A DNA stretch of 64,000 bases from assembly GCF_963676275.1 (NCBI RefSeq), contig NZ_OY781091.1, forward strand, positions 4,793,001 to 4,857,000. The letters run 5' to 3'. Position 1 is the stretch's first letter. Each line of letters begins with the position of its first letter. The translations under genes and the position numbers were made by a program. The notes below the pieces were generated by a model that was not told the origin of the DNA, made no database searches, and was given only the letters and a program-made list of their open reading frames with translations. The stretch comes from an uncultured Cohaesibacter sp. (GTDB lineage Bacteria > Pseudomonadota > Alphaproteobacteria > Rhizobiales > Cohaesibacteraceae). Shown piece by piece: positions 1 through 64,000 of this stretch.

Positions 1-1137
1 ATGTTCCTCACCTTCGCATCGGTCTTCCCCGATGGAGCCACAGAGGATGATCTGACAAGCATCTACCGCCCCCGCCCCGGCTTGCCCTTCACCCAGATGA
101 CCATGAAAGACGGCTCCAGACATCTGATCTGGACGACATTCACGCCAAAGCAGATCGACATCAATGTTCACAGCGAGAAGGGCGAAGCCTATCTGGACAG
201 CATCCTGACCCGCTTTTCCGAGGCCGGTATCCGCTGCATCCGTCTTGACGCGGCAGGCTATGCCATCAAGAAACCGGGCACCAGCTGCTTCATGATTCCC
301 GAGACCTACGATTTCCTCGCCCAGCTGACCACCAAGGCCAAGGCGCGCGGCATGGAGGTATTGGTCGAGATTCACAGCTACTATCAGGATCAGATCGAAA
401 TCTCAAAGAAGGTCGACCGGGTCTATGACTTTGCCCTGCCACCGCTGATCATGCATGCGCTTTTCACCGCAGATGCAGAGCCCCTGGCGCGCTGGCTGCA
501 AGTCAGCCCGCGCAATGCCCTGACGGTGCTGGATACCCATGACGGCATCGGCGTGATCGATGTTGGCGCTCATTCCGATGGTCGTCCGGGCCTTCTAGAA
601 CCCGAAGCCATTCACAATCTGGTGGAAAGCATGCATGAGCGCACCAACGGCACCTCGCGGCTCGCGACCGGGGCAAGAGCGTCCAATCTCGATCTCTATC
701 AGGTCAATTCCACCTATTTTGACGCCATCGGGCGGCGGGAGAATGAATATCTGATTGCCCGCGCCCTGCAATTCTTTGCACCCGGTATCCCGCAAATCTA
801 TTATATCGGCCTGCTGGGCGCTGAAAATGACATGGCGCTGCTCGAGAAGACCGATGTCGGGCGCGATATCAACCGCCATTACTACAAGAAAGGCGAAGTC
901 GAAGCTGCCCTCAAGACGCCGATGGTTGCTGCGCTGACGGATCTGATCCGCTTCCGAAACGAACACCCTGCCTTTGGCGGTGCCTTCTCGCTTGGCCAGC
1001 CGGCCCGCTCCCGGATCGAATTGAGCTGGAAGGCCGAAGGCCAATGGGCCAAACTCTCTGTCGATTTCGACAAGATGGAAGCGACCATTTCCCATACGGC
1101 TGACGATGGTGTCGCCAGCTTCCGGGTGGAGGCCTGA
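1..1137 (+). CDS. Sucrose phosphorylase (GH13_18), 5' end cut by window
   Basis: The 378 visible residues are the C-terminal three quarters of a sucrose phosphorylase, which converts sucrose and phosphate to glucose 1-phosphate and fructose in the cytoplasm. The ATG at base 1 is an internal methionine: the family is about 490-500 residues and roughly 110 are missing upstream. Visible family motifs are RLDAAGYAIKK with the nucleophile D83, VEIHSYY with the acid/base E123, and LDTHDG with the transition-state stabiliser D181; the D83-E123 spacing of 40 and D83-D181 spacing of 98 match the well-studied bifidobacterial enzyme. YQVNSTY and GRDINRHYY near residues 230-300 are also typical. A related GH13_18 glucosylglycerate or sucrose 6-phosphate phosphorylase is less likely but not excluded without the N-terminus. 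The next gene starts 409 bases later and is unrelated in function. Confidence 0.9.
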   Translation: MFLTFASVFPDGATEDDLTSIYRPRPGLPFTQMTMKDGSRHLIWTTFTPKQIDINVHSEKGEAYLDSILTRFSEAGIRCIRLDAAGYAIKKPGTSCFMIPETYDFLAQLTTKAKARGMEVLVEIHSYYQDQIEISKKVDRVYDFALPPLIMHALFTADAEPLARWLQVSPRNALTVLDTHDGIGVIDVGAHSDGRPGLLEPEAIHNLVESMHERTNGTSRLATGARASNLDLYQVNSTYFDAIGRRENEYLIARALQFFAPGIPQIYYIGLLGAENDMALLEKTDVGRDINRHYYKKGEVEAALKTPMVAALTDLIRFRNEHPAFGGAFSLGQPARSRIELSWKAEGQWAKLSVDFDKMEATISHTADDGVASFRVEA

Positions 1138-1546
1138 CACACCCCCCCAAAGTAGAATGAACCTGAAACGGGTTATAACTTGCAATTGTTCAAAAAACAC
1201 GCATGCTTGAATTAATGCCTAAAAGGGAGGCATTTCAACATGGCGCGACCGGCACAACCTTGAGTAAAATTTAAGCTGGAAATAACTCAAAGTGGTTGGA
1301 ACGCCATATTGAAACGGCATACCATGCCAAAAAAAGCAAGTTTCTGCACAAATTGTGACACTTGGTCCAAAATTTGCTTTTTGATAAGTTGTAACAGTTC
1401 ATTTGTACGTTTCAGGCTCAAAGGACGGTTTTCCGCACATCAGACTGCATTCGGCAAAGCTCATGAACCGATAAGCCGTAAGGGCAGAAAACTGCGGGAA
1501 AGCAGACAACGCGGGCAATTGAAGCGCCAACATAAAGGTGCATCGC
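1138..1546. other. Intergenic region, likely promoter of the ATP-grasp cluster
   Basis: This stretch of about 400 bases is richer in A and T than the flanking genes and has no convincing reading frame. It contains a weak inverted repeat (TTGAGT near 1260 and ACTCAA near 1285) that could act on either transcript. I see no clear hairpin-plus-T-tract terminator for the upstream gene. By position it should hold the promoter for the five-gene cluster starting at 1547, but I cannot point to a consensus promoter. Confidence 0.4.
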
Positions 1547-3016
1547 GTGAGTAATTATGATCCCTGCGCATTTTTTTGCGAAATGTCGAGCAGGATGGCA
1601 GACCGCAGTCCGAAGTTGGAAAGTATCTGGCAAAGGTTTGATGGGGCAGATTTCGACAATCTGAAGGCAAGGGCCAAGGATGCGGATCTGGAACTTTTCA
1701 ATCTCGGCGTAACCTTCACTGTCTATAGCGACAAGGATGTTATTGATCGCGTCTTGCCCTTTGACATCATACCACGCGTGCTGACCGCCAGCGAATGGGA
1801 CACAATTGACCGGGGTGTCATTCAGCGCGTCTCCGCCATCAACGCCTTCCTGCATGATATCTATAACGACCGCCACATCATCAATGACGGAACAATTCCG
1901 GCCGATCTCGTTCTGGGCAATTCCAACTATCGCGAAGTCATGGTCGGCTTCACCCCGGCATGCAATGTCTATACCCATATTTCCGGCACCGATATCATTC
2001 GCGATGACAGCGGCGAATTTCTCGTGCTGGAAGACAATGTGCGCTCACCATCCGGTGTGTCCTACGTGGTTGAAAACCGGCATCTGATGGAGCGCTCCTT
2101 CCCGGATCTGCTTGCCGATCTGAAATTGCGCAAGGTGTCTGACTATGGCACCAACCTGTTTGCCAAACTGAGCGAAACCGCCCCTGACGGCTGTCTGGAC
2201 AAGGATGACCCGCAGATTGTCGTCATGTCTCCGGGCATGTTCAACTCGGCCTATTTCGAGCATATTTTCCTCGCCCGCGAAATGGGTGTTCCGGTTGTCG
2301 AGGGAAGCGATCTCTTCTGCGATGATGACAAGGTCTATATGAAGACCATCGGCGGTCCGCGCCGGGTCGATGTCATCTATCGCCGCATTGATGATGAATT
2401 TCTTGACCCCGACGCCTTCCGGCCCGATTCCATGCTGGGTGTCAAAGGGCTGGTCAAGGCCATGCTGAAGGGCAATGTCACCATCGCCAATGCGCTGGGC
2501 ACTGGCGTTGCCGATGACAAGGCGGTCTATGCCTATATGCCGCGCATCATCAGATATTATCTCAATGAAGAGCCGATCCTGAACAATGTGAAAACCCACA
2601 TCTGCCGGGAAAGTGATGCGCTGCAATATACGCTCGATCATCTGCATGAACTGGTGGTCAAACCCGTCGGCGAATCCGGCGGCTATGGCATCACCATCGG
2701 CCCCAAGGCCAGCAAGGAAGAGCTGGCCGAGGCACGCGCAGCCCTGCTGGCCAATCCGAGCAATTTCATCGCCCAGCCGATGATCTCCCTTTCCGTCTGC
2801 CCGACATTGGGCGAAACAGATCTGGTCGCCCGCCATGTGGACCTGCGCCCCTTTGCCATCACCGGCAAGGGCACCTGGGTCCTGCCGGGTGGGCTCACCC
2901 GCGTCGCCCTCAAGGAAGGCTCGCTGATCGTCAACTCCTCGCAGGGAGGCGGCACGAAAGACACATGGGTCCTTGCCGAAGACCAATTCAATTCAAATGA
3001 CGGAGGCAACTCATGA
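1547..3016 (+). CDS. Circularly permuted ATP-grasp type 2 protein (DUF404/DUF407)
   Basis: A 489-residue protein of the circularly permuted ATP-grasp family, predicted carboxylate-amine/peptide ligases of unknown substrate. The N-terminal part has the family string FTVYSDKD...LPFDIIPRVL, followed by RVSAINAFLHDIY and a conserved LVLEDNVRSPSGVSYV segment. The C-terminal ATP-grasp half carries VVKPVGESGGYGI, with K372 as the probable nucleotide-binding lysine, and VDLRPFAI. I chose the GTG at 1547 because AAAGG lies 8 bases upstream and the resulting N-terminus (MSNYDP) resembles relatives; a GTG at 1538 and ATGs at 1583 and 1595 have poorer sites. It overlaps the alpha-E gene by 4 bases (ATGA), implying translational coupling. 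The family is known from comparative genomics to travel with alpha-E and transglutaminase genes; no reaction can be assigned from sequence. Confidence 0.9.
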   Translation: MSNYDPCAFFCEMSSRMADRSPKLESIWQRFDGADFDNLKARAKDADLELFNLGVTFTVYSDKDVIDRVLPFDIIPRVLTASEWDTIDRGVIQRVSAINAFLHDIYNDRHIINDGTIPADLVLGNSNYREVMVGFTPACNVYTHISGTDIIRDDSGEFLVLEDNVRSPSGVSYVVENRHLMERSFPDLLADLKLRKVSDYGTNLFAKLSETAPDGCLDKDDPQIVVMSPGMFNSAYFEHIFLAREMGVPVVEGSDLFCDDDKVYMKTIGGPRRVDVIYRRIDDEFLDPDAFRPDSMLGVKGLVKAMLKGNVTIANALGTGVADDKAVYAYMPRIIRYYLNEEPILNNVKTHICRESDALQYTLDHLHELVVKPVGESGGYGITIGPKASKEELAEARAALLANPSNFIAQPMISLSVCPTLGETDLVARHVDLRPFAITGKGTWVLPGGLTRVALKEGSLIVNSSQGGGTKDTWVLAEDQFNSNDGGNS

Positions 3017-4026
3017 GTCTGCTACTGAGTCGCTATGCTGAAGCCCTGTTCTGGTTCGCCCGCTATATCGAACGCTCCGCAAGTCTGGCCCGCATTCTCA
3101 ATGTGCAAGCCAGCTTCTGGCAGGATCATTCCAGTCAGGAGAACTGGGCCTCCATCCTTTCGCTCTATGTCGATACGGAACGCTTTACCAAACACCACGG
3201 CCATATCACCGCCCAGAAGGTGGCCAAATTCTACATCACCGACCGGGAAAATCCCGGCTCCATCCTCTCCTGCCTCTGGGCAGCGCGTGAAAATGCCCGT
3301 CTGCTGCGGCCGCTGATCTCCGTTTCCATGTGGTCCTATATCAATGTTTCCTACAATGAAATGAAGAGCCTGAGCGACCGCGATCTGGATGCCGCGCGCC
3401 TGTCGCGCACCTGCGAATCCATCGCCCGCACCTGTGATGCAATCATGGGGGTCACCGAAGGCACCTATTATCGCGATGCCGGCTGGCGCTTCTATCAGCT
3501 CGGCTTGTGGATCGAACGGGCCGACCAGACCAGCCGTCTGCTTGATGTCAAGGTTGCCCAGGTGGCAAGCTTCAACGGACTGGATCAGACCGAAACCGTG
3601 GCCGACATGGAATTCTGGAAACTGCTGCTGCATTCCTTTGAGGCCTATCACGCCTTCCAGCGCGCCAAACCGGGCCGGATGGACCCCAAAAAGGTCGCCA
3701 ATTTCCTGATGTTCAACGAGAGTTTCCCCAGATCGCTCACCCATTGCATCGGCGAAATTCAGGACATGCTCAACGAGCTCTATATGGGCTATCGATTGCG
3801 CCGTGTCGCCCAGTGTTATGAAGAAGTCGAAATGTTGTTGTATGAGCTTGAAGCAGCCGCAAAGGATCCCCATCTGCATCTGCGTTTTCATGGTTTCAAC
3901 GACAAGGTGCAGAACCGCCTCATGGAAATAACGAGCCGGTTGGGCAAATTCTTTTTCGGGCATGCAGACTGGTCAAAAGAGGCGGAAGAATGCGAGGCTC
4001 AAATCCAGTCTCAATCCACTTCCTGA
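3013..4026 (+). CDS. Alpha-E domain protein (DUF403)
   Basis: A 337-residue, largely alpha-helical cytoplasmic protein of the alpha-E (DUF403) family. The opening motif LLSRYAEALFWFARYIERSASLARIL and the later LGLWIERADQTSRLLDVK are diagnostic. Alpha-E proteins have no established activity; they are almost always encoded beside, or fused to, circularly permuted ATP-grasp proteins and are thought to be their partner subunit. Here the start codon overlaps the stop of the ATP-grasp gene by 4 bases, and the same two domains recur as a fusion at 7806-10424, which supports a physical complex. No signal peptide or membrane segment is visible. Confidence 0.9.
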   Translation: MSLLLSRYAEALFWFARYIERSASLARILNVQASFWQDHSSQENWASILSLYVDTERFTKHHGHITAQKVAKFYITDRENPGSILSCLWAARENARLLRPLISVSMWSYINVSYNEMKSLSDRDLDAARLSRTCESIARTCDAIMGVTEGTYYRDAGWRFYQLGLWIERADQTSRLLDVKVAQVASFNGLDQTETVADMEFWKLLLHSFEAYHAFQRAKPGRMDPKKVANFLMFNESFPRSLTHCIGEIQDMLNELYMGYRLRRVAQCYEEVEMLLYELEAAAKDPHLHLRFHGFNDKVQNRLMEITSRLGKFFFGHADWSKEAEECEAQIQSQSTS

Positions 4027-4137
4027 CGCCATATCTGAAACGACAGATTCAAACTTTCATTCGTGATCTTTTCCTGATCCGCCCATCGGCACTTGTCCGC
4101 ATGTGGATCCGGGGCTTGAAACAAAGGCACATGCATA

Positions 4138-7100
4138 ATGTCCATTCATGCAGCTCTGACGCACAAGACCAAATATATTTATGATCGCCCCACGGGCATG
4201 GGCCCGCAGATCATTCGCCTGCGCCCCGCCCCCCATACGCGCAACCAGATCCTGTCCTATTCCCTCAATATCGAACCGGCCGACCACTGGATCAACTGGC
4301 AGCAGGACCCGTTCGGCAACTATATGGCGCGCATCGTCTTTCCTGAAAAGATCAGATCCTTTTCAGTGACGGTTGATCTGGTTACCGACATGTCGGTGAT
4401 CAATCCGTTCGACTTTTTCATCGAAGAAAGTGCCGAACATTTCCCCTTCAAATATGCCGATACAGAGAAGAAGGATCTTGCCCCCTATCTGGAGCTGGGC
4501 GAGACGACCCCGCTTCTGGCCGCTCTGCTCAAGGAAATCGAACCGATCCACAAGAACAAGGAGATCAAGACCGTCGATCTGCTGGTTCAGGTCAATCATC
4601 TGATCGAGAGCAAGATCGACTATCTCATCCGCATGGAACCGGGCGTCCAGTCACCAGAAGAAACGCTGACCAAATGCTCCGGCTCCTGCCGCGACAGCTC
4701 ATGGCTGCTGGTGCATGTCATGCGTCATCTGGGGCTGGCCGCGCGTTTCACCTCGGGCTATCTGATCCAGCTCAAACCGGATGTCAAACCCCTTGAAGGC
4801 CCGGAAGGCACCGATCATGATTTCACCGACCTGCATGCCTGGACAGAGGTCTATATTCCCGGCGCAGGCTGGATCGGCCTTGATCCGACATCGGGCCTGC
4901 TGACAGGCGAAAGCCATATTCCGCTCGCCGCGACACCGCATCCGATCTCGGCAGCGCCGATCACCGGTGCCCATGACAAGGCGGAAGTCGAATTCGAGTT
5001 CGAAATGGATGTGCAGCGCATTTTCGAGCGCCCCCGCGTCACCAAACCCTATACGGACGAACAATGGAAGACCATCAACAAGGTGGGAGAGATGGTCGAC
5101 AAGCGCCTCAAGGACGGCGATGTCCGCCTGACCATGGGCGGCGAACCGACCTTTGTTTCCATCGATGATTATGAAGGGGACGAATGGAACACCGGTGCGG
5201 TTGGCCCGACCAAGCGCTATTACGCCGAAAATCTGATCCGCCGCCTGCGTGATCGCTTTGCACCCGGCGGCCTGCTGCATTTCGGGCAGGGCAAATGGTA
5301 TCCCGGCGAGCAGCTTCCCCGCTGGGCCTTTTCGCTCTATTGGCGCGCCGACGAGGAACCGCTCTGGGAAGATCCCGCACTGATTGATCAGGAAACCCCG
5401 CAGCAGCCTGCGGATTCCAAAATCGCCCAGCGCTTCATCTACAAATTGGCCGAAAAGCTCAAGATCGATCCCAAATGTGTGCTGACCGCCTATGAGGATC
5501 CGGCCCATTTCTCGCTGGTCGAGCAGAAGCTGCCGATCAATCTGGACCCCTCCGATAACAAGATAGAGGATCCGGCCGAACGCGCCCGCGTCATCAAGGT
5601 GTTCGAGAAGGGCCTCACCGCCCCGGCCGGCTTCGTGCTGCCGGTTCAGGCTTGGAACAGCGAAGCCTATGGCCGCTCATGGATGTCCGAGGTCTGGAAA
5701 TTCCGTCGCGACCGGCTCTTCCTCATCCCCGGCGACAGCCCGGTCGGCTTCCGCCTGCCGCTTGGCTCCCTTACCTATCTGCCCGAAACCCAGTTTCCCC
5801 ATGTGATCCCGATGGATCCACATGCGGCCCACGCAGCCCTTCCCGCCCGCGAGGCACTTCTGCGCGACCGGCGCAAGCCCTTCACCCCGCGTGAAAAGCT
5901 AAGGAAAACCGATCCGGCCAAGCTGCTCGATGCACCCGAGGTGCAATGGCACCAGACCGAATATAAAACCTTCATTCCCATGAATGAGGTTTCCGGCCAT
6001 GTCCGCACCGCCCTTTCGGTCGAACCGCGCGACGGGCATCTTTGCATCTTCATGCCGCCGCTGCACAATGCCGAAGACTATGCCGCCATGGTCGCAGCCA
6101 TTGAGGATGCAGCCAAGGATGTCGGCCAGCCGGTGCATATAGAAGGCTATGAACCACCATTCGATCCCCGCCTCAATGTCATCAAGGTGACGCCGGATCC
6201 GGGTGTTATCGAGGTCAATATCCAGCCCGCATCCAACTGGAAAGAGGCCAGCAAGATCACCCAGATCCTCTATGAAGAGGCGCGCCTTGCCCGTCTGGGA
6301 ACCGAGAAATTCATGCTCGATGGTCGCCACACCGGTACCGGCGGCGGCAACCATATCGTGCTGGGGGGTGTCACGCCCTCGGACAGCCCGTTTTTGAGGC
6401 GCCCCGATCTGGTGGCCAGCCTCGTCACCTATTGGCAGAATCATCCCAGCCTGTCCTATCTCTTCTCGGGCACCTTCATCGGCCCGACCTCTCAGGCTCC
6501 CCGGATAGATGAAGGCCGCCATGACAATCTCTATGAGCTGGAAATCGCCCTCAAGCAGGTCCCGCTACCCGGAGAGGGCTTCATTCCCAACTGGCAGGTC
6601 GATCGCCTGTTCCGCAACCTGCTGATTGATGTGACCGGCAACACCCACCGGGCAGAAATCTGCATCGACAAGCTCTTCTCGCCCGATGGCCCGACCGGCC
6701 GCCTTGGCCTGGTGGAATTCCGCTCCTTCGAAATGCCACCCCATGCCCAGATGTCACTGGCCCAGCAATTGCTGCTGCGCGCCATCATCGTCCGCCTGTG
6801 GGAGAAGCCCTATCGCAACCGGCTGGTGCGCTGGGGCACGCAATTGCATGACCGTTTCATGCTACCCCATTATGTCCGCGAGGATTTCCGCGACATTCTC
6901 AAGGATCTCTCCCTGCATGGACTGGAGCTGGATGAGGCCTGGTTTGCGCCCCATTTCGAATTCCGCTTCCCACGCTATGGCGAGGTCAATTATGACGGTG
7001 TCCAGATCGAGCTGCGTCAGGCGCTGGAACCATGGAACGTACTGGGCGAGGAAGGCGTCATCGGCGGCACGGCGCGCTATGTGGACAGCTCGCTCGAGCG

Positions 7101-7515
7101 GGTTCAGGTCAAGGCCAAGGGCATCAACCCGGAACGTCATATCCTCTCGGTCAACGGCATAGCCATTCCGCTACAGCCAACCGGACGGCAGGATGAGGCC
7201 GTGGCAGGCATCCGCTATCGGGCCTGGCAGCCCCCTTCCTGCCTGCATCCGATGATTGGTGTGCACACGCCGCTGACCTTCGATCTGATGGACAAATGGA
7301 ACAGGCGTTCTCTGGGCGGCTGCCGCTATCATGTCGCCCATCCGGGTGGACGCGGCTATGATATCTTCCCCGTCAATGCCTATGAGGCAGAAAGCCGCCG
7401 CCTCTCCCGCTTCGAGATGATGGGCCACACTCCCGGCTATGCCGAACCGGTCAGGCTGGAGCAGAGCGTGGAATTCCCCTACACGCTGGATCTGCGGCTG
7501 GCATCTGTCAGCTAG
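4138..7515 (+). CDS. Transglutaminase-like/DUF2126 putative amidoligase fusion
   Basis: A very large protein of 1125 residues. Residues 1-90 are the N-terminal beta-rich domain that precedes bacterial transglutaminase-like cysteine proteases. Residues about 150-260 form the transglutaminase core with an intact catalytic triad: C184 in GSCRDSSW, H233 in DLHAWTEVY and D249 in GLDPTSG. From about residue 340 onward is the DUF2126 region, which Pfam describes as a putative amidoligase; visible conserved strings are MGGEPTFVSIDD, TGTGGGNHIVLGG and VEFRSFEMPPHAQM. It therefore joins a predicted peptidase or amidase with a predicted ligase. It begins 111 bases after the alpha-E gene, likely in the same transcript. 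The substrate is unknown. Confidence 0.9.
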   Translation: MSIHAALTHKTKYIYDRPTGMGPQIIRLRPAPHTRNQILSYSLNIEPADHWINWQQDPFGNYMARIVFPEKIRSFSVTVDLVTDMSVINPFDFFIEESAEHFPFKYADTEKKDLAPYLELGETTPLLAALLKEIEPIHKNKEIKTVDLLVQVNHLIESKIDYLIRMEPGVQSPEETLTKCSGSCRDSSWLLVHVMRHLGLAARFTSGYLIQLKPDVKPLEGPEGTDHDFTDLHAWTEVYIPGAGWIGLDPTSGLLTGESHIPLAATPHPISAAPITGAHDKAEVEFEFEMDVQRIFERPRVTKPYTDEQWKTINKVGEMVDKRLKDGDVRLTMGGEPTFVSIDDYEGDEWNTGAVGPTKRYYAENLIRRLRDRFAPGGLLHFGQGKWYPGEQLPRWAFSLYWRADEEPLWEDPALIDQETPQQPADSKIAQRFIYKLAEKLKIDPKCVLTAYEDPAHFSLVEQKLPINLDPSDNKIEDPAERARVIKVFEKGLTAPAGFVLPVQAWNSEAYGRSWMSEVWKFRRDRLFLIPGDSPVGFRLPLGSLTYLPETQFPHVIPMDPHAAHAALPAREALLRDRRKPFTPREKLRKTDPAKLLDAPEVQWHQTEYKTFIPMNEVSGHVRTALSVEPRDGHLCIFMPPLHNAEDYAAMVAAIEDAAKDVGQPVHIEGYEPPFDPRLNVIKVTPDPGVIEVNIQPASNWKEASKITQILYEEARLARLGTEKFMLDGRHTGTGGGNHIVLGGVTPSDSPFLRRPDLVASLVTYWQNHPSLSYLFSGTFIGPTSQAPRIDEGRHDNLYELEIALKQVPLPGEGFIPNWQVDRLFRNLLIDVTGNTHRAEICIDKLFSPDGPTGRLGLVEFRSFEMPPHAQMSLAQQLLLRAIIVRLWEKPYRNRLVRWGTQLHDRFMLPHYVREDFRDILKDLSLHGLELDEAWFAPHFEFRFPRYGEVNYDGVQIELRQALEPWNVLGEEGVIGGTARYVDSSLERVQVKAKGINPERHILSVNGIAIPLQPTGRQDEAVAGIRYRAWQPPSCLHPMIGVHTPLTFDLMDKWNRRSLGGCRYHVAHPGGRGYDIFPVNAYEAESRRLSRFEMMGHTPGYAEPVRLEQSVEFPYTLDLRLASVS

Positions 7516-7805
7516 ACGCCGCCGCTGAGGCGGAAAACGAACAAAGAACCGACGGGGCTGAAGCAAAAGGACTTCTGCCCTGTCTTTACCGCCCGCCCTG
7601 ACGCCACAAGCTGTGTTATTCCTGCCATGAAGCCATGACAAAATAGCACCTGCGTATCATTTGAATCTGTGGCTTTGTAATTTTACCGAACAAATGATAA
7701 AAGCGTAGATCCATTCCCCACCGACCGCCCATAGGGGAATGGAAAGATATTCCGGCTTAATGATAACAATAAGGCTCCCATGTGGACCAGCGTCACGGAG
7801 TGAAA
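7516..7805. other. Intergenic gap inside the ATP-grasp cluster
   Basis: This 290-base gap is the longest inside the cluster. It starts with a short GC-rich inverted repeat (CGCCGC-TGAG-GCGG region, about 7517-7533) with no T-tract, then becomes AT-rich near 7640-7770. It may hold a second promoter for the fused ATP-grasp gene, but no consensus element is clear. Confidence 0.3.
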
Positions 7806-10424
7806 ATGGAGTTGGATAAGGCCTCTCGCCCAGCAACCGGTCTGCCTGACAACAGCGCGCAAGACAGCGCCCTGCCGCCTGTCGACGCAAGCCTGCTGTA
7901 TCAGACACGCCCCGGCATCCATGATGAAATGATGGATCCGGACGGATCGATCATGCCCCATTGGCAACATTGGTTCGCAGCCTTCTCCCGCTGGAGCCCG
8001 GAAGAAAGATCCGCCAATTGGGATGAGCTGAATGAGGTCGTCCGCGAAACCGGCATTGCCTATGACCTGTTTGCCGATCCCAACGAGACCAAGCAGCCAT
8101 GGTCCATCGATCTGGCTCCCCTCATCATCGCGCCGGAAGAATGGCAATGGCTGAAAGTGGCGCTGGCCCAGAGGGCGCGCCTTTTCAACGCCATGCATAA
8201 TGACCTCTATGGCCATCGCCGCCTGCTTTATGAAGGCCATGTTCCCGCCGCTCTGGTGCTGAGTGATCCTTCCTATCTGCGTCCGATGCGCGGCAATCAG
8301 AGCGCCTATAACGGCATCCAGTTCTACGCTGCCGACCTTGCCAAAATGCCGGACGGAACCTGGCGCGTGCTGGACAACCATGCCGAAACGCCCGCCGGGC
8401 TCGGCTTTGCGCTTGCCAACAGGATCGCGCTGACCCATTGCGAGGGCAATCTGTTCCGCTCCAGCAAGGCCATCCGCCTCGCCTCCTATTTCCAGCAGTT
8501 GCAATCCACGCTGGTCAAGCGCACCGAACTGGAAGATCCCTATATCGCGATCCTCTCTCCCGGCCCGGAACATCCGGACTATTTCTCCCATGCCTATCTG
8601 GCCCGCTATCTTGGCTATCTGCTGGTTGAGGGGGGAGATCTCGTCTATCAGAATAACCGCATCTGCCTCAAAACCCTTGCCGGCCTCAAGCCCATTGACC
8701 TGATCATCCGCTCGATCGAAGGGCTCAATGCCGATCCGCTGGAACTCAATCCCAACGGCATGGATGGCACCACCTCGATGGTGCAGGCCATTCGCGACAA
8801 GGGCATCATCATGGCCAACCAGCTGGGAACCTCGGTCATCGAAAACCGTGCGCTGGCTCCCTATCTACCGGAAATCTGCAAATTCCTGCTTGGTGAAGAG
8901 CTGATGCTGCATGAAGCCCCGCGCTGGTGGCTTGGCGATGCCGCAAGCCGCAAGCATGTGGTGGAAAATCTTGATACCGTGTTGATCTCGGATGCCCATG
9001 AAGGATCCGGTCGCCCCGGCGAAGCCCGCCCGGCGACGGACCCCTCCACCCTGTCACAGGAGGAGAGAAACGGGCTGGTTGAACGGATCATGCTGTTTGG
9101 CAACAATCTGGTCGCCGAGCAGAAAACCGGATATGCCACCACGCCGAGCTGGTCCGGGGAAAGACTGGAGCCGCAACCCTTTGCCATCCGCTTCTACAGC
9201 TCGCGCAAGGAACAGGGCTACGACATTCTCCCCGGCGGCCTGTCCATGTCTGTTGGTGAACAGCGCGCCATCGGTCTGCATTCTCCCGAAGGGCTGACAA
9301 GAGATGTCTGGATTGTCTCCGAAACCCAGCCCGAGCCTTTCGAAAGCATCTGGGCCAGCATCACCCGGCAGGGTTCCTATTCACGCGCCGGTCGCTCCCT
9401 GCAGAGCCGTATCGCCGATAACCTGTTCTGGCTGGGGCGCAATATCGAGCGCATCGAATGGCAATTCAGGCTCTGCCGACAGGCACTGGCCCGCCTCACC
9501 GAGGATAGCGGCCCCGAAGAGGACCAGCGCACCATCGTCTCTGCCCTCAACACCCTGATATTGCGAGCGCCGAAGGCCCAGATTTTCGATGCCGGCTTTG
9601 GCGGTATGAACGAGATCGAGCGGCTGGTACGCACGATTCTCTATGGCAAGAATCGCGCCTATGGTTTTCAGGAGAGCCTTTCACACATGCACAGGCTGAC
9701 AGGCCTTACGCGTGATCGCCTGTCTGCCGAAGCCTGGCGCATTCTCAATGAATTCTTCACCGACCAGCGCTGGTACAAGGAGCCGGGCTTTACCCATACC
9801 GGACATGTCATCGATCTGCTCGACAAGGGACTGATGGTTCTGGCCGCATTCTCCGGCATGGCGATGGAAAATATGACGCGCAATTATGGCTGGCGCTTCC
9901 TCGATATCGGTCGCCGCATCGAACGGGCGGAGAATCTGTCCGGCCTGCTCAACAGGCTGATTTTCGCCCCCGGTATGGCCGATGATACCTCCCGCCGCAT
10001 GATGTTCATTCTCGAAGTGGCCGACAGTTTCATCACCTATCGCTCACGCTATCGCATCACGCCAACCTTGCCGGCGGTGATCGACCTGCTGCTGCTGGAC
10101 GAAACCAACCCGCGCTCCATCGCCTTCCAGATAGCGGCGCTCTATGACCATATCAACTATCTGCCACAGGAACCCGAAAGCGGCCTGCGCAGCGAGGAAA
10201 ACCGGCTTCTGCTTGAGCTTCTGACCGATCTGCAACTGTCCGAAGGGCACAAGCTCGCACAGATCCCGCTATTTGAGCAGGACAAGGATATCGAAGAGAT
10301 CATCTCGGAAGAATGCCGCCTTGAGCAATTGCTGAACAATCAGATTTCAAAATTGCCACAGCTGACCGAGATTTTGACCCGCCGATATTTCACGCATACC
10401 GAAGAGCAGGCTCAACGGATTTGA
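7806..10424 (+). CDS. Circularly permuted ATP-grasp/alpha-E fusion protein
   Basis: A protein of 872 residues that fuses the two domains encoded separately at 1547-4026. Residues about 100-515 match the DUF404/DUF407 ATP-grasp region (LIIAPEEWQWLKVALAQRA, VLDNHAETPAGLGFALANR). Residues about 523-870 are an alpha-E domain beginning RSLQSRIADNLFWLGRNIER and including FLDIGRRIERAENLSGLL. I prefer the ATG at 7806, preceded by GGAG, over a GTG at 7782. In the ATP-grasp loop the lysine seen in the stand-alone copy (VVKP) is replaced: the aligned segment reads VLISDAHEGSGRPG, with I394 at the lysine position. This suggests altered or lost nucleotide binding, so the fusion may be a regulatory or scaffold paralogue. 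It is followed 25 bases later by a transglutaminase gene. Confidence 0.9.
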   Translation: MELDKASRPATGLPDNSAQDSALPPVDASLLYQTRPGIHDEMMDPDGSIMPHWQHWFAAFSRWSPEERSANWDELNEVVRETGIAYDLFADPNETKQPWSIDLAPLIIAPEEWQWLKVALAQRARLFNAMHNDLYGHRRLLYEGHVPAALVLSDPSYLRPMRGNQSAYNGIQFYAADLAKMPDGTWRVLDNHAETPAGLGFALANRIALTHCEGNLFRSSKAIRLASYFQQLQSTLVKRTELEDPYIAILSPGPEHPDYFSHAYLARYLGYLLVEGGDLVYQNNRICLKTLAGLKPIDLIIRSIEGLNADPLELNPNGMDGTTSMVQAIRDKGIIMANQLGTSVIENRALAPYLPEICKFLLGEELMLHEAPRWWLGDAASRKHVVENLDTVLISDAHEGSGRPGEARPATDPSTLSQEERNGLVERIMLFGNNLVAEQKTGYATTPSWSGERLEPQPFAIRFYSSRKEQGYDILPGGLSMSVGEQRAIGLHSPEGLTRDVWIVSETQPEPFESIWASITRQGSYSRAGRSLQSRIADNLFWLGRNIERIEWQFRLCRQALARLTEDSGPEEDQRTIVSALNTLILRAPKAQIFDAGFGGMNEIERLVRTILYGKNRAYGFQESLSHMHRLTGLTRDRLSAEAWRILNEFFTDQRWYKEPGFTHTGHVIDLLDKGLMVLAAFSGMAMENMTRNYGWRFLDIGRRIERAENLSGLLNRLIFAPGMADDTSRRMMFILEVADSFITYRSRYRITPTLPAVIDLLLLDETNPRSIAFQIAALYDHINYLPQEPESGLRSEENRLLLELLTDLQLSEGHKLAQIPLFEQDKDIEEIISEECRLEQLLNNQISKLPQLTEILTRRYFTHTEEQAQRI

Positions 10425-10449
10425 CCGGACAGGAAGGCATTGACCAACG

Positions 10450-11517
10450 ATGCGATACAGAATAACGCACAAAACAGAATATCGCTATGCAACGCCGGTG
10501 GCCCAGTCCAACCATCTGGTGCATCTGACCCCCTGCGCGGTTGATGGCCAGATTGTAGAGCAGCATGCCATTGCCATCACGCCGGCACCGGCCCATCGCC
10601 GCGATTTCACCGACTATTTCGGCAATTCGACCATTCATCTGACGATGGAAGAAGATCACAGCGTCCTGACCATGAATGCCCAGACAACGGTGACCGTCAC
10701 AAGAGACCATTCCCCCTTGCTGGCCAAATCTGTCGCCTCATGGGAAATGGTTCGCGATCTCATGACTGATGCCGCTCATGTCGATGAGGCGGAATTTGCC
10801 TGCTATTCGACCTTCACCAATCCCACGCCCGAAATCGCGGCCTATGGTGCCCTATCCTTCCCCCCCGGTCGTCCCCTGATGGAAGCTGTCATGGATCTGA
10901 CCAGACGGATTTTCACCGACTTCGAGTATAACCCCACCGTAACCGACATTTTCACCCCCATCTCGCAGGTTTTCGAAATGAAGAGCGGGGTCTGTCAGGA
11001 TTTTGCCCATTTCCAGCTTGCCTGCCTCAGGGCTCTGGGCATTCCGGCCCGTTATGTTTCGGGCTATTTGCGCACCTATCCGCCCAAGGGCAAACCGCGC
11101 CTGATCGGTGCCGACGCTTCCCATGCCTGGATTTCCGTCTGGTGCCCCGAGGCTGGCTGGATCGACTTTGACCCCACCAACAACAAGACCATCGCCGATG
11201 AACATGTAACGCTGACCGTGGGCAGGGATTTTGGTGATGTCAGCCCGATCTCCGGGGTCATTCTGGGGGGCGGCAGCCATTTCGTGCATGTCTCGGTCGA
11301 TGTCATGCCCATTGACGATCAGGGACAGGAAATCGGACAATCCATCTCGCCCGAACAGCAAGCGGAAGAAACAGCAGTAGAAGGGGCGACACAGCCAGAA
11401 CTGTCTCAGGCCCCGACATTGGCCACTGCTCAGGAGCAAAGTCAGGAACAGAGCCAGATCCAGACACAGGAAAAAGCCCTGCCTGCGGACCCTTTGCCAG
11501 CCGACAGAACCTATTAG
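10450..11517 (+). CDS. Transglutaminase-like cysteine peptidase
   Basis: A 355-residue bacterial transglutaminase-like protein. Residues 1-100 are the beta-rich N-terminal domain (MRYRITHKTEYRYATPV); the catalytic core has C182 in SGVCQDFAHF, H225 in ASHAWISVW and D241 in DFDPTN, so the triad is intact. The last 60 residues are a Gln/Glu-rich low-complexity tail without recognisable fold. Such proteins hydrolyse amide bonds or cross-link peptides; here the context, last gene of the ATP-grasp/alpha-E cluster, suggests it processes or releases a ligated product. No signal peptide is seen, so it is likely cytoplasmic. It is 25 bases downstream of the fusion gene. Confidence 0.88.
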   Translation: MRYRITHKTEYRYATPVAQSNHLVHLTPCAVDGQIVEQHAIAITPAPAHRRDFTDYFGNSTIHLTMEEDHSVLTMNAQTTVTVTRDHSPLLAKSVASWEMVRDLMTDAAHVDEAEFACYSTFTNPTPEIAAYGALSFPPGRPLMEAVMDLTRRIFTDFEYNPTVTDIFTPISQVFEMKSGVCQDFAHFQLACLRALGIPARYVSGYLRTYPPKGKPRLIGADASHAWISVWCPEAGWIDFDPTNNKTIADEHVTLTVGRDFGDVSPISGVILGGGSHFVHVSVDVMPIDDQGQEIGQSISPEQQAEETAVEGATQPELSQAPTLATAQEQSQEQSQIQTQEKALPADPLPADRTY

Positions 11518-11636
11518 GCTGCACGGACCTGCCAACTGTTCCGCACTATTCTAGTTGAGAAGCATCAGGCAACCGCGCATGTGGTCTAGATCTCTGCCGC
11601 AGCAGAAGACAAATCAAATCTGAAGTGAGGACAAAC

Positions 11637-11669
11637 AAAAAGGGCACAGGAAATTTCCTGAACCCTTTT
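11637..11669 (-). terminator. Rho-independent terminator after tRNA-Gly
   Basis: A hairpin with AAAAGGG/CCCTTTT outer arms and the perfect palindrome CAGGAAATTTCCTG inside lies just past the tRNA 3' end. On the minus strand it is followed by TTTTTG. It could also stop rightward readthrough from the transglutaminase gene, but the T-tract favours the minus strand. Confidence 0.7.
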
Positions 11670-11673
11670 ATAA

Positions 11674-11748
11674 TGGAGCGGGCGATGGGATTCGAACCCA
11701 CGACCCCAACCTTGGCAAGGTTGTGCTCTACCCCTGAGCTACGCCCGC
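11674..11748 (-). tRNA. tRNA-Gly(GCC)
   Basis: Read on the minus strand, the 75 bases fold as a tRNA: acceptor GCGGGCG pairs with CGCCCGC, followed by T and an encoded CCA. The D arm has GCTCAGGGGTAGAGC, the T arm has GTGGGTTCGAATCCCAT, and the anticodon loop TTGCCAA gives anticodon GCC for glycine. A terminator hairpin follows immediately. Confidence 0.96.
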
Positions 11749-12101
11749 GAAACTTATCAGGTTTCTCAAACCCTTAGCAACTTTCGTTGCCTCGTTACGG
11801 CGCTCCGTGCCGTCTGTGCGTGCTTATATGTACGACCTGAGGAGCAATTGCAACAGAGAAATTACAAAAAATGTTTTTTTCCCACCGGCTGTGCATTTTT
11901 TTCACAAACAGTGAAAAACTTGCTCCCCTTCTCCCCCGCTATGATGGGGCATTTGCCTTGCGGCACTGGCCTCCTGACCCTGTTAGCTGATAGAAGAAAG
12001 ACGGCTGAGACAGAAGATCCTCCCGCTCGCCTCTGGCCAACCAACGGGTGGATTTTTCAGAATCCCCGCCAGCAAAGACAATCCCTCCAGAGTGATACCT
12101 C

Positions 12102-12620
12102 ATGTCCAAGTCAGAAAAATACAGCCGTCAGGAGCTTTTGGATTTTCTCGAAAGCCTTGAAATTGAAACAGTCACCCATGAGCATGCGGCGGTTTTCACC
12201 GTCAGCGAAAGCCACAAGATCAAGCAAGACCTGCCCGGCGGCCACACCAAGAATCTGTTTCTGAAGGACAAGAAGGGCAAAATGGTGCTGGTGGTCTGCC
12301 TCAATGACACCGAGGTTGACCTCAAGAGCTTTCACAAGAAATATGACTGTGGCCGCATGAGCTTCGGCAATGCTGAGCTGTTGTGGAACCATCTCGGCGT
12401 CCGGCCCGGATCGGTCACCCCTTTCGCGCTGATCAATGACAAGGATGACCATGCAGTCAATCTGGTGCTTGATGCCAATCTGATGCGCGAGGAACTGGTC
12501 AATTTCCATCCGCTGGAAAATACGGCCACCACCGCCATTTCCCGCGATGGCCTGCTGCGCTTTCTCGCCGCCACCGGCCACGAACCGACAATTCTTGCAT
12601 TGGAAAAAGACGACAGCTAA
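12102..12620 (+). CDS. Prolyl-tRNA editing (YbaK/EbsC) domain protein, ProX-like
   Basis: A 172-residue free-standing editing domain of the YbaK/ProX superfamily, which hydrolyses mischarged aminoacyl-tRNA, typically Ala-tRNA(Pro). The core string PGGHTKNLFLKDKKGKMVLV contains the conserved lysine (K50) expected near the active site, and GSVTPFALIND is a typical loop. Length matches stand-alone ProX proteins (about 165-175) rather than the insertion domain of ProRS. It stands alone on the plus strand between tRNA-Gly and a thioredoxin-fold gene. Confidence 0.88.
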   Translation: MSKSEKYSRQELLDFLESLEIETVTHEHAAVFTVSESHKIKQDLPGGHTKNLFLKDKKGKMVLVVCLNDTEVDLKSFHKKYDCGRMSFGNAELLWNHLGVRPGSVTPFALINDKDDHAVNLVLDANLMREELVNFHPLENTATTAISRDGLLRFLAATGHEPTILALEKDDS

Positions 12621-12850
12621 CCCCTTTGCAAAAGGAAAGGGATTTCACCCGCAAGGCGCGTGTGTTAATTCCCACTCACGCCAATTGGGCATTGAACAAA
12701 ATCTGCTGCTATCCCATATTGGGGACGACAAATCGCAAGACTTGTAACATGGTTGCATTCTGGCTTTGCGATCCGATTTAGACATTATGCAGAAGCAACA
12801 GGTGCAAGACCGGCAGGCAGGCACTGTCCCTCACGCAAAGGACCGTCCAC

Positions 12851-13840
12851 ATGAGCAACAACAGCTATGGTTACGGAAGCGGCATGTCCGCAAGTTACAC
12901 CACGACCCAGGGCTCCGGGCCACAGGCCTTCGAAGCAGCGCCAAAACCGGCTGCAAAGCCCGCCGATACCGGCCCGCTGATCAAGGACACATCCACCCAG
13001 GAATTCATGCTGGATGTGATCGAAGCCTCCAGAAGCACAACGATTCTCGTTGATTTCTGGGCGCCATGGTGCGGCCCCTGCAAGCAGCTCGCACCGGATC
13101 TTGAAAAGGCCGTGACCGAAGCCAAGGGCCGGGTCAAGCTGGTCAAGCTCAATATCGATGACCATCCCGCGATTCCGCAGCAGATGGGCATTCAGTCCGT
13201 TCCCGCCGTGGTCGCCTTCAAGGATGGCCGTCCTGTCGATGGCTTCATGGGCGCCCAGTCTCCAAGCCAGATCAAGGCGTTCATTGAAAAGAATGGCAGC
13301 GAACCAGAAGCCGATCCGCTTGAGGAAGCCTGCAAGCAGGCCAACGAACTGCTTCAGGCTGGCAGCCATATCGAGGCCGCCCAGATTTTCGGCGCAATCA
13401 TGCAGCAGGTGCCTGAGCATTTCCCCGCAGTGGTCGGCATGGTCAAATGCCTGCTCGCCAATGACGAGATCGAAAAGGCCCGCACCCTGTTTGACAGCCT
13501 GCCCGAAGAAGCGCTCAAAGACAAGGATACTGCTGCGGCCAAGGCCAGCCTCGAGCTTGCCGAACAGAGCGCCGATCTTGGCGATCTGGCCGAATTGCAG
13601 GCAAAGCTGGCAGCCAATCCGGACGACAATCAGGCTCAGTTCGATCTGGCCGTGGCCCTTAATGGCAAAAACAAAAGAGAAGAAGCCGTCGACCATCTCA
13701 TCGCCATCATCAAGCGTGATCGCGACTGGAACGAAGATGGCGCACGCAAACAGCTGCTGCAATTTTTCGAGAGCTGGGGCGTGATGGATCCGGCCAGCGT
13801 CTATGGCCGCCGGAAATTGTCCTCTATCCTCTTCTCATAA
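12851..13840 (+). CDS. cnoX: CnoX/YbbN-type chaperedoxin (thioredoxin plus TPR)
   Basis: A 329-residue protein with a Gly/Ser/Ala-rich N-terminal tail (1-40), a thioredoxin domain (about 41-150) and a helical TPR-like C-terminal half (about 160-329), the architecture of CnoX/YbbN co-chaperones. The redox motif is a full WCGPC with C74 and C77, unlike Escherichia coli CnoX, which lacks a CXXC; alphaproteobacterial members are known to keep it and to combine holdase and redox activity. The expected partner is GroEL. It is followed after 48 bases by the Lon-N-domain gene on the same strand; a strong hairpin lies between them. Confidence 0.88.
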   Translation: MSNNSYGYGSGMSASYTTTQGSGPQAFEAAPKPAAKPADTGPLIKDTSTQEFMLDVIEASRSTTILVDFWAPWCGPCKQLAPDLEKAVTEAKGRVKLVKLNIDDHPAIPQQMGIQSVPAVVAFKDGRPVDGFMGAQSPSQIKAFIEKNGSEPEADPLEEACKQANELLQAGSHIEAAQIFGAIMQQVPEHFPAVVGMVKCLLANDEIEKARTLFDSLPEEALKDKDTAAAKASLELAEQSADLGDLAELQAKLAANPDDNQAQFDLAVALNGKNKREEAVDHLIAIIKRDRDWNEDGARKQLLQFFESWGVMDPASVYGRRKLSSILFS

Positions 13841-13851
13841 CAGACAAAAAG

Positions 13852-13873
13852 TCGGCAGCCCTGCGGCTGCCGA
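13852..13873 (+). other. Perfect 9-bp stem hairpin before the Lon-domain gene
   Basis: TCGGCAGCC and GGCTGCCGA pair perfectly around a CTGC loop, ending five bases before the AAGGAG ribosome site of the next gene. No T-tract follows, so it is more likely an mRNA-stability, processing or attenuation element than a classical terminator. Confidence 0.55.
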
Positions 13874-13888
13874 TAGCAAGGAGACCCA

Positions 13889-14590
13889 ATGGCGCAGGCA
13901 GGCAATGCATATTATGACAGCCCAAGGGACATCCCGGCCATCATTCCGGTTTTTCCTCTGGAGGAAGCCCTGTTGCTGCCGCGCACCCAGATGCCGCTCA
14001 ATATCTTCGAAGAGCGCTACCTTATGATGGTCGATTATGCCATGCACAAGGATCGCATTATCGGCATCATTCAGCCGCAGGAGCCCGAGGAAGATCCGGA
14101 GACGACCGATTCACCCGAGAAGCTCTATGCGCCCAAATTGCAGCAGGTCGGTTGCCTCGGACGTGTTTCCGCCTATGGCGAGACCGGCGACGGGCGCGTT
14201 CTGATCACCCTATCGGGCATCTGCCGCTTCAGGGTGGTCAAGGAAATGCTGACAGACCTGCCCTTCCGTCTGGCCGAGATCGAATGCGAGGAATTTGTCG
14301 ATGATCTGACCGAAGGCCTTGGCGAGGATCAGGTCGACAGGGAAGGCCTGCTGGAAGCCTTCCGCGCCTTTCTCGATGCCAACGACATGGAAGCGGACTG
14401 GGACAGCATTGGGAAATCCTCCAATGAGGTGCTGGTCAATTCGCTCTCCATGATGAGCCCTTACGGCATGGCAGAGAAGCAGGCCCTTCTGGAGGCGGAA
14501 AGTCTGGCCCTGAGGGCCGATACGCTGATCGCCATGACAGAAATGCATCTGGCCAGCGGCAATGGCGAAAGCCCGAAGACCCTGCAATGA
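13889..14590 (+). CDS. LON peptidase substrate-binding (N) domain protein
   Basis: A 233-residue protein consisting of a Lon N-terminal (PUA-like) substrate-binding domain without ATPase or protease domains. Typical strings are IPVFPLEEALLLPRTQMPLNIFEERY at the start and GRVLITLSGICRFRV in the middle. The biochemical role of such stand-alone proteins is not established. AAGGAG sits 5 bases before the ATG. It lies in a short plus-strand run cnoX - this gene - Trm112-like gene, an order I recognise as common in alphaproteobacteria. Confidence 0.87.
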   Translation: MAQAGNAYYDSPRDIPAIIPVFPLEEALLLPRTQMPLNIFEERYLMMVDYAMHKDRIIGIIQPQEPEEDPETTDSPEKLYAPKLQQVGCLGRVSAYGETGDGRVLITLSGICRFRVVKEMLTDLPFRLAEIECEEFVDDLTEGLGEDQVDREGLLEAFRAFLDANDMEADWDSIGKSSNEVLVNSLSMMSPYGMAEKQALLEAESLALRADTLIAMTEMHLASGNGESPKTLQ

Positions 14591-14624
14591 ATGAGCAGAC
14601 CAGCGCGGATTGGAGCCGACTGAT

Positions 14625-14843
14625 ATGAGCAACAAAGCAACACCAGTGCAAAGCGATGCCGAAAAGACCGGGACCGTGGATCGCAAATTGCTGGAAATTC
14701 TCGTCTGCCCGCTGACAAAGGCAACGCTCAAATATGATCCCGAGGCGCAAGAGCTGATCAGCCGCGCCGCCAATCTCGCCTACCCGATCCGCGACGGCGT
14801 GCCCATCATGCTGCCCAGCGAAGCCCGCCAGCTGGAAGACTGA
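14625..14843 (+). CDS. Trm112 family protein (YcaR-like)
   Basis: A 72-residue Trm112/UPF0434 protein. The pattern [16 protein letters not shown]...[13 protein letters not shown] is the family signature. Only one cysteine of the zinc-type knuckle remains, as in many alphaproteobacterial members. In eukaryotes and archaea Trm112 activates methyltransferases; the bacterial role is unproven. I take the ATG at 14625, with GGAG 9 bases upstream, rather than a TTG at 14610. It is convergent with the ubiquinone hydroxylase gene, only 9 bases away. Confidence 0.88.
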
Positions 14844-14852
14844 GCGCCGCTC

Positions 14853-16127
14853 TCAAAGACTCTCCCCGCGCAGCAGCCTCGGCACATCGCCGCGATTGCC
14901 TGCGGCTTCCTCGATGAACAGGCGCTTGAGCGCTGGCAGCCGATCCACCATGCCAAGTCCGAAATCACGCACATGGCGCAATATCTCGCTATTGTTGGAA
15001 AACAGCCTGTTGAGCAGATCGCAGGTCACGCCCATCTGCGTCACATCAAACCGGCGCCAGGTCTGATAGCGTTCCAGCACGTCAAACGCGCCGATATCCT
15101 GCCCCAGACGCGCAGCCTCGACGAGCACCTCGGCCAGTGAGGCCACATCCTTGAAACCAAGATTGAGCCCCTGCCCGGCAATCGGATGAATGCCATGGGC
15201 AGCATCCCCCACCAGAGCAAAACGGGGTGCCACATAAGAGCGCGCCAGCACCATGCCCAACGGGAAGCCCTTGCGCGGTCCCTTCTCGGTGATCGCGCCC
15301 AGCTGCTTGCCAAAGCGACGTTCCAGTTCCAGACCGAAGGTGAAATCATCCATCGCCAGCAGCCGCTTCGCATCATCGGAGCGCTCATTCCACACCAGCG
15401 ACGAGCGGTTGCCCTTGAGCGGCAGGATGGCAAAGGGGCCAGCGGGTAGAAAATGCTCCACCGCGCACCCCTCATGGGGACGTTCATGCTCCACGGTTGT
15501 GACGATGCCGACCTGATCATAGGTGAAGCGATTGACATTGATTCCGGCAAGATCGCGCAGACGGGAGCGCACGCCATCGGCCGCCACCAGCAACGCCCCT
15601 TGCACCGCTTGTCCAGATTGCAGGCTGATGGCAACAGAGCTGCCATGAACGGCAAAATCCCTGACGCTGTCCCCTTCCAGCAGATCCACTCCGGCGGCTT
15701 TTGCCGCATCTCCCAGCGCGCCGACCATGGTCCCATTTGGCACCATATAGGCAAATGGCACCCCGTCTTTGCTGTTGCCTTCAAAGGTCAGAAGGGCGGG
15801 CCGGACAATATCCTTGAGCTTGCTGTCGGTCACCAGCATCTTGCGGATAGGTTCCGCCTCGGGCTCGATCGAGGACCATACGCCCAGACCATCAAGCATC
15901 CGGCTCGCCGCCGAAGCGATGGCCGAGGCCCGTTCATCCTTGCGCATGGCTTCCATGGCTTGCGGTTCGACCACCAGCACCGAAAGGCCACTCGCCTGCC
16001 GCACAGCCAGCGCCAGAGACAAACCCACATAGCCACCCCCGGCAATCACCAGATCGTAACGCTCCTTGAAACGGAACGCATTGTCATTGGCCCCTGCCGG
16101 TTTTGCCCGTCGTGTGGATTTCATCAT
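14853..16127 (-). CDS. UbiH/UbiF/COQ6-type FAD monooxygenase (ubiquinone hydroxylase)
   Basis: A 424-residue flavoprotein hydroxylase of the ubiquinone pathway family. The N-terminal Rossmann motif is VIAGGGYVGLSLALAVRQA, the middle DG motif is VAADGVRSRLRDLAG, and the C-terminal FAD-ribityl motif is GDAAHGIHPIAGQGLNLGFKD. Members hydroxylate the aromatic ring of ubiquinone intermediates at the membrane; which position (C1, C5 or C6) cannot be read from the sequence. I choose the ATG at 16127, preceded by AAGGGAC; an upstream start at 16211 would add 28 unconvincing residues. It is divergent from tesB. Confidence 0.88.
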   Translation of the reverse strand: MMKSTRRAKPAGANDNAFRFKERYDLVIAGGGYVGLSLALAVRQASGLSVLVVEPQAMEAMRKDERASAIASAASRMLDGLGVWSSIEPEAEPIRKMLVTDSKLKDIVRPALLTFEGNSKDGVPFAYMVPNGTMVGALGDAAKAAGVDLLEGDSVRDFAVHGSSVAISLQSGQAVQGALLVAADGVRSRLRDLAGINVNRFTYDQVGIVTTVEHERPHEGCAVEHFLPAGPFAILPLKGNRSSLVWNERSDDAKRLLAMDDFTFGLELERRFGKQLGAITEKGPRKGFPLGMVLARSYVAPRFALVGDAAHGIHPIAGQGLNLGFKDVASLAEVLVEAARLGQDIGAFDVLERYQTWRRFDVTQMGVTCDLLNRLFSNNSEILRHVRDFGLGMVDRLPALKRLFIEEAAGNRGDVPRLLRGESL

Positions 16128-16384
16128 CTTGTCCCTTCTGCCTGCCAAAAGAGCGCAGCTGCTGCGCCAGAAAGCTCCGGCACCATAACGCGGCAGCCTG
16201 TCGCTTTCCATAATATAGTGAAGCGACCCGAAAAGATCCCGACAAACTGACTAGAGAAAGAGAATTTTTGGCCCCTCCAAGTCTTGCTATATAAAGGGAA
16301 AAGAGCAGAGGTCAGATTCGATCCTCCCTGACCGCATGCTGCACTTCACCTTTATCCTGACCCTATTGATCCGGAAAACACTCC

Positions 16385-17248
16385 ATGACATCTGCAATTG
16401 ACACCCTCCTCTCCATCCTCGATCTGGAAACTCTGGAGACGGATCTTTTCCGCGGCATAAGCCCGCAGGATGGCTGGCAGCGGGTATTTGGCGGTCAGGT
16501 GATCGGTCAGGCGCTGGTGGCCGCGTCCCGCACCGTAGAGCCAGCGCGCGGAGCCCATTCCCTGCATTGCTATTTCATGCGACCGGGCGACCCCAAAACG
16601 CCGATCATCTACAAGGTCGACAATCTGCGCGACGGACGATCCTTTTCCTCGCGCCGGGTTCTGGGCATCCAGCATGGCAAAGCCATTTTCAACATGGCCG
16701 CCTCCTTTCACAAGAAGGAGCAGGGTTTCTCCCATCAGATCGAAATGCCCGATATTCCGGGCCCGGAAAATCTGCCCACCGAGGCAGAGGTGTTCGAATG
16801 CTATGTCTCCAAGGCACCCGACAATATCAAGGCCTATTTCCGCCGTGAGCGGCCCATCGAATTGCGCCCGATCAGCATGGAGCATTATGTCACCCGCAAA
16901 AAGCTGGAGCCCAAGCAATATATCTGGGTGCGCACCACATCAGCCCTGCCCGATGATCCGGCCATTCACAAATGCGCTCTTGCCTATGCCTCGGACATGA
17001 CCCTTCTGGATACATCGCTGTTTGCCCATGGTCTGTCTGTTTTCAGCACATCAATCAGCGCCGCCAGTCTGGATCATGCCATGTGGTTTCACGAAGAGTT
17101 CCGCGCCGATGAATGGCTGCTTTATTGTCAGGACAGCCCATGGGCAGGAGGTGCGCGCAGCTTCAACCGCGGCAGCCTTTACAAGCGGGACGGGACACTG
17201 GTTGCATCAGCCGTGCAGGAAGGCCTGATCCGCGAAATAGATGACTAA
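16385..17248 (+). CDS. tesB: Acyl-CoA thioesterase II (TesB)
   Basis: A 287-residue double-hotdog acyl-CoA thioesterase that releases free fatty acids from acyl-CoA. Family strings include RVFGGQVIGQALVAASRTV near the start, DGRSFSSRRVLGIQHGKAIF in the first hotdog and SLDHAMWFHEEFRADEWLLY in the second. The length equals that of Escherichia coli TesB (286). It is transcribed away from the ubiquinone hydroxylase and precedes the glnK regulatory region. No unusual features. Confidence 0.92.
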   Translation: MTSAIDTLLSILDLETLETDLFRGISPQDGWQRVFGGQVIGQALVAASRTVEPARGAHSLHCYFMRPGDPKTPIIYKVDNLRDGRSFSSRRVLGIQHGKAIFNMAASFHKKEQGFSHQIEMPDIPGPENLPTEAEVFECYVSKAPDNIKAYFRRERPIELRPISMEHYVTRKKLEPKQYIWVRTTSALPDDPAIHKCALAYASDMTLLDTSLFAHGLSVFSTSISAASLDHAMWFHEEFRADEWLLYCQDSPWAGGARSFNRGSLYKRDGTLVASAVQEGLIREIDD

Positions 17249-17291
17249 CCGAAGGGTAACTATAAGAGAATTGCGGATTATTTAGAACCGG

Positions 17292-17308
17292 CGCACAATC
17301 AATGTGCA
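17292..17308 (+). promoter_or_regulatory. NtrC-like binding site 1 upstream of glnK
   Basis: GCAC and GTGC half-sites separated by exactly 7 bases (GCACAATCAATGTGC) match the spacing of the NtrC consensus. It lies about 200 bases upstream of the sigma-54-like promoter. Confidence 0.5.
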
Positions 17309-17395
17309 TTTTAAAAGCTTGAAATGACTCATTAGTTTTCTCTCACCACAAAACGGCCATAATATGTGCACTAAAAATAGGCAGTTTTCACAATT

Positions 17396-17412
17396 TGCAC
17401 AATATTAGCGCA
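17396..17412 (+). promoter_or_regulatory. NtrC-like binding site 2 upstream of glnK
   Basis: GCAC-AATATTA-GCGC has the same 7-base spacing as site 1 with one mismatch in the second half-site. Further GCAC half-sites occur near 17368 and 17425. Its distance of about 100 bases from the promoter is typical for enhancer binding. Confidence 0.45.
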
Positions 17413-17508
17413 AAAACCCCTTCTGCACAAATATGAAGCAAAGATCGATTTTCCGCATTAGGGGAATTTTAGACAGTATTTCAACAACTTAACAAAAAGT
17501 TACGAAAC

Positions 17509-17524
17509 TGGCACGGCTTTTGTA
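17509..17524 (+). promoter_or_regulatory. Sigma-54-like promoter of glnK-amtB
   Basis: TGGCACGGCTTTTGTA matches the -24/-12 consensus TGGCACG-N4-TTGCA except T for C in the -12 element. It lies 113 bases upstream of the glnK ATG, in the expected orientation. Confidence 0.6.
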
Positions 17525-17627
17525 AGAGAGAAGGCACAAAACAAAAAGTCATGCCCCGGTTCAGTGCATTTTTTGGGGCATGGCACAGAGACCCGACAGA
17601 GGGACAAAACCCATAAGAGGGACATGA

Positions 17628-17975
<348 letters not shown>

Positions 17976-18018
17976 GCCAAACCCCAATCAAGTAGAAGTG
18001 AAAAACAAGGACAATCAA

Positions 18019-19377
18019 ATGTCAAAAGTAACCCTTGCCCTTCTTGTTGGCGCAGCAAGTCTCATGGCCGGTCCGGCCCTCGCCCAGGAAGCTGCCGAAG
18101 CGGCTCCGGTGGCCACCGGCGAAGCTGCAGCCCATACCCAATATATCCTCAACACCCTGCTCTTCCTGATCGGCGGTTTCCTTGTGATGTGGATGGCTGC
18201 GGGCTTTGCCATGCTCGAAGCTGGCCTTGTTCGCTCCAAGAACGTTTCCATGCAGAGCATGAAGAACATCTCCCTTTATGCCGCAGCTGGCATCATGTAT
18301 TACCTCATCGGTTACAACCTGATGTATACCGGTGTTGATGGTGGTTATATCGGTTCCTTCTCCCTCTTCTACGCTCTGGATCCGGTAGGTCTGGAAGGCG
18401 CAGACGCTGCTGCCCTGCTCGATACCGGCTATTCCACCGGTTCGGACTGGTTCTTCCAGATGGTCTTCGTTGCCACCGCAGCATCTGTTGTTTCCGGTAC
18501 TCTGGCCGAGCGCGTCAAACTGTGGCCATTCATGATCTTCACGGTCGTTCTGACTGCCTTCATCTACCCGATCGCCGGTTCCTGGCAGTGGGGTGGCGGC
18601 TGGCTGTCTGAAATGGGCTTCTCCGATTTCGCCGGTTCCACGCTCGTGCACTCCGTTGGTGGCTGGGCAGCTCTTGCCGGTGCTCTTCTGCTTGGCGCAC
18701 GTAAAGGCAAATATGGCGCTGACGGTTCTGTTAACCCGATGCCTGCTTCCAACATTCCGCTGGCAACGCTCGGCACCTTCATTCTGTGGCTCGGCTGGTT
18801 CGGCTTCAACGGCGCTTCCCAGCTTGCCATGGGCACCATCGGTGACGTTTCCGACGTTTCCCGCATCTTTGCCAACACCAACATGGCAGCCGCCGGTGGC
18901 GTTATCGCAGCCATGATCCTGCTGCAGATCCTCTACAAGAAGGTCGACGTGACCATGGTTCTCAACGGTGCGCTGGCCGGTCTGGTCTCCATCACTGCTG
19001 AGCCTCTGACCCCGACCATCGGCGAATCCATCATCATCGGTGCAATCGGTGCGGTTCTCGTCATCATCGTTGTTCCGCTTCTCGACAAGCTGAAAATCGA
19101 CGACGTTGTCGGCGCCATCCCTGTTCACCTTGTCTGCGGTATCTGGGGCACCATGGTTGTTCCATTCACCAATGACGGCACTTCCTACGCAACCCAGTTC
19201 ATCGGTGTCATCTCCTACGGTATCTTCACTCTGGTCTGCTCCTTCATCGTATGGGGCATCCTGAAGGCAACCATGGGTATCCGTGTTACCGAAGAAGAAG
19301 AATATATGGGTCTGGACAAAGCCGAAATCGGTGTCGAAGCTTACCCGGAATTCGGCATTGGCAGCCAGCGCGTATAA
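18019..19377 (+). CDS. amtB: Ammonium transporter AmtB
   Basis: A 452-residue ammonium channel. Residues 1-22 form a cleavable signal peptide ending in ALA-QEA, followed by about 11 membrane segments. The twin-histidine pore is visible: one histidine in STLVHSVGGWAALAGALLLG and the other in PVHLVCGIWGTM; GTFILWLGWFGFNGASQLA is another hallmark. I place the start at the ATG at 18019, not the in-frame codon at 17899 inside glnK, because the signal peptide starts here. It is co-transcribed with glnK and ends before a strong terminator. Confidence 0.95.
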   Translation: MSKVTLALLVGAASLMAGPALAQEAAEAAPVATGEAAAHTQYILNTLLFLIGGFLVMWMAAGFAMLEAGLVRSKNVSMQSMKNISLYAAAGIMYYLIGYNLMYTGVDGGYIGSFSLFYALDPVGLEGADAAALLDTGYSTGSDWFFQMVFVATAASVVSGTLAERVKLWPFMIFTVVLTAFIYPIAGSWQWGGGWLSEMGFSDFAGSTLVHSVGGWAALAGALLLGARKGKYGADGSVNPMPASNIPLATLGTFILWLGWFGFNGASQLAMGTIGDVSDVSRIFANTNMAAAGGVIAAMILLQILYKKVDVTMVLNGALAGLVSITAEPLTPTIGESIIIGAIGAVLVIIVVPLLDKLKIDDVVGAIPVHLVCGIWGTMVVPFTNDGTSYATQFIGVISYGIFTLVCSFIVWGILKATMGIRVTEEEEYMGLDKAEIGVEAYPEFGIGSQRV

Positions 19378-19458
19378 ATAACGGGCAAGGCGGAGTCCTC
19401 CTGATCACCTTCTCCGCCTAAACAGCCCAAGGCCTACTTGCACAGGCCCAGAGGGGGA

Positions 19459-19489
19459 AACCCGCCGGAACACCGGCGGGTTTCTTTTT
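19459..19489 (+). terminator. Rho-independent terminator after amtB
   Basis: A 10-bp perfect stem AACCCGCCGG/CCGGCGGGTT with loop AACA is followed by TTTCTTTTT. It ends the glnK-amtB operon. Confidence 0.9.
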
Positions 19490-20216
19490 GCCTGTAGCAA
19501 TCCGGCCCACGACCGAACAAAGAAATGTAAGCCCAAGGGAAGCTGTCCGTAAGAACAGAGGAAGAGACAGAGGCAGAGACAATGGCACGCCTCTCCAGCT
19601 CAGCCAACAATTGGCTGGCGGCTCATCAGGTCATGCGTAAACACCGGAAAAAAGCCTCGGCAAAAAGCCGCTGTCTGCTGCAGCCATTCCCACATCAGGT
19701 GAAGAAAGCTGCCAGTCTGCGCAGCTAGACCAGCCAGCCAAACAGCAATAGGCTGGAAAAGAGAGAGAAGCCGGCGATAAATGCCATAAACTTCATCGGA
19801 TCGAACTGTATCATAACCCAACCCTCCCAGAAAATGCGTCAAAGATTATGCATGAGGAGCCATGCAAAGCCCTTGGCGGGCAACAGATTTGTTGCGGATT
19901 TGATGAGGCCCGCAGCTCTTTGCTGCTCGGGCGCTCCAGAGCTTCACTCTGTCATGAAATTCTGAATTTTCCCTCGCCATAAAAGACCAAACAGACAGCA
20001 ACGAACGGCAAGCCGGTTTTATGGTTAAGAAACAGTAAATCAGCGCTCGCTAATAGGCCCGCCAGACAAGCTGCAAGTGGCAAATTCAAGTGCCAGCATC
20101 CCCAGAAACAGCCAAATGGAAGCAAACCGGCTCCTAAACCGAATGTTTGTCTTGCCATCATCGCCAAGACCCCCTAAACCGGCTGTAACCTCGTGATCTC
20201 AATTGGAGTTGCACCT
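19490..20216. other. Long intergenic region between amtB and ppa
   Basis: About 730 bases without a recognised gene apart from the 29-codon frame at 19725-19814. A hydrophobic minus-strand frame at 19952-20161 is possible but unsupported. The region is less GC-rich near 19960-20090. No tRNA or known ncRNA was recognised. Confidence 0.4.
19725..19814 (-). CDS. Possible 29-residue single-pass membrane protein
   Basis: An ATG at 19814 opens a 29-codon frame ending in TAG. It is preceded by GGGAGGG seven bases upstream, one of the strongest ribosome sites in the window. The product starts MIQFDPMKFM and then has one hydrophobic helix of about 18 residues (FIAGFSLFSSLLLFGWLV) running to the C-terminus. 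Size and layout resemble small accessory subunits of membrane complexes, but I recognise no family. No neighbour on the minus strand is close. The evidence is the ribosome site plus the transmembrane character only. Confidence 0.5.
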   Translation of the reverse strand: MIQFDPMKFMAFIAGFSLFSSLLLFGWLV

Positions 20217-20741
20217 ATGAATATTAGTGAAATCCCAGCTGGCAAGGATGCCCCTGAAGACATCTTCGTTGTCATCGAAGTGCCAAAAGGCTCCTCGGTC
20301 AAATATGAAGTGGACAAGGCTTCCGGCGCGGTCTTCGTTGATCGCTTCCTCTTCACCCCGATGGCTTATCCTTGCGACTATGGCTTCATTCCCAACACGC
20401 TGGCTGACGATGGCGACCCGATCGACGTTCTGGTTGTCGGCGATGCCCAGCTGTCTCCAGGCGTCGTCATGCGCGCCCGCCCGATTGGCGTGCTGATCAT
20501 GGAAGACGATGGTGGCAAGGATGAGAAGGTTGTAGCCGTTCCGCACAGCAAGCTGACCACCCATTATGATCACATCAAGACCTATCAGGACCTGCCGAAA
20601 AACCTCATCGAGCAGATCAAGCATTTCTTCGAGCATTACAAGGATCTCGAACCGGGCAAGTGGGTCAAGATCGAAGACTGGGCCGGTCCGGAAAAGGCCA
20701 AGGAAATGATCCAGATTTCCATCGACAACATGAAGAAATAA
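20217..20741 (+). CDS. ppa: Inorganic pyrophosphatase (family I)
   Basis: A 174-residue soluble family I pyrophosphatase, which hydrolyses PPi to drive biosynthesis. The metal-binding signature [14 protein letters not shown] with three aspartates is intact, and [20 protein letters not shown] is typical. The length matches the Escherichia coli enzyme (175). The ATG at 20217 has GGAG eight bases upstream; an upstream frame from 20193 lacks support. A terminator follows directly. Confidence 0.95.
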
Positions 20742-20763
20742 ATTCTTCTGCCGAACAGAACAA

Positions 20764-20800
20764 AAAAGCGCGCCAACCATGCCGTTGACGCGCTTTTCTT
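20764..20800 (+). terminator. Rho-independent terminator after ppa
   Basis: AAAAGCGCG pairs with CGCGCTTTT, extended inside by CAAC/GTTG, and is followed by CTT. The A-tract on the left arm makes it potentially bidirectional, serving the convergent yggT-like gene as well. Confidence 0.8.
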
Positions 20801-20849
20801 ATGGCGATGCTCTGAAAGGCAGAATGGATCTGCACCATTCAGTTGAAAA

Positions 20850-21131
20850 TCAGTAGATCCCGGTTCTGAGCAGATTGCGCACGAAGAAAATGCCGAGCAG
20901 CAAAATCACCGGCGAAAGATCAAGCCCGCCGACCGCAGGAAGAATAGACCGGATCCGCCCAAGCACAGGTTCCGTCAGGCGCCAGCAGACTTCATAAATC
21001 GATGACACGATCTGATTGCGTGGATTGACGATATTGAAGGCAAACAGCCAGGAAAAAACCGCTGAAGCAATCACAACATAAGTGTAGATCGCCAGAACCT
21101 GATCAATCAGAAGAATTAAAGCTGTCATCAT
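20850..21131 (-). CDS. YggT family membrane protein
   Basis: A 93-residue integral membrane protein with two hydrophobic segments (about 5-30 and 66-88) flanking the conserved amphipathic stretch IYEVCWRLTEPVLGRIRSILP, the YggT signature. YggT proteins are linked to membrane or division functions in various bacteria, but the biochemical role is unclear. Two adjacent ATGs (21131 and 21128) are possible starts. It is convergent with ppa. Confidence 0.88.
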   Translation of the reverse strand: MMTALILLIDQVLAIYTYVVIASAVFSWLFAFNIVNPRNQIVSSIYEVCWRLTEPVLGRIRSILPAVGGLDLSPVILLLGIFFVRNLLRTGIY

Positions 21132-21397
21132 TACCCTCGTTTTCGCAAAAAGGCCCCGTACCGTTCAGGCTTTTCCAATAACTACATCCAAAGATGCTTG
21201 CTGGCCCTTAATATCTGTTCTGACATGTAGCGATCTATAGGGTCTCCTGCAAGGGTTGATCCCTTCTCAGTTCGCATCTATCGCATTCCAAGCCGCATTC
21301 TGATGCTTTTCTGATTGTCCGCTACCGGCCAGCCAATGGCCATCTTATCCCAAAAGTTTGTTAAAGTTTCGAGAAGAGTCTCCCCTCCCCCAAACGC

Positions 21398-21441
21398 AAA
21401 AAGCCCCGATACATACGCAAACACAGCTGCATCGGGGCTTT
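21398..21441 (-). terminator. Rho-independent terminator, minus strand
   Basis: An 11-bp perfect stem AAAGCCCCGAT/ATCGGGGCTTT with a 20-base loop is followed on the minus strand by TTTTTGCG. It lies about 230 bases beyond the stop of the amidotransferase gene, so it either ends that operon with a long 3' untranslated region or ends a separate small RNA. Confidence 0.75.
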
Positions 21442-21617
21442 CTGAATCAAGTTGCTGGCTACGCAAACACCAGATGCCAGCTTGCCCCTTTAAGAGCAAG
21501 GGCCGTGCCAGATGGCCAGAAAAAAGCTAAAGACATATATAGTGGCTTTCCGCCCCATATCGCCACATGATATTGATTCACAATTGAAATTCGAAAGGCT
21601 TTGGTAAGGAACCGACC

Positions 21618-21649
21618 TGCATATTGCAAAGCCCCCATTGCAATATGCA
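21618..21649. repeat. 12-bp perfect inverted repeat
   Basis: TGCATATTGCAA and TTGCAATATGCA flank an 8-base spacer, 19 bases beyond the stop codon of the minus-strand amidotransferase gene. There is no T-tract, so it is a stable mRNA 3' hairpin or a protein-binding palindrome rather than a standard terminator. Confidence 0.6.
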
Positions 21650-21667
21650 AGAGCAGAAGGGGTCCCC

Positions 21668-22381
21668 TCATGCAGGACCTGCTCCGATCCACAAATCGAG
21701 AAAGTGGTTGAGCCATTGCTCGACATGAGGGTCATAGGCGCTGCGTTCCCGGAAATGGTCACCCCGCCTGCGCGCACCGGCAACAGACAGATGATCGGCG
21801 GCAACCGTCGTCCATTGATGCATCATCTGAAGAGTCACCTCAGGGTGAAACTGAATGCCATAGGCGCTGTTGCCATAGCGCATGGCCTGATTGCTGAAAT
21901 AGCTGCTGGAAGCAAGCCGCTCGGCACCATGGGGCAGAGAAAAGCCTTCCTTGTGCCATTGATAAACCTTTTGCGGCCAGTCAAGCAGCACCTTGCCCGC
22001 ATCGGTCGGCTCGATCTCGTAATAACCGCGCTCCACCAGCCCGCAAGGATGCAGTTCCACCTGCCCACCCAATTGCCTTGAAAGCATCTGCGCGCCCAGA
22101 CAAATCCCCAGAAAGGGCGTCCCGGCCTGCAAGGGAACAGATATCCAGTCAATCTCCTGCCGGACAAATGCATCCTCGTCGTTGGCGCTCATCGGCCCGC
22201 CAAATATCACAACCCCGGCATGATTCTCCATGCTATCGGGCAGGGGATCGCCAAAGCGCGGCCGCCTGATATCCAGCCCGAACCCCCGTTGCTCCAGAAG
22301 GTAGCCAACCCGCCCCGGCGTGGAATTTTCCTGATGGAGAATAATCAGAATATCGCGCAAACCAGCCTCATCCATCATCAT
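21668..22381 (-). CDS. Class I glutamine amidotransferase-like protein (GMP synthase-like)
   Basis: A 237-residue type 1 glutamine amidotransferase domain protein. The nucleophile elbow GICLGAQMLSRQLGG holds the catalytic cysteine, and GIQFHPEVT holds the catalytic His and Glu, so the triad is complete. There is no synthetase domain. It is most similar in style to the stand-alone GMP-synthase-like amidotransferases of unknown acceptor. Three consecutive ATGs (22381, 22378, 22375) can start it; all overlap the end of the terB-like gene, indicating coupling. No membrane segment is seen. Confidence 0.85.
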   Translation of the reverse strand: MMMDEAGLRDILIILHQENSTPGRVGYLLEQRGFGLDIRRPRFGDPLPDSMENHAGVVIFGGPMSANDEDAFVRQEIDWISVPLQAGTPFLGICLGAQMLSRQLGGQVELHPCGLVERGYYEIEPTDAGKVLLDWPQKVYQWHKEGFSLPHGAERLASSSYFSNQAMRYGNSAYGIQFHPEVTLQMMHQWTTVAADHLSVAGARRRGDHFRERSAYDPHVEQWLNHFLDLWIGAGPA

Positions 22382-22841
22382 CCATTTCAAGCTGCGAGCG
22401 CACATGCTGGCGCATGCGAATGCGATCCCGACGGGAAACGCCCAGCAGCTCCGATACGCGCCAGACCAGATTATCCTCGAATTCGTGGATTTCCCCGTCT
22501 GCAAAGACAAGCTGCCACATCATTTCGATGATCTTGATTCGGCCTTCCTCATCAAGCTCCCGCTTGAGCACAGACGTAAATTTGAAAAGATCGACGGATT
22601 CCTCGTCACATTGGCTTGCAAAGTCGATCAGCTGGGATGTCTCTTCATCGCTGAGCGCATAATGCTGCTGGAGAACCTTGCGAATTTCTTCATTTTCCTT
22701 GTCGTCGATCACACCGTCAATTGACATCAGATGGACAAGAAGTGCGGCAGTTGCAACGCGCAAGTCGCTGTCTGAGAAGACCTGATTATCTTCCGAAGCA
22801 CCGGCGAGATCGCGAAAAAGCTGCATCAAACTATCAAACAT
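22368..22841 (-). CDS. TerB-family (tellurite resistance B-like) protein
   Basis: A 157-residue all-helical TerB-like protein. The repeated acidic helices are visible: LLVHLMSIDGVIDDKENEEI and LVFADGEIHEFEDNLVWRV, the metal-binding-type repeat of the family. Such proteins occur widely outside tellurite operons and no Ter genes are nearby, so resistance should not be assumed. Its end overlaps the amidotransferase gene by up to 14 bases. The upstream region to the aldo-keto reductase is divergent. Confidence 0.85.
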   Translation of the reverse strand: MFDSLMQLFRDLAGASEDNQVFSDSDLRVATAALLVHLMSIDGVIDDKENEEIRKVLQQHYALSDEETSQLIDFASQCDEESVDLFKFTSVLKRELDEEGRIKIIEMMWQLVFADGEIHEFEDNLVWRVSELLGVSRRDRIRMRQHVRSQLEMDDDG

Positions 22842-23094
22842 ATTAAAATCCAGTCCTTGTTGTTCAACTGAATATAATCACGCAAACATTTCAGTCAATT
22901 ATATGGACGTCCTAACATGGTTCAAAGAATGATCCATATTTTCGGCAATGTCTGCCGCTTTCCCTTTTGCATGAATAGGAATAACCTGCCCCGGAATCGG
23001 ATAAATGACATGCGCTCTATTTCGGTTCTGCTGGAGCAATCCGGACAGGACCTGACAAGCCTGATTTTAAACGAGACCATATTGGGAGGATACT

Positions 23095-24078
23095 ATGCAT
23101 AGTCGCAAATTGGGAAAAGATGGATTTACCGTCAGTGAAGTGGGTCTGGGCTGCTGGCAGCTTGGCGCAGACTGGGGTGCGGCAATCGCAGAGGAAAACG
23201 GCCTCTCCATTCTGGAAACCGCCCTTGAAAAGGGGGTTACCTTCTTTGATACAGCCAATGTCTATGGCGATGGCAAGAGTGAAAGCCTGATCGGAAAATT
23301 CCTCGCCCGCCAGAACAGATCCGATATCCGCGTCGCCACCAAATTCGGGCGCGGCGACGTCTATCCGGATGGATATAGCGAAGCGTCCCTGCGCGCCGGC
23401 ATCGATGCCTCACGCAAGCGCCTTGGCATGGATTGCCTTGATCTGGTGCAGCTGCACTGCATCCCCACCGAGGTTATGCGGCAGGGCGCCATTTTTGACT
23501 GGCTGCGTGCGCTGCAGGCCGAAGGCGTCATCAGACATTTCGGCGCCAGCGTGGAAACCGTCGAGGAAGGCTTGATGTGCATCGAGCAGGAAGGCCTGCT
23601 CAGCCTGCAGGTCATCTATAATATCTTCCGCCAGAAGCTGACGGATGAATTGCTACCGCAGGCAAAGGCCAAAGGTGTGGGCATCATTGTCCGGCTGCCG
23701 CTCGCCAGCGGTCTGCTGTCTGGCAAATTCACTACCGACACGCAATTTGCCGAGAATGACCATCGCAATTTCAACCGTGATGGCCAATGCTTCAATGTCG
23801 GCGAGACCTTTGCCGGTCTGCCTTATGAAAAGGGCCTCGAACTGGTTGAGGAGTTGCGCAGCATGCTGCCTGAGGGCATCAGTATGGCAGACATGGCCCA
23901 GCGCTGGATACTGGATCACGATGCTGTCTCCACCATCATCCCCGGTGCCAGCCGCCCCGACCAGATCGGTCGCAACGCCGCCATTTCCGATCTGGCCCCA
24001 CTGTCGGAAAAGCTGCATGACGATCTCATTGCCTTCTACAAGCAAAAGGTCGCCAGCCATGTGCGTGGAGCCTATTGA
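23095..24078 (+). CDS. Aldo/keto reductase
   Basis: A 327-residue NADPH-dependent aldo/keto reductase with a TIM-barrel fold. The catalytic region FDTANVYGDGKSESLIGKFL supplies the Asp and Tyr, VATKFGRGD the Lys, and DLVQLHC the His of the tetrad. AAGFG-like and IIPGASRPDQIGRNA strings near the C-terminus bind the cofactor phosphate. GGAGG lies 7 bases before the ATG. It is monocistronic, ending at a bidirectional terminator. The substrate is unknown. Confidence 0.9.
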   Translation: MHSRKLGKDGFTVSEVGLGCWQLGADWGAAIAEENGLSILETALEKGVTFFDTANVYGDGKSESLIGKFLARQNRSDIRVATKFGRGDVYPDGYSEASLRAGIDASRKRLGMDCLDLVQLHCIPTEVMRQGAIFDWLRALQAEGVIRHFGASVETVEEGLMCIEQEGLLSLQVIYNIFRQKLTDELLPQAKAKGVGIIVRLPLASGLLSGKFTTDTQFAENDHRNFNRDGQCFNVGETFAGLPYEKGLELVEELRSMLPEGISMADMAQRWILDHDAVSTIIPGASRPDQIGRNAAISDLAPLSEKLHDDLIAFYKQKVASHVRGAY

Positions 24079-24119
24079 GCCCACTCCAGCTCGTTAGCCG
24101 ACCACTCCCTTAAAAAGCG

Positions 24120-24146
24120 AAAACCCCGCTATCAGGCGGGGTTTTC
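24120..24146. terminator. Bidirectional rho-independent terminator
   Basis: AAAACCCCGC pairs with GCGGGGTTTT around a six-base loop. T-rich runs follow on both strands (TTTTCTCATT plus, TTTTCGCTTTTT minus), serving the aldo-keto reductase and the convergent hydrolase operon. Confidence 0.88.
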
Positions 24147-24194
24147 TCATTCATATCAGACATATCAGAGAATAGTAGACACAGCGCTCCTCCA

Positions 24195-26192
24195 TCACAT
24201 AAAGTCGCGCCTTACTTTTTTGCTGAAGCGCTTGGAGAAAATTTCCTCTTCCCCCTCATAGCCAGTAACCGAAGCCGACAGGATCCATTCTGTCTTCGTG
24301 CAAGTCAGCTCGGCATGCGTGCGCGTGCGCACATTCCAGCCATCTTCCCTCTCATAGCGGGTGGTGCCCTCGCAGACACCCTTCATGGATTGCGGATCAT
24401 CGGCTTGGATGGACCAGCATTCCTTGCGGCTTTCCTGACTGCGCAGCTTTGTATCCGGATGCTCCTCAAGGCCGGTATCTTCCTCGATATGATAATGGGT
24501 CATGCCCGTCATCAGATCCTTTTCGACAAAGCGGCGCGTGCTGCCCTCTTCCAGTATCTTGTATTTCGGCAAGGGATCGGCATTGTCCGGCTGCGGCATA
24601 TCGATCCTTTGATGCGCGCCCAGAAGCGGCATGGCAAGGCGAATGGAGCCCGTATCAATGGTAACGCCCGGAGCATCCGGAGAGGGCAGAATGAGCGGCC
24701 AGCTGGCCGTTGCCAGAGACAGGCGCAACCGATGGCCCGGCTTGAGGCGATAGCCACAGGCATCAAGCCGCATCGTGACGGAAACCATTTCGTCCCTCGG
24801 CATGGCTGCCGGTTCGGCATTGCCATCACGATGCGCCAGATTGAGCACACCAAAAGCAATCCTTGTCGCGGTTCCATCCGGATGCACATCAACAATGCGC
24901 GCCACCATATTTTCCCAATCCGCCGAGCAGGAAAGATCGAGGGTCAGTTCCGGCATGCCCAGATAGACAGCCGCCTCTTGCAGGGGCGCAGTTTCAAACA
25001 CCAGCGCTCCAGCATCATCGACCCGCTGATCTCCGGCCATTTCAGCATCCGGCTTCAAGGTGAACCATTCGCCCGAATGCACACCGCTATCGAGCGGTGA
25101 ACGCAGATAGACCGAACCGACCCCTGCCCCGCCGTCACCGGCGCACAGAGCCCTGTTGTCAGCCACCGAGAAAAGCGCCATTTCCGGCGCGGCCCAGTCT
25201 TGCTTGGCCACCCAGAAGCCAGGATCTTCATCGCGCCATGCCTTCGGGCGCGGCCCATCGAGGATATAGGCACGAAATTGCGGAATCGATTCGGCTCCGT
25301 TTTCCTCCTCGCGCAACCAGCGATTCCACCAGGCAATCGCCTCGCCATGGAAATCGGCTCTTGGCTTGGGCCAGGCAAAATGCGGATATTTGTGAATCCA
25401 TGGACCGATCAGCGCCTTGGCTTTCTCGCCAATGCCTTCGACGGCCTTGAGCGGCGTATTGCGATAGCCATCGGCCCATCCGGCAATCACCAGCGCCGGT
25501 GTCTCGAAGCTGTCGAATGTTTCGCAAATGGAGCCATGCTGCCAATAGGCATCGCGACGCTGATGCTCGATCCATTCCTCAAGAAAGAAGGGTTCCCCTT
25601 TCAGTCGCTCCAGCCACATCTCTTTCCATCGGTCTCCCACCAGAGCCTTGTCCGGCGAACGGGACTGATAGGTCAGCATGGTTGAGGCCCATGACAGGTT
25701 GGCATAGAGGTGACAGCCATTCTTGTAGTGAATGTCATCATTGAAGCGGTCCACGGTCGAGGCAATCGAGATGACCGCCTTGAGCGCCTCAGGCTTGAGC
25801 GCGGCGGTCTGCAGACAGTTGAAGCCGCCCCACGAAATACCCATCATGCCGACATTACCATTGGACCATGGCTGGCTGGCAATCCACGCGATCACCTCGC
25901 AGGCATCGGACAGCTCGCGCGGCGTATATTCGCCGTCAATGACACCGTCCGATTCTCCCGAGCCGCGAATATCCACCCGCACCCCGGCGATTCCCGCCTC
26001 AGCGAACACCGGATAGGTGCTTTCATCGCGCGGCGAGGTTCCATCGCGCTTGCGATAGGGGAGATATTCCAGAACAGCCGGAACAGGATCTTTCTCGGCC
26101 CCTTCCGGCATCCAGATTCGGGTGGCAAGACGGGTTCCATCCTTGAGCGGAATCCAGACGTCCTCGGAGACGGAAAAGCTACGTTTTTCCAT
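24195..26192 (-). CDS. CocE/NonD family alpha/beta hydrolase (X-Pro dipeptidyl-peptidase-like)
   Basis: A 665-residue serine hydrolase of the CocE/NonD (S15) family, which cleaves esters or amides such as cocaine, amino-acid esters or beta-lactam side chains. The nucleophile elbow is GMMGISWGGFNC with S120; GWADGYRNTPL should supply the Asp and IGPWIHKYPH the His. The C-terminal part (about 350-560) is the jelly-roll domain typical of the family. It lies 62 bases after the ABC ATPase gene on the same strand and is probably the last gene of that operon, suggesting that the imported compound is an acylated peptide or ester cleaved inside the cell. No signal peptide is present. Confidence 0.88.
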   Translation of the reverse strand: MEKRSFSVSEDVWIPLKDGTRLATRIWMPEGAEKDPVPAVLEYLPYRKRDGTSPRDESTYPVFAEAGIAGVRVDIRGSGESDGVIDGEYTPRELSDACEVIAWIASQPWSNGNVGMMGISWGGFNCLQTAALKPEALKAVISIASTVDRFNDDIHYKNGCHLYANLSWASTMLTYQSRSPDKALVGDRWKEMWLERLKGEPFFLEEWIEHQRRDAYWQHGSICETFDSFETPALVIAGWADGYRNTPLKAVEGIGEKAKALIGPWIHKYPHFAWPKPRADFHGEAIAWWNRWLREEENGAESIPQFRAYILDGPRPKAWRDEDPGFWVAKQDWAAPEMALFSVADNRALCAGDGGAGVGSVYLRSPLDSGVHSGEWFTLKPDAEMAGDQRVDDAGALVFETAPLQEAAVYLGMPELTLDLSCSADWENMVARIVDVHPDGTATRIAFGVLNLAHRDGNAEPAAMPRDEMVSVTMRLDACGYRLKPGHRLRLSLATASWPLILPSPDAPGVTIDTGSIRLAMPLLGAHQRIDMPQPDNADPLPKYKILEEGSTRRFVEKDLMTGMTHYHIEEDTGLEEHPDTKLRSQESRKECWSIQADDPQSMKGVCEGTTRYEREDGWNVRTRTHAELTCTKTEWILSASVTGYEGEEEIFSKRFSKKVRRDFM

Positions 26193-26254
26193 GATATTGC
26201 TTTCTATTCGATTTTATGTGCGCACCCGGAGTGCATTGCTGGTTTGAATGATGA

Positions 26255-27886
26255 TCAGTTACCGGCAGACTCGATCTTGCGCGAGGCAAGAACCTCTTCC
26301 AGCCAGCCCAGATGCATTTCCGGTACAGACTTGAGCAGCAGGTCGGTATAATCATCAAATGGCGGTGTCAGCACTTCCGATTTGGGTCCGAAACGAACCA
26401 GCTCACCCTGATACATCACCGCAACGCTATCGGCGATTGCCCGCACGATCGCGATATCATGCGTGATGAAAATATAGGAAAGCTGCCGCTCCTTCTGCAA
26501 ATTCAGCAGCAAGCGCAGAATGCCATCGGCCACCAGCGGATCAAGTGCGGAGGTCGGTTCATCGCAGATGATGATTTCCGGTCGCGCCGCCAGCGCCCGG
26601 GCAATCGCCACACGCTGCTTCTGTCCGCCGGAAAGCTCGGCCGGGTAACGGTCAATGAAACCATCGCCCATTTCGATCTGCTCGAGCAACTCATTGACCC
26701 GCCTGTTGCGCGCCTCGCCCCTCAGCCCTTCATAGAAGGTCAGTGGCCGTCCGATGATCTGCCCCACGGTCTGGCGCGGATTCATCGCTGTATCCGCCAT
26801 CTGATAGATCAGTTGCAACCGGCGCAGCTGATCACGGGATCGCTGCTTGAGGGCTCTGGGCAAGGGCTCGCCATCAATCCGCACCTCACCGGCCAGAGGC
26901 GGCAACAGCCCCGTCGCCACACGCGCCAGCGTGGATTTTCCCGAACCGGATTCGCCGACGATTGCCAGCGTCTGCCCCTTGGGTACATGCAGGGAGACAT
27001 CATGAAGCACCTTGATGCCGCCACTATAGGCCGCATGGATACCGCTCATCTCGAAATATTTATGTTTCTGATCAGCTGCTTCCTGATGCTTGATGCTGCG
27101 CACATTGACCAGCTCGCGGGTATAGTCCTGCTCGGGCCGCTCGATGATCTGCTCGGTCGTGCCATATTCCACCATGCCGCCATCACGCAGCACCATGATG
27201 TCATCAGACACCTGCGCCACCACAGCCAGATCGTGGGTGATATAGAGGGCGGCGGTTTCCGTCTTCTCGATGGCCAGCTTGATGGCTGCCAGAACATCGA
27301 TCTGCGTTGTCACGTCTAGCGCCGTGGTCGGTTCGTCAAACACGATGAGATCAGGCCGTGAACAAAGCGCCATCGCCGTCATCGCCCGTTGCAACTGACC
27401 GCCCGAGACCTGATGCGGATAGCGTTTGCCAAAGCTTTCCGGATCAGGCAGACCCAGAATATCGAACAGATAGGCCGCCCGCTCGCGGGCCTCGGCCTTA
27501 TTCATCAGCTTGTGCCGCAGGCTTGCTTCAATCACCTGATCACCAATCCGGTGGGCCGGATTGAAGGAGGCGGCCGCAGACTGGGACACATAGCAGACCT
27601 TGGCGCCGCGCACCGCACGGATTTCCTTGCGGCTCATCGCCAGAAGGTCTTCGCCCTCCAGCAACACCTGACCGCCGGTAATCTCGACGCCGCCGCGACC
27701 ATAGGCAAGCGCGGAAAGGCCAATGGTGGATTTACCAGCCCCCGATTCACCGATCAGTCCCAGCACCTTGCCCTTTTCCAGCGTGAAATCGATATGCTCG
27801 ACAATGGTAATCCGGACCGGATCTTCTCCGGGCGGATAGCTGGTTGCCTCGATTTTGAGGTCTTTGACTTCAAGAAGCTCAGGCAT
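26255..27886 (-). CDS. Fused dual ABC ATPase of a peptide-type importer (DppD-DppF-like)
   Basis: A 543-residue protein with two complete ABC ATPase domains. Domain 1 has Walker A GESGAGKSTIG, signature VSGGQLQRAM and Walker B LIVFDEPTTALD; domain 2 has GESGSGKSTLAR, LSGGQKQRVAIARAL and IIICDEPTSALD. This is the fused form of the DppD/DppF pair that powers dipeptide/oligopeptide/nickel-type importers. It overlaps the upstream permease gene by 8 bases. The domain between them has the usual linker. Substrate is set by the binding protein encoded at 29797-31389. Confidence 0.93.
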   Translation of the reverse strand: MPELLEVKDLKIEATSYPPGEDPVRITIVEHIDFTLEKGKVLGLIGESGAGKSTIGLSALAYGRGGVEITGGQVLLEGEDLLAMSRKEIRAVRGAKVCYVSQSAAASFNPAHRIGDQVIEASLRHKLMNKAEARERAAYLFDILGLPDPESFGKRYPHQVSGGQLQRAMTAMALCSRPDLIVFDEPTTALDVTTQIDVLAAIKLAIEKTETAALYITHDLAVVAQVSDDIMVLRDGGMVEYGTTEQIIERPEQDYTRELVNVRSIKHQEAADQKHKYFEMSGIHAAYSGGIKVLHDVSLHVPKGQTLAIVGESGSGKSTLARVATGLLPPLAGEVRIDGEPLPRALKQRSRDQLRRLQLIYQMADTAMNPRQTVGQIIGRPLTFYEGLRGEARNRRVNELLEQIEMGDGFIDRYPAELSGGQKQRVAIARALAARPEIIICDEPTSALDPLVADGILRLLLNLQKERQLSYIFITHDIAIVRAIADSVAVMYQGELVRFGPKSEVLTPPFDDYTDLLLKSVPEMHLGWLEEVLASRKIESAGN

Positions 27887-28706
27887 CGCCGCGCCCTCCT
27901 TTCAAGCTGGAAGTGCGTCTGAGCAGCCAGTCAACGACCAGATTGACGCAAATGGTCAGAATGGCAATGGCCGCACCGGGCACCAGAGCGGCGGAAATGC
28001 CGAAAATGATACCGTCTTTGTTGTCCTTGACCATGCCGCCCCAGTCCGCCGTTGGCGGCTGGATACCAAGCCCGAGGAAGGACAGGGTGGAAACAAACAG
28101 GATCGCAAAGGCAAAGCGCAGGCCAAACTCGGCCAGCAAGGGAGACAGGGTGTTGGGCAGGATCTCTCTGAGGATCACCCATGCGGTGCCCTCCCCGCGC
28201 AACCGGGCCGCTTCGACAAAATCCATGACTGCCACATCCAGCGCCACGGCCCGCCCGAGGCGGAAAACGCGGGTGCTGTCCAGCACCGCCATCACGAGGA
28301 TCAGCGTCGGCATATTCTGTGGCAATGTCGCCAGCACGACCAGCGCGAAAATGAGGGTCGGGATCGACATCATCAGGTCATTAAAGCGCGACAGGCCCAG
28401 ATCAATCCAGCCGCGGTTGGTCGCGGCAATAAAGCTCATCACGATACCCAGCGTGAAGGACAGCAGGGTTGCACAGAAGGCGACAAACAAGGTCGTCCGC
28501 GCTCCGAATATCATGCGCGAGAGGATATCCCGGCCCAGATTGTCCAGCCCGAAGAAAAACTGGTCCGAAGCAGGTGCCCAGACGTCACCCACCACCTCCG
28601 TCTCGCCATAAGGGGCGATCCATGGCGCAAAGAAGGCGCAGAAAAGGGCGATCACGATGCCAGCCATGCCAATCCACACCGAAAAAGGTATTTCTCTTAA
28701 TCTCAT
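27879..28706 (-). CDS. Peptide-type ABC transporter permease (DppC-like)
   Basis: A 275-residue inner-membrane permease with six predicted helices. The cytoplasmic coupling motif is FVEAARLRGEGTAWVILREILPN. The N-terminal region APASDQFFFGLDNLGRDILSRMIFGAR is characteristic of the C-type (DppC/OppC) subunit. The ATG at 28706 overlaps the stop of the DppB-like gene (ATGA), which is why I reject an upstream start at 28799. Confidence 0.92.
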   Translation of the reverse strand: MRLREIPFSVWIGMAGIVIALFCAFFAPWIAPYGETEVVGDVWAPASDQFFFGLDNLGRDILSRMIFGARTTLFVAFCATLLSFTLGIVMSFIAATNRGWIDLGLSRFNDLMMSIPTLIFALVVLATLPQNMPTLILVMAVLDSTRVFRLGRAVALDVAVMDFVEAARLRGEGTAWVILREILPNTLSPLLAEFGLRFAFAILFVSTLSFLGLGIQPPTADWGGMVKDNKDGIIFGISAALVPGAAIAILTICVNLVVDWLLRRTSSLKGGRGDA

Positions 28707-29704
28707 CTTGGATGCCTCAAGCGTGGGTTGGCGATAATGGCGAGAATGTCGGCGGTCATGTTGAGCGCAATATAGATGGTCGCAAAGATGAGGCCGCAAG
28801 CCTGCACCACCGGCAGATCGCGCACCGTCACCGCGTCGACCATATATTGCCCCATGCCCGGATAGACGAAGACCACCTCAACCACCACGACACCAACGAT
28901 CAGATAGGCCAGATTGAGCGCAACCACATTGATGATCGGCGCCAGGGCATTGGGTGCGGCATGCTTGACGATGATTCTGAGGCCATCAAGCCCCTTCAGC
29001 TCGGCGGTTTCCATATAGGGCGAAGACATCACCTGAATGATGGCAGCCCGCGTCATGCGCATCATATGGGCGAGCACAACCAGCACAAGGGTAGCAACGG
29101 GCAATGTTATGGCTTCAAGCCGGGTGAAAAAATCCATGCCCTCATAAACGGTCGAGGGAAAAATCGCCGTTGGGTAGGTCACCACGAAAACCATGATCAG
29201 CAGATAGCCGACAAAGAATTCGGGCAAGGACACCGCGGCCAGCGAAACGATATTGATGATCTTGTCGGGAATGCGGTTTCGATAGCGCACCGCCACCAGA
29301 CCCAGACCAACCGAAAGGGGCACCGCAACAATGGCGGCAAAAAAGGCAAGAAACAGCGAGTTGCCAAGGCGTTTGCCAATCTGCTCGCTGACGGATTTGC
29401 CGCTGGCCCAGGAATGGCCGAAATCGCCGCTCACCGCATCACCAAGCCAGGAGACATAGCGGGTCAGAAGCGGCTGATCGAGCCCGAGCTCGGAACGGAT
29501 ATTGGCCACCACCTCCGGTGTTGCCGACTGGCCCAGATAGGTGGTGGCAAAATCACCCGGCAGAGCCTCGACACCGATAAAGATCATGACGGTTACAGCC
29601 CACAGCAGCACAAAGGACAGCAACAGCCGACGAAGAATATTCGCGGCCAGAGGAAATTGCCGCGAAAAGGCGACAAATGGCCGGAAAATTGTTTGAGGGG
29701 TCAT
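28703..29704 (-). CDS. Peptide-type ABC transporter permease (DppB-like)
   Basis: A 333-residue permease of the B-type (DppB/OppB). Features are an N-terminal helix, the string GLDQPLLTRYVSWLGDAVSGDFGHSW between helices 1 and 2, and the coupling motif METAELKGLDGLRIIVKHAAPNAL. It overlaps the DppC-like gene by 4 bases and starts 92 bases after the binding-protein gene. Together with that gene and the ATPase it makes a full importer. Confidence 0.92.
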   Translation of the reverse strand: MTPQTIFRPFVAFSRQFPLAANILRRLLLSFVLLWAVTVMIFIGVEALPGDFATTYLGQSATPEVVANIRSELGLDQPLLTRYVSWLGDAVSGDFGHSWASGKSVSEQIGKRLGNSLFLAFFAAIVAVPLSVGLGLVAVRYRNRIPDKIINIVSLAAVSLPEFFVGYLLIMVFVVTYPTAIFPSTVYEGMDFFTRLEAITLPVATLVLVVLAHMMRMTRAAIIQVMSSPYMETAELKGLDGLRIIVKHAAPNALAPIINVVALNLAYLIVGVVVVEVVFVYPGMGQYMVDAVTVRDLPVVQACGLIFATIYIALNMTADILAIIANPRLRHPR

Positions 29705-29796
29705 AGGAGACCTTCTTTTGTTTATTCCACATAGGACCGTGGCGCACCACGGTCCCGCTCGTTCAGACAGCCGATCCAGCGATCGGCAATCCGCTA

Positions 29797-31389
29797 TCAG
29801 GCATCAAGCCAGACACGGCTGGCAATCTGACCATTGGAAATATCGTTGCCAATATCATGCACGAAGCCCTTGAGCGACTTGGAAGACGCATTGAGGAAAT
29901 CATTGAAGACAGGAATGATGCTGCCGCCTTCGTCGCGCACAATGACCGCCATCTGGCGATAGAGCGCCTTGCGCTTGTCATTGTCGAGCTCGGCGCGGGC
30001 ATCCAGCAGCATCTTGTCGAAATCATCCCGCTTGAAACGAGAATCATTCCAGTCGGCGCTGGAAAGATAGGATGTTGCATAACGAAGATCCTGCGTTGGC
30101 CGACCGCCCCAATAGGTGGCGCTGAAGGGTTTCACATTCCAGACATTGGACCAGTAGCCATCTGCCGGTTCGCGCTTGACCTCAATCTCGATGCCCGCCT
30201 TCTTGGCATGCTCCTGATAGAGCACGGCGGCATCCACCGCCCCCGGGAAGGCCGCGTCAGAGGTGCGCAGCAGAACCGGGCCGGAATGACCCGATTTCTT
30301 GTAATGGAACGCCGCTTTCTCAGGATCATACATGCGCTGCTCGATATCATCGGGAGCCAGCGGATAGGTGCTGTTGACCGGATAGTCATTGCCCAGCGCA
30401 CCATAACCGCCAACGATGCGATCAAGAATTTCCTGACGGTCAATGGCATATTTCATCGCAAGGCGCAGATCGTTATTATCGAACGGTGCGGTATCACAGA
30501 ACATCTGGAAGCTGTAATAGCCCTTCGCATGGGTCTGCAATATCTCAACATGCGGTGCCCGCTCCAGAAGTTTGATGGTCTTGGGCTCGACGAAATTGAT
30601 GAAATGCACCTGACGGGAAGACAGCGCCGCGATACGCGCGGTATTGTCATTCATCACGATCACTTCGACGCTATCAACGAAGCCGCGATCATCGCGCCAG
30701 TCATTTTCATTCTTCTCGAATGTGGCGCGAATGCCCGCTTCATAGCTCTGCAGTTTGAAAGGCCCGGTGCCGATTGCCGCATTGGGATCATCATAACCAC
30801 CATTGGGCTGAACCATCAGATGATAGTCGGTCAGCAGCAGCGGCAAGTCCGCATTGCCTTCTGATAAGGTGATCACCAGATCGCCGGCCTTCTCTTCAAC
30901 CGACTTGATCGAACGCAGCAGCCCCAGAGCACCGGATTTCGATTTCTCATCGGTATGGCGTTTCAGCGTTGCAACAACGTCGCCAACCGTCATCTTGGCG
31001 CCATTGTGGAAGGCAACATCCTTGCGAATCCTGAAGGTCCAGACCACAGCGTCGGCGGAAGATTCCCAAGATTGGGCAAGTCCGGGCAATGGCGCACCGG
31101 TTTGCGGATCGGATTCGACGATCTTGTCACCCCAAAGGTGATTGCACAGGAAAGAAACCGTACCCGATGCGGCCGCCGGATCCAGAACGTCTGTTGCGGA
31201 ACCGCCCTTGATACCGAGTTTGAGATTACCACCTTTTTTCGGCGTTTCCGCAGCCAGGGCCGAATCCGGAACGAGCAGACCTGAAGCCGTCATGGCAAAT
31301 CCCGCAGCAGCCGTCGCGCCCAGAAACTGGCGACGAGACAGGCCGTTTGGCAGGAATGGGTCATTGGAAACTTTCTTTTTCATAGTCAT
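29797..31389 (-). CDS. Solute-binding protein of a peptide-type ABC importer, Tat-exported
   Basis: A 530-residue family 5 extracellular solute-binding protein. The N-terminus has a twin-arginine signal (SRRQFLGATAAAG, with cleavage near ALA-AET), so it is folded before export to the periplasm. The mature part has the family pattern PLPGLAQSWESSADAVVWTFRIRKDVAFHNGAKM. GTG/ATG choices near 31389 and 31383 are close; AAAGAGTGA precedes. It is the first gene of the operon SBP-permease-permease-ATPase-CocE. The ligand is unknown; family members bind peptides, opines, nickel-chelates or sugars. Confidence 0.92.
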   Translation of the reverse strand: MTMKKKVSNDPFLPNGLSRRQFLGATAAAGFAMTASGLLVPDSALAAETPKKGGNLKLGIKGGSATDVLDPAAASGTVSFLCNHLWGDKIVESDPQTGAPLPGLAQSWESSADAVVWTFRIRKDVAFHNGAKMTVGDVVATLKRHTDEKSKSGALGLLRSIKSVEEKAGDLVITLSEGNADLPLLLTDYHLMVQPNGGYDDPNAAIGTGPFKLQSYEAGIRATFEKNENDWRDDRGFVDSVEVIVMNDNTARIAALSSRQVHFINFVEPKTIKLLERAPHVEILQTHAKGYYSFQMFCDTAPFDNNDLRLAMKYAIDRQEILDRIVGGYGALGNDYPVNSTYPLAPDDIEQRMYDPEKAAFHYKKSGHSGPVLLRTSDAAFPGAVDAAVLYQEHAKKAGIEIEVKREPADGYWSNVWNVKPFSATYWGGRPTQDLRYATSYLSSADWNDSRFKRDDFDKMLLDARAELDNDKRKALYRQMAVIVRDEGGSIIPVFNDFLNASSKSLKGFVHDIGNDISNGQIASRVWLDA

Positions 31390-31657
31390 TCACTCTTTTT
31401 GCTAACGTCGAAACAAAATGTCTTAGCCACACCATCATCCGCATAGTATTACGCAGGAGGTGACAAATGGAAAACGCAGGTCGCGCTATTTGCTGCGTGT
31501 CTCAAATGAGGGGATGCTGGTGGTCCAGACACGCATGGGAAGTGTGCCGCTAGATTAAGAGCCCCAAAGCGAATAAACAATTTCGCTTCTTTATACTTTT
31601 TTATGCTAGTTTACGCGGATACGAAAAAAAGAATATCCGACCTGAGTGGAATCACAC
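31390..31657. promoter_or_regulatory. Divergent promoter region, ABC importer / HTH regulator
   Basis: This 268-base gap separates the leftward importer operon from the rightward regulator. The right part (31570-31630) is AT-rich with T-runs. No clear operator palindrome was found. By position it should hold both promoters and the regulator binding site. Confidence 0.5.
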
Positions 31658-32446
31658 GTGCAAACCAGCAACTTCATCGAAAATCTCCGCTATGCCTGCA
31701 GCCAGAGACATTCCGTTTCCCAGATCTGCCGCGAAATCGGTCTCAACCGGCAGCAATTCAACCGCTATATCAATGGTTCCTCCAAACCTTCCGCATATAA
31801 TCTAAACCGGATTGCCCGCTATTTTGCGCTTCAGCCTGACGATTTCGAAACCGCCCCTTCGCTCTTTTCCAACCGGCTTGAAAAGGCCCGCAAGGGCAAT
31901 GTCAGCAAGGATCCGATAGAGGAAGGCTTTCCCGGCGACATTCGCGCCTTGAGGCGGCATCTGGGCTATTACCAGACCTATCACATCTCGCTCTCATGGC
32001 CTGATTCGGTGATTTGCTCCTGCAGCCGACTTGAAGAGCAAGACGGACAGATCATCTCCAAATCGATCGAGCGCATCCGCAATGTCGAATTGGAAATCAC
32101 CCAATTTGTCAAATATAAGGGCAAGGTCGCCTATATGCGGGATCGCATCTTTCTGCTTGAAACCGCCATCGCCGGAGACCCCATCATCAGCCAGACGGTT
32201 CTCCTTCCCTTTCAGGAGCATCAGCAGCTCTATCTCAAGGGGCTATGCACCGGCATTTCATGGCGCAACCAGAATCTGCCCTATGCGACGCTGATGATCT
32301 GGCGCTATCTGGGCACCAACCCGGACAAACGCGCCATGCTTGGCCGCTGCGGCATCATCTCGCCCCGCTCGCGTCGCCTGTCGCCAACGGTGAAAAAATT
32401 CCTGCTCTCGGGCAATATGGAAAAAGCCATGCTGCAATTGCCATGA
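31658..32446 (+). CDS. HTH regulator with unclassified C-terminal domain
   Basis: A 262-residue protein. Residues about 10-55 form an XRE-like helix-turn-helix (VSQICREIGLNRQQFNRYINGSSKPSAYNLNRIARYF). The remaining 200 residues (HLGYYQTYHISLSWPDSVICSCSR onward) match no domain I can name; they are rich in beta-like stretches and end in a basic tail. I prefer the GTG at 31658, with AGTGGA upstream, over GTG 31646. Being divergent from the importer/CocE operon, it probably regulates it, with the C-terminal part possibly sensing the substrate. Confidence 0.75.
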   Translation: MQTSNFIENLRYACSQRHSVSQICREIGLNRQQFNRYINGSSKPSAYNLNRIARYFALQPDDFETAPSLFSNRLEKARKGNVSKDPIEEGFPGDIRALRRHLGYYQTYHISLSWPDSVICSCSRLEEQDGQIISKSIERIRNVELEITQFVKYKGKVAYMRDRIFLLETAIAGDPIISQTVLLPFQEHQQLYLKGLCTGISWRNQNLPYATLMIWRYLGTNPDKRAMLGRCGIISPRSRRLSPTVKKFLLSGNMEKAMLQLP

Positions 32447-32472
32447 CACGCATCGCGGCGCGAAAAACAAAA

Positions 32473-32502
32473 GAGGCGCCAAACCCTTCGGTTCCGCGCC
32501 TC
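32473..32502 (-). terminator. Terminator after the alcohol dehydrogenase gene
   Basis: GAGGCGC and GCGCCTC pair around a loop containing CCCTTCGGTT. On the minus strand TTTTGTTTTT follows. It lies 47 bases beyond the dehydrogenase stop. Confidence 0.75.
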
Positions 32503-32548
32503 GCCAATAATATCGACTGGATTGTCAGCCGGTTTCAGAAACCGTGCA

Positions 32549-33595
32549 TCAGGCCTTGAGGCTCTTCATATCGATAACGAAACGATATTTGACATCCGAG
32601 CTTTCCAGCCGCTCATAGGCCTTATTGATATCCTGGATATTGATCATCTCCACTTCCGGGTGAATACCGAAACGGGCACAGAAATCTAAGCATTCCTGCG
32701 TTTCCTTGATACCACCGATGATCGAGCCCGCAACCCGGCGGCGACCACGGATCATGAAGGGTGTTGTCAGCTCTTCCAGAGGGCCGATCTGGCCGACCAG
32801 ACACAGGGTTCCATCGATATCAAGCAGTGGCAGATAGGGATTGATGTCATGCTTGACCGGAACCGTATCGATGATCAGGTCGAACCCGTTGGCGGAGGCC
32901 TTCATCTGTTCCTCATCCTTGGAAACGAGAAAGTCATGAGCACCCAGATCCATGGCATCCTTGCGCTTGCCTTCAGAACGGGAGATCACCGTCACGATCG
33001 CGCCCATGGCATGAGCCAGCTTGATCGCCATGTGACCAAGGCCACCCATGCCGACAACACCAACGCGAGACCCCGGCCCGACATTCCATTCGCGCAAGGG
33101 CGAATAGGTGGTGATACCGGCACAAAGCAACGGTGCAGCCTTGCTGATATCCAGCCCTTCGGGTACGCGCAGCACGAATTCTTCCCGTGCGATGAGGTTG
33201 TTCGAATATCCCCCTTGCGTGATATCCCCCGTCTGGCGATCCGGCGCATTATAGGTACCGGTCCAGCCCTCGCGGCAATATTGCTCATGGTCCTTCTTGC
33301 ACTGGTCGCATTCCTGACAGCTGTCGATCATGCAGCCAACGGCGACCACATCGCCAACCCTGAATTTGGAAACATCCGGCCCCACTTCGGTTACCCGCCC
33401 GACAATTTCATGGCCCGGAACGCAAGGATAGACGGTCTTGGCCCAGTCATCCTTCACATAATGCAGATCGGAGTGGCAAACCCCGCAATAAAGAATATCC
33501 ATGGCGACATCATTATTTCTGAGAGTGCGCCGTTCAAAGGAAAAAGGCTCTAGCGGACTTCCTACCGAATATGCAGCATATCCAATTGATTTCAT
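32549..33595 (-). CDS. Zinc-dependent NAD(P) alcohol dehydrogenase
   Basis: A 348-residue medium-chain dehydrogenase. The catalytic-zinc region is CGVCHSDLHYVKDDWAKTVYPCVPGHE, and the structural-zinc cysteines sit in SCQECDQCKKDHEQYC. The cofactor motif GVVGMGGLGHMAIKLAHAMGA is a Rossmann GxGGxG. It belongs to the YahK/cinnamyl-alcohol type of broad-range aldehyde reductases. The ATG at 33595, preceded by AAGGA, is preferred to one at 33640. It is monocistronic. The physiological aldehyde is unknown. Confidence 0.93.
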   Translation of the reverse strand: MKSIGYAAYSVGSPLEPFSFERRTLRNNDVAMDILYCGVCHSDLHYVKDDWAKTVYPCVPGHEIVGRVTEVGPDVSKFRVGDVVAVGCMIDSCQECDQCKKDHEQYCREGWTGTYNAPDRQTGDITQGGYSNNLIAREEFVLRVPEGLDISKAAPLLCAGITTYSPLREWNVGPGSRVGVVGMGGLGHMAIKLAHAMGAIVTVISRSEGKRKDAMDLGAHDFLVSKDEEQMKASANGFDLIIDTVPVKHDINPYLPLLDIDGTLCLVGQIGPLEELTTPFMIRGRRRVAGSIIGGIKETQECLDFCARFGIHPEVEMINIQDINKAYERLESSDVKYRFVIDMKSLKA

Positions 33596-34062
33596 TTGAT
33601 TATCCTTGAAATATCCTCTCTCCGAGGCCTGCCCGCACACCCATCATCGCTCGAGGCGACCAACGGTCATCTCGCACGGGGCAATGATCAATCAGAAAAC
33701 TGGCAAAGAGCATGGAATCAGGACTTGGGAAGGTGATGATGTTTCTTCTTGGCACGCCCGGCAGCCCTCAAACCCGCCAGACAAGCAGCAACCAGTGACC
33801 GAGCGCTTGATTTGCGCGCCAGACCCGATCGAGGCGCTTGCGCAGCAAAATTGCTCATCAGTGAGTAAAACGCTTTTGCCCCCTCATTGCAACAAACGAA
33901 AAAATCCTCCCGCCATGACCTTTTGTTTGTCCACCAACATAAAAAAGCTGCCGCCGAACCAGCATCGGCGACAGCTTCGATCAGGGAGTGGGACATAACA
34001 CTCCCCCGTCAGGGCCACCTGAAGACGCTCCCGATATCTTCAGTCGCCCTTCCGGCACTATC
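33596..34062. other. Intergenic region between adh and the NosY-like gene
   Basis: About 467 bases. It contains the terminator of the NEW3/ABC operon (33939-33978) and presumably the promoter of the dehydrogenase near 33600-33700. Several frames of 70-130 codons cross it but none shows a recognisable pattern or ribosome site. Confidence 0.5.
33939..33978 (-). terminator. Terminator of the NEW3/ABC-2 operon
   Basis: AAGCTG-C-CGCCGA pairs with TCGGCG-A-CAGCTT; on the minus strand TTTTTTATG follows. It lies about 85 bases past the permease stop at 34063. Confidence 0.8.
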
Positions 34063-35016
34063 CTATGAGCGCACCTCCTGCCGCTGGAAGCTGACATAGG
34101 CCAGTGTGAACATGAAGAGCATCCCTGCAATCAGCCCGGCGATCTGCGGCCAGATGATCTTGATGCTCTGCATCGTGGGCAGTGGCGAGCCAATCAGCGC
34201 GCCCTGCAATTGCGACATGAAAATCGGCCCGACCGACCGTGAGGTGGGATCGAGCAGCATGGTCGCCGTTTCTCCATACAATATCGCCGGAGACAGCCGC
34301 GCCAGCGCCTGCTGGATGTGAAACTGGGCCAGCATCGTCATCGGATCATAGGGATTGATCGGTGAAATCAGGCTGGCGGCAATTGGCGTGATCATCTGCC
34401 AGAAGATCGTGAAGATCAGCCAGACAGAAAGAGCCGCCAGCGCCGAGGTGGCCGGAGACCGGGTCAGGGTCGAGAAGGCCATCGCCAGCGCCAGCCAGAC
34501 CCCGGTATAGAACAGGGTCGCGGCCAGATAGACCAGCCCCCTTGCCACATCCGCCCCGGAAGGTGGTAGCCCCAGAAACAGGATGCCAAGCCCGACCATC
34601 AGCAGCCAGAGCGTGATCAGGGCCACCGCCAGCACCATCAGGCCGCCGAGAAACTTGCCGAACAGCACCGCATCGCGATAGATCGGCTGCGCCAGAATGC
34701 GGCTCATGGTACGGCGGCTGAATTCACCATTGACCGCATCGAACCCCAGGGCAATCGCCAGAATTGGCAGCAAGAAGCCCATGAAGGAAGAGAAGGACGG
34801 CAATGGCGCCTTGGCCACCGTGAACAGCTTGAGGAACAGATATGCATCCTGCGCCGTGGTGGTCTTGATCTGGCTGATCGCTGCATAGACCGCCCCCACC
34901 GCCGTCAGCAACACCAGCAACATAATCAGATGCATGCGCGCACTGGTCATGTGATCGGCCGCTTCCTTGAGCGCGATGGAAGCAACGCCCGTCAGAGGAG
35001 AACCCTTGCGTTTCAT
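34063..35016 (-). CDS. ABC-2 type permease, NosY-like
   Basis: A 317-residue membrane protein with six hydrophobic segments. The stretch GFDAVNGEFSRRTMSRILAQPIYRDAVLFGKFLGG is the signature loop of NosY-type ABC-2 permeases. It overlaps the ATPase gene by 4 bases (ATGA). The set NEW3 protein-ATPase-permease resembles nosDFY in layout, but there is no NosD, NosZ or copper gene here. The exported or inserted substrate is unknown. Confidence 0.87.
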   Translation of the reverse strand: MKRKGSPLTGVASIALKEAADHMTSARMHLIMLLVLLTAVGAVYAAISQIKTTTAQDAYLFLKLFTVAKAPLPSFSSFMGFLLPILAIALGFDAVNGEFSRRTMSRILAQPIYRDAVLFGKFLGGLMVLAVALITLWLLMVGLGILFLGLPPSGADVARGLVYLAATLFYTGVWLALAMAFSTLTRSPATSALAALSVWLIFTIFWQMITPIAASLISPINPYDPMTMLAQFHIQQALARLSPAILYGETATMLLDPTSRSVGPIFMSQLQGALIGSPLPTMQSIKIIWPQIAGLIAGMLFMFTLAYVSFQRQEVRS

Positions 35017-35960
35017 TGCTGCGTCTCCCTTTGCTCGATTTCAAGAAAGAAGTGATTATAGGCCTCACTGAGGCTGGTCCTGTGCGCCTGCAGGGAGAGA
35101 AGATCGCCGCCATGGGCCGTGATCAGTCTGGCCAATTCGGGCCGGACATCACACGAGGCAGAGACAGTCCAGCAGTCATTGCCCCGATATTCCACCGCAG
35201 CCACGGCAGAAATGATATCGACACAGGCATTGAGATCGATCTTGCGCGCGGCCACATCAATTCGGAAGGCACCACCGGCAACATCATTGGTGAATGTTTC
35301 CACCGATCCCATGAAGCCGATCTTGCCCCTATTGAACAGGGCCACGCGGGTGCAGATCGACCGCACCACATCGAGCATGTGAGAAGAGATCAGCAGCGTC
35401 ATCCCGTCGGCGGCAAAGGCACGGATCAGATCAAGCAATTCATCGGTCGAGCGTGGATCGAGCCCTGAGGTTGGTTCATCCAGCACCGCCAGCCTGATCT
35501 GCCGCATGGCCAGTTCGGCAAGGCCAAGCCGTTGCCGCATGCCGCGGGAATAGGTGGCCACCCGCTTGCCTGCGACATGATCCAGATGCACCTGCTTGAG
35601 CGCCGCCATGATGCGATCATCCATTTCGCTGACCGGTATGGCACCGAGACGGGCCGTATAGCGCAAATTCTCCAACCCCGTCATGCCATCATAGAAACCC
35701 ACTGAATCTGGCAGATAACCGACCTGCGTCTTGACCGCCAGCGGATCACGCAGAGGATCAAGATCCAGTATCCGCACCGTGCCGGCGCTTGGCTCCGTGA
35801 GCCCGATCAGCATCAGGATGGTGGTGGTCTTGCCCGCCCCGTTGGGGCCGAGCAAACCGACGATTTCGCCCTCATCCACCGCGATATTGACCCCGTCAAC
35901 AACAGTGGATGCGCCGTAGCGCTTGGTAAGCCCTACGGCCTCAATGACCGGACTGCTCAT
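35013..35960 (-). CDS. ABC transporter ATPase, NosF/CcmA-like
   Basis: A 315-residue ABC ATPase. Walker A is GLLGPNGAGKTTTILML, the signature is YSRGMRQRLGLAELAM and Walker B is LAVLDEPTSGLDP. The C-terminal 90 residues form the extra domain seen in NosF-like and drug-export ATPases. The ATG at 35960 overlaps the NEW3 gene stop by 4 bases; the frame upstream of it is shadow. It energises the permease encoded downstream. Confidence 0.92.
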   Translation of the reverse strand: MSSPVIEAVGLTKRYGASTVVDGVNIAVDEGEIVGLLGPNGAGKTTTILMLIGLTEPSAGTVRILDLDPLRDPLAVKTQVGYLPDSVGFYDGMTGLENLRYTARLGAIPVSEMDDRIMAALKQVHLDHVAGKRVATYSRGMRQRLGLAELAMRQIRLAVLDEPTSGLDPRSTDELLDLIRAFAADGMTLLISSHMLDVVRSICTRVALFNRGKIGFMGSVETFTNDVAGGAFRIDVAARKIDLNACVDIISAVAAVEYRGNDCWTVSASCDVRPELARLITAHGGDLLSLQAHRTSLSEAYNHFFLEIEQRETQQ

Positions 35961-37165
35961 CTGCGACCATACCGGAAGATGGCACCAAGCAGAATAAGGA
36001 CGGCAATGGCGATGATGGCAACGCCGATAATGCCCCACATGGTGGAGGTTTCAACGGTAACCCGATAATCGACCTCCTTGGAGGCACCATCGGCATTGGC
36101 GCGGATCTGAACCATATAATCACCCGCAATGGCCTTGCTGGATGGCTCGATCTTGACATTCACATTCTGCGTCTTGCCCTGATCAAGCTTGGCCAGTTCC
36201 TTGGGATCAAAGCTGACTTTCCAGCCACTTGGCGAGGTGGCGCTCAATTTGACCTTCTTGGCAGCAGCGCTGCCATTGTTGGCAAGAATGAAGGGGAAAG
36301 TGGTCTCCGTGCCCGCAGTGGCTTCCCCGCTCAGGCGTTCATTCGGACCGCTCAGGGCAAGATTTGGCGAACCGCTCACCTTCAGGCTGACCTTGGCCTT
36401 GGCCGAAGGATCATCCGGCCCGGCAACGGCAGCCACTTCAATCGGATAGTCGCCTTCTGCGACATTGTGATTGAGCTTGATGGTCATGCTGACCGATTCC
36501 GTCGCCCCGGCCTTGACCGGAATGCCGGTAATTTCCTCATTGCCATAGCCCTTCTTGAAGGTGGCCATGAAACCGGCGGGAACATCGGCAGACAGATTGA
36601 ACAATGTGTCGTGGTTGGAACCGTTGGTCAGCTTCATCTTAAACTGGAAGCTGGTGCTGACCGTGCCATGCAGCGCCGGAAGCTCCGGCACAAGAGTGGT
36701 ATCGCCCAGCGGGATATCGGCAACCGCAACACTGAGCGGCAGTTTGAAAGACCCCTGATCGGAAACAGCATCGACTTCGAAATCATAGACCTTCTTTTCC
36801 GCATTCTTGGCCGGATCGATTTTCAGCGTCAGATTGTCGACCTCATTGGGCAGCGGCATCGCTGAAGTGACATCGGAACCACCAGCCTTGATGGAATAGC
36901 TCCAGCCCTCAGGCAAACCCTTGACCGCAAGCTTGGTGCGAACCGGGCTGTCCATGGCATTGAGCAATGAAATGGGAATGGAAACCTTTTTACCGGCAGA
37001 TACGGCAACATCGGGATGATCAGCCGTCAGCCAGAAACCGTGAATGGTCGGCCCGTTGGCAGGCTGGGTGAAGGCTTCAGCCAATGCATTGCCAGAGAGA
37101 AGCGGAGTCACGGCCAATGCCGCCCCGACAAGCGCCAATCTTGCGCCCTTAGCGAGAGATTCCAT
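35957..37165 (-). CDS. NEW3 (alpha-galactosidase-associated) domain membrane protein
   Basis: A 402-residue exported protein of the COG1470 type. Residues 1-30 are a signal peptide (ending NALA-EAF). Three beta-sandwich repeats follow, each with the pattern LPEGWSYSI, VPAGFMATF or SPSGWKVSF typical of NEW3 domains. The C-terminus has one membrane helix (WGIIGVAIIAIAVLILLGAIF) and ends in the basic RYGRR. The mature domain should face the periplasm. AAGGAAG precedes the ATG at 37165. It is the first gene of the operon with the NosFY-like ABC pair, and probably is its periplasmic partner. Confidence 0.87.
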   Translation of the reverse strand: MESLAKGARLALVGAALAVTPLLSGNALAEAFTQPANGPTIHGFWLTADHPDVAVSAGKKVSIPISLLNAMDSPVRTKLAVKGLPEGWSYSIKAGGSDVTSAMPLPNEVDNLTLKIDPAKNAEKKVYDFEVDAVSDQGSFKLPLSVAVADIPLGDTTLVPELPALHGTVSTSFQFKMKLTNGSNHDTLFNLSADVPAGFMATFKKGYGNEEITGIPVKAGATESVSMTIKLNHNVAEGDYPIEVAAVAGPDDPSAKAKVSLKVSGSPNLALSGPNERLSGEATAGTETTFPFILANNGSAAAKKVKLSATSPSGWKVSFDPKELAKLDQGKTQNVNVKIEPSSKAIAGDYMVQIRANADGASKEVDYRVTVETSTMWGIIGVAIIAIAVLILLGAIFRYGRR

Positions 37166-37320
37166 GGAAATCTTCCTTGTAAATGTCTTGATCAATAAAA
37201 TGGAAAATCACTGCAAGGCATCGCCATCCTGCCTGCCGCAGCTCTGGCGACAGGCAATCGCCCTCATGGTCTCATGAAGACAGAAGGATTGATGAGAGAT
37301 GCCCTGACAGCAACAGATTG

Positions 37321-37722
37321 TCAGGCATTGACAAGGGAAGGAGGACCGCGACCGAACGGTTTGACGCTAAGGGGCTTGCTTTCCGAGGATTGTTCAAGCC
37401 AGAGACGCACCAGCTTTTCGAACACGGGATCGGGATGCTTGAGCGCGGCCCTGTCGGCAGGAATGCAATGAAGCGAGCTGTCCTGAAGATTCTCCCGAAC
37501 CTCCACATCGGCAATGGCGCGCGCATCGATCAGATCCTGAAAGCTGCTGACCTGTTTGCCCGCCAGCCACTGCAATTTACCAGCACTGGCAGCATCTGAT
37601 TGAAAAGACGACGAGAAAAGCAGCAGAAACGCCACAAGCAGGCTTACCACATCGCGCAACCAGACTGATGCCCGGTCGCCCGAATGATCGGCGTTCTTCT
37701 TTTTTTTCCGCATCAAAAACAT
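37321..37722 (-). CDS. Hypothetical secreted or membrane-anchored protein
   Basis: A 133-residue frame with a lysine-rich start (MRKKKKN), a hydrophobic stretch VVSLLVAFLLLFSSSFQ and a possible cleavage site after SDAASA. The rest is polar, with WLAGKQVSSFQDLIDARAIAD in the middle. It resembles a small exported protein but matches no family I know. ATG 37722 or ATG 37713 may start it; the ribosome site is weak. It lies 155 bases upstream of the NEW3 gene on the same strand and could be part of its transcript. Confidence 0.5.
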   Translation of the reverse strand: MFLMRKKKKNADHSGDRASVWLRDVVSLLVAFLLLFSSSFQSDAASAGKLQWLAGKQVSSFQDLIDARAIADVEVRENLQDSSLHCIPADRAALKHPDPVFEKLVRLWLEQSSESKPLSVKPFGRGPPSLVNA

Positions 37723-37845
37723 AAATTCGTCTCTGCACCCGAAAATACGGATGTTCCTGTCAAACCACCATCAAGGACGCGGATATGGCGAAATTTTGTT
37801 TATGAACAACTAGAAAATATTAAATTTCCGTAGGGTTTGAAAAAC

Positions 37846-38328
37846 TCAAATCTCATATTTGCTCTTGTCGCCAATATCGAAATGCAGCGGCATCCGCCAT
37901 TTCGCAATGCTGACAATGAAGAATAGCAGCGCAGACAGCGCCGCCAGAATTTGCGCCACCGGCAGGGCACCCAGAATCAGAGCAAACCACAAACCGGCCA
38001 GCAACAGCGGCTGTAGCGGCAATCCCGGCACCTTGAAGCAGAAATATTCCTTGAAGCAGAGCCCGCCCAGCGTGATGAAAGCGCCACCAAGCCCGATCAT
38101 CGGAAAGCCCAGCATGGCGCAGACCAGCCCCACCCAGCAGGCCCCCTGAAGCGTCAGGCGGAAGGATTTCATATAGATATGCAAACTGCTGGCACACATC
38201 GCCGCCGCGACGAAACAAAGCTCCCGCGCCGGATAATCGCTCTGCCATGGCAGCAAGGCAACCGAAGGCGCGGCCAGAACAAAACCAAGCCGATAGAGAA
38301 TGACGGAAATATAATCGAACCAATCCAT
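37846..38328 (-). CDS. Multi-pass membrane protein, DUF2301-like
   Basis: A protein of about 160 residues with five hydrophobic segments. The string LGGLCFKEYFCFKVPG recalls the DUF2301 (COG5413) family of uncharacterised integral membrane proteins, which is my tentative assignment. The ATG at 38328 is used here; a TTG at 38355 with AAGGA eight bases upstream is a serious alternative. It is separated from the autotransporter gene by that gene's terminator. Confidence 0.65.
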   Translation of the reverse strand: MDWFDYISVILYRLGFVLAAPSVALLPWQSDYPARELCFVAAAMCASSLHIYMKSFRLTLQGACWVGLVCAMLGFPMIGLGGAFITLGGLCFKEYFCFKVPGLPLQPLLLAGLWFALILGALPVAQILAALSALLFFIVSIAKWRMPLHFDIGDKSKYEI

Positions 38329-38518
38329 TTCGGATTTGATATGAGGGTCGGCCAAAATACAGATCCTTGGCAATTGACAAAACAGGCATGCTCCAACGGA
38401 GCCAACCCTATCATAACCGCTTTGCTATCAGGAACCCATATGCATATGCATCAGCATGATAATATGCCGTAATTGTTGCATCCCCGGTTGCGCCTCAATT
38501 GCCCCTCAACAGAGGCAG

Positions 38519-38556
38519 AAAAAAAGGTGCCGCGAACACAAGTCGCGACACCTTTT
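38519..38556 (-). terminator. Terminator after the autotransporter gene
   Basis: AAAAGGTG-C-CGCG pairs with CGCG-A-CACCTTTT; on the minus strand the stem is followed by TTTTTT. It lies 55 bases past the gene's stop codon. Confidence 0.85.
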
Positions 38557-38611
38557 CAAAATCCTGCCAAACCGATCAATAACCGGGCATCAACCTCTGG
38601 TTCCGATAAAA

Positions 38612-41401
38612 TCAGAATCCATAGGTGAAGCTGGCTTTCACGCTGTGCGATTGGCTGTCTTCCGAGGCAGCAAATTCATAACCCAGATTGGTAGCAACAT
38701 GCTCGCTCGCCTTGAGCGACAATTGCAAGCCCACCCGGCCCTGATGCTGGCCCGTGATGGAATCCGACAATGAGTAGGTCGTGTCCGGCAGCGTTGACCA
38801 ATACATGCCCTGTTTGTAGCTGGCATCAAAGATATGGGAATATCTGAAATTGATGCTGGAACTCAATTTACCCAAAGGCGTGTCGATCGTCTGATAGGCG
38901 AGCTTGCCGCCGACCCACAGCGAGGGCATCGTTGCATCCATCTTGTTATAGGACAGATTGTTGCTGCCAGCACCGCTTTCACTATATTGGTCGAGCCAGA
39001 GCTTCTGAATATTGGCCTTCACATAGGATGTCAGCTGGAAATGGTTGAATGGCATGACATGATTGAGGCTAACGCTGGCAAACAGACTGTCACTGTTGCG
39101 ATTGCCTCTGGCGATGCTATCGGCATTGCTGTCATAGCGTTTCGACCAGATCGTGCCCCCGGCATAGCCACCGCTCAGACCAATGAAGCTGTTATTCATC
39201 AGCCGATAGGTTGAATAAAGCTGGGCCGAATAGAGCTGGCTGCGCGTGCTGGAGCCATTATCGTCGATCGAAGCCCTGTCATTGCCAAAGCCGATCGCAA
39301 CCCCCATTCTGGCGCGCCCAGAAACCTTGACATCTGCCCCGAGATTGACGCCCGTGGTGGTGAAATGGAAAGACTTTTCATCAGAACTGTCTTTGCCATA
39401 GGTGACCGTACCGGATGTCCAGAATTTGGGATGCAGGGATGTCGCATCAATCCAGCTATTGGCAACCCTGTCCTTGACCGATTGCTTGGACCCGATGAGA
39501 GCCGGTATGCGGCCAGACTGGGTTGTGGAAGTCGCAGTCAGGTCGCTGTTGCCATCAGGCGCGGTCAATGTGACGCCACCGTCATAATCCGGCAAGTCGC
39601 AGAAACCGTCTGAACCAGCATCGCCATTGCCTTGATCTGTCTTGCGAGCGGCATTCATGTCGCATTCGTTGAGCGTCATCATCCGGTCCTGAACGCTGTC
39701 CATCTGGTTGTCACCAAAATCGACAACCGACTGAACCTGATGGCGGATGATGGAACGCACGGTGCTATCCTGTGTCGGATCCAGATCATCATAGCTGTAG
39801 GCAGCATTCAGGCTGGCCGAACCAAAGTCGTTGACAATGGTCACCGTGACAGTGCCTTTCTGGTGCGCCGGGGTCACCACGGTAACCTGGCTGTCACTAT
39901 TCACCGTCAGTTTGCTGACAGCGACGCCACCGAAGGTGACGCTGGAGACCGTTGCAAACTCGCTGCCGCTGATCACCACTTCCGTACCGCCTGTGACAGG
40001 CCCGCTATCCGGCGTCAGTGACGTAATTTCAGGGAAATTGGATTTATCAACCGTGACCGTAACCGTCGTCGAGGCGGCATCATAATAGCTGTCGCCACCA
40101 TAGGATACGGTGATGGTGTGGCTACCAACGGACAGGGAGGAAATGGCAAGACTCGCCGAACCGCTTGACAGGGTTGCTGTGCCGAAAGTCGTGCCACCTT
40201 CGGAAAAGGTGATCGTACCCGTAGGAGCACTCAGACCAGATACTGTGGCCACATTCGCCGTTACCGTCGTGGATTCGCCATAACCAATGGTGGAGGGTGA
40301 AGCCGACGCGGTAATGGATGCGTCACTGAGCGTGACCGTAACGGTTATGCTCTGTGTTGAAATCCCGAAATTGCTATCAGCGTCGATGAAAGTCGCCGTG
40401 ATGTTATGGGTTCCCACGGAAAGCCAGGCCCAGTTGAGTGTTGCCTGCCCGGAGGAAAGAGTGACCAAATCGATTATACTCCCGCTCACATCATCCCTGA
40501 ATGACACGCTGCCACTCGGCGTGAGACTGGAGCCTCCCGATGCGGAAACAGTTGCCGTTATGCTGGCGGTCGTGCCGTAGGTTGTGGTCGAGCTTGCGGC
40601 GCTCAGGGTCATTGAAGTGGCCACCTGGCCTACCGTAATCGATGTACTGGAAGAGGTGCTGTCATTGTAATTGCTATCCCCCCCATCCTCATTATAGACC
40701 GCATAAACCGAATGGATTCCTTTGGTCAGGGATGACGTTGACAGGCTTGCCGTGCCACTGCTCAGACTTGCCGTACCGATTTCTCCGCTTGCATCATAGA
40801 AGGTAACGGAGCCCGAAGGATCATCCCCTCCGGTGATGGAAGAATCCGCTCTGGCGACAGATGCGGTCAGTGTTGTGCTCTCACCATAGGACACACCGGC
40901 ATCGGAAACCGTAATTGTCGTCGTGGTATCTGCCTTGGAGACCGTTATCGTGTAAGTCGCCGAGTGGCTCTCCTTGTTGACGCCGGTTGGGCGAAATTCG
41001 GCATAGACGGAATGGGTGCCCGCCGGAAAGTCGGAAATTTCGACGGTCTGGGAATAGGAATCGGAGGTGGTGATATAGCCCGATGTGGCATAATCCGAAC
41101 CATCGACAACAAAAGTGACAGGACCACAAGTACAGGCCTTCTGCCCGGTAAGCGTCAGGCTCAGGCTCACCGTTTCACCATAGGTGGCACTTGTCGGACT
41201 GACAGACAAAGTGGTCGTAGTCTCATATGTCCCGCTGCCCGAACTGTTATAATAGTAGCCGTCAGCATCATAAGCTGCATGCGCTGCGCCCGAAACAAAT
41301 AAGAATACGTAGAAAGACAAAAGAAATAGTGTAGCGAAACTTGCTATATTGACAATTTTGCCAATTATTTCTGCTTTATTGAAGTTTGTAATTTCAGACA
41401 C
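38612..41401 (-). CDS. Autotransporter with four Ig-like repeats and an IPT/TIG domain
   Basis: A 929-residue surface protein. Residues 1-42 are an extended signal peptide (long N-region, hydrophobic core, AHA cleavage). Residues about 60-440 hold four Ig-like repeats of about 90 residues, each with a YGE/YGT turn and an SLSxGTHxxTA-type strand. Residues about 445-535 form an IPT/TIG domain (ITSLTPDSGPVTGGTEVVISG). The last 280 residues form an autotransporter beta-barrel ending KASFTYGF with the C-terminal phenylalanine needed for outer-membrane insertion. The start is a GTG. The passenger looks like an adhesin stalk with no enzymatic domain. It is divergent from an OmpR-like regulator gene. 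Confidence 0.9.
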   Translation of the reverse strand: MSEITNFNKAEIIGKIVNIASFATLFLLSFYVFLFVSGAAHAAYDADGYYYNSSGSGTYETTTTLSVSPTSATYGETVSLSLTLTGQKACTCGPVTFVVDGSDYATSGYITTSDSYSQTVEISDFPAGTHSVYAEFRPTGVNKESHSATYTITVSKADTTTTITVSDAGVSYGESTTLTASVARADSSITGGDDPSGSVTFYDASGEIGTASLSSGTASLSTSSLTKGIHSVYAVYNEDGGDSNYNDSTSSSTSITVGQVATSMTLSAASSTTTYGTTASITATVSASGGSSLTPSGSVSFRDDVSGSIIDLVTLSSGQATLNWAWLSVGTHNITATFIDADSNFGISTQSITVTVTLSDASITASASPSTIGYGESTTVTANVATVSGLSAPTGTITFSEGGTTFGTATLSSGSASLAISSLSVGSHTITVSYGGDSYYDAASTTVTVTVDKSNFPEITSLTPDSGPVTGGTEVVISGSEFATVSSVTFGGVAVSKLTVNSDSQVTVVTPAHQKGTVTVTIVNDFGSASLNAAYSYDDLDPTQDSTVRSIIRHQVQSVVDFGDNQMDSVQDRMMTLNECDMNAARKTDQGNGDAGSDGFCDLPDYDGGVTLTAPDGNSDLTATSTTQSGRIPALIGSKQSVKDRVANSWIDATSLHPKFWTSGTVTYGKDSSDEKSFHFTTTGVNLGADVKVSGRARMGVAIGFGNDRASIDDNGSSTRSQLYSAQLYSTYRLMNNSFIGLSGGYAGGTIWSKRYDSNADSIARGNRNSDSLFASVSLNHVMPFNHFQLTSYVKANIQKLWLDQYSESGAGSNNLSYNKMDATMPSLWVGGKLAYQTIDTPLGKLSSSINFRYSHIFDASYKQGMYWSTLPDTTYSLSDSITGQHQGRVGLQLSLKASEHVATNLGYEFAASEDSQSHSVKASFTYGF

Positions 41402-41887
41402 AACTATACCGACCCAATATTATCCGATGCATCCGAACTTGATATTTTGATTTGATAATCAGTTCTACAGATCAAAAGTAATCAAAAGTGACCAATTCTT
41501 ACATTTGATGTTTTTTGACTATTTTTCGCATTTTAGATCCGTTACAAGAACGTAGGGAATCGCACAAACCAGCAAGTGATCATTCCCGCAATTCCGCCTT
41601 CCAATGCGCGCAAAGAATGTGATTAGGCTCTTGGCAAATTGCATATCTCAGCGTGGCTCCATATCTGTGCAACAGGCTGAAATTGTTATTTTTCAGGCTG
41701 ATTGCGATAGCAGGAACAGCGCTTCGGAACGCCCATTTTGGAAGATGATCTGGAAGGACGAATTAGGCACAGGCTGCACTAATTTCGGTTCGGGTATGAT
41801 GTGCGGTTACTTCGACAACGAGAGGCCATCAAATACAAATATTTATATTTATTATTCTGTAAAATATAAATATTACGGAAATACAAT
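41402..41887. other. Divergent intergenic region, autotransporter / regulator
   Basis: A 486-base AT-rich region; 41830-41885 is almost pure A and T with TATTTATATTTATTATT-like runs. It should contain both promoters. A 95-codon frame crosses it but is not convincing. Such AT-rich DNA is a typical target for nucleoid proteins. Confidence 0.5.
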
Positions 41888-42613
41888 ATGATTGATGCCA
41901 TAATTGTAAGTAGCGAGCTGAAAAACTTCACAAGTATGATCAGCTATCTCGAACAACATGACGTTCATGTTGCTTGCATGGAAACATCAGCCCACCTTGA
42001 ACGCATTCTCAGTCTGGCGCCAAAGGATCTGCCGTCCCTCGCAATCATCGATGGAGAAATGAGCAACAACAGGGCATCGGAACTGACGGCACGAATTCGC
42101 AAGAAATCCGACATTGGTATCGTCCTGCTCAGCACCCTTCAGGAATCGAAATATCGCATTCAGGCCTTTCAGGCGGGCGCTGACATCTATCTGGATACAA
42201 ACGCACCCTTTGAGGAAATCTTTGTCGCCAGCTCCAATCTCGCAGAGCGTATCACGCTCTGTCGCGAAAGGGCGGCCCCCTCAAGTCTGTGGTTGCTGAA
42301 CAGGTTTGACTGGAAGCTGATCAGTCCCGCCAATATCGATGTTTGTTTGACGGCGATGGAATTCGCCTTCCTGAAAATTCTGGTGAACCGGAATGGTGTG
42401 GAATGCAGCAGAACGGACCTGATCGCTCAGCTTTCCCGCCCGAGAACCAACTGGGGCGATCAGCATCTGGATGCGGTTGTCAGCCGATTGCGAAGAAAGG
42501 TCCAGAAGAGGGCAAAAGAAAAACTGCCGGTCAAGATGGTATATGGCAAGGGCTATATTTTCACAGCCCCCTGTCAGTTCATGGATGCCGATCTTGACCA
42601 GACTGTCATCTAG
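41888..42613 (+). CDS. OmpR-type response regulator with degenerate receiver domain
   Basis: A 241-residue protein with a receiver-like domain (1-125) and a winged-helix DNA-binding domain (about 135-230: CLTAMEFAFLKILVNRNGVECSRTDL, HLDAVVSRLRRKVQKRAKEK, YGKGYIF). The phosphoacceptor-like D55 in LAIIDGEM and S82/T83 remain, but the acidic pair after beta 1 is reduced to SSE (8-10) and the usual lysine of the KPF motif is replaced (DTNAPF, T104). It may act without phosphorylation. No histidine kinase gene is adjacent. It is divergent from the autotransporter gene, which it may control. Confidence 0.85.
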   Translation: MIDAIIVSSELKNFTSMISYLEQHDVHVACMETSAHLERILSLAPKDLPSLAIIDGEMSNNRASELTARIRKKSDIGIVLLSTLQESKYRIQAFQAGADIYLDTNAPFEEIFVASSNLAERITLCRERAAPSSLWLLNRFDWKLISPANIDVCLTAMEFAFLKILVNRNGVECSRTDLIAQLSRPRTNWGDQHLDAVVSRLRRKVQKRAKEKLPVKMVYGKGYIFTAPCQFMDADLDQTVI

Positions 42614-42731
42614 CCACCCAACCAACCACCAGCTTGCCTGTCCCCGCAGCGGACCCTAATTTTCATCCCTCTTACAACAGCATGAATAGCCGCTGCATGC
42701 AACAAGCATCGCCCAGCACTTCATGTACAGA

Positions 42732-42793
42732 CAAGATGTTGAAATTATTGATCTAACGATATTTTCAGGAAAAGAAATGGTGCCGCTGATAGG
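42732..42793. repeat. 62-bp direct repeat, distal copy (att-like)
   Basis: Identical to 44892-44953 except at two positions (42738 and 42771). Its last 16 bases copy the 3' end of tRNA-Thr including the CCA, without the rest of the tRNA. This is the pattern of an att site left by integration into a tRNA gene. Confidence 0.85.
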
Positions 42794-43159
42794 CGAAACC
42801 ACGCCAGACTCGGACACCTTTACAACACCTTAACAGTCAATATTTTCAATAATTTAAACCTATCTACCGAACACATCAAGCTCATCATGTGGACCTAGAT
42901 CATAAAATCCTGTGTACACACTGCTTTGACGACCTCATCGTAGCATGAAAGCTACTTAAAAGCTAACGTTTGAATATCTGAAAAAATACACTGATCGACA
43001 CAAACAGGAGCCAACAAGCAGAACGGTAAGCTAGATATTGATCCCTGCGCGATGGATACCCCACACTTATATAATAACAATGGCGTTGGAATGTAGCGCC
43101 TTGGTCGGACGCAACCAGATAACAGATTATCGCTGTTTTCTGCCCGTTCTCGCCCCTTC
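42794..43159. other. AT-rich islet DNA without a recognised gene
   Basis: No frame here resembles a known protein. Part of it (42963-43160, minus strand) may be the decayed continuation of the IS30-type transposase in another frame. Confidence 0.4.
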
Positions 43160-43533
43160 TTAGCTCAGTAGCCACACTTGCTTTCTTCTATGTCGAATAT
43201 CGATACCAACCCAACTTCCGGTCCGCGATACTATATAGAACCGATAGATGACCCCAGCACTTATCCTGAGATCTGATCGGGTTAGCTGTAGTCGACCAGA
43301 TATCTGTTCCGGGGTCCATCCCATACCAAGTCGGGCTTTGACCAGATCCTTCAGTTGGCTGCAACGCTCAAGGTAAGAGCCGCGAAGCTTTCGAGCCTAG
43401 AAAAATGATCTGCTGAATCAGGTCGGTATACGCTAGTGCTGCTGTTGCGTTTCATTTCTCTACTAATCGTTGAGCGGGATCGCTTCAATTGTGAATCTGC
43501 AGGGTTTGGCTGATCTACAAATAACGGACACAA
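43160..43533 (-). pseudogene. IS30-family transposase relic
   Basis: Two adjacent minus-strand frames give consecutive pieces of an IS30 transposase. The first (43533-43400) contains KRSRSTISREMKRNSS and YRPDSA, the helix-turn-helix signature. The second (43396-43160) contains LVKARLGMGWTPEQISGRL and ISAGVIYRFYI, the WSPEQIAGRL...ETIYR region. A frame change and stop codons separate them and the DDE catalytic part is missing or unreadable. A third frame down to 42963 may be further decay. It is a fossil of a past insertion. Confidence 0.72.
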
Positions 43534-43545
43534 ACCAAAAGCATT

Positions 43546-44298
43546 TTAATCCCGCAACAACTCAAAAACTTGATCATAACTAATATACTTACTTGTCAAT
43601 TCAAGCAGTTTTTCCCGAAGAACAGGGTTCTGTGGTCTATGACCTTTTCTATCCAGACTATCTTTCGACAAAGACAGAACTTTCTCAACTTCAAAATCCG
43701 AGAGCTTCTTATCTATCTTCATTTTTTCGATCAGACTATTTACAAAGAAGGCTGGATCTTTAACCAAGTTCTCAAACTGAATATGAATTCTTGGACGCCC
43801 CTTCATAGTACGGTAAGCAAAAACACAAGACAGGTATATGTTAACTGAAGATCGAATTTTTTCTGACCATAGACCATCATCAAGGTAGGTTCTCTTCTTA
43901 GAAAGAAATAAAAATGACTTCAGGGCATGAAGAGACTTGGCTCTCTCATAGTCCGGATAAAGATGAGATACAATCGCCTCTAAAGGATCTCTAGTTATAA
44001 GTATAATACCAGAATTTCGTTTAGAAATTTCTTCATTCTGCAAGAATTCAAGCAAAAAGTGAGATTTGTATCCAATTGGGTGATCATTAGTTACCTTTAT
44101 AAAATTTTCTAATTGGTTAGGTTTCCTTAAGTAAATAGGAATATCAAGCTTTCTCGCCTCCAATGAAGGCAATGTAGGTCTTTCTGTGACATACTCAAGA
44201 ATTGCCCGAACAGCATGATTACCGCTTCTGGGGTACGATACGATATGCCAGCTATCAACTTCATCCCAATCATTAAATCCCTCAGCATCTATTTTCAT
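43546..44298 (-). CDS. Sulfotransferase-like protein
   Basis: A 250-residue protein with the PAPS-binding signature of sulfotransferases: the 5'-phosphosulfate loop SYPRSGNHAVRAIL (21-34) and the 3'-phosphate region LITRDPLEAIVSHL (100-113, with R103 and S112). The fold would transfer sulfate from PAPS to a carbohydrate, lipid or small molecule. Codon and base use is clearly AT-rich compared with neighbours, and it lies inside the tRNA-Thr islet, so it is likely acquired. The ribosome site is weak. The acceptor is unknown; some bacterial members decorate capsules or lipooligosaccharides. Confidence 0.82.
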   Translation of the reverse strand: MKIDAEGFNDWDEVDSWHIVSYPRSGNHAVRAILEYVTERPTLPSLEARKLDIPIYLRKPNQLENFIKVTNDHPIGYKSHFLLEFLQNEEISKRNSGIILITRDPLEAIVSHLYPDYERAKSLHALKSFLFLSKKRTYLDDGLWSEKIRSSVNIYLSCVFAYRTMKGRPRIHIQFENLVKDPAFFVNSLIEKMKIDKKLSDFEVEKVLSLSKDSLDRKGHRPQNPVLREKLLELTSKYISYDQVFELLRD

Positions 44299-44428
44299 TT
44301 TATCCCAATCCCAGATACACTAAACTTCGAATGTTCGCCAATTGTATGTCGACAAAAGCCAACTCTCAAATACCCCAGCAACAAAAACCGTTACACGCAA
44401 AAAACCAACAGAACAAATGAAACCAAAA

Positions 44429-44701
44429 CTAGCTTGCCCTGTCAATAAAGCGTACCAAACATGAAATCAATCGTAATCTCACGACAATAAGTTGGACCTT
44501 TTTAAGTACTACTATATCTAAAGAACCAAAGCCCAATTTCACAAAAAATTTGTAAGCCAGTATACATATAGCACTAAGCAAAGGGTTCTTCCGTACCTCT
44601 ACCTCTTGCGCGATCTGCTCGATTTCGGGGCTTGCACTATCCATTGAGCCATACTCCTTAAGCAACAATGACAAATTCTGATACATCTCCATAAGCGTCA
44701 T
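44429..44701 (-). CDS. Hypothetical 90-residue protein in the islet
   Basis: A short frame starting at ATG 44701 with GGAG six bases upstream. The N-terminal half is acidic and helical (SPEIEQIAQEVEV) and the C-terminal half is hydrophobic/basic (LLSAICILAYKFFVKLGFG). No family is recognised; it might be a truncated remnant. It precedes the sulfotransferase gene on the same strand by 130 bases. Confidence 0.35.
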   Translation of the reverse strand: MTLMEMYQNLSLLLKEYGSMDSASPEIEQIAQEVEVRKNPLLSAICILAYKFFVKLGFGSLDIVVLKKVQLIVVRLRLISCLVRFIDRAS

Positions 44702-44891
44702 GGTCTGCTCCGGCTGATAGATGTCAGCGTCGGAGATTCTCTAATTGCTTCGCCTTGAGGAACAAGACCTGAACTTCCTTGTGAATGGCAGGCCAATTCA
44801 GCGCAGCCATTCCGGAACTGCTACGTATACTTCAACATCAACCCCATATGTGTACTGCTCCGTACACTCTATGGTGCACTCAGATCATAAG

Positions 44892-44937
44892 CAAGATATT
44901 GAAATTATTGATCTAACGATATTTTCAGGAGAAGAAA

Positions 44938-44953
<16 letters not shown>
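44892..44953. repeat. 62-bp direct repeat, tRNA-proximal copy (att-like)
   Basis: Matches 42732-42793 at 60 of 62 positions. Bases 44938-44953 are the 3' end of the intact tRNA-Thr gene and 44892-44937 are its downstream flank. Confidence 0.85.
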
Positions 44954-45013
<60 letters not shown>

Positions 45014-45230
45014 GTACCAATGGTCCAGCGCAAGGCCGGATTGGCTGAACCCCGCAGGCCCGGCTTGCATCTAAAACTGCAAGAAAAGGCAAAGCCACTG
45101 ATCTGACGATCAAAAACGGGGTGGCCTCTCTTAGCCAATTCCATGATCAAGGGCAAGAGGCAAAACCAGCTTTGTGGGGGAAATCCCAAAATGGTGCCAA
45201 CCAATCTGAACAGAATGGCCATAAAATACC

Positions 45231-45258
45231 AAAAGGGCCCGATTTTCATCGGACCCTT
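45231..45258 (-). terminator. Terminator after hemY
   Basis: AAGGGTCCGAT pairs with ATCGGGCCCTT (one mismatch) around a short loop; the minus strand continues TTTTGGTATTTT. It lies about 25 bases past the hemY stop. Confidence 0.75.
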
Positions 45259-45280
45259 GCATTCATTTCCTCGATTGGCT

Positions 45281-47116
45281 TCAGAATAGCTTGAAGCGCT
45301 TTTCCCCGCGGCGCGATGCCTCATCCTTCTTCGGTCCCGGATCATCGGGCGGGAAGGGCATTGGAAATTCCACCTCTTTTGGCTTTTCGATCTCGATCTT
45401 GGAGGATGCGTCCTCCGCGCTCTTGACCCCTGACGCAACTTCAGGCTCAACCTCTGGCTCATGCGGCTTTTGGGCTGCAGCCGCCGGCCTTTTATTCACC
45501 TCTGGCGTCTCTTCCGAGGCTGAAGCGACTGGCTCCGGCCCGGAAATTTCAGACGATTTTTCAGAAGCGTCCCCGTCAGCCGTCAGATCCGGCTTTTCCT
45601 CGGATTTCGCAGCAACCTCAAGCTCGGCGTCTTCCTCGGGCTTGTCTTGCGTTTCGTCCGCATCGGGATCGATTTCCTCGATATCGTCATCGGAGACATC
45701 AAAAGCTGTCGCCTTCTCTTGCGAGGCATCGTGAGAAGAAGGAATGAGCACCATATCCTCTTCAGAGACATCCTCTTCCAGATCGCGACTGTCCAGAACA
45801 GGCTGCTCCGCATGAGCGGCTTCACGCACCGGCACTTTCCATTCATAGGCATCAATCTTGCCCGTTACCGGCGAAATTGGTTGCCAGCTGTCGCTGACCT
45901 GTCCATCCGCCGTCCAAGCCGGATCACGATGCGCCCCGACAGCCCTTGCCAGCCATTGGCGAACAAGACCGAAATCATTCTTCTCGCCCTCTTCCAGCTC
46001 GGCCATCAGCATGCAGATACGCGGCGTCAGCTGGCTTTCGGCCATTGGCTCAAGCAGGCTGCGCGCCTCGGCCCATTCGCGGGCATCGATGAAGGCACGC
46101 GCCATGGCAAGCTTCGCTTCCACATGATCGGGCATCAGGCCGAACAGAACGCGGATGCGCTTGAGGCGGTCGAGCGCTGTGTCGCCAGCCTTGATATAGG
46201 CATAAGCCTGCGCCAGTTCCGGATGTGGCTCGATGCGCCATGCCGCTTCCACCAGCTTGGAAGCCTTGCGATAGTCCCTTGCGTCATTGAGCAGACGCGC
46301 CTGCATGGTCACGGCAGCAACAAGACCGGGAGCCAGCTTGCAAGCCTCGCTCAACAGCGGCCGTATGGCAGCATCCCCACCGTCCTGCCCTTCCAGAGCC
46401 ATCGCCTGAGCGGTCAGGATCACGGCGCGATGACGGCGGAATTCATCCTTTGCGATATGCTTGTTGGTGAAATTCTGCGACAGGGTGACAAGCGCCCCCT
46501 GCCAGTCTTCTGCTGCGGTCTGCATGTCGAACAAAGCGGTACCGGCCCAGCCGGGCGCTTTCTTGCTTTCATCGCTCGCAGCCTTGGCCATCTGCAGGGC
46601 TTCCTCCAGATCACCGCGCCGCTGCGCCTCGATATAGAGACCACGGCGACCAAGCGCCCGCGTCTCGTCCGTGTCCAGCATCGCTTCAAAGCTCTGCCGC
46701 GCTTTGGTCGGATCTCCGGCCAGCTGGGCGGTTTGCGCTTCCAGCATCAGCGTCATCGGCTCCTGCCCCAGCAGCTTGCGCGCCTTGGCAGCCTGTTTGC
46801 GAGCCAGCACCAGATCACCGACACCGACCGCAATCATCCCCGTTGACAGGGCCTTGTAGCCCTTGTCACGACGGCGAGAAGAGAAAAATCCGGTAACCGA
46901 GCGCGGTGAATTCCAGATGCTGCGAACAACGATCCACAAGACCACGGCAATTCCCATTGCCGCCACGATGAGCAGGAAGCCCATGAGCAGGGAAACCTCG
47001 AAGCCCATATCCAGCCATGGCCAATTGATGATGATTTCGCCGGGACGATCAGCCAGCCAGGCACCGCCAAAGGCGATGGCCAACAAGACGGCAAAAAAGA
47101 TGAGTGCTTTAATCAT
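45281..47116 (-). CDS. hemY: HemY-like TPR protein of the heme pathway
   Basis: A 611-residue inner-membrane protein. Two N-terminal membrane helices (about 1-20 and 38-66) are followed by a HemY_N region and a long TPR-like helical array (about 90-390). The last 200 residues are a low-complexity acidic tail rich in Glu, Ser, Ala and Pro. HemY-type proteins of this kind act with the early heme enzymes HemC/HemD in proteobacteria, but the precise role is unproven; it is not protoporphyrinogen oxidase. It starts 18 bases after the mitofilin-like gene and shares its operon. Confidence 0.87.
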   Translation of the reverse strand: MIKALIFFAVLLAIAFGGAWLADRPGEIIINWPWLDMGFEVSLLMGFLLIVAAMGIAVVLWIVVRSIWNSPRSVTGFFSSRRRDKGYKALSTGMIAVGVGDLVLARKQAAKARKLLGQEPMTLMLEAQTAQLAGDPTKARQSFEAMLDTDETRALGRRGLYIEAQRRGDLEEALQMAKAASDESKKAPGWAGTALFDMQTAAEDWQGALVTLSQNFTNKHIAKDEFRRHRAVILTAQAMALEGQDGGDAAIRPLLSEACKLAPGLVAAVTMQARLLNDARDYRKASKLVEAAWRIEPHPELAQAYAYIKAGDTALDRLKRIRVLFGLMPDHVEAKLAMARAFIDAREWAEARSLLEPMAESQLTPRICMLMAELEEGEKNDFGLVRQWLARAVGAHRDPAWTADGQVSDSWQPISPVTGKIDAYEWKVPVREAAHAEQPVLDSRDLEEDVSEEDMVLIPSSHDASQEKATAFDVSDDDIEEIDPDADETQDKPEEDAELEVAAKSEEKPDLTADGDASEKSSEISGPEPVASASEETPEVNKRPAAAAQKPHEPEVEPEVASGVKSAEDASSKIEIEKPKEVEFPMPFPPDDPGPKKDEASRRGEKRFKLF

Positions 47117-47134
47117 AACGTTCCGTTCCCCACC

Positions 47135-48820
47135 TTAACCCGCTTGGTTGCTGGCGCCTGTGCCAAACTCAGCGCGAATGGTGTCAATCGCCGCATCCAC
47201 CGCAATGCGGGCCTTCAATCCTTCAATCCAATCGGCACCGGCTTTCGAATTGCGCGCCGCTTCAGGCAGAGCGTCCCATTCTTCAGCCGCCTTGACCAGA
47301 TCCCCCTGTTTGACATGATATTCGATGACGCCGAGCATGCTGGTCAGGCTGTTGCCCTTCTGCTCGCCATTGAGGGAGCGAACCTTGACCATGCTTTGCG
47401 CACTGATCAGGAATTTATCGAGCAATGTGGTCGCTCCGGCCCCCTCGGCCTCCCTCAGAATGGCATCATAGCGAGCCCGGAAATCAGCAGCCAGCGCGGC
47501 GGCCGTCGGTGCACCCGCATCGGCATGAGCATCAAGAATGGTCACCGCCTCATGATCACCGACCACATTGGCAAATGTCTTGAGGGCGAGACGATAACTG
47601 CCGCCGGAAGCAACGGCATTTTCAAGACCGGCCAGAGCAATTGTCCGCGCCGAACTCTGCATTTCCGCAGACAGATTATTCTCTTCCAGCCCCGTTACCC
47701 GCTCGCGCAGGGATGCAGCTTCCGTGCTGATCTTGTCACTGAAATTGCTCAGCTCAACCACGACATCATTGATGCGCCGGTCCGCTGATGACAGGATGTC
47801 ATCCTTCGCGCTTTGCAGATCCTGCTGCAGTTTCACCGCCTGTTCAGACGCCTTGCTCTCGATCAGCGCTGCCTGTCTGGCCGCTTCGGCCTGCAGGTTT
47901 GCCAACTGCGCCTTGAGATCAAGCAATTCATTCTGCAAGGCGTCAAAGCCAGCCACACCCTGCTTGAGTTCCTCGATACGACCGGCAAGCGCTTCAAGCT
48001 GCAATCCGACCGGGCTGTTGCTGTCCACCGGTTCGGCCTCGGCTTCCTGCGTCGGCGTGTCTGGCGTGTCGGCAGCTCCATCGGCCATGGCAGCCGGCGC
48101 GCTGGTCTCAAGCGCATCGAGCCTCCCGGCCAATGCGGCCAACTGGCCATTGATCCCGTCACCATCCACCACCGGCATTTGCGAAAGCTTTGTTTGCAGG
48201 CTCGCCAGATCCGCTTCAAGAGCATCGATTTTCACATTGTCAGCAGGCAGGCTGACCCAGCCCTGCTGCAAACCGACATACCCAAGCGCAATGATCGCCA
48301 CGCCACCGAGCAGACCACCAATGAAACCACCGGCAAATCCACCGCTCTTTGATGGGGCAGAGGAACTGGCAATCGGAGCAGACGCTGCCGGTGGAGCACC
48401 ACTATCTCCGCCACTGTCTGCCTCTGTTGCACCAGAGACTTCAGAAGAGGCTTCAGAAGAGGTCTCTTCCCCGGTCAGAGAGCTGTCATCCTTCTTGCCG
48501 TCATCAGCAGCCTTGCCATCTGCCTCATCCTGAGAAACCGCGCTCTCGGCAAGATCACTTTTGATCTCCTGATCCCCGGAGCCAGCATCAGCTTTGGTCT
48601 CTTCGGCGCCATCGGAAGCAACGGCCTCGGCAATCTTTTCCTCAGAAGCCTTAGCAGAAACATCAGCAGCAGCTATCTCACTCTCTTCCGGCTTGGAAAT
48701 GTCTTCCCCCGCGTCGGCCGCAGACCGCTTGCTTGCGGTCACATCTTCTGCGGTCAGATCAATGGTTTTGACCGGCTTGCCTTTGGCCTCGGTCCGATTA
48801 TTGGATTTGCGAGTTGTCAT
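47135..48820 (-). CDS. Alphaproteobacterial mitofilin (Mic60) family protein
   Basis: A 561-residue membrane protein of the COG4223/mitofilin family. Residues 1-165 are an acidic, Ala/Ser/Glu-rich low-complexity tail, then one membrane helix (GGFIGGLLGGVAIIALGYVGL), long coiled coils (about 200-390) and the C-terminal mitofilin signature region (LAGLENAVASGGSYRLALKTFANVV, about 400 on). The family is the bacterial ancestor of the mitochondrial crista-junction protein and bends intracytoplasmic membranes. It sits between hemD and hemY, the usual place in alphaproteobacteria. GAGGA precedes the ATG at 48820, which I prefer to an upstream start at 48922. Confidence 0.87.
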   Translation of the reverse strand: MTTRKSNNRTEAKGKPVKTIDLTAEDVTASKRSAADAGEDISKPEESEIAAADVSAKASEEKIAEAVASDGAEETKADAGSGDQEIKSDLAESAVSQDEADGKAADDGKKDDSSLTGEETSSEASSEVSGATEADSGGDSGAPPAASAPIASSSAPSKSGGFAGGFIGGLLGGVAIIALGYVGLQQGWVSLPADNVKIDALEADLASLQTKLSQMPVVDGDGINGQLAALAGRLDALETSAPAAMADGAADTPDTPTQEAEAEPVDSNSPVGLQLEALAGRIEELKQGVAGFDALQNELLDLKAQLANLQAEAARQAALIESKASEQAVKLQQDLQSAKDDILSSADRRINDVVVELSNFSDKISTEAASLRERVTGLEENNLSAEMQSSARTIALAGLENAVASGGSYRLALKTFANVVGDHEAVTILDAHADAGAPTAAALAADFRARYDAILREAEGAGATTLLDKFLISAQSMVKVRSLNGEQKGNSLTSMLGVIEYHVKQGDLVKAAEEWDALPEAARNSKAGADWIEGLKARIAVDAAIDTIRAEFGTGASNQAG

Positions 48821-49102
48821 ACCATTCCTCATTTCCCGCAAGACGGGACGATCGCTTCCCAGCTCTGGCCTTGCAATGGTGTCTGCCAACAGGCCAGAAT
48901 CAATAAAATTCTTCACTGGCACTTATTGCCGTAAACATCTCTCTGATCCGGGCAAAACCGCAACCGGTCAAAAATCAGGCCCCCAATATAAGGCGAACTG
49001 ATGTCTTTTTTGCGGCCAGACGTCCCCCAAATCAGGACCAGTTTACAGCCTTGTACCTCTCAGCAACATAGCTACCACTTAAAATAAGCACTATTAGATT
49101 AA

Positions 49103-49816
49103 TTAGTTATGGCCATTTTGCACGCATTCAAGCAAAGATCGCTCATTTGGTGCGTCAGCCACAACCAAAGGATAGCCCAGACCCTCCAATGGAAGCGCAA
49201 CCGCGGGAGAAAGGCAATAGAAAACGACTTTTTCCAGCCGATCAGACAGACCGGCTTTTTCAATCAGGGAGAGCAACAAGCGACTGCTACGTTCCGAATA
49301 AAGCAAAATAGCGTCCAAATGACCTGTGCGCAGAGCCTCTTCAGCCTCGCCGCTTAGCGTCTGGCTGGGCTTGCCTTGGTAAATTTCCCGCAAGGTGACC
49401 GTAAAACCCGATAGCTTGAGCACATCCTCCAGAGAACCCGCCCGATCCCTGCCAGCCAGATAGAGCACAGGCCCCTTATGCGGGTCCAGCCGCTCAACAA
49501 GCAATGCGCCAAGCTCGGCAACAGTCGCGGCAATCGGTAAGGTAACCTCAAAACCGAGCCTTTTGGCCAGTTCACCGGTGCGCTTGCCCACGCAATAGAG
49601 CGGAAAATACCTCAAACTGGCGATCTGTTCCTCAGCCAGCATGCGCAGCCCATTGCGCGAGGTGACAATGATGCCTTGCCACGGGTCATCGGGCAGATCG
49701 AAAGCAAGGGGAACAATCTCCATGACAGGAGAGGAAAGCGTCTCTATCCCTAGCGCTTGCAGAGCTGCAAGGGTTTGCTGCTGATCAACTTCAGGCCGTG
49801 TGACCAGAATTTTCAA
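49103..49816 (-). CDS. hemD: Uroporphyrinogen-III synthase
   Basis: A 237-residue HemD that closes and inverts hydroxymethylbilane to uroporphyrinogen III. The family is poorly conserved, but the two-domain pattern is visible: ILVTRPEVDQQQTLAALQALG at the start, VTSRNGLRML in the middle and YCVGKRTGELAKRLG, with AILLYSERSSRLLLSLI in the second domain. It lies 43 bases after hemC on the same strand, as expected for the heme operon. Confidence 0.92.
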   Translation of the reverse strand: MKILVTRPEVDQQQTLAALQALGIETLSSPVMEIVPLAFDLPDDPWQGIIVTSRNGLRMLAEEQIASLRYFPLYCVGKRTGELAKRLGFEVTLPIAATVAELGALLVERLDPHKGPVLYLAGRDRAGSLEDVLKLSGFTVTLREIYQGKPSQTLSGEAEEALRTGHLDAILLYSERSSRLLLSLIEKAGLSDRLEKVVFYCLSPAVALPLEGLGYPLVVADAPNERSLLECVQNGHN

Positions 49817-49859
49817 CAGCCCACTCCTTTCATCAACTCAATTGCTCCCGACAGCAAGA

Positions 49860-50804
49860 TCACGGCTGGCTGGCTGCCAGAACGGCAGCGAAGAAAGCCT
49901 CTCCGGCTTTTGCTTTCAGCCTGTTGGCAGCATCAACGCCAATCGCTTCGGCCTCATCGGCCGATCCTTCGGCGGCAATGTCGTAAGAGGCGCTGCCGTC
50001 GGGCATCAGCACAAGGCCGGAAAAACTCAGCCGATCCCCCTCCACCTTTGCAAGACCGGCAATCGGTGTGCGACAGGAGCCATCCAGCACCCGCAAGAAG
50101 GCCCGCTCACAAGCCAGTGCCAGTGCCGTCGGCTGATGATGGATTGCCGCCAGCAGAGCGGAGATCGTTTCGTCACCGATACGGGATTCAATGGTAATGG
50201 CCCCCTGCCCGACAGCAGGCAGGAAATCCTCCTCGGCGATCGGTGCGGTTATCACCGCTTCGTCGCCAAGACGCTTCAAACCCGCGCAGGCCAGCAAGGT
50301 GGCATCGGCCACCCCCTCATCCAGCTTTTCCAGCCGCCGCTGCACATTGCCCCGATAGGTGATCACCTCAAGATCGGGACGCAGCTTCTTGACCATCGCC
50401 TGACGACGCAAGGATGAGGTGCCCACCACGGCACCGGCCGGCATCTGGGCAAGGCTTTGATATTTGCGCGAGATGAAGGCATCCCGCACATCCTCGCGCG
50501 GTAGAAAGCAGCTCAGTTCCAGCCCCTCGGGCAGAAAAGTCGGCATATCCTTGGAGGAATGCACGGCAAGATCGATTCGCCCCTCGATCAGGGCCTCCTC
50601 GATCTCCTTGGTGAACAGCCCCTTGCCCCCCGCTTCCGACAAGGGCCGGTCGAGAATGCGGTCACCGCTTGTCTTGATGACCACGATTTCGAAATCATCT
50701 TCGGCCAGTCCATGGCTTGCCATCAGGCGAGCGCGGGTCTCATAGGCCTGTGCCAATGCCAGTTTGCTGCCTCGGGTGCCGATTTTGATGAGTTTGGATT
50801 GCAT
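49860..50804 (-). CDS. hemC: Hydroxymethylbilane synthase (porphobilinogen deaminase)
   Basis: A 314-residue HemC, which polymerises four porphobilinogens on a dipyrromethane cofactor. The start [14 protein letters not shown], the [12 protein letters not shown] and GTSSLRRQA strings and the cofactor cysteine in [13 protein letters not shown] are all present. The ATG at 50804 with AAGG eight bases upstream is preferred to ATG 50819. It is the first gene of hemC-hemD-mic60-hemY and is divergent from tsaD. Confidence 0.95.
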
Positions 50805-50989
50805 CGAACGGGCCTTCATGCTCTTGTTACGGTACCATCGCCCCTTGCATCGAAACTGGCCCGGGCAAACAGGGCCAAAAAAAGGGGATGCCAACTATCT
50901 ATCTTTGCTCTACAAGTCAGGCCATGCGGCATGTCGCTGCAAGCATCGCCTTAAAAGGGCACAATAAAGGCAATAAAGTATTCTGCGCA

Positions 50990-52090
50990 ATGATCGTTTT
51001 AGGCATAGAAACAAGTTGTGACGAAACCGCAGCCGCTGTGGTTAGACGATATGATGAGACAACGGACGCAGAGCGAAGCGGTCAGGGCGAAATTCTCTCC
51101 AATGTGGTTTTGAGCCAGATAGAAGACCACGCAGCCTATGGCGGTGTCGTGCCGGAAATCGCTGCACGCGCCCATGTCGAAGCGCTTGATGGCATCATCA
51201 AGGCGGCCATGGCAGAAGCGGGTGTGACATTCGACCAGCTCGACGCGGTGGCAGCCACCTCCGGTCCGGGCCTCATTGGCGGCGTCCTCATCGGCCTGAT
51301 GAGTGCCAAGGCCATTGCCGCCGCCCATGATCTGCCGCTGGTCGCGGTCAACCATCTCGAAGGCCATGCGCTGACGGCGCGTCTGACCAACAATGCCCCC
51401 TTCCCCCACCTCATCCTGCTCGTCTCCGGCGGCCACAGCCAGATCCTGCTGGTCAAGGGCGTGGGAGACTATGAGCGCTGGGGCACCACCATCGACGACG
51501 CACTGGGCGAAGCCTTTGACAAAACCGCCAAGCTGCTCGGCCTGCCCTATCCCGGCGGCCCCGAGGTGGAGAAGGCAGCCCTTTCAGGCGACAGCAAGCG
51601 CTTTGCCCTGCCCCGCTCCATGAAAGGGCGCGATGGCTATGATTTTTCCTTCTCCGGCCTCAAGAGCGCCGTGCGCCGTGAAGCCGAGAAGATCGCCCCA
51701 CTGAGCGATCAGGATATCGCCGACCTGTGCGCCTCCTTTCAGGCTGCCATTTGCGACATTCTGGCCGACCGCATCGACAAGGCGCTTCTCGCCTTCAAGG
51801 ACCGTTTCCCGGACAACAAACACCCCCAGCTGATTGTTGCTGGCGGCGTTGCAGCCAACAAGGCCATTCGCGCCACGCTCGATCATGTGCTGGCAAAACG
51901 CGGGGCCGAACTTGTGGCACCGCCAATCCGGCTTTGCACCGACAATGGCGTCATGATCGCCTGGGCCGGAGCAGAAAGATTTGCCCTCGGTATCAGTGAT
52001 CCCCTCGATGTCAAGGCACGCCCGCGCTGGCCGCTCGATGGCGACGCCGAAGCCAAGATCGGGGCAGGCAGAAAAGGAGCCAAGGCATGA
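50990..52090 (+). CDS. tsaD: tRNA N6-threonylcarbamoyladenosine transferase TsaD
   Basis: A 366-residue TsaD, which transfers the threonylcarbamoyl group to A37 of ANN-reading tRNAs together with TsaB and TsaE. Visible motifs are [15 protein letters not shown], the iron-binding [12 protein letters not shown] with two histidines, and [13 protein letters not shown] start at ATG 50990 because the frame upstream to 50888 lacks family residues. The gene overlaps gpsA by 4 bases. The order tsaD-gpsA-YciI-EVE is common in the group. Confidence 0.95.
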
Positions 52091-53127
52091 GTGAGGCAAA
52101 AGACAACCGGATTTTTCAGCGCGTCTCGGTGCTTGGTGCAGGCGCATGGGGCACCGCCCTTGCCCTCAATGCAGCCCGCGCCGGACGCGATGTCGTGCTT
52201 TGGGGCCGCGACAGCAAGAATCTTGAGCTGATCAGCACGAAGCACCAGCTGCCAGCCTATCTGCCCGATATCACCTTCGATCAGCCGCTGGAAACCACCA
52301 TCGACATCACCGAAGCGGCCGATGCCGACTGCATCCTGCTTGTCGCCCCGGCACAGGTCACCGCCAGCATCGCCGAAACCATCGGCCTCTATGTCAGAAA
52401 GGGCACCCCGGTGGTTCTGGCCGCAAAGGGGCTTGAAAAAGGCACCCAGCGGATGATGAGCGAAGTGTTGGCCGACTATCTGCCACAGGCGACCCCGGCC
52501 ATCCTGTCCGGTCCTTCCTTTGCGGCTGATGTGGCCCGTGGCCTGCCCACTGCGGTCACCATCGCCGCCCCGTCCCTGCCGCTGGCCGACAAGCTTTGTG
52601 CCACCCTTTCCAGCCAGTCTTTCCGGCCCTATGCCAGCACCGACATGATTGGCGTCCAGCTTGGCGGGGCATTGAAGAATATTCTCGCCATTGCCTGCGG
52701 CATCGTTCTGGGCAAGCAGCTCGGAGCCAGCGCCCACGCCGCACTGATGACCCGTGGCTTTGCCGAAATGCAACGACTGGCCCTCAAGATGGGCGCGCGC
52801 GCCGACACATTGATGGGGCTTTCCGGCTTTGGCGATGTCGCCCTGTCCTGCTCCAACCACCAGAGCCGCAATTTCACCTTCGGCTATGCGCTGGGAGAAG
52901 GCCGGGCACTGGACGACCTGATGGCACCCGGGGCCAAACTCTCGGAAGGTGCCTATAGCGCCCGCGTGGCCTGTGAGCTGGCCGCTTTGCATGGCGTGGA
53001 GCTGCCCGTCGCTCAGGCCGTCGCCGATGTTCTGGAACAGAAGGACACGATCGATCAGGCCGTCCTCAAACTGATGAGCCGACCGCTGCGTCCTGAAAGC
53101 GAAGTTCCCTTCAGACCGATTTCTTAA
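52087..53127 (+). CDS. gpsA: NAD(P)-dependent glycerol-3-phosphate dehydrogenase
   Basis: A 346-residue GpsA that makes glycerol 3-phosphate for phospholipids. The Rossmann motif is [19 protein letters not shown], the lysine active site is in [18 protein letters not shown], and [19 protein letters not shown] and [20 protein letters not shown] are family strings. Its start overlaps the tsaD stop by 4 bases and the next gene follows after 22 bases. Confidence 0.95.
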
Positions 53128-53149
53128 TTTCAATAACAGGAGAAGTCCC

Positions 53150-53434
53150 ATGTATTTCATCGTAAACTGCAAAGACAAGCCAGGCGCACTGGAAATCCGC
53201 AAGGCCAACCGTGATGCCCATCTCGAATTCGCACATGCCAATGCGGATGTCATCAAGGTCGGCGGCCCTGTCCTGTCTGACGAAGGCGAAATGATCGGTT
53301 CCTGCCTCATTTGTGAAGTGGAAGACAAGGCAGCCCTTGACGCCTTTCTGGCTCAGGATCCTTATGCAAAGGCCGGCCTTTTCGAATCCGTCACCTCCCA
53401 GCCCTGGAAATGGGTTCTGGGCAAGCCGGAATAA
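53150..53434 (+). CDS. YciI family protein
   Basis: A 94-residue ferredoxin-like fold protein of the YciI family. The start MYFIVNCKDKPGALEIRKANRDAHLEF, with a conserved His in the position of a putative active site, and GSCLICEVEDKAALDAFLAQDPYAKAGLF are typical. The reaction is unknown. It stands 22 bases after gpsA and 32 before the EVE gene, so it belongs to the same operon. Confidence 0.9.
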   Translation: MYFIVNCKDKPGALEIRKANRDAHLEFAHANADVIKVGGPVLSDEGEMIGSCLICEVEDKAALDAFLAQDPYAKAGLFESVTSQPWKWVLGKPE

Positions 53435-53466
53435 CAGCGTCCATTTCACACCAACCGGAGAGGCAC

Positions 53467-53886
53467 ATGGCTTACTGGCTTTTCAAATCCGAGCCCAACA
53501 CATGGGGCTGGGAGCAGCAGATGGCAAAAGGCGAGCAAGGCGAACAATGGGATGGCGTGCGCAACTATCAGGCACGCAACAATATGCGCAAGATGAAGCT
53601 GGGCGAGAAAGGCTTCTTCTACCACTCGGTCAATGAGAAGCAGATTGTCGGGATTGTCGAGGTTTCAGCCGAAGCGCATCCGGACAGCACCGATGACAGC
53701 GGCAAGTGGGAATGCGTCGACATCAGGGCCGTCGAACCGGTCAAGACACCGGTGACCCTTGAAGATTGCAAGAACCACCCCGAGCTTGGCAACATGGTGC
53801 TGGTCAACAATTCCCGCCTCTCGGTTCAGCCGGTAACGGAAGAGGAATGGATATTCGTCTGCGCCATGGCTGGCGTCACGCCCTGA
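53467..53886 (+). CDS. EVE domain protein (modified-base reader fold)
   Basis: A 139-residue EVE (PUA-like) protein. The opening MAYWLFKSEPNTWGWEQQ, the WDGVRNYQARNNMRKMKLGE box and the aromatic cage region around VSAEAHPDST are typical. EVE/YTH-like folds bind modified bases in DNA or RNA; some are linked to restriction systems, but this housekeeping version sits in the tsaD operon. The ATG at 53467 follows GGAGAGGCAC; an earlier in-frame codon lies inside the YciI gene. Confidence 0.9.
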   Translation: MAYWLFKSEPNTWGWEQQMAKGEQGEQWDGVRNYQARNNMRKMKLGEKGFFYHSVNEKQIVGIVEVSAEAHPDSTDDSGKWECVDIRAVEPVKTPVTLEDCKNHPELGNMVLVNNSRLSVQPVTEEEWIFVCAMAGVTP

Positions 53887-53916
53887 GCGGGTTGTGCGGT
53901 GAATATCAAGACCAAC

Positions 53917-53949
53917 AAGGGGAAGCCGGTTCGACCAGCTTCCCCTTTT
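53917..53949 (+). terminator. Terminator of the tsaD operon
   Basis: AAGGGGAAGC pairs perfectly with GCTTCCCCTT around an 11-base loop and is followed by TTC. It lies 30 bases past the EVE gene. Confidence 0.8.
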
Positions 53950-54022
53950 CATTGCCATTCTCTTGGGTCCCGCACATTCAGGGCAGAAAATGCTGGCCAC
54001 CACGCACCAGCCTTTTTCCCAT

Positions 54023-54253
54023 TCATGCCCTGACGGTGATGAAAGCCTGCATACGCTGCTGAATGAGCGGAATGATGATATAGACCATGGCAACCACCAC
54101 AATCGGCACCATGATCATGGCCCGTTGCCAAAGCGGCCAATTCGGCGTGACAGCTGCGATTGCATAGAGCAACAGGGTCACCAGCGGATAGACAAATATA
54201 AGGATCATAAGCGCAAAACGAGCGCGGGAAGGTTTACGGGAGGTTTCATTCAT
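54023..54253 (-). CDS. Small two-helix membrane protein
   Basis: A 76-residue protein with a basic start (MNETSRKPSRARF) and two membrane helices (LMILIFVYPLVTLLLYAI and AMIMVPIVVVAMVYIIIPLI). No family is recognised. AAGGAAG lies 8 bases before the ATG. It is divergent from the TetR gene, 81 bases away, and is probably its regulatory target. Confidence 0.75.
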   Translation of the reverse strand: MNETSRKPSRARFALMILIFVYPLVTLLLYAIAAVTPNWPLWQRAMIMVPIVVVAMVYIIIPLIQQRMQAFITVRA

Positions 54254-54303
54254 GCGATCTTCCTTTCGAGACGATCCGTTCCGTTTAAGGAAATCCCTAT
54301 ATG

Positions 54304-54319
54304 AACGGCACGTTCCGTT
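54304..54319. promoter_or_regulatory. Candidate TetR operator
   Basis: AACGGCACGTTCCGTT is a near-perfect 16-bp palindrome (AACGG/CCGTT arms) between the divergent genes, just downstream of a CTATAT stretch. A related half-site with GTTCCGTTT lies near 54278-54286. Confidence 0.5.
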
Positions 54320-54334
54320 TCGTCAAGAGGAAAA

Positions 54335-54943
54335 ATGATGCAAACAGGCAACGAAGAACAACAACAAACCAAAAAACCGAAGGCCAGACACTCTATCGGT
54401 GCCAAAAAAAATCCGCAAACCGAGATGGCCATTCTTGAAGCAACCGCGCAAATTATCAAGGATAAGGGCATCAGCGGTTTGAAGATGGAAGCCGTTGCCC
54501 GCAAGGCAAAGGCAGGCAAAGCCACATTATACAGATGGTGGCCCACCCGCGGAGCTTTGCTTCTGGCGCTCTATCAACGCAAAAAACCTCAACTCAATTA
54601 TGCCGACACCGGCTCGCTCCATGACGATCTTTTACAGTTCACTCATGATCTGATCGCCATCTGGAAGGGGGAAAATGGCCTTTTCTTCAAGGCCATCATT
54701 GCAGAATCCCAGTCCGATCCGGATGTTGCCGAGCAGTTGAAGCGCTATCACGCCGAAAGACTGGAAGCACTCTCGGCCCTTTTCAGCCGGGCGCAGACAC
54801 GCGGCGAAATCCCTCAGCATGAAAATCCGGCAATCCGGGCAGAAATGCTGATGAATCTTCTATGGCAAAGATTGCTCAACAATGGTCTGGAAGAGGATAT
54901 TGACGAGCACATACTGGTGCTCGCCAATTCTGATCGGAAATGA
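54335..54943 (+). CDS. TetR/AcrR family transcriptional regulator
   Basis: A 202-residue one-component repressor. The helix-turn-helix is GISGLKMEAVARKAKAGKATLYRWWPTRGALLLALY (about 47-82), followed by a helical ligand-binding domain. AGAGGAAAA precedes the ATG. It is divergent from a small membrane protein gene, and the palindrome between them is a candidate autoregulatory operator. The ligand is unknown. Confidence 0.9.
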   Translation: MMQTGNEEQQQTKKPKARHSIGAKKNPQTEMAILEATAQIIKDKGISGLKMEAVARKAKAGKATLYRWWPTRGALLLALYQRKKPQLNYADTGSLHDDLLQFTHDLIAIWKGENGLFFKAIIAESQSDPDVAEQLKRYHAERLEALSALFSRAQTRGEIPQHENPAIRAEMLMNLLWQRLLNNGLEEDIDEHILVLANSDRK

Positions 54944-54968
54944 GCTTGGCACAAACGATGCCAATCGG

Positions 54969-55436
54969 TCATTTCACCTTGGTATGCTCTTCGTGAATGC
55001 CAATGCTCAGGCGCTCTGAGGCGATCGTGGAGAGATGTGAAATCTCGGCGATCTTCTCCTTCTGCACTTCATTGGGGTCATTCCACTGCAATTCGAGCCA
55101 ATTGCGCTCATAGCCGATTTTCACCAGTGCCTCGATCACCGACTTGGTCACGCCAATGCCACGCGCATCATAATCGACATAGAGTATATCAACATGGCCG
55201 ACCCTTTTCCCCGAAATGGTCTCAGGCAGATCGAAGAAGGTGCAGAAAGCGCTTAACTTCCCTTCCACATAGGCCCCCATGACCTCGGCGGTGCGATCGG
55301 TCAGCAAGGTCTCGGCGTAAAACATATCCGGTTGACGCGGTGCACCGCGCTTGCGCTCCTGTGCGTAAGCGGAAATCAGCGGAGCCAGCTCCAGCGCGGC
55401 ATCCAGTTCCAGAATCTTGGTATAAAACTCGCTCAT
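54969..55436 (-). CDS. GNAT family N-acetyltransferase
   Basis: A 155-residue GNAT protein. The acetyl-CoA loop region is VDYDARGIGVTKSVIEALVKIG, and YERNWLELQWNDPNEVQ forms the next strand and helix. GGAG precedes the ATG at 55436. It is convergent with the TetR gene. The acceptor is unknown; the family acetylates small molecules, antibiotics or protein N-termini. Confidence 0.82.
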   Translation of the reverse strand: MSEFYTKILELDAALELAPLISAYAQERKRGAPRQPDMFYAETLLTDRTAEVMGAYVEGKLSAFCTFFDLPETISGKRVGHVDILYVDYDARGIGVTKSVIEALVKIGYERNWLELQWNDPNEVQKEKIAEISHLSTIASERLSIGIHEEHTKVK

Positions 55437-55627
55437 TCTCACTCCCGTATCGCAATGTAGGCTACCTGGGTCCGGACAGACATCAAATGTCTTTCTGCCT
55501 CCTCCCCGGTGCCGATCAATTCATAAGACTATCTCAAACTCTATCGTAAATATTGCGTCAAATTACACAATCCATTCTGCCGCACCTTCCCCATTAATCC
55601 AAGCGCTACCGAACCAAAGAATAGGAA

Positions 55628-55657
55628 CAAAAAAAGCCGGATCATGCGACCCGGCCT
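55628..55657 (-). terminator. Terminator after leuC
   Basis: GCCGG pairs with CCGGC around a loop containing ATCATGCGA; the minus strand continues TTTTTTTG. It lies about 55 bases past the leuC stop. Confidence 0.8.
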
Positions 55658-55709
55658 TTCGTTCATGAAAAGGATATCAGATTATTGGACGAAAAGCCGC
55701 CCGCTCACA

Positions 55710-57116
55710 TCAGTCCAGCTCGCGCACGTCGACAAAATGACCGGCAACAGCAGCTGCGGCAGCCATGGCCGGGGAGACCAGATGAGTGCGACCCTTGAAG
55801 CCCTGACGGCCCTCGAAGTTACGGTTCGAGGTGGAAGCGCAACGCTCGCCCGGAGCCAGCTTGTCGGCATTCATGGCAAGGCACATGGAGCAGCCCGGCT
55901 CGCGCCATTCGCAACCGGCCTCGATGAAGATCTTGTCCAGACCTTCTTCTTCTGCCTGAACCTTGACCAAACCCGAACCCGGCACGATCATCGCATGAAT
56001 GCCATCCTTGACCTTGCGACCCTTGAGGATATTGGCAGCAGCCCGCAGATCCTCGATGCGACCGTTGGTGCAGGAGCCGATGAAGATGCGATCAATGGCC
56101 ACATCGGTCATCTTGGTGTTGGGCTTCAGACCCATATAGTCGAGCGCACGAATCACCGCATTACGACGGCTTTCATCCTCGATCTTGTCCGGATCAGGCG
56201 TCGATCCATCGATCGTGGTGACATTCTCGGGACTGGTGCCCCAGGAAACGATCGGCGGCAGCGATGAGGCATCAAGCTCGATGACGGTGTCGAAATGCGC
56301 GCCCTCGTCGGTATAGAGCGTCTTCCAGAATTCCAGCGCCTTGTCCCAATTGGCCCCTGTAGGAGCCTTCGGGCGACCCTTGATATAGTCAAAGGTCTTC
56401 TGGTCCGGAGCGATCAGGCCAGCGCGTGCGCCACCTTCGATGGTCATGTTGCAGATCGTCATGCGGCCTTCCATGGACAGATCGCGGATCGCTTCACCGC
56501 AAAATTCGATCACATGGCCCGTACCGCCACCGGTACCGATCTTGCCGATAATGGCCAGCACGATATCTTTCGCGGTCACGCCTTCGCCAAGCTTGCCCTT
56601 GACTTCGACCTTCATATTCTTGGCTTTTTTCTGCACCAGCGTCTGGGTTGCCAGAACATGCTCGACCTCGGAAGTGCCGATGCCATGAGCCAGAGAGCCG
56701 AAAGCACCATGGGTGGAAGTGTGCGAGTCACCGCAAACAATGGTCATGCCCGGCAGAGTGAAGCCCTGTTCGGGACCAACGATATGCACCACGCCCTGAC
56801 GGCTATCCAGCTCATCATAATATTCCACGCCGAATTCGGCGGCATTGGCAGCCAGCGTTTCCACCTGCAGCTTGGACTGGGGATCATCGATCCCCTTGGT
56901 GCGGTCGGTCGTGGGAACGTTATGGTCAACAACAGCCAGCGTGCGCCCCGGTGAACGCACCTTGCGGCCAGCCATGCGCAAACCTTCGAATGCCTGCGGC
57001 GAGGTGACCTCATGCACGAGATGGCGATCAATGAACAGCAGGCAGGTGCCGTCTTCCTGTTGATCAGCCACATGGGAGTCCCAGATTTTGTCGTAAAGGG
57101 TCTTAGGTGCAGACAT
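55710..57116 (-). CDS. leuC: 3-isopropylmalate dehydratase large subunit
   Basis: A 468-residue LeuC, which with LeuD isomerises 2- to 3-isopropylmalate in leucine synthesis. The three cluster cysteines are visible in [11 protein letters not shown] and [10 protein letters not shown], and [30 protein letters not shown] is a hallmark. Starting at ATG 57116 ([15 protein letters not shown]) gives the usual length; an ATG at 57125 is possible. leuD is not in the window. Confidence 0.95.
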
Positions 57117-57335
57117 GCTCGTCATCAGTCCTCTTAACAAACGATTTCGAAAATGGGCCGCATCCCTTACCCGGCAAAACGGTCGGAAACCGGTGGCAAA
57201 TTGTCCCCTCTAAGGGAGATGGAGCGGACTTGCCAGACACGCCCAAAAGTGGATTGTGATTGTATTGCGATAGATCGGTAGTCAAGGTCAAGCAATATTC
57301 TAATGAAATATTCCGATCAGACGCAATTTCGATAC

Positions 57336-57368
57336 AAAAAAGCCCGCTACCAAACCGGTACCGGGCTT
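57336..57368 (-). terminator. Terminator after rplS
   Basis: AAGCCCG-C-TACC pairs with GGTA-CCGGGCTT; on the minus strand TTTTTTG follows. It lies about 36 bases past the rplS stop. Confidence 0.85.
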
Positions 57369-57404
57369 CCTCATAATTGCATGTCAGACCATAGCAGGCC
57401 GGAC

Positions 57405-57863
57405 TTATTCGCCTTCAGCGTTGGCTGCTGCGACTTCTGCTTTCTTGGCAGCGCGTTCTTCAGCGGCTTTTGCCTTGGTGATGTCGTTCAGCTTGCGCGC
57501 GCGAGCGTTGGAAGCTTCGACGATACGGGCAGATTTGCCGCGACGATCACGCAGATAGTAGAGCTTCGCACGACGGACCTTACCGCGGCGGACCACTTCA
57601 ACGCCTTCAAGCATCGGGCTGTAGAAAGGAAATACGCGCTCAACACCTTCGCCATAGGAAATCTTGCGAACGGTGAAGCTTTCGTTCAGGCCGCCGCCGG
57701 TGCGTGCGATGCAAACGCCTTCATAGGCCTGCACACGGGTACGGGTACCTTCGGTAACGCGCACATTCACGCGAACGGTGTCGCCTGGGGAAAATTCTGG
57801 GATTTCGCGTTTGGCAGCGATTTCGGCCATTTGCTCTTTTTCGAGCTCTTCAATGATATTCAT
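57405..57863 (-). CDS. rplS: 50S ribosomal protein L19
   Basis: A 152-residue L19, which sits at the 30S-50S interface. The body [31 protein letters not shown] and [23 protein letters not shown] is typical. The C-terminal 30 residues are an Ala/Lys-rich extension seen in alphaproteobacteria. The ATG at 57863 ([11 protein letters not shown]) is preferred to GTG 57872. It is separated from trmD by an MBL-fold gene and a long gap, so it probably has its own promoter. Confidence 0.96.
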
Positions 57864-58129
57864 GATCTTCACTCTTGTTGTATCGCTACGACCAGAGCGT
57901 CCTAAGCAGTCCCGTTGGGCTCATTGATGCCCGACTTGCCACAAAGGCCCGTTTCGCCGTACTTGTTGGAAATCAGATTTGGGGGTCTATACCCAATGCA
58001 GCAGCATTTGTCACCCCCAAAAGTGACTCAAATCGGGGCTTTTTGGCACTATTCGCATGCGCAGGGAAAGATTACGCCTCAAGTCGCCCCCCTAGGCCCG
58101 ACATTCGTTAAAAATCAGCAGATAAATCC

Positions 58130-59116
58130 CTACAGGGAACGGGTTTCGCCAATTTTCAGAATCAGGGCATTTTCTTCGCCATAGCCCTGCTCTCTGGCGG
58201 CAGCGCGGAACCTGACCGGTGCTTCGAACGGATCTTCCGGGGTCAGCATGATGCTGCCCCAATGCATGCCGATGGCCTTGCTTGCACCAACCGCCCGTGC
58301 GATGGCAATGCCCTCTTCGGGTGTGGCATGCACTTCCACCATGATGGAAGCAGGCTCATAGGCTCCAATGCCAATAATGGCATAGTCAAAGGGGCCAACC
58401 CTTTGGCCCACTTCCTTGAAAATCTCGCCTGATGCGGTATCGCCGGAAAACCAGATCTTGCCATCCCCGGTTTCAATCGCAAAGCTCGCCCACAGGGTCT
58501 TCTTGCGGTCAAACAGTCCCCGTCCCGAAAAATGCACGGCAGGTAATGTCCTGATCGACAGCCCCGGCATCATCCACTGATCCCACCAGTCCTGCTCGGC
58601 CACCTTCGCATAGCCCCTGCGGGTGAAAAAGGCCCCCAGCCCTCGCGGAACGATGACCTGTGTTTCCGCCTTGTAGGGATAGGCTTCGATGGTCTTGGCG
58701 TCGAGATGATCATAATGATTGTGACTCATCAACAGGATGTCGACCTTTGGCAATTGCTCGACACTCAAGGCGGCCGGAACAAAGCGCTTCGGCCCCAGCC
58801 CCATCATGCCCGCCCGCATCTCCAGAAATGGATCGGTAAGAATGACCTTGCCGCCGGTACGGATCAGAAAGGAGGCATGCCCCAGCCATGTCACGCTGGG
58901 ATTGCTGGCATTGGCGAGCTGGCGATCCCGCTCTTCATCATCCAGCACATGCCAGTCCGGAATTTCCGGTGCCTGCGTCTTGAAGGTCTGCTGATAGAGA
59001 AAATGCAGAAAATCGCGAAGAGTCGCTCCCCCTATGGGGCTGCCGGGAGGATTGAGAAACCGCCCCTTCACACGTCTTGACGCGCTCTCTTGCGGCGCCA
59101 TTGCTTTGCTCGACAT
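58130..59116 (-). CDS. MBL-fold metallo-hydrolase (UlaG/NAPE-PLD-like)
   Basis: A 328-residue metallo-beta-lactamase-fold protein. The metal motif is LLMSHNHYDHLDAKTI, with further ligands in WFSGDTASGEIF and IGMHWGSIML. The N-terminal segment (VTWLGHASFLIRTGGKVILTDPFL) is typical of the UlaG and NAPE-PLD-like branch, which cleaves lactones or phospholipids; which applies is not decidable here. It sits between trmD and rplS, where Escherichia coli has no gene. Confidence 0.88.
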   Translation of the reverse strand: MSSKAMAPQESASRRVKGRFLNPPGSPIGGATLRDFLHFLYQQTFKTQAPEIPDWHVLDDEERDRQLANASNPSVTWLGHASFLIRTGGKVILTDPFLEMRAGMMGLGPKRFVPAALSVEQLPKVDILLMSHNHYDHLDAKTIEAYPYKAETQVIVPRGLGAFFTRRGYAKVAEQDWWDQWMMPGLSIRTLPAVHFSGRGLFDRKKTLWASFAIETGDGKIWFSGDTASGEIFKEVGQRVGPFDYAIIGIGAYEPASIMVEVHATPEEGIAIARAVGASKAIGMHWGSIMLTPEDPFEAPVRFRAAAREQGYGEENALILKIGETRSL

Positions 59117-59269
59117 GAACCATTCCCTTGCTCAACCGAAAGCACTGCTCGCCAGATAAAGACGATTGCTTGCGGCAGGATCATGGTCTTTCAGATAAGC
59201 CGGATATGAAAAATTGCAAGATCGGGAAAAGAGCAGGATATTCTTGGCAACGTGAAAAAACCAGTGATA

Positions 59270-60016
59270 TCAGTCTTTTTCGAGCCATGCCGCATAGAGA
59301 TCAGGCCGCCGCTCACGGGTCAGGTCAATGGCCTGCTGCTGGCGCCATTTGGCAATATTGCCATGATGACCAGAGGTGAGAATATCAGGGATCCCGCGCC
59401 CTTCCCATTCAGTCGGGCGGGTATAATGGGGATATTCCAGAAGGCCACTCTCGAAGCTTTCCTCTTCCCCAGACGCGATCTTGCCCATGACGCCGGGCAG
59501 AAGCCGCACAACGGCATCCATCAGCACCATCGCGCCCAGTTCGCCACCGGAGAGAATATAGTCGCCAATCGAGATTTCCTCGAGATTGCGCCCCTCGATC
59601 ACCCGCTGGTCGACTCCTTCAAAACGCCCGCAAAGCAGAATGACGCCACCGGCATCTTTCAGCTGATGCACCTTTTCCTGCGTCAGCGGTTTGCCGCGGG
59701 GAGAAAGCAGAATGCGTGGCCGCTGGTCTCCCTCGCCCGTCACATAATCGATGGCGCGCGAAATAACATCAGGGCGCAGCACCATGCCCGCACCGCCACC
59801 GGCTGGCGTATCATCCACATTGCGATGCTTGCCCTCGGCGAAATCGCGAATATGCACCGCATCCAGCGACCAGATGCCATTTTCCAGCGCCCGACCGGCA
59901 AGCGAGGTGCCCAAAGGGCCGGGAAACATGTCGGGATAAAGGGTCAGAATACTGGCACGCCAAGGCGTTGCCGTGCCTTGCTGCCTTTCCCCTTCAAATG
60001 GATTCGCTTCCGACAT
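59270..60016 (-). CDS. trmD: tRNA (guanine-37-N1) methyltransferase TrmD
   Basis: A 248-residue TrmD, a knotted SAM-dependent methyltransferase acting on G37 of tRNAs. The knot strings [29 protein letters not shown] and [19 protein letters not shown] are all present. It is followed on the minus strand by the MBL gene; rimM precedes it by 14 bases, the usual order. Confidence 0.96.
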
Positions 60017-60030
60017 GATCCCTGAAAATC

Positions 60031-60642
60031 CTATTCTTTATCGAGACCTTCGAACAATTCGGGAGATTGGGCAAAATCGACCCCCTCACCTTCCTGCGCC
60101 CGCTCGCTCTCATCTGCCTCATCAAGCAGCCCTTCGGGTGGATTGACCAGAACATAGCCTTCGGACAGCTTCACGACAGGCACCACTTCACGGGTGAAGG
60201 GAATATAATAGCCCTTGCCCCGCTTGGGCATCACATCAAGCATGTCACCAGCACCAAAATCATGGATCGCAACGATGGTGCCGATGGATGTCCCATCTTC
60301 CAGCCTTGCATCGAGCCCGATGAGATCGGAATGATAGAATTCCTCCTCCTCAAGCTCGGGCAGCCTGTCCCGATCCACATAGAGCCGCACCCCATTGAGC
60401 GCTTCCACATCGTTGCGATTGGTAAGCCCCTTGATGCGACAGACAAAAATGGTCTTGGACTCGCGAGCGGAAAGAAATTCGAACTGGCGTGTCCCGTCTG
60501 CGGTTTCCAGTGCGCCATAATCAAACAGCGCATCAGGCTCTTCAGCGAACAGCTTGACCCTGATCTCGCCTCGAATGCCATGAGCAGCCCCGAACTGGGC
60601 AATACAAACCTTGCCCTGCGGATCGGATGGACCCTTTGCCAT
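60031..60642 (-). CDS. rimM: Ribosome maturation factor RimM
   Basis: A 203-residue RimM, which assists 30S head assembly with S19. The N-terminal domain has [20 protein letters not shown], and the C-terminal PRC barrel has [15 protein letters not shown] and [32 protein letters not shown] lies 8 bases before the ATG. The last 25 residues are an acidic extension. Confidence 0.94.
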
Positions 60643-60710
60643 GTCAATACTCCTTGCTGGCCGCAGACAGACAGCCAGAGTGAAAAGTCCGGATCAGTTA
60701 GCTGGAATCA

Positions 60711-60747
60711 AAAGGGAGTCCGGCCATGGCAGGCCGCACTCCCTAAA
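60711..60747 (-). terminator. Attenuator-like hairpin between rpsP and rimM
   Basis: AGGGAGT-C-CGGCC pairs with GGCCG-C-ACTCCCT; the minus strand continues TTTTGATT. It lies within the ribosomal operon, about 14 bases past the rpsP stop, and may lower expression of rimM and trmD relative to rpsP. Confidence 0.65.
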
Positions 60748-60760
60748 GAAAACGCGAAGA

Positions 60761-61156
60761 TTATTCAGCGCTGGCTTCTTCAGCAGGAGCTTCAGCTTCT
60801 GCAGCAGCTGCGGCAGCTTCTTCTTCCTTCATGCGCTGTTCTTCAAGGCGTTCCTTAGCTTTTGCACCCGGCTCACCTTTTTTCGGGTTGCTGCGAGCAG
60901 GACGGGTTGCCAGACCGGCAGCATCCAGGAAGCGCAGAACACGATCGGTCGGCTTGGCGCCCTTTTCCATCCAGTGCTTGACGCGCTCAACGTCGAGCTG
61001 AACGCGCTGATCGGAATCCTTGGGCAGCAGCGGGTTGTAGGAACCAACCTTGTCGATGAAACGGCCGTCGCGAGGTGCACGAACGTCAGCAACAACGATA
61101 CGGTAGTAAGGACGTTTTTTGGAGCCACCGCGGGCCAGACGAATTTTCAGTGCCAT
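60761..61156 (-). CDS. rpsP: 30S ribosomal protein S16
   Basis: A 131-residue S16. [24 protein letters not shown] and [26 protein letters not shown] are the conserved core; the last 45 residues form an Ala/Glu-rich extension typical of alphaproteobacteria. AAGGAAA precedes the ATG at 61156; an earlier frame from 61201 is shadow. Confidence 0.96.
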
Positions 61157-61250
61157 GGAGTTTCCTTTCCAAATTCGGCATATTCTTGTTTCAATGGCCA
61201 ACTTCTTGATGACTGCCAGCAGTCCTTGGCCTTGGATTGATTTGCCAGAG

Positions 61251-61271
61251 GGATCCTTTCAGCAAGGATCC
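61251..61271 (-). other. Perfect hairpin just after ffh
   Basis: GGATCCTT and AAGGATCC pair around TCAGC, four bases past the ffh stop. There is no T-tract, so it may stabilise or process the mRNA between ffh and rpsP. Confidence 0.5.
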
Positions 61272-61274
61272 GGC

Positions 61275-62831
61275 CTAGCGTTTCTTCTTACCTTTGCCGG
61301 GCATGCCGCCCAGACCGGGAAATTTCGGTCCACCAAGGCCCGGAAGACCCGGCATGCCGCCGGGCAATCCCCCTGGGAAACCGCCGGGAAGACCACCACC
61401 TGGCAGTCCGCCCCCCATTCCTTTGGCCAGATCGCCCATATCGGGCATCTGACCGGATTTCTGCATTTCTTCCAGCTGAGCCGGGTCGATCTGTGGCATG
61501 CCGCCACCGAACAGGCCGCCAAGGCCACCCTTCTTTTTGCCCAGCATCTTCATCATGTCCGCCATCTGGCGATGCATCTTCAACAGCTTGTTGATTTCGG
61601 ACACCTGAACGCCCGCACCGGCAGCCACACGCTTCTTGCGACTGGCATTGAGCAGCTTGGGATTGCGTCTCTCCTGCCGGGTCATCGAATTGATGATCGC
61701 GACCTGACGGTTGACGATGGAATCGTCCAGATTGGCCGCAGCCATCTGCTTCTTGATCTTGCCGATACCCGGCATCAACCCCATGATGCCGCTCATGCCG
61801 CCAAGTTTGGCCATCTGACCCAGCTGATCCTTGAGATCTTCCAGATCGAACTTGCCCTTGCGCAGCTTTTCCGCAGCAAGCGCGGCCTTTTCGGCATCGA
61901 TCGTCTCTGCGGCCTTCTCGACCAGCGACACGATATCGCCCATGCCGAGAATACGACCGGCGATACGTTCGGGGTGGAACTCTTCCAGCGCATCGGCCTT
62001 CTCGCCCGTACCCATCAGCTTGATCGGCTTGCCGGTCACCGCCCGCATGGACAGCGCCGCACCACCGCGACCATCGCCATCAACGCGGGTCAGCACGATG
62101 CCGGTGACATCGCAGCGCTCATCAAAACTCTTGGCCACATTGACCGCATCCTGACCGGTAAGACTATCGGCAACCAGCAGGATTTCATGCGGATTGGTAA
62201 CCTTGCGGATTTCTTCCATCTCGACCATGAGAGGCTCATCCACATGAGTACGGCCCGCCGTATCGAGCATCACCACATCAAAGCCACCGAGCTTGGCGGC
62301 ATTGATGGCGCGCGCAGCAATCTGTGTCGGCGTCTGGCCGGCCACGATCGGCAGCGTCGCGATGTCATTCTGCTCGCCCAGAACCCGCAGCTGTTCCTGC
62401 GCCGCAGGACGCCGGGTATCGAGCGAGGCCATCAGAACCTTCTTGCGATCACGGGTCTGCAAACGCAGCGCGATCTTGGCCGTCGAGGTGGTTTTACCCG
62501 AGCCCTGCAAACCGACCATCATGATGGGAACTGGTGCCGGAGCATTAAGGTCAATGACCCTGGCATCGGCCCCGAGCATCTCGACCAGCTGGTCATGCAC
62601 CAGCTTGATCACCATCTGCGCCGGGCTGACCGACTTGATCACCTCGACACCAACAGCCTTTTCCTTCACCTGCTCGGTAAAGGCGCGCACAACATCAAGA
62701 GCAACGTCTGCTTCGATCAGCGCGCGACGAACTTCGCGCAGCGCAGAATTGACATCGGACTCGCTAAGCGCACCGCGCTTGGAGAGCTTGTCAAAAATGC
62801 CGCTCAGGCGATCTGATAGCGATTCAAACAT
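61275..62831 (-). CDS. ffh: Signal recognition particle protein Ffh
   Basis: A 518-residue SRP54 homologue that binds SRP RNA and signal sequences and docks with FtsY. The G domain shows GLQGSGKTTSTAKIALRLQ, DTRRPAAQEQL, DTAGRTHVDEPLM and TRVDGDGRGGAAL. The methionine-rich M domain follows (about 330-450). The last 60 residues are a Gly/Pro/Leu-rich low-complexity tail (GGLPGG-type repeats) ending KGKKKR, longer than in Escherichia coli. AAGGAG precedes the ATG. It heads the minus-strand run ffh-rpsP-rimM-trmD. Confidence 0.95.
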   Translation of the reverse strand: MFESLSDRLSGIFDKLSKRGALSESDVNSALREVRRALIEADVALDVVRAFTEQVKEKAVGVEVIKSVSPAQMVIKLVHDQLVEMLGADARVIDLNAPAPVPIMMVGLQGSGKTTSTAKIALRLQTRDRKKVLMASLDTRRPAAQEQLRVLGEQNDIATLPIVAGQTPTQIAARAINAAKLGGFDVVMLDTAGRTHVDEPLMVEMEEIRKVTNPHEILLVADSLTGQDAVNVAKSFDERCDVTGIVLTRVDGDGRGGAALSMRAVTGKPIKLMGTGEKADALEEFHPERIAGRILGMGDIVSLVEKAAETIDAEKAALAAEKLRKGKFDLEDLKDQLGQMAKLGGMSGIMGLMPGIGKIKKQMAAANLDDSIVNRQVAIINSMTRQERRNPKLLNASRKKRVAAGAGVQVSEINKLLKMHRQMADMMKMLGKKKGGLGGLFGGGMPQIDPAQLEEMQKSGQMPDMGDLAKGMGGGLPGGGLPGGFPGGLPGGMPGLPGLGGPKFPGLGGMPGKGKKKR

Positions 62832-63099
62832 GCATTGCTCCTTCGTTTCTTCCCATCTTCATGACATATACCCAATCTGGGTCTTCACCAGCCCTCTGCC
62901 AACCATTTTCATGAAGAAAACCGCATAGCAAAAATCCATCCGAGGGCGCAACGCGCTGTCGAATGTGGACTTCCCGGTTCTCTTTACACCTTTACGGGAC
63001 CGGGTCAGTGGCTCAAATTGTCTTGTCTCGTGATGAGAATGGGCGGTTTCTACGCAATATTGCTCTCGACGTCAACCGGATTCAGCACCGGACAGCCGT

Positions 63100-63125
63100 A
63101 AAAAGCCAGATTTCTGGCCTTTTAC
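63100..63125 (-). terminator. Terminator overlapping the end of the HAD gene
   Basis: AAAAGCCAGA pairs with TCTGGCCTTTT with a short loop; the minus strand continues TTTTTACGG. The stop codon of the HAD gene is inside the left arm. Confidence 0.7.
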
Positions 63126-63751
63126 AGTAGCACTTCGCGCAATTCATCGACCGAAGCGACAATTTGGTCTGTTCCGGCTGCCTCAAATTCTTGCCGCGAC
63201 CCATAGCCCCAGAGCAGCGATATGGTCTTCATGCCATTGGCCTTGGCCCCAAGAATATCATGCTTGCGGTCTCCCAGCATGATGGATGTCTTCGCATCCG
63301 CTGAGGTTTCCTTTAGCGCATAGGCAAGCAGATCCGCCTTGTTGCCGCGGGTTCCATCCAGCTCTGCGCCAAAGACCGCATCGAAATATCCCGCCAGCCC
63401 GAAGCGCTCCAGAATGGGATTGGCAAAGACATGGGGCTTGGATGTCGCCACATAGAGAGGATGCCCCGCCTCCTTCAGCTCAGCGAGCAATGGCTCAATG
63501 CCCGCATAAACCTCATTCTCGTAAAGCCCGGTCACGCTATAATGCTCCCGATAGGCAAGCACACCTTCCTCGGCGCGATCCTTGCCGACGATCAGCGCAA
63601 AGCTCTCCTGCAAGGGCGGGCCGATCACCCAGTCCAGATCATCGGGGCGCTCGGCAATGCCAAGCTTGTCGAGCGCGTAATGCACGGAACTGATGATGCC
63701 CGCTTTCGGGTCTGTCAGCGTACCATCAAGGTCAAAAAACAGAGAAGACAT
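63122..63751 (-). CDS. HAD family hydrolase (phosphoglycolate phosphatase-like)
   Basis: A 209-residue HAD phosphatase. Motif I is FFDLDGTLTDPKAG, motif II TSKPHVF, motif III with K in the TRGNKADLL region and motif IV MLGDRKHDILGAKANG. The C1-type cap lies between motifs I and II. It resembles Gph/PgmB-like phosphatases; the substrate is not assignable. It is preceded on the minus strand by the GGDEF gene. Confidence 0.87.
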   Translation of the reverse strand: MSSLFFDLDGTLTDPKAGIISSVHYALDKLGIAERPDDLDWVIGPPLQESFALIVGKDRAEEGVLAYREHYSVTGLYENEVYAGIEPLLAELKEAGHPLYVATSKPHVFANPILERFGLAGYFDAVFGAELDGTRGNKADLLAYALKETSADAKTSIMLGDRKHDILGAKANGMKTISLLWGYGSRQEFEAAGTDQIVASVDELREVLL

Positions 63752-63799
63752 GAAAATCCATCGTCAGAAAAACGGGCCAGATGCAGCCCGCAAAAGTTG

Positions 63800-64000
63800 C
63801 TAGAATATCTTCAGCGCCATGTTCGACTCGGTAAAGTCGCCATAGCCCTTGAAGTCGTCAGCCAAGACCTCGCGCAGACGCATGGACGGCTTGTAGGCCA
63901 GAACCCGATTGCGCCCCTCCTTCTTGGCCAGATACATGGCACAATCGGCAGCAGCAAACAGATGATCAAAGCTCTTTCCTGCCGTAGCCACCGATGCGAA
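63800..64000 (-). CDS. GGDEF-domain protein, C-terminal end only
   Basis: The 66 visible residues are the end of a diguanylate cyclase domain: the string LFAAADCAMYLAKKEGRNRVLAY is the conserved final helix and strand of GGDEF domains. The GG(D/E)EF site itself lies beyond the window. A C-terminal tail of about 30 residues follows. The gene continues past base 64000. Confidence 0.85.
   Translation of the reverse strand, partial: FASVATAGKSFDHLFAAADCAMYLAKKEGRNRVLAYKPSMRLREVLADDFKGYGDFTESNMALKIF

Follow-up and report, generated by a model that had tools for sequence, protein, structure and literature searches.

The window, by which we mean the whole stretch of 64,000 nucleotides analysed here, carries five neighbouring genes between positions 1547 and 11517, all on the forward strand as checked by ORF analysis and Pfam searches. 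The first gene, G1 (1547..3016, +), encodes a circularly permuted ATP-grasp protein (CP_ATPgrasp_2, 527 bits) and starts either with the GTG at 1547 or at 1538; its end at 3016 is overlapped by the start at 3013 of the second gene, A1 (3013..4026, +), which encodes an alpha-E protein (Alpha-E, 250 bits) with ER motifs conserved in an alignment of relatives. The third gene, T1D (4138..7515, +), codes for 1125 aa, where Bact_transglu_N and Transglut_core form a transglutaminase-like (TG-like) domain at about 1-275 and DUF2126 (1345 bits) occupies 280-1120; the fourth, G2A2 (7782..10424, +), is a fusion of CP_ATPgrasp_2 (354 bits, hereafter G2) with Alpha-E (219 bits); and the fifth, T2 (10450..11517, +), encodes a second TG-like protein, again with Bact_transglu_N and Transglut_core. 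The five consecutive genes and the domain families ascribed to them in the initial annotation are therefore borne out by Pfam, reading frames and strand. The same holds for its two alpha-E modules, which Pfam finds in A1 and in G2A2, and a whole-genome alpha-E search gives just these two matches, both inside the cluster. A role in anti-phage defence was also considered and dropped, since PADLOC gave no match for any of the five cluster proteins.

As for the two ATP-grasp modules, both are present by Pfam as annotated, but they are not equivalent in their motifs. With numbering from the 1538 start, G1 of the window is intact at E165, N167, D326, D327, K328, K375 and the GGYG loop, so that the E-x-N motif, the lysine and the glycine-rich loop are all present, while the residues of the window G2 in the columns tested for this ligase motif are D, H and S. 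Here E165 and N167 are presumably metal ligands, and the roles of the lysine and the glycine loop are likewise assumed by us. In fact, the E-x-N motif is found in 42 of 42 G1-type copies (19 in a first set and 23 fetched later) and in none of 67 fused-type, or G2-type, copies (63 and 4), which have also lost D326-D327-K328 and the GGYG loop, though they keep D152 (63/63), R437 (63/63) and K or R at the lysine column 375 (56/63). In the first set the G1 group comprised the window and 18 frames without alpha-E scoring more than 380 bits against the window G1, and the fused-type group was the remaining 63, with alpha-E in the same frame for the window and 61 others and not for L076 (843 aa); this motif alignment excludes stretches shorter than 350 residues as well as L001/L002, which are the DNA of the window itself. 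On midpoint rooting, the 42 G1 and the 67 G2 copies are each monophyletic, with local support of 1.0 and 0.82. Since G1 proteins of other classes (20 stretches fetched) are 47-56% identical to that of the window while G1 and G2 fall into separate clades, a local duplication of one set is rejected, and the split of these paralogs into two clades leads us to regard the cluster as a merger of two modules.

The motifs suggest that G1 is an active carboxylate-amine ligase and, from the absence of E-x-N in all 67 fused-type relatives, that G2A2 is probably a conserved pseudo-ligase. However, G2 is strongly constrained and keeps other conserved residues of the fold, so it may have retained nucleotide binding or may coordinate metal through different residues. 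The "ligase pair" of the initial annotation is thus not supported, and since the active-site signature is missing from one of the two ATP-grasps throughout the relatives compared, a single working enzyme with an inactive partner is the better reading of the cluster; no paper on an inactive, pseudo- or degenerate ATP-grasp was found in the literature searched. The only solved relative of G1 in a structure search is 3n6x, labelled a putative glutathionylspermidine synthase, which matches G1 over its full length (528 bits) and also the ATP-grasp part of G2A2 (183 bits); unlike G2A2, it is not fused to alpha-E. Compared with solved structures, the G2A2 profile finds 3n6x over the ATP-grasp part and nothing significant over the alpha-E part.

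In the TG-like domain of T1D, C184, H233 and D249 are present in 81 of 81 aligned sequences, window included; for T2, all 59 sequences picked by similarity to the window T2 have C182 and H225, and 57 of them have D241. We take these columns to be the Cys-His-Asp catalytic triad, and the two intact triads noted previously are thereby confirmed. Such a fold may hydrolyse or transfer, and the two processing peptidases once proposed stay a conjecture. DUF2126 is highly conserved, its label "amidoligase" being Pfam's name. Its profile gave no significant match among solved structures (six matches at chance level, with E of 0.68 and above), nor any signal against the profiles of GCS2 or Amidoligase_2. 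This comparison is insensitive, since only the two GCS2 sub-groups found each other and GCS2 and Amidoligase_2 likewise missed each other. No paper on DUF2126 was found in the literature searched, nor an assigned function for any cluster member, in agreement with the initial annotation.

The front of the cluster resembles the Anbu-type operon, whose order in relatives is G1-A1-TG-Anbu. In this operon, known for example from Pseudomonas and Yersinia, G1 and A1 match those of the window in order and sequence (G1 at 47-56% identity in the 20 stretches fetched), and the window has the same unfused circularly permuted ATP-grasp followed by alpha-E. However, the stand-alone TG that comes after alpha-E in the Anbu operon is replaced in the window by the 1125-aa T1D, and G1-A1 is joined to DUF2126 and to the fused, predicted pseudo-ligase. 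Moreover, the Anbu operon carries Anbu, whereas the genome of the window has no Anbu match. As PF00227 detects Anbu weakly, a four-sequence Anbu profile was built, which at E 1e-15 matched 114 of 299 genomes and gave no match in this genome; the co-occurring Anbu-type protease suggested as a check is thus not found at this threshold, and the idea that it was overlooked through a weak model is rejected. In the accessible part of a study in Yersinia, the ATP-grasp of the operon released phosphate from ATP, and with Anbu as bait the proteins of the Anbu operon gave no sign of specific interaction with one another (PMC6376114). Altogether, the earlier statement that the set is present twice is not supported: G1-A1 is the front of an Anbu-type operon, T1D, G2A2 and T2 are a separate trio, and their ATP-grasps belong to two clades.

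The co-occurrence of the two halves was surveyed in 299 genomes of the phylum. Alpha-E is found in 171 of them and DUF2126 in 92, all 92 of which have alpha-E; at least two alpha-E domains occur in 86 of these 92 genomes versus 11 of the 207 without DUF2126. The independence of the halves, named beforehand as a refutation of the pairing, is therefore one-sided: 79 of the 207 genomes that lack DUF2126 have alpha-E, yet none of the 92 genomes with DUF2126 lacks alpha-E. Anbu is present in 57 of the DUF2126 genomes and absent from 35, and 32 of these 35 have at least two alpha-E domains; for the distance between DUF2126 and Anbu, 28 same-contig pairs were looked at among the 57 genomes with both, not as a random draw. 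Seventy of the 92 were examined singly (all 35 without Anbu and 35 of the 57 with it), the better-scoring alpha-E being taken as the G1-type. Both a G1-type and a fused-length copy exist in 66 of the 70, although the frame that holds the G1-type alpha-E is long from stop to stop in G155, G204 and G215 (1145, 621 and 763) and frame length alone is no proof of an unfused state; a single copy exists in 4 (G036, G049, G081 and G291). In 65 of the 66 genomes no more than 7 kb separate the fused-length copy from DUF2126, and in 26 the G1-type copy is no more than 15 kb away, while for the other 40 the latter is far off on the same contig (16) or on another contig (24), which may reflect assembly breaks.

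At the level of loci, G2A2 directly follows T1D in 59 of 80 DUF2126 loci, in the order and strand seen in the window, and T2 is visible in 54 of these 59, while the remaining five are truncated; the window itself has the TG-DUF2126 fusion, the fused ATP-grasp/alpha-E and the TG on one strand. G1 and A1 stand directly upstream in only 11 of the 80 loci, whereas in the window they do so. The full five-gene layout was counted in six loci, a figure that misses L031, where the contig ends within G1. By these counts of neighbourhood and co-occurrence, the five genes form a recurring unit with co-conserved halves, which supports the initial annotation in this respect.

Upstream of G1, by about 170-185 bp, alignment and a pattern scan revealed a sigma54-like -24/-12 element, TTGGTCCAAAATTTGCT (1362..1378, +), whose TTGGTCC and TTGCT are invariant in four Cohaesibacter species (window, L003, L004 and L005); two blocks further upstream (1265..1283 and 1309..1328, both +), largely conserved in the same four, are possible activator-binding sites. 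The scan is pattern-based, with a sigma54 consensus and weights that were assumed or chosen by us. The element is the single match in the window at two mismatches or fewer, and another sigma54 pattern gave 3 sites versus 0.85 expected; since ten sites in the 64-kb window score at least 21, the window's own site is weak when taken alone. The glnK-amtB genes, 6 kb downstream, showed no sigma54-like site in front of them. A lax threshold gave 14/19 versus 5.97 expected upstream of G1 and 46/61 versus 27.3 upstream of T1D. Under a stricter threshold, chosen after this result, strong sites occur in 12 of the 18 regions that precede G1 versus 0.39 expected (11/17 at the genus level, as the 18 count both the window and L005 of Cohaesibacter), and in 2 of 120 control segments taken at arbitrary places, mostly intragenic as far as known. 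In 21 further regions, unseen before that choice, there are 9 versus 0.62 expected. The regions without a strong site are 6 of the 18 (L006, L008, L022, L066, L076 and L129) and 12 of the 21. T1D, too, has sites scoring at least 21 ahead of it: among 61 loci with no G1 nearby there are 30 such cases versus 1.75 expected, many of the 30 being from Pseudomonas. The conserved element and its recurrence are, by pattern, as expected of an NtrC/sigma54 promoter, and the cluster is probably transcribed from it under nitrogen limitation.

Published data on related clusters point in the same direction. In the ntrC mutant of B. cenocepacia, the accessible part of one report lists I35_5080-83, described as DUF404/407, DUF403, TG and large TG, at -8.2, -9.4, -9.4 and -6.0 (PMC5491218). 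This NtrC-dependent cluster has the ATP-grasp, alpha-E, TG and large TG in common with the window, and the record of another B. cenocepacia strain shows a matching order with, further downstream, the fused copy and a TG; the difference from the window is one more TG-like stretch, located between A1 and T1D. The nitrogen response belongs to B. cenocepacia, while the Cohaesibacter cluster is known here from its sequence. Nitrogen-linked regulation also appears for the Anbu operon of P. putida, where PP_2685 and PP_2688 are given log2 values of 4.44 and 3.99 for nitrate over ammonium in the available excerpt (PMC8050072), and an association with urea-metabolism domains is described in the part at hand of a study on marine metagenomes (PMC3597751). 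As far as these excerpts go, the NtrC data fit the reading of the sigma54-like site.

We consider it fairly probable, at roughly 0.6, that the cluster is one system of two joined known modules, namely an active G1-A1 and an accessory T1D-G2A2-T2 with a pseudo-ligase, under probable nitrogen control. Here G1-A1 would be the ligase half of an Anbu-type operon, with G1 as the one competent ATP-grasp ligase, joining a carboxylate to an amine with ATP, and A1 as its alpha-helical partner. The trio would depend on this pair, and we infer a physical partnership in which G2A2 would most likely be a scaffold, substrate receiver or regulator for G1-A1 or for T1D; the TG-like domains would then hydrolyse or transfer the amide or isopeptide bond, and DUF2126 would supply a second, unproven, ligase-like activity. 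Given probable sigma54 transcription under nitrogen limitation, the unit would most likely make or remodel an amide-linked nitrogen compound or a protein tag. A bolder version, which we hold only tentatively, is a two-part amide-ligase machine where the family-wide pseudo-ATP-grasp/alpha-E acts in trans with the active pair and steers it to the DUF2126 product when nitrogen is limiting.

Other readings have to be weighed. That both ATP-grasp modules work, each served by an alpha-E and a TG of its own and forming one amide bond after the other, would suit two full-length modules far above the Pfam cut-off and the residues that G2 keeps (D152, R437, often K/R375), but is quite improbable when all 67 fused-type copies miss the E-x-N pair and have lost the glycine loop and DDK. 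It is also unlikely that the trio is a self-standing amide ligase/peptidase with DUF2126 as the ligase, and that G1-A1 co-occurs through shared nitrogen regulation and not a joint reaction. The 40 of 66 genomes with a distant G1-type copy, the sites before T1D in loci without a nearby G1 and the strong conservation of DUF2126 all speak for it; against it, DUF2126 is never without an alpha-E (0/92), at least two alpha-E domains persist in 32 of 35 DUF2126 genomes that have no Anbu, and a relation to GCS2 or Amidoligase_2 is not detectable by the profile comparison, which missed that between these two as well.

A degradative role, in which a deamidase/isopeptidase set scavenges nitrogen and the ATP-grasp proteins serve to capture peptide fragments or activate them, runs against the fact that ATP-grasp enzymes generally act as ligases, and we regard it as doubtful, though the TG triads are intact and it agrees with the excerpted reports of nitrogen-related regulation in two genera (PMC8050072, PMC5491218) and of the urea-metabolism association (PMC3597751). 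The phosphate release by the Yersinia enzyme (PMC6376114) tells somewhat against it as well, yet by itself, as far as the accessible text goes, decides neither way.

The reading as two joined modules matters since alpha-E proteins are widespread and no product for them was found in the literature searched. Should one of the ATP-grasp copies indeed be dead, the DUF2126 half nearly always be accompanied by a live copy and the promoter be of the nitrogen type, an open-ended prediction would narrow to specific questions: the identity of the ATP-using protein, binding between the two copies, and the nature of the amide compound that appears in nitrogen-starved cells. As to its spread, the DUF2126 half is never seen without alpha-E across the 299 genomes, and the five genes also travel together on a plasmid, that of Enterobacter roggenkampii, where they stand in the same order.

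In the window, the cluster consists of five consecutive forward-strand genes. The first, G1 (1547-3016), encodes a circularly permuted ATP-grasp without a fusion partner, and its end is overlapped by the start of A1 (3013-4026), which encodes an alpha-E protein. T1D (4138-7515) joins a transglutaminase-like (TG) domain to DUF2126, G2A2 (7782-10424) combines ATP-grasp and alpha-E in one protein, and the product of T2 (10450-11517) is again transglutaminase-like. The whole 5.03-Mb single-contig genome has two alpha-E matches, both of them inside this cluster. Though the initial annotation read the cluster as one set present twice, the gene orders and the ATP-grasp tree instead revealed two different modules. 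Searching named genomes with T1D yielded 532 confirmed stretches, and the best 80 loci of these were taken. The nearest relatives of T1D there are from named Cohaesibacter species (94, 94 and 84% identity), on which basis the organism is assigned to Cohaesibacter. Among these best 80, T1D is immediately followed on the same strand by the fused ATP-grasp/alpha-E gene, or by the ATP-grasp part of it, in 59, and T2 comes next in 54 of the 59, the other 5 ending too early to tell; G1 and A1 lie upstream of T1D on the same strand in 11, and both flanks are combined in 6 (L003-L006, L008 and L064, the last with an Anbu gene between the two halves). L031, where G1 is cut by the contig end, probably has the five-gene layout as well. 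The operon of the proteasome-like protein Anbu has its own order, G1-A1-TG-Anbu, in 11 of 12 stretches taken from genomes that have Anbu but lack DUF2126; in the twelfth (L143) Anbu is on the opposite strand and there is no TG match. When 42 G1-type ATP-grasps are placed in one midpoint-rooted tree with 67 of the fused type, the two types separate, with local support of 1.0 and 0.82. Since the G1 genes of L003-L006 and L008 are the closest to that of the window, the merged layout looks inherited within Hyphomicrobiales.

As to whether the two halves occur independently, the answer from 299 genomes of the phylum, in which alpha-E was found in 171, Anbu in 114 and DUF2126 in 92, is one-sided. 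All 92 DUF2126 genomes have alpha-E, 86 of them two or more copies, whereas alpha-E also occurs in 79 of the 207 DUF2126-negative genomes, with exactly one copy in 68 and two or more in 11 (Fisher p ~1e-54 for copy number against DUF2126, which is not a true probability as the genomes are related). Anbu is present in only 57 of the 92 and absent from 35, including the genome of the window, and 32 of these 35 still have at least two alpha-E domains; in this sample DUF2126 is therefore tied more strictly to the alpha-E/ATP-grasp half than to Anbu. In a non-random selection of 28 same-contig pairs, Anbu and DUF2126 are at most 1.8 kb apart in 11. When 70 of the 92 genomes were inspected singly, 66 had a G1-type plus a fused-length copy (the exceptions being G036, G049, G081 and G291), the fused-length copy lying <7 kb from DUF2126 in 65 of the 66 and the G1-type copy <15 kb from it in 26. 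The 11 genomes with two alpha-E domains and neither DUF2126 nor an Anbu match (G024, G114, G124, G170, G172, G189, G193, G201, G213, G237 and G275) possibly represent a third arrangement. DUF2126 is perhaps decaying in G218, with partial matches only, and in G053, where it is in pieces with an in-frame stop.

The two ATP-grasp types also differ in their active-site residues (numbered along G1 from the 1538 start). E165, N167, D326, D327, K328, K375, G381, G382 and G384 are invariant in 19 G1-type copies, and we take E165 and N167 to be the metal-binding residues. In 63 fused-type copies, E165 is kept once, position 167 is R in 54, H in 7 and W in 2, the E-x-N pair never occurs, and the DDK and glycine motifs have for the most part been lost. 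The same holds outside the set that revealed the pattern, where E and N are retained in 23 of 23 additional G1-type copies (one with D at position 382) and in 0 of 4 additional fused copies. The fused copy thus lacks the active-site signature, and the ligase pair previously proposed is not upheld. Since D152 and R437 are kept in 63 of 63 and position 375 is K or R in 56, the fused-type proteins may, judging from these residues, still bind nucleotide or substrate. Their alpha-E part has lost several residues invariant in unfused alpha-E (R92, R175 and others) and keeps the ER motifs. In the scheme we propose, G1 would be the working ligase with A1 as its partner, G2A2 a conserved non-catalytic partner, the TG domains would cut or transfer amide bonds, and DUF2126 would add a putative ligase-like step. 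Comparison with solved structures and with the GCS2 and Amidoligase_2 profiles placed DUF2126 in no family, the profile comparison being insensitive enough for those two profiles to miss each other. In L068 (8996-9802), the TG next to G1-A1 seemingly has no catalytic Cys as judged by eye, and some TG copies may hence be inactive as well.

Four Cohaesibacter species share a conserved sigma54-like element ahead of G1, at 1362-1378 in the window. Scored by a weighted consensus (cut-off 21, expected counts from shuffles), such sites occur in 12 of 18 G1-upstream regions against 0.39 expected, and in 2 of 120 arbitrary control segments from the G1 loci. A second set of 21 regions not used before (20 further genomes and Burkholderia cenocepacia) gave 9 against 0.62 expected, most of its Alphaproteobacteria having no site at this cut-off. 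T1D-upstream regions without a nearby G1 bear a site in 30 of 61 against 1.75 expected, many of the 30 being from Pseudomonas. Published expression studies list I35_5080 to I35_5083 at -8.2, -9.4, -9.4 and -6.0 in a B. cenocepacia ntrC mutant (PMC5491218), PP_2685 and PP_2688 of P. putida at log2 4.44 and 3.99 on nitrate over ammonium (PMC8050072), and PP2685-PP2687 with first-column values of 6.6 to 11.1 in a table of nitrogen-limited versus carbon-limited cultures (PMC3325844). Across the whole window ten sites pass the cut-off, the top match, with full score, being CTGGCACGGCCCTTGCT at 21495-21511 on the minus strand. A glnK-like P-II gene followed by an amtB-like ammonium transporter gene lies 6 kb downstream of the cluster (17637-19377), with no sigma54-like site found upstream of it at cut-off 21.

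The protein families and the Anbu operon are already known; no paper in the literature searched names DUF2126, and none applies the terms inactive, pseudo- or degenerate to an ATP-grasp. Three points we have not seen in print, namely that fused copies have lost the active-site signature family-wide, that the DUF2126 half depends one-sidedly on the alpha-E/ATP-grasp half, and that a promoter recurs before the DUF2126-linked layout.

The five-gene unit is mobile. An IncFII plasmid of Enterobacter roggenkampii (L129, NZ_CP116251.1) carries the identical order with most genes overlapping, arsC lying ~2 kb upstream and IS26 ~5 kb downstream. The order also occurs with an insert between A1 and T1D, which is a weak TG-like stretch in a B. 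cenocepacia record (L130, 11707-11895) and a putative zinc metallopeptidase gene on the opposite strand in a Caballeronia plasmid (L131, 10814-11875), while a Shinella record has T1D-G2A2-T2 alone in the stretch covered. Elsewhere in the window, a 929-aa protein at 38612-41401 combines repeated Ig-like domains with an autotransporter beta-domain.
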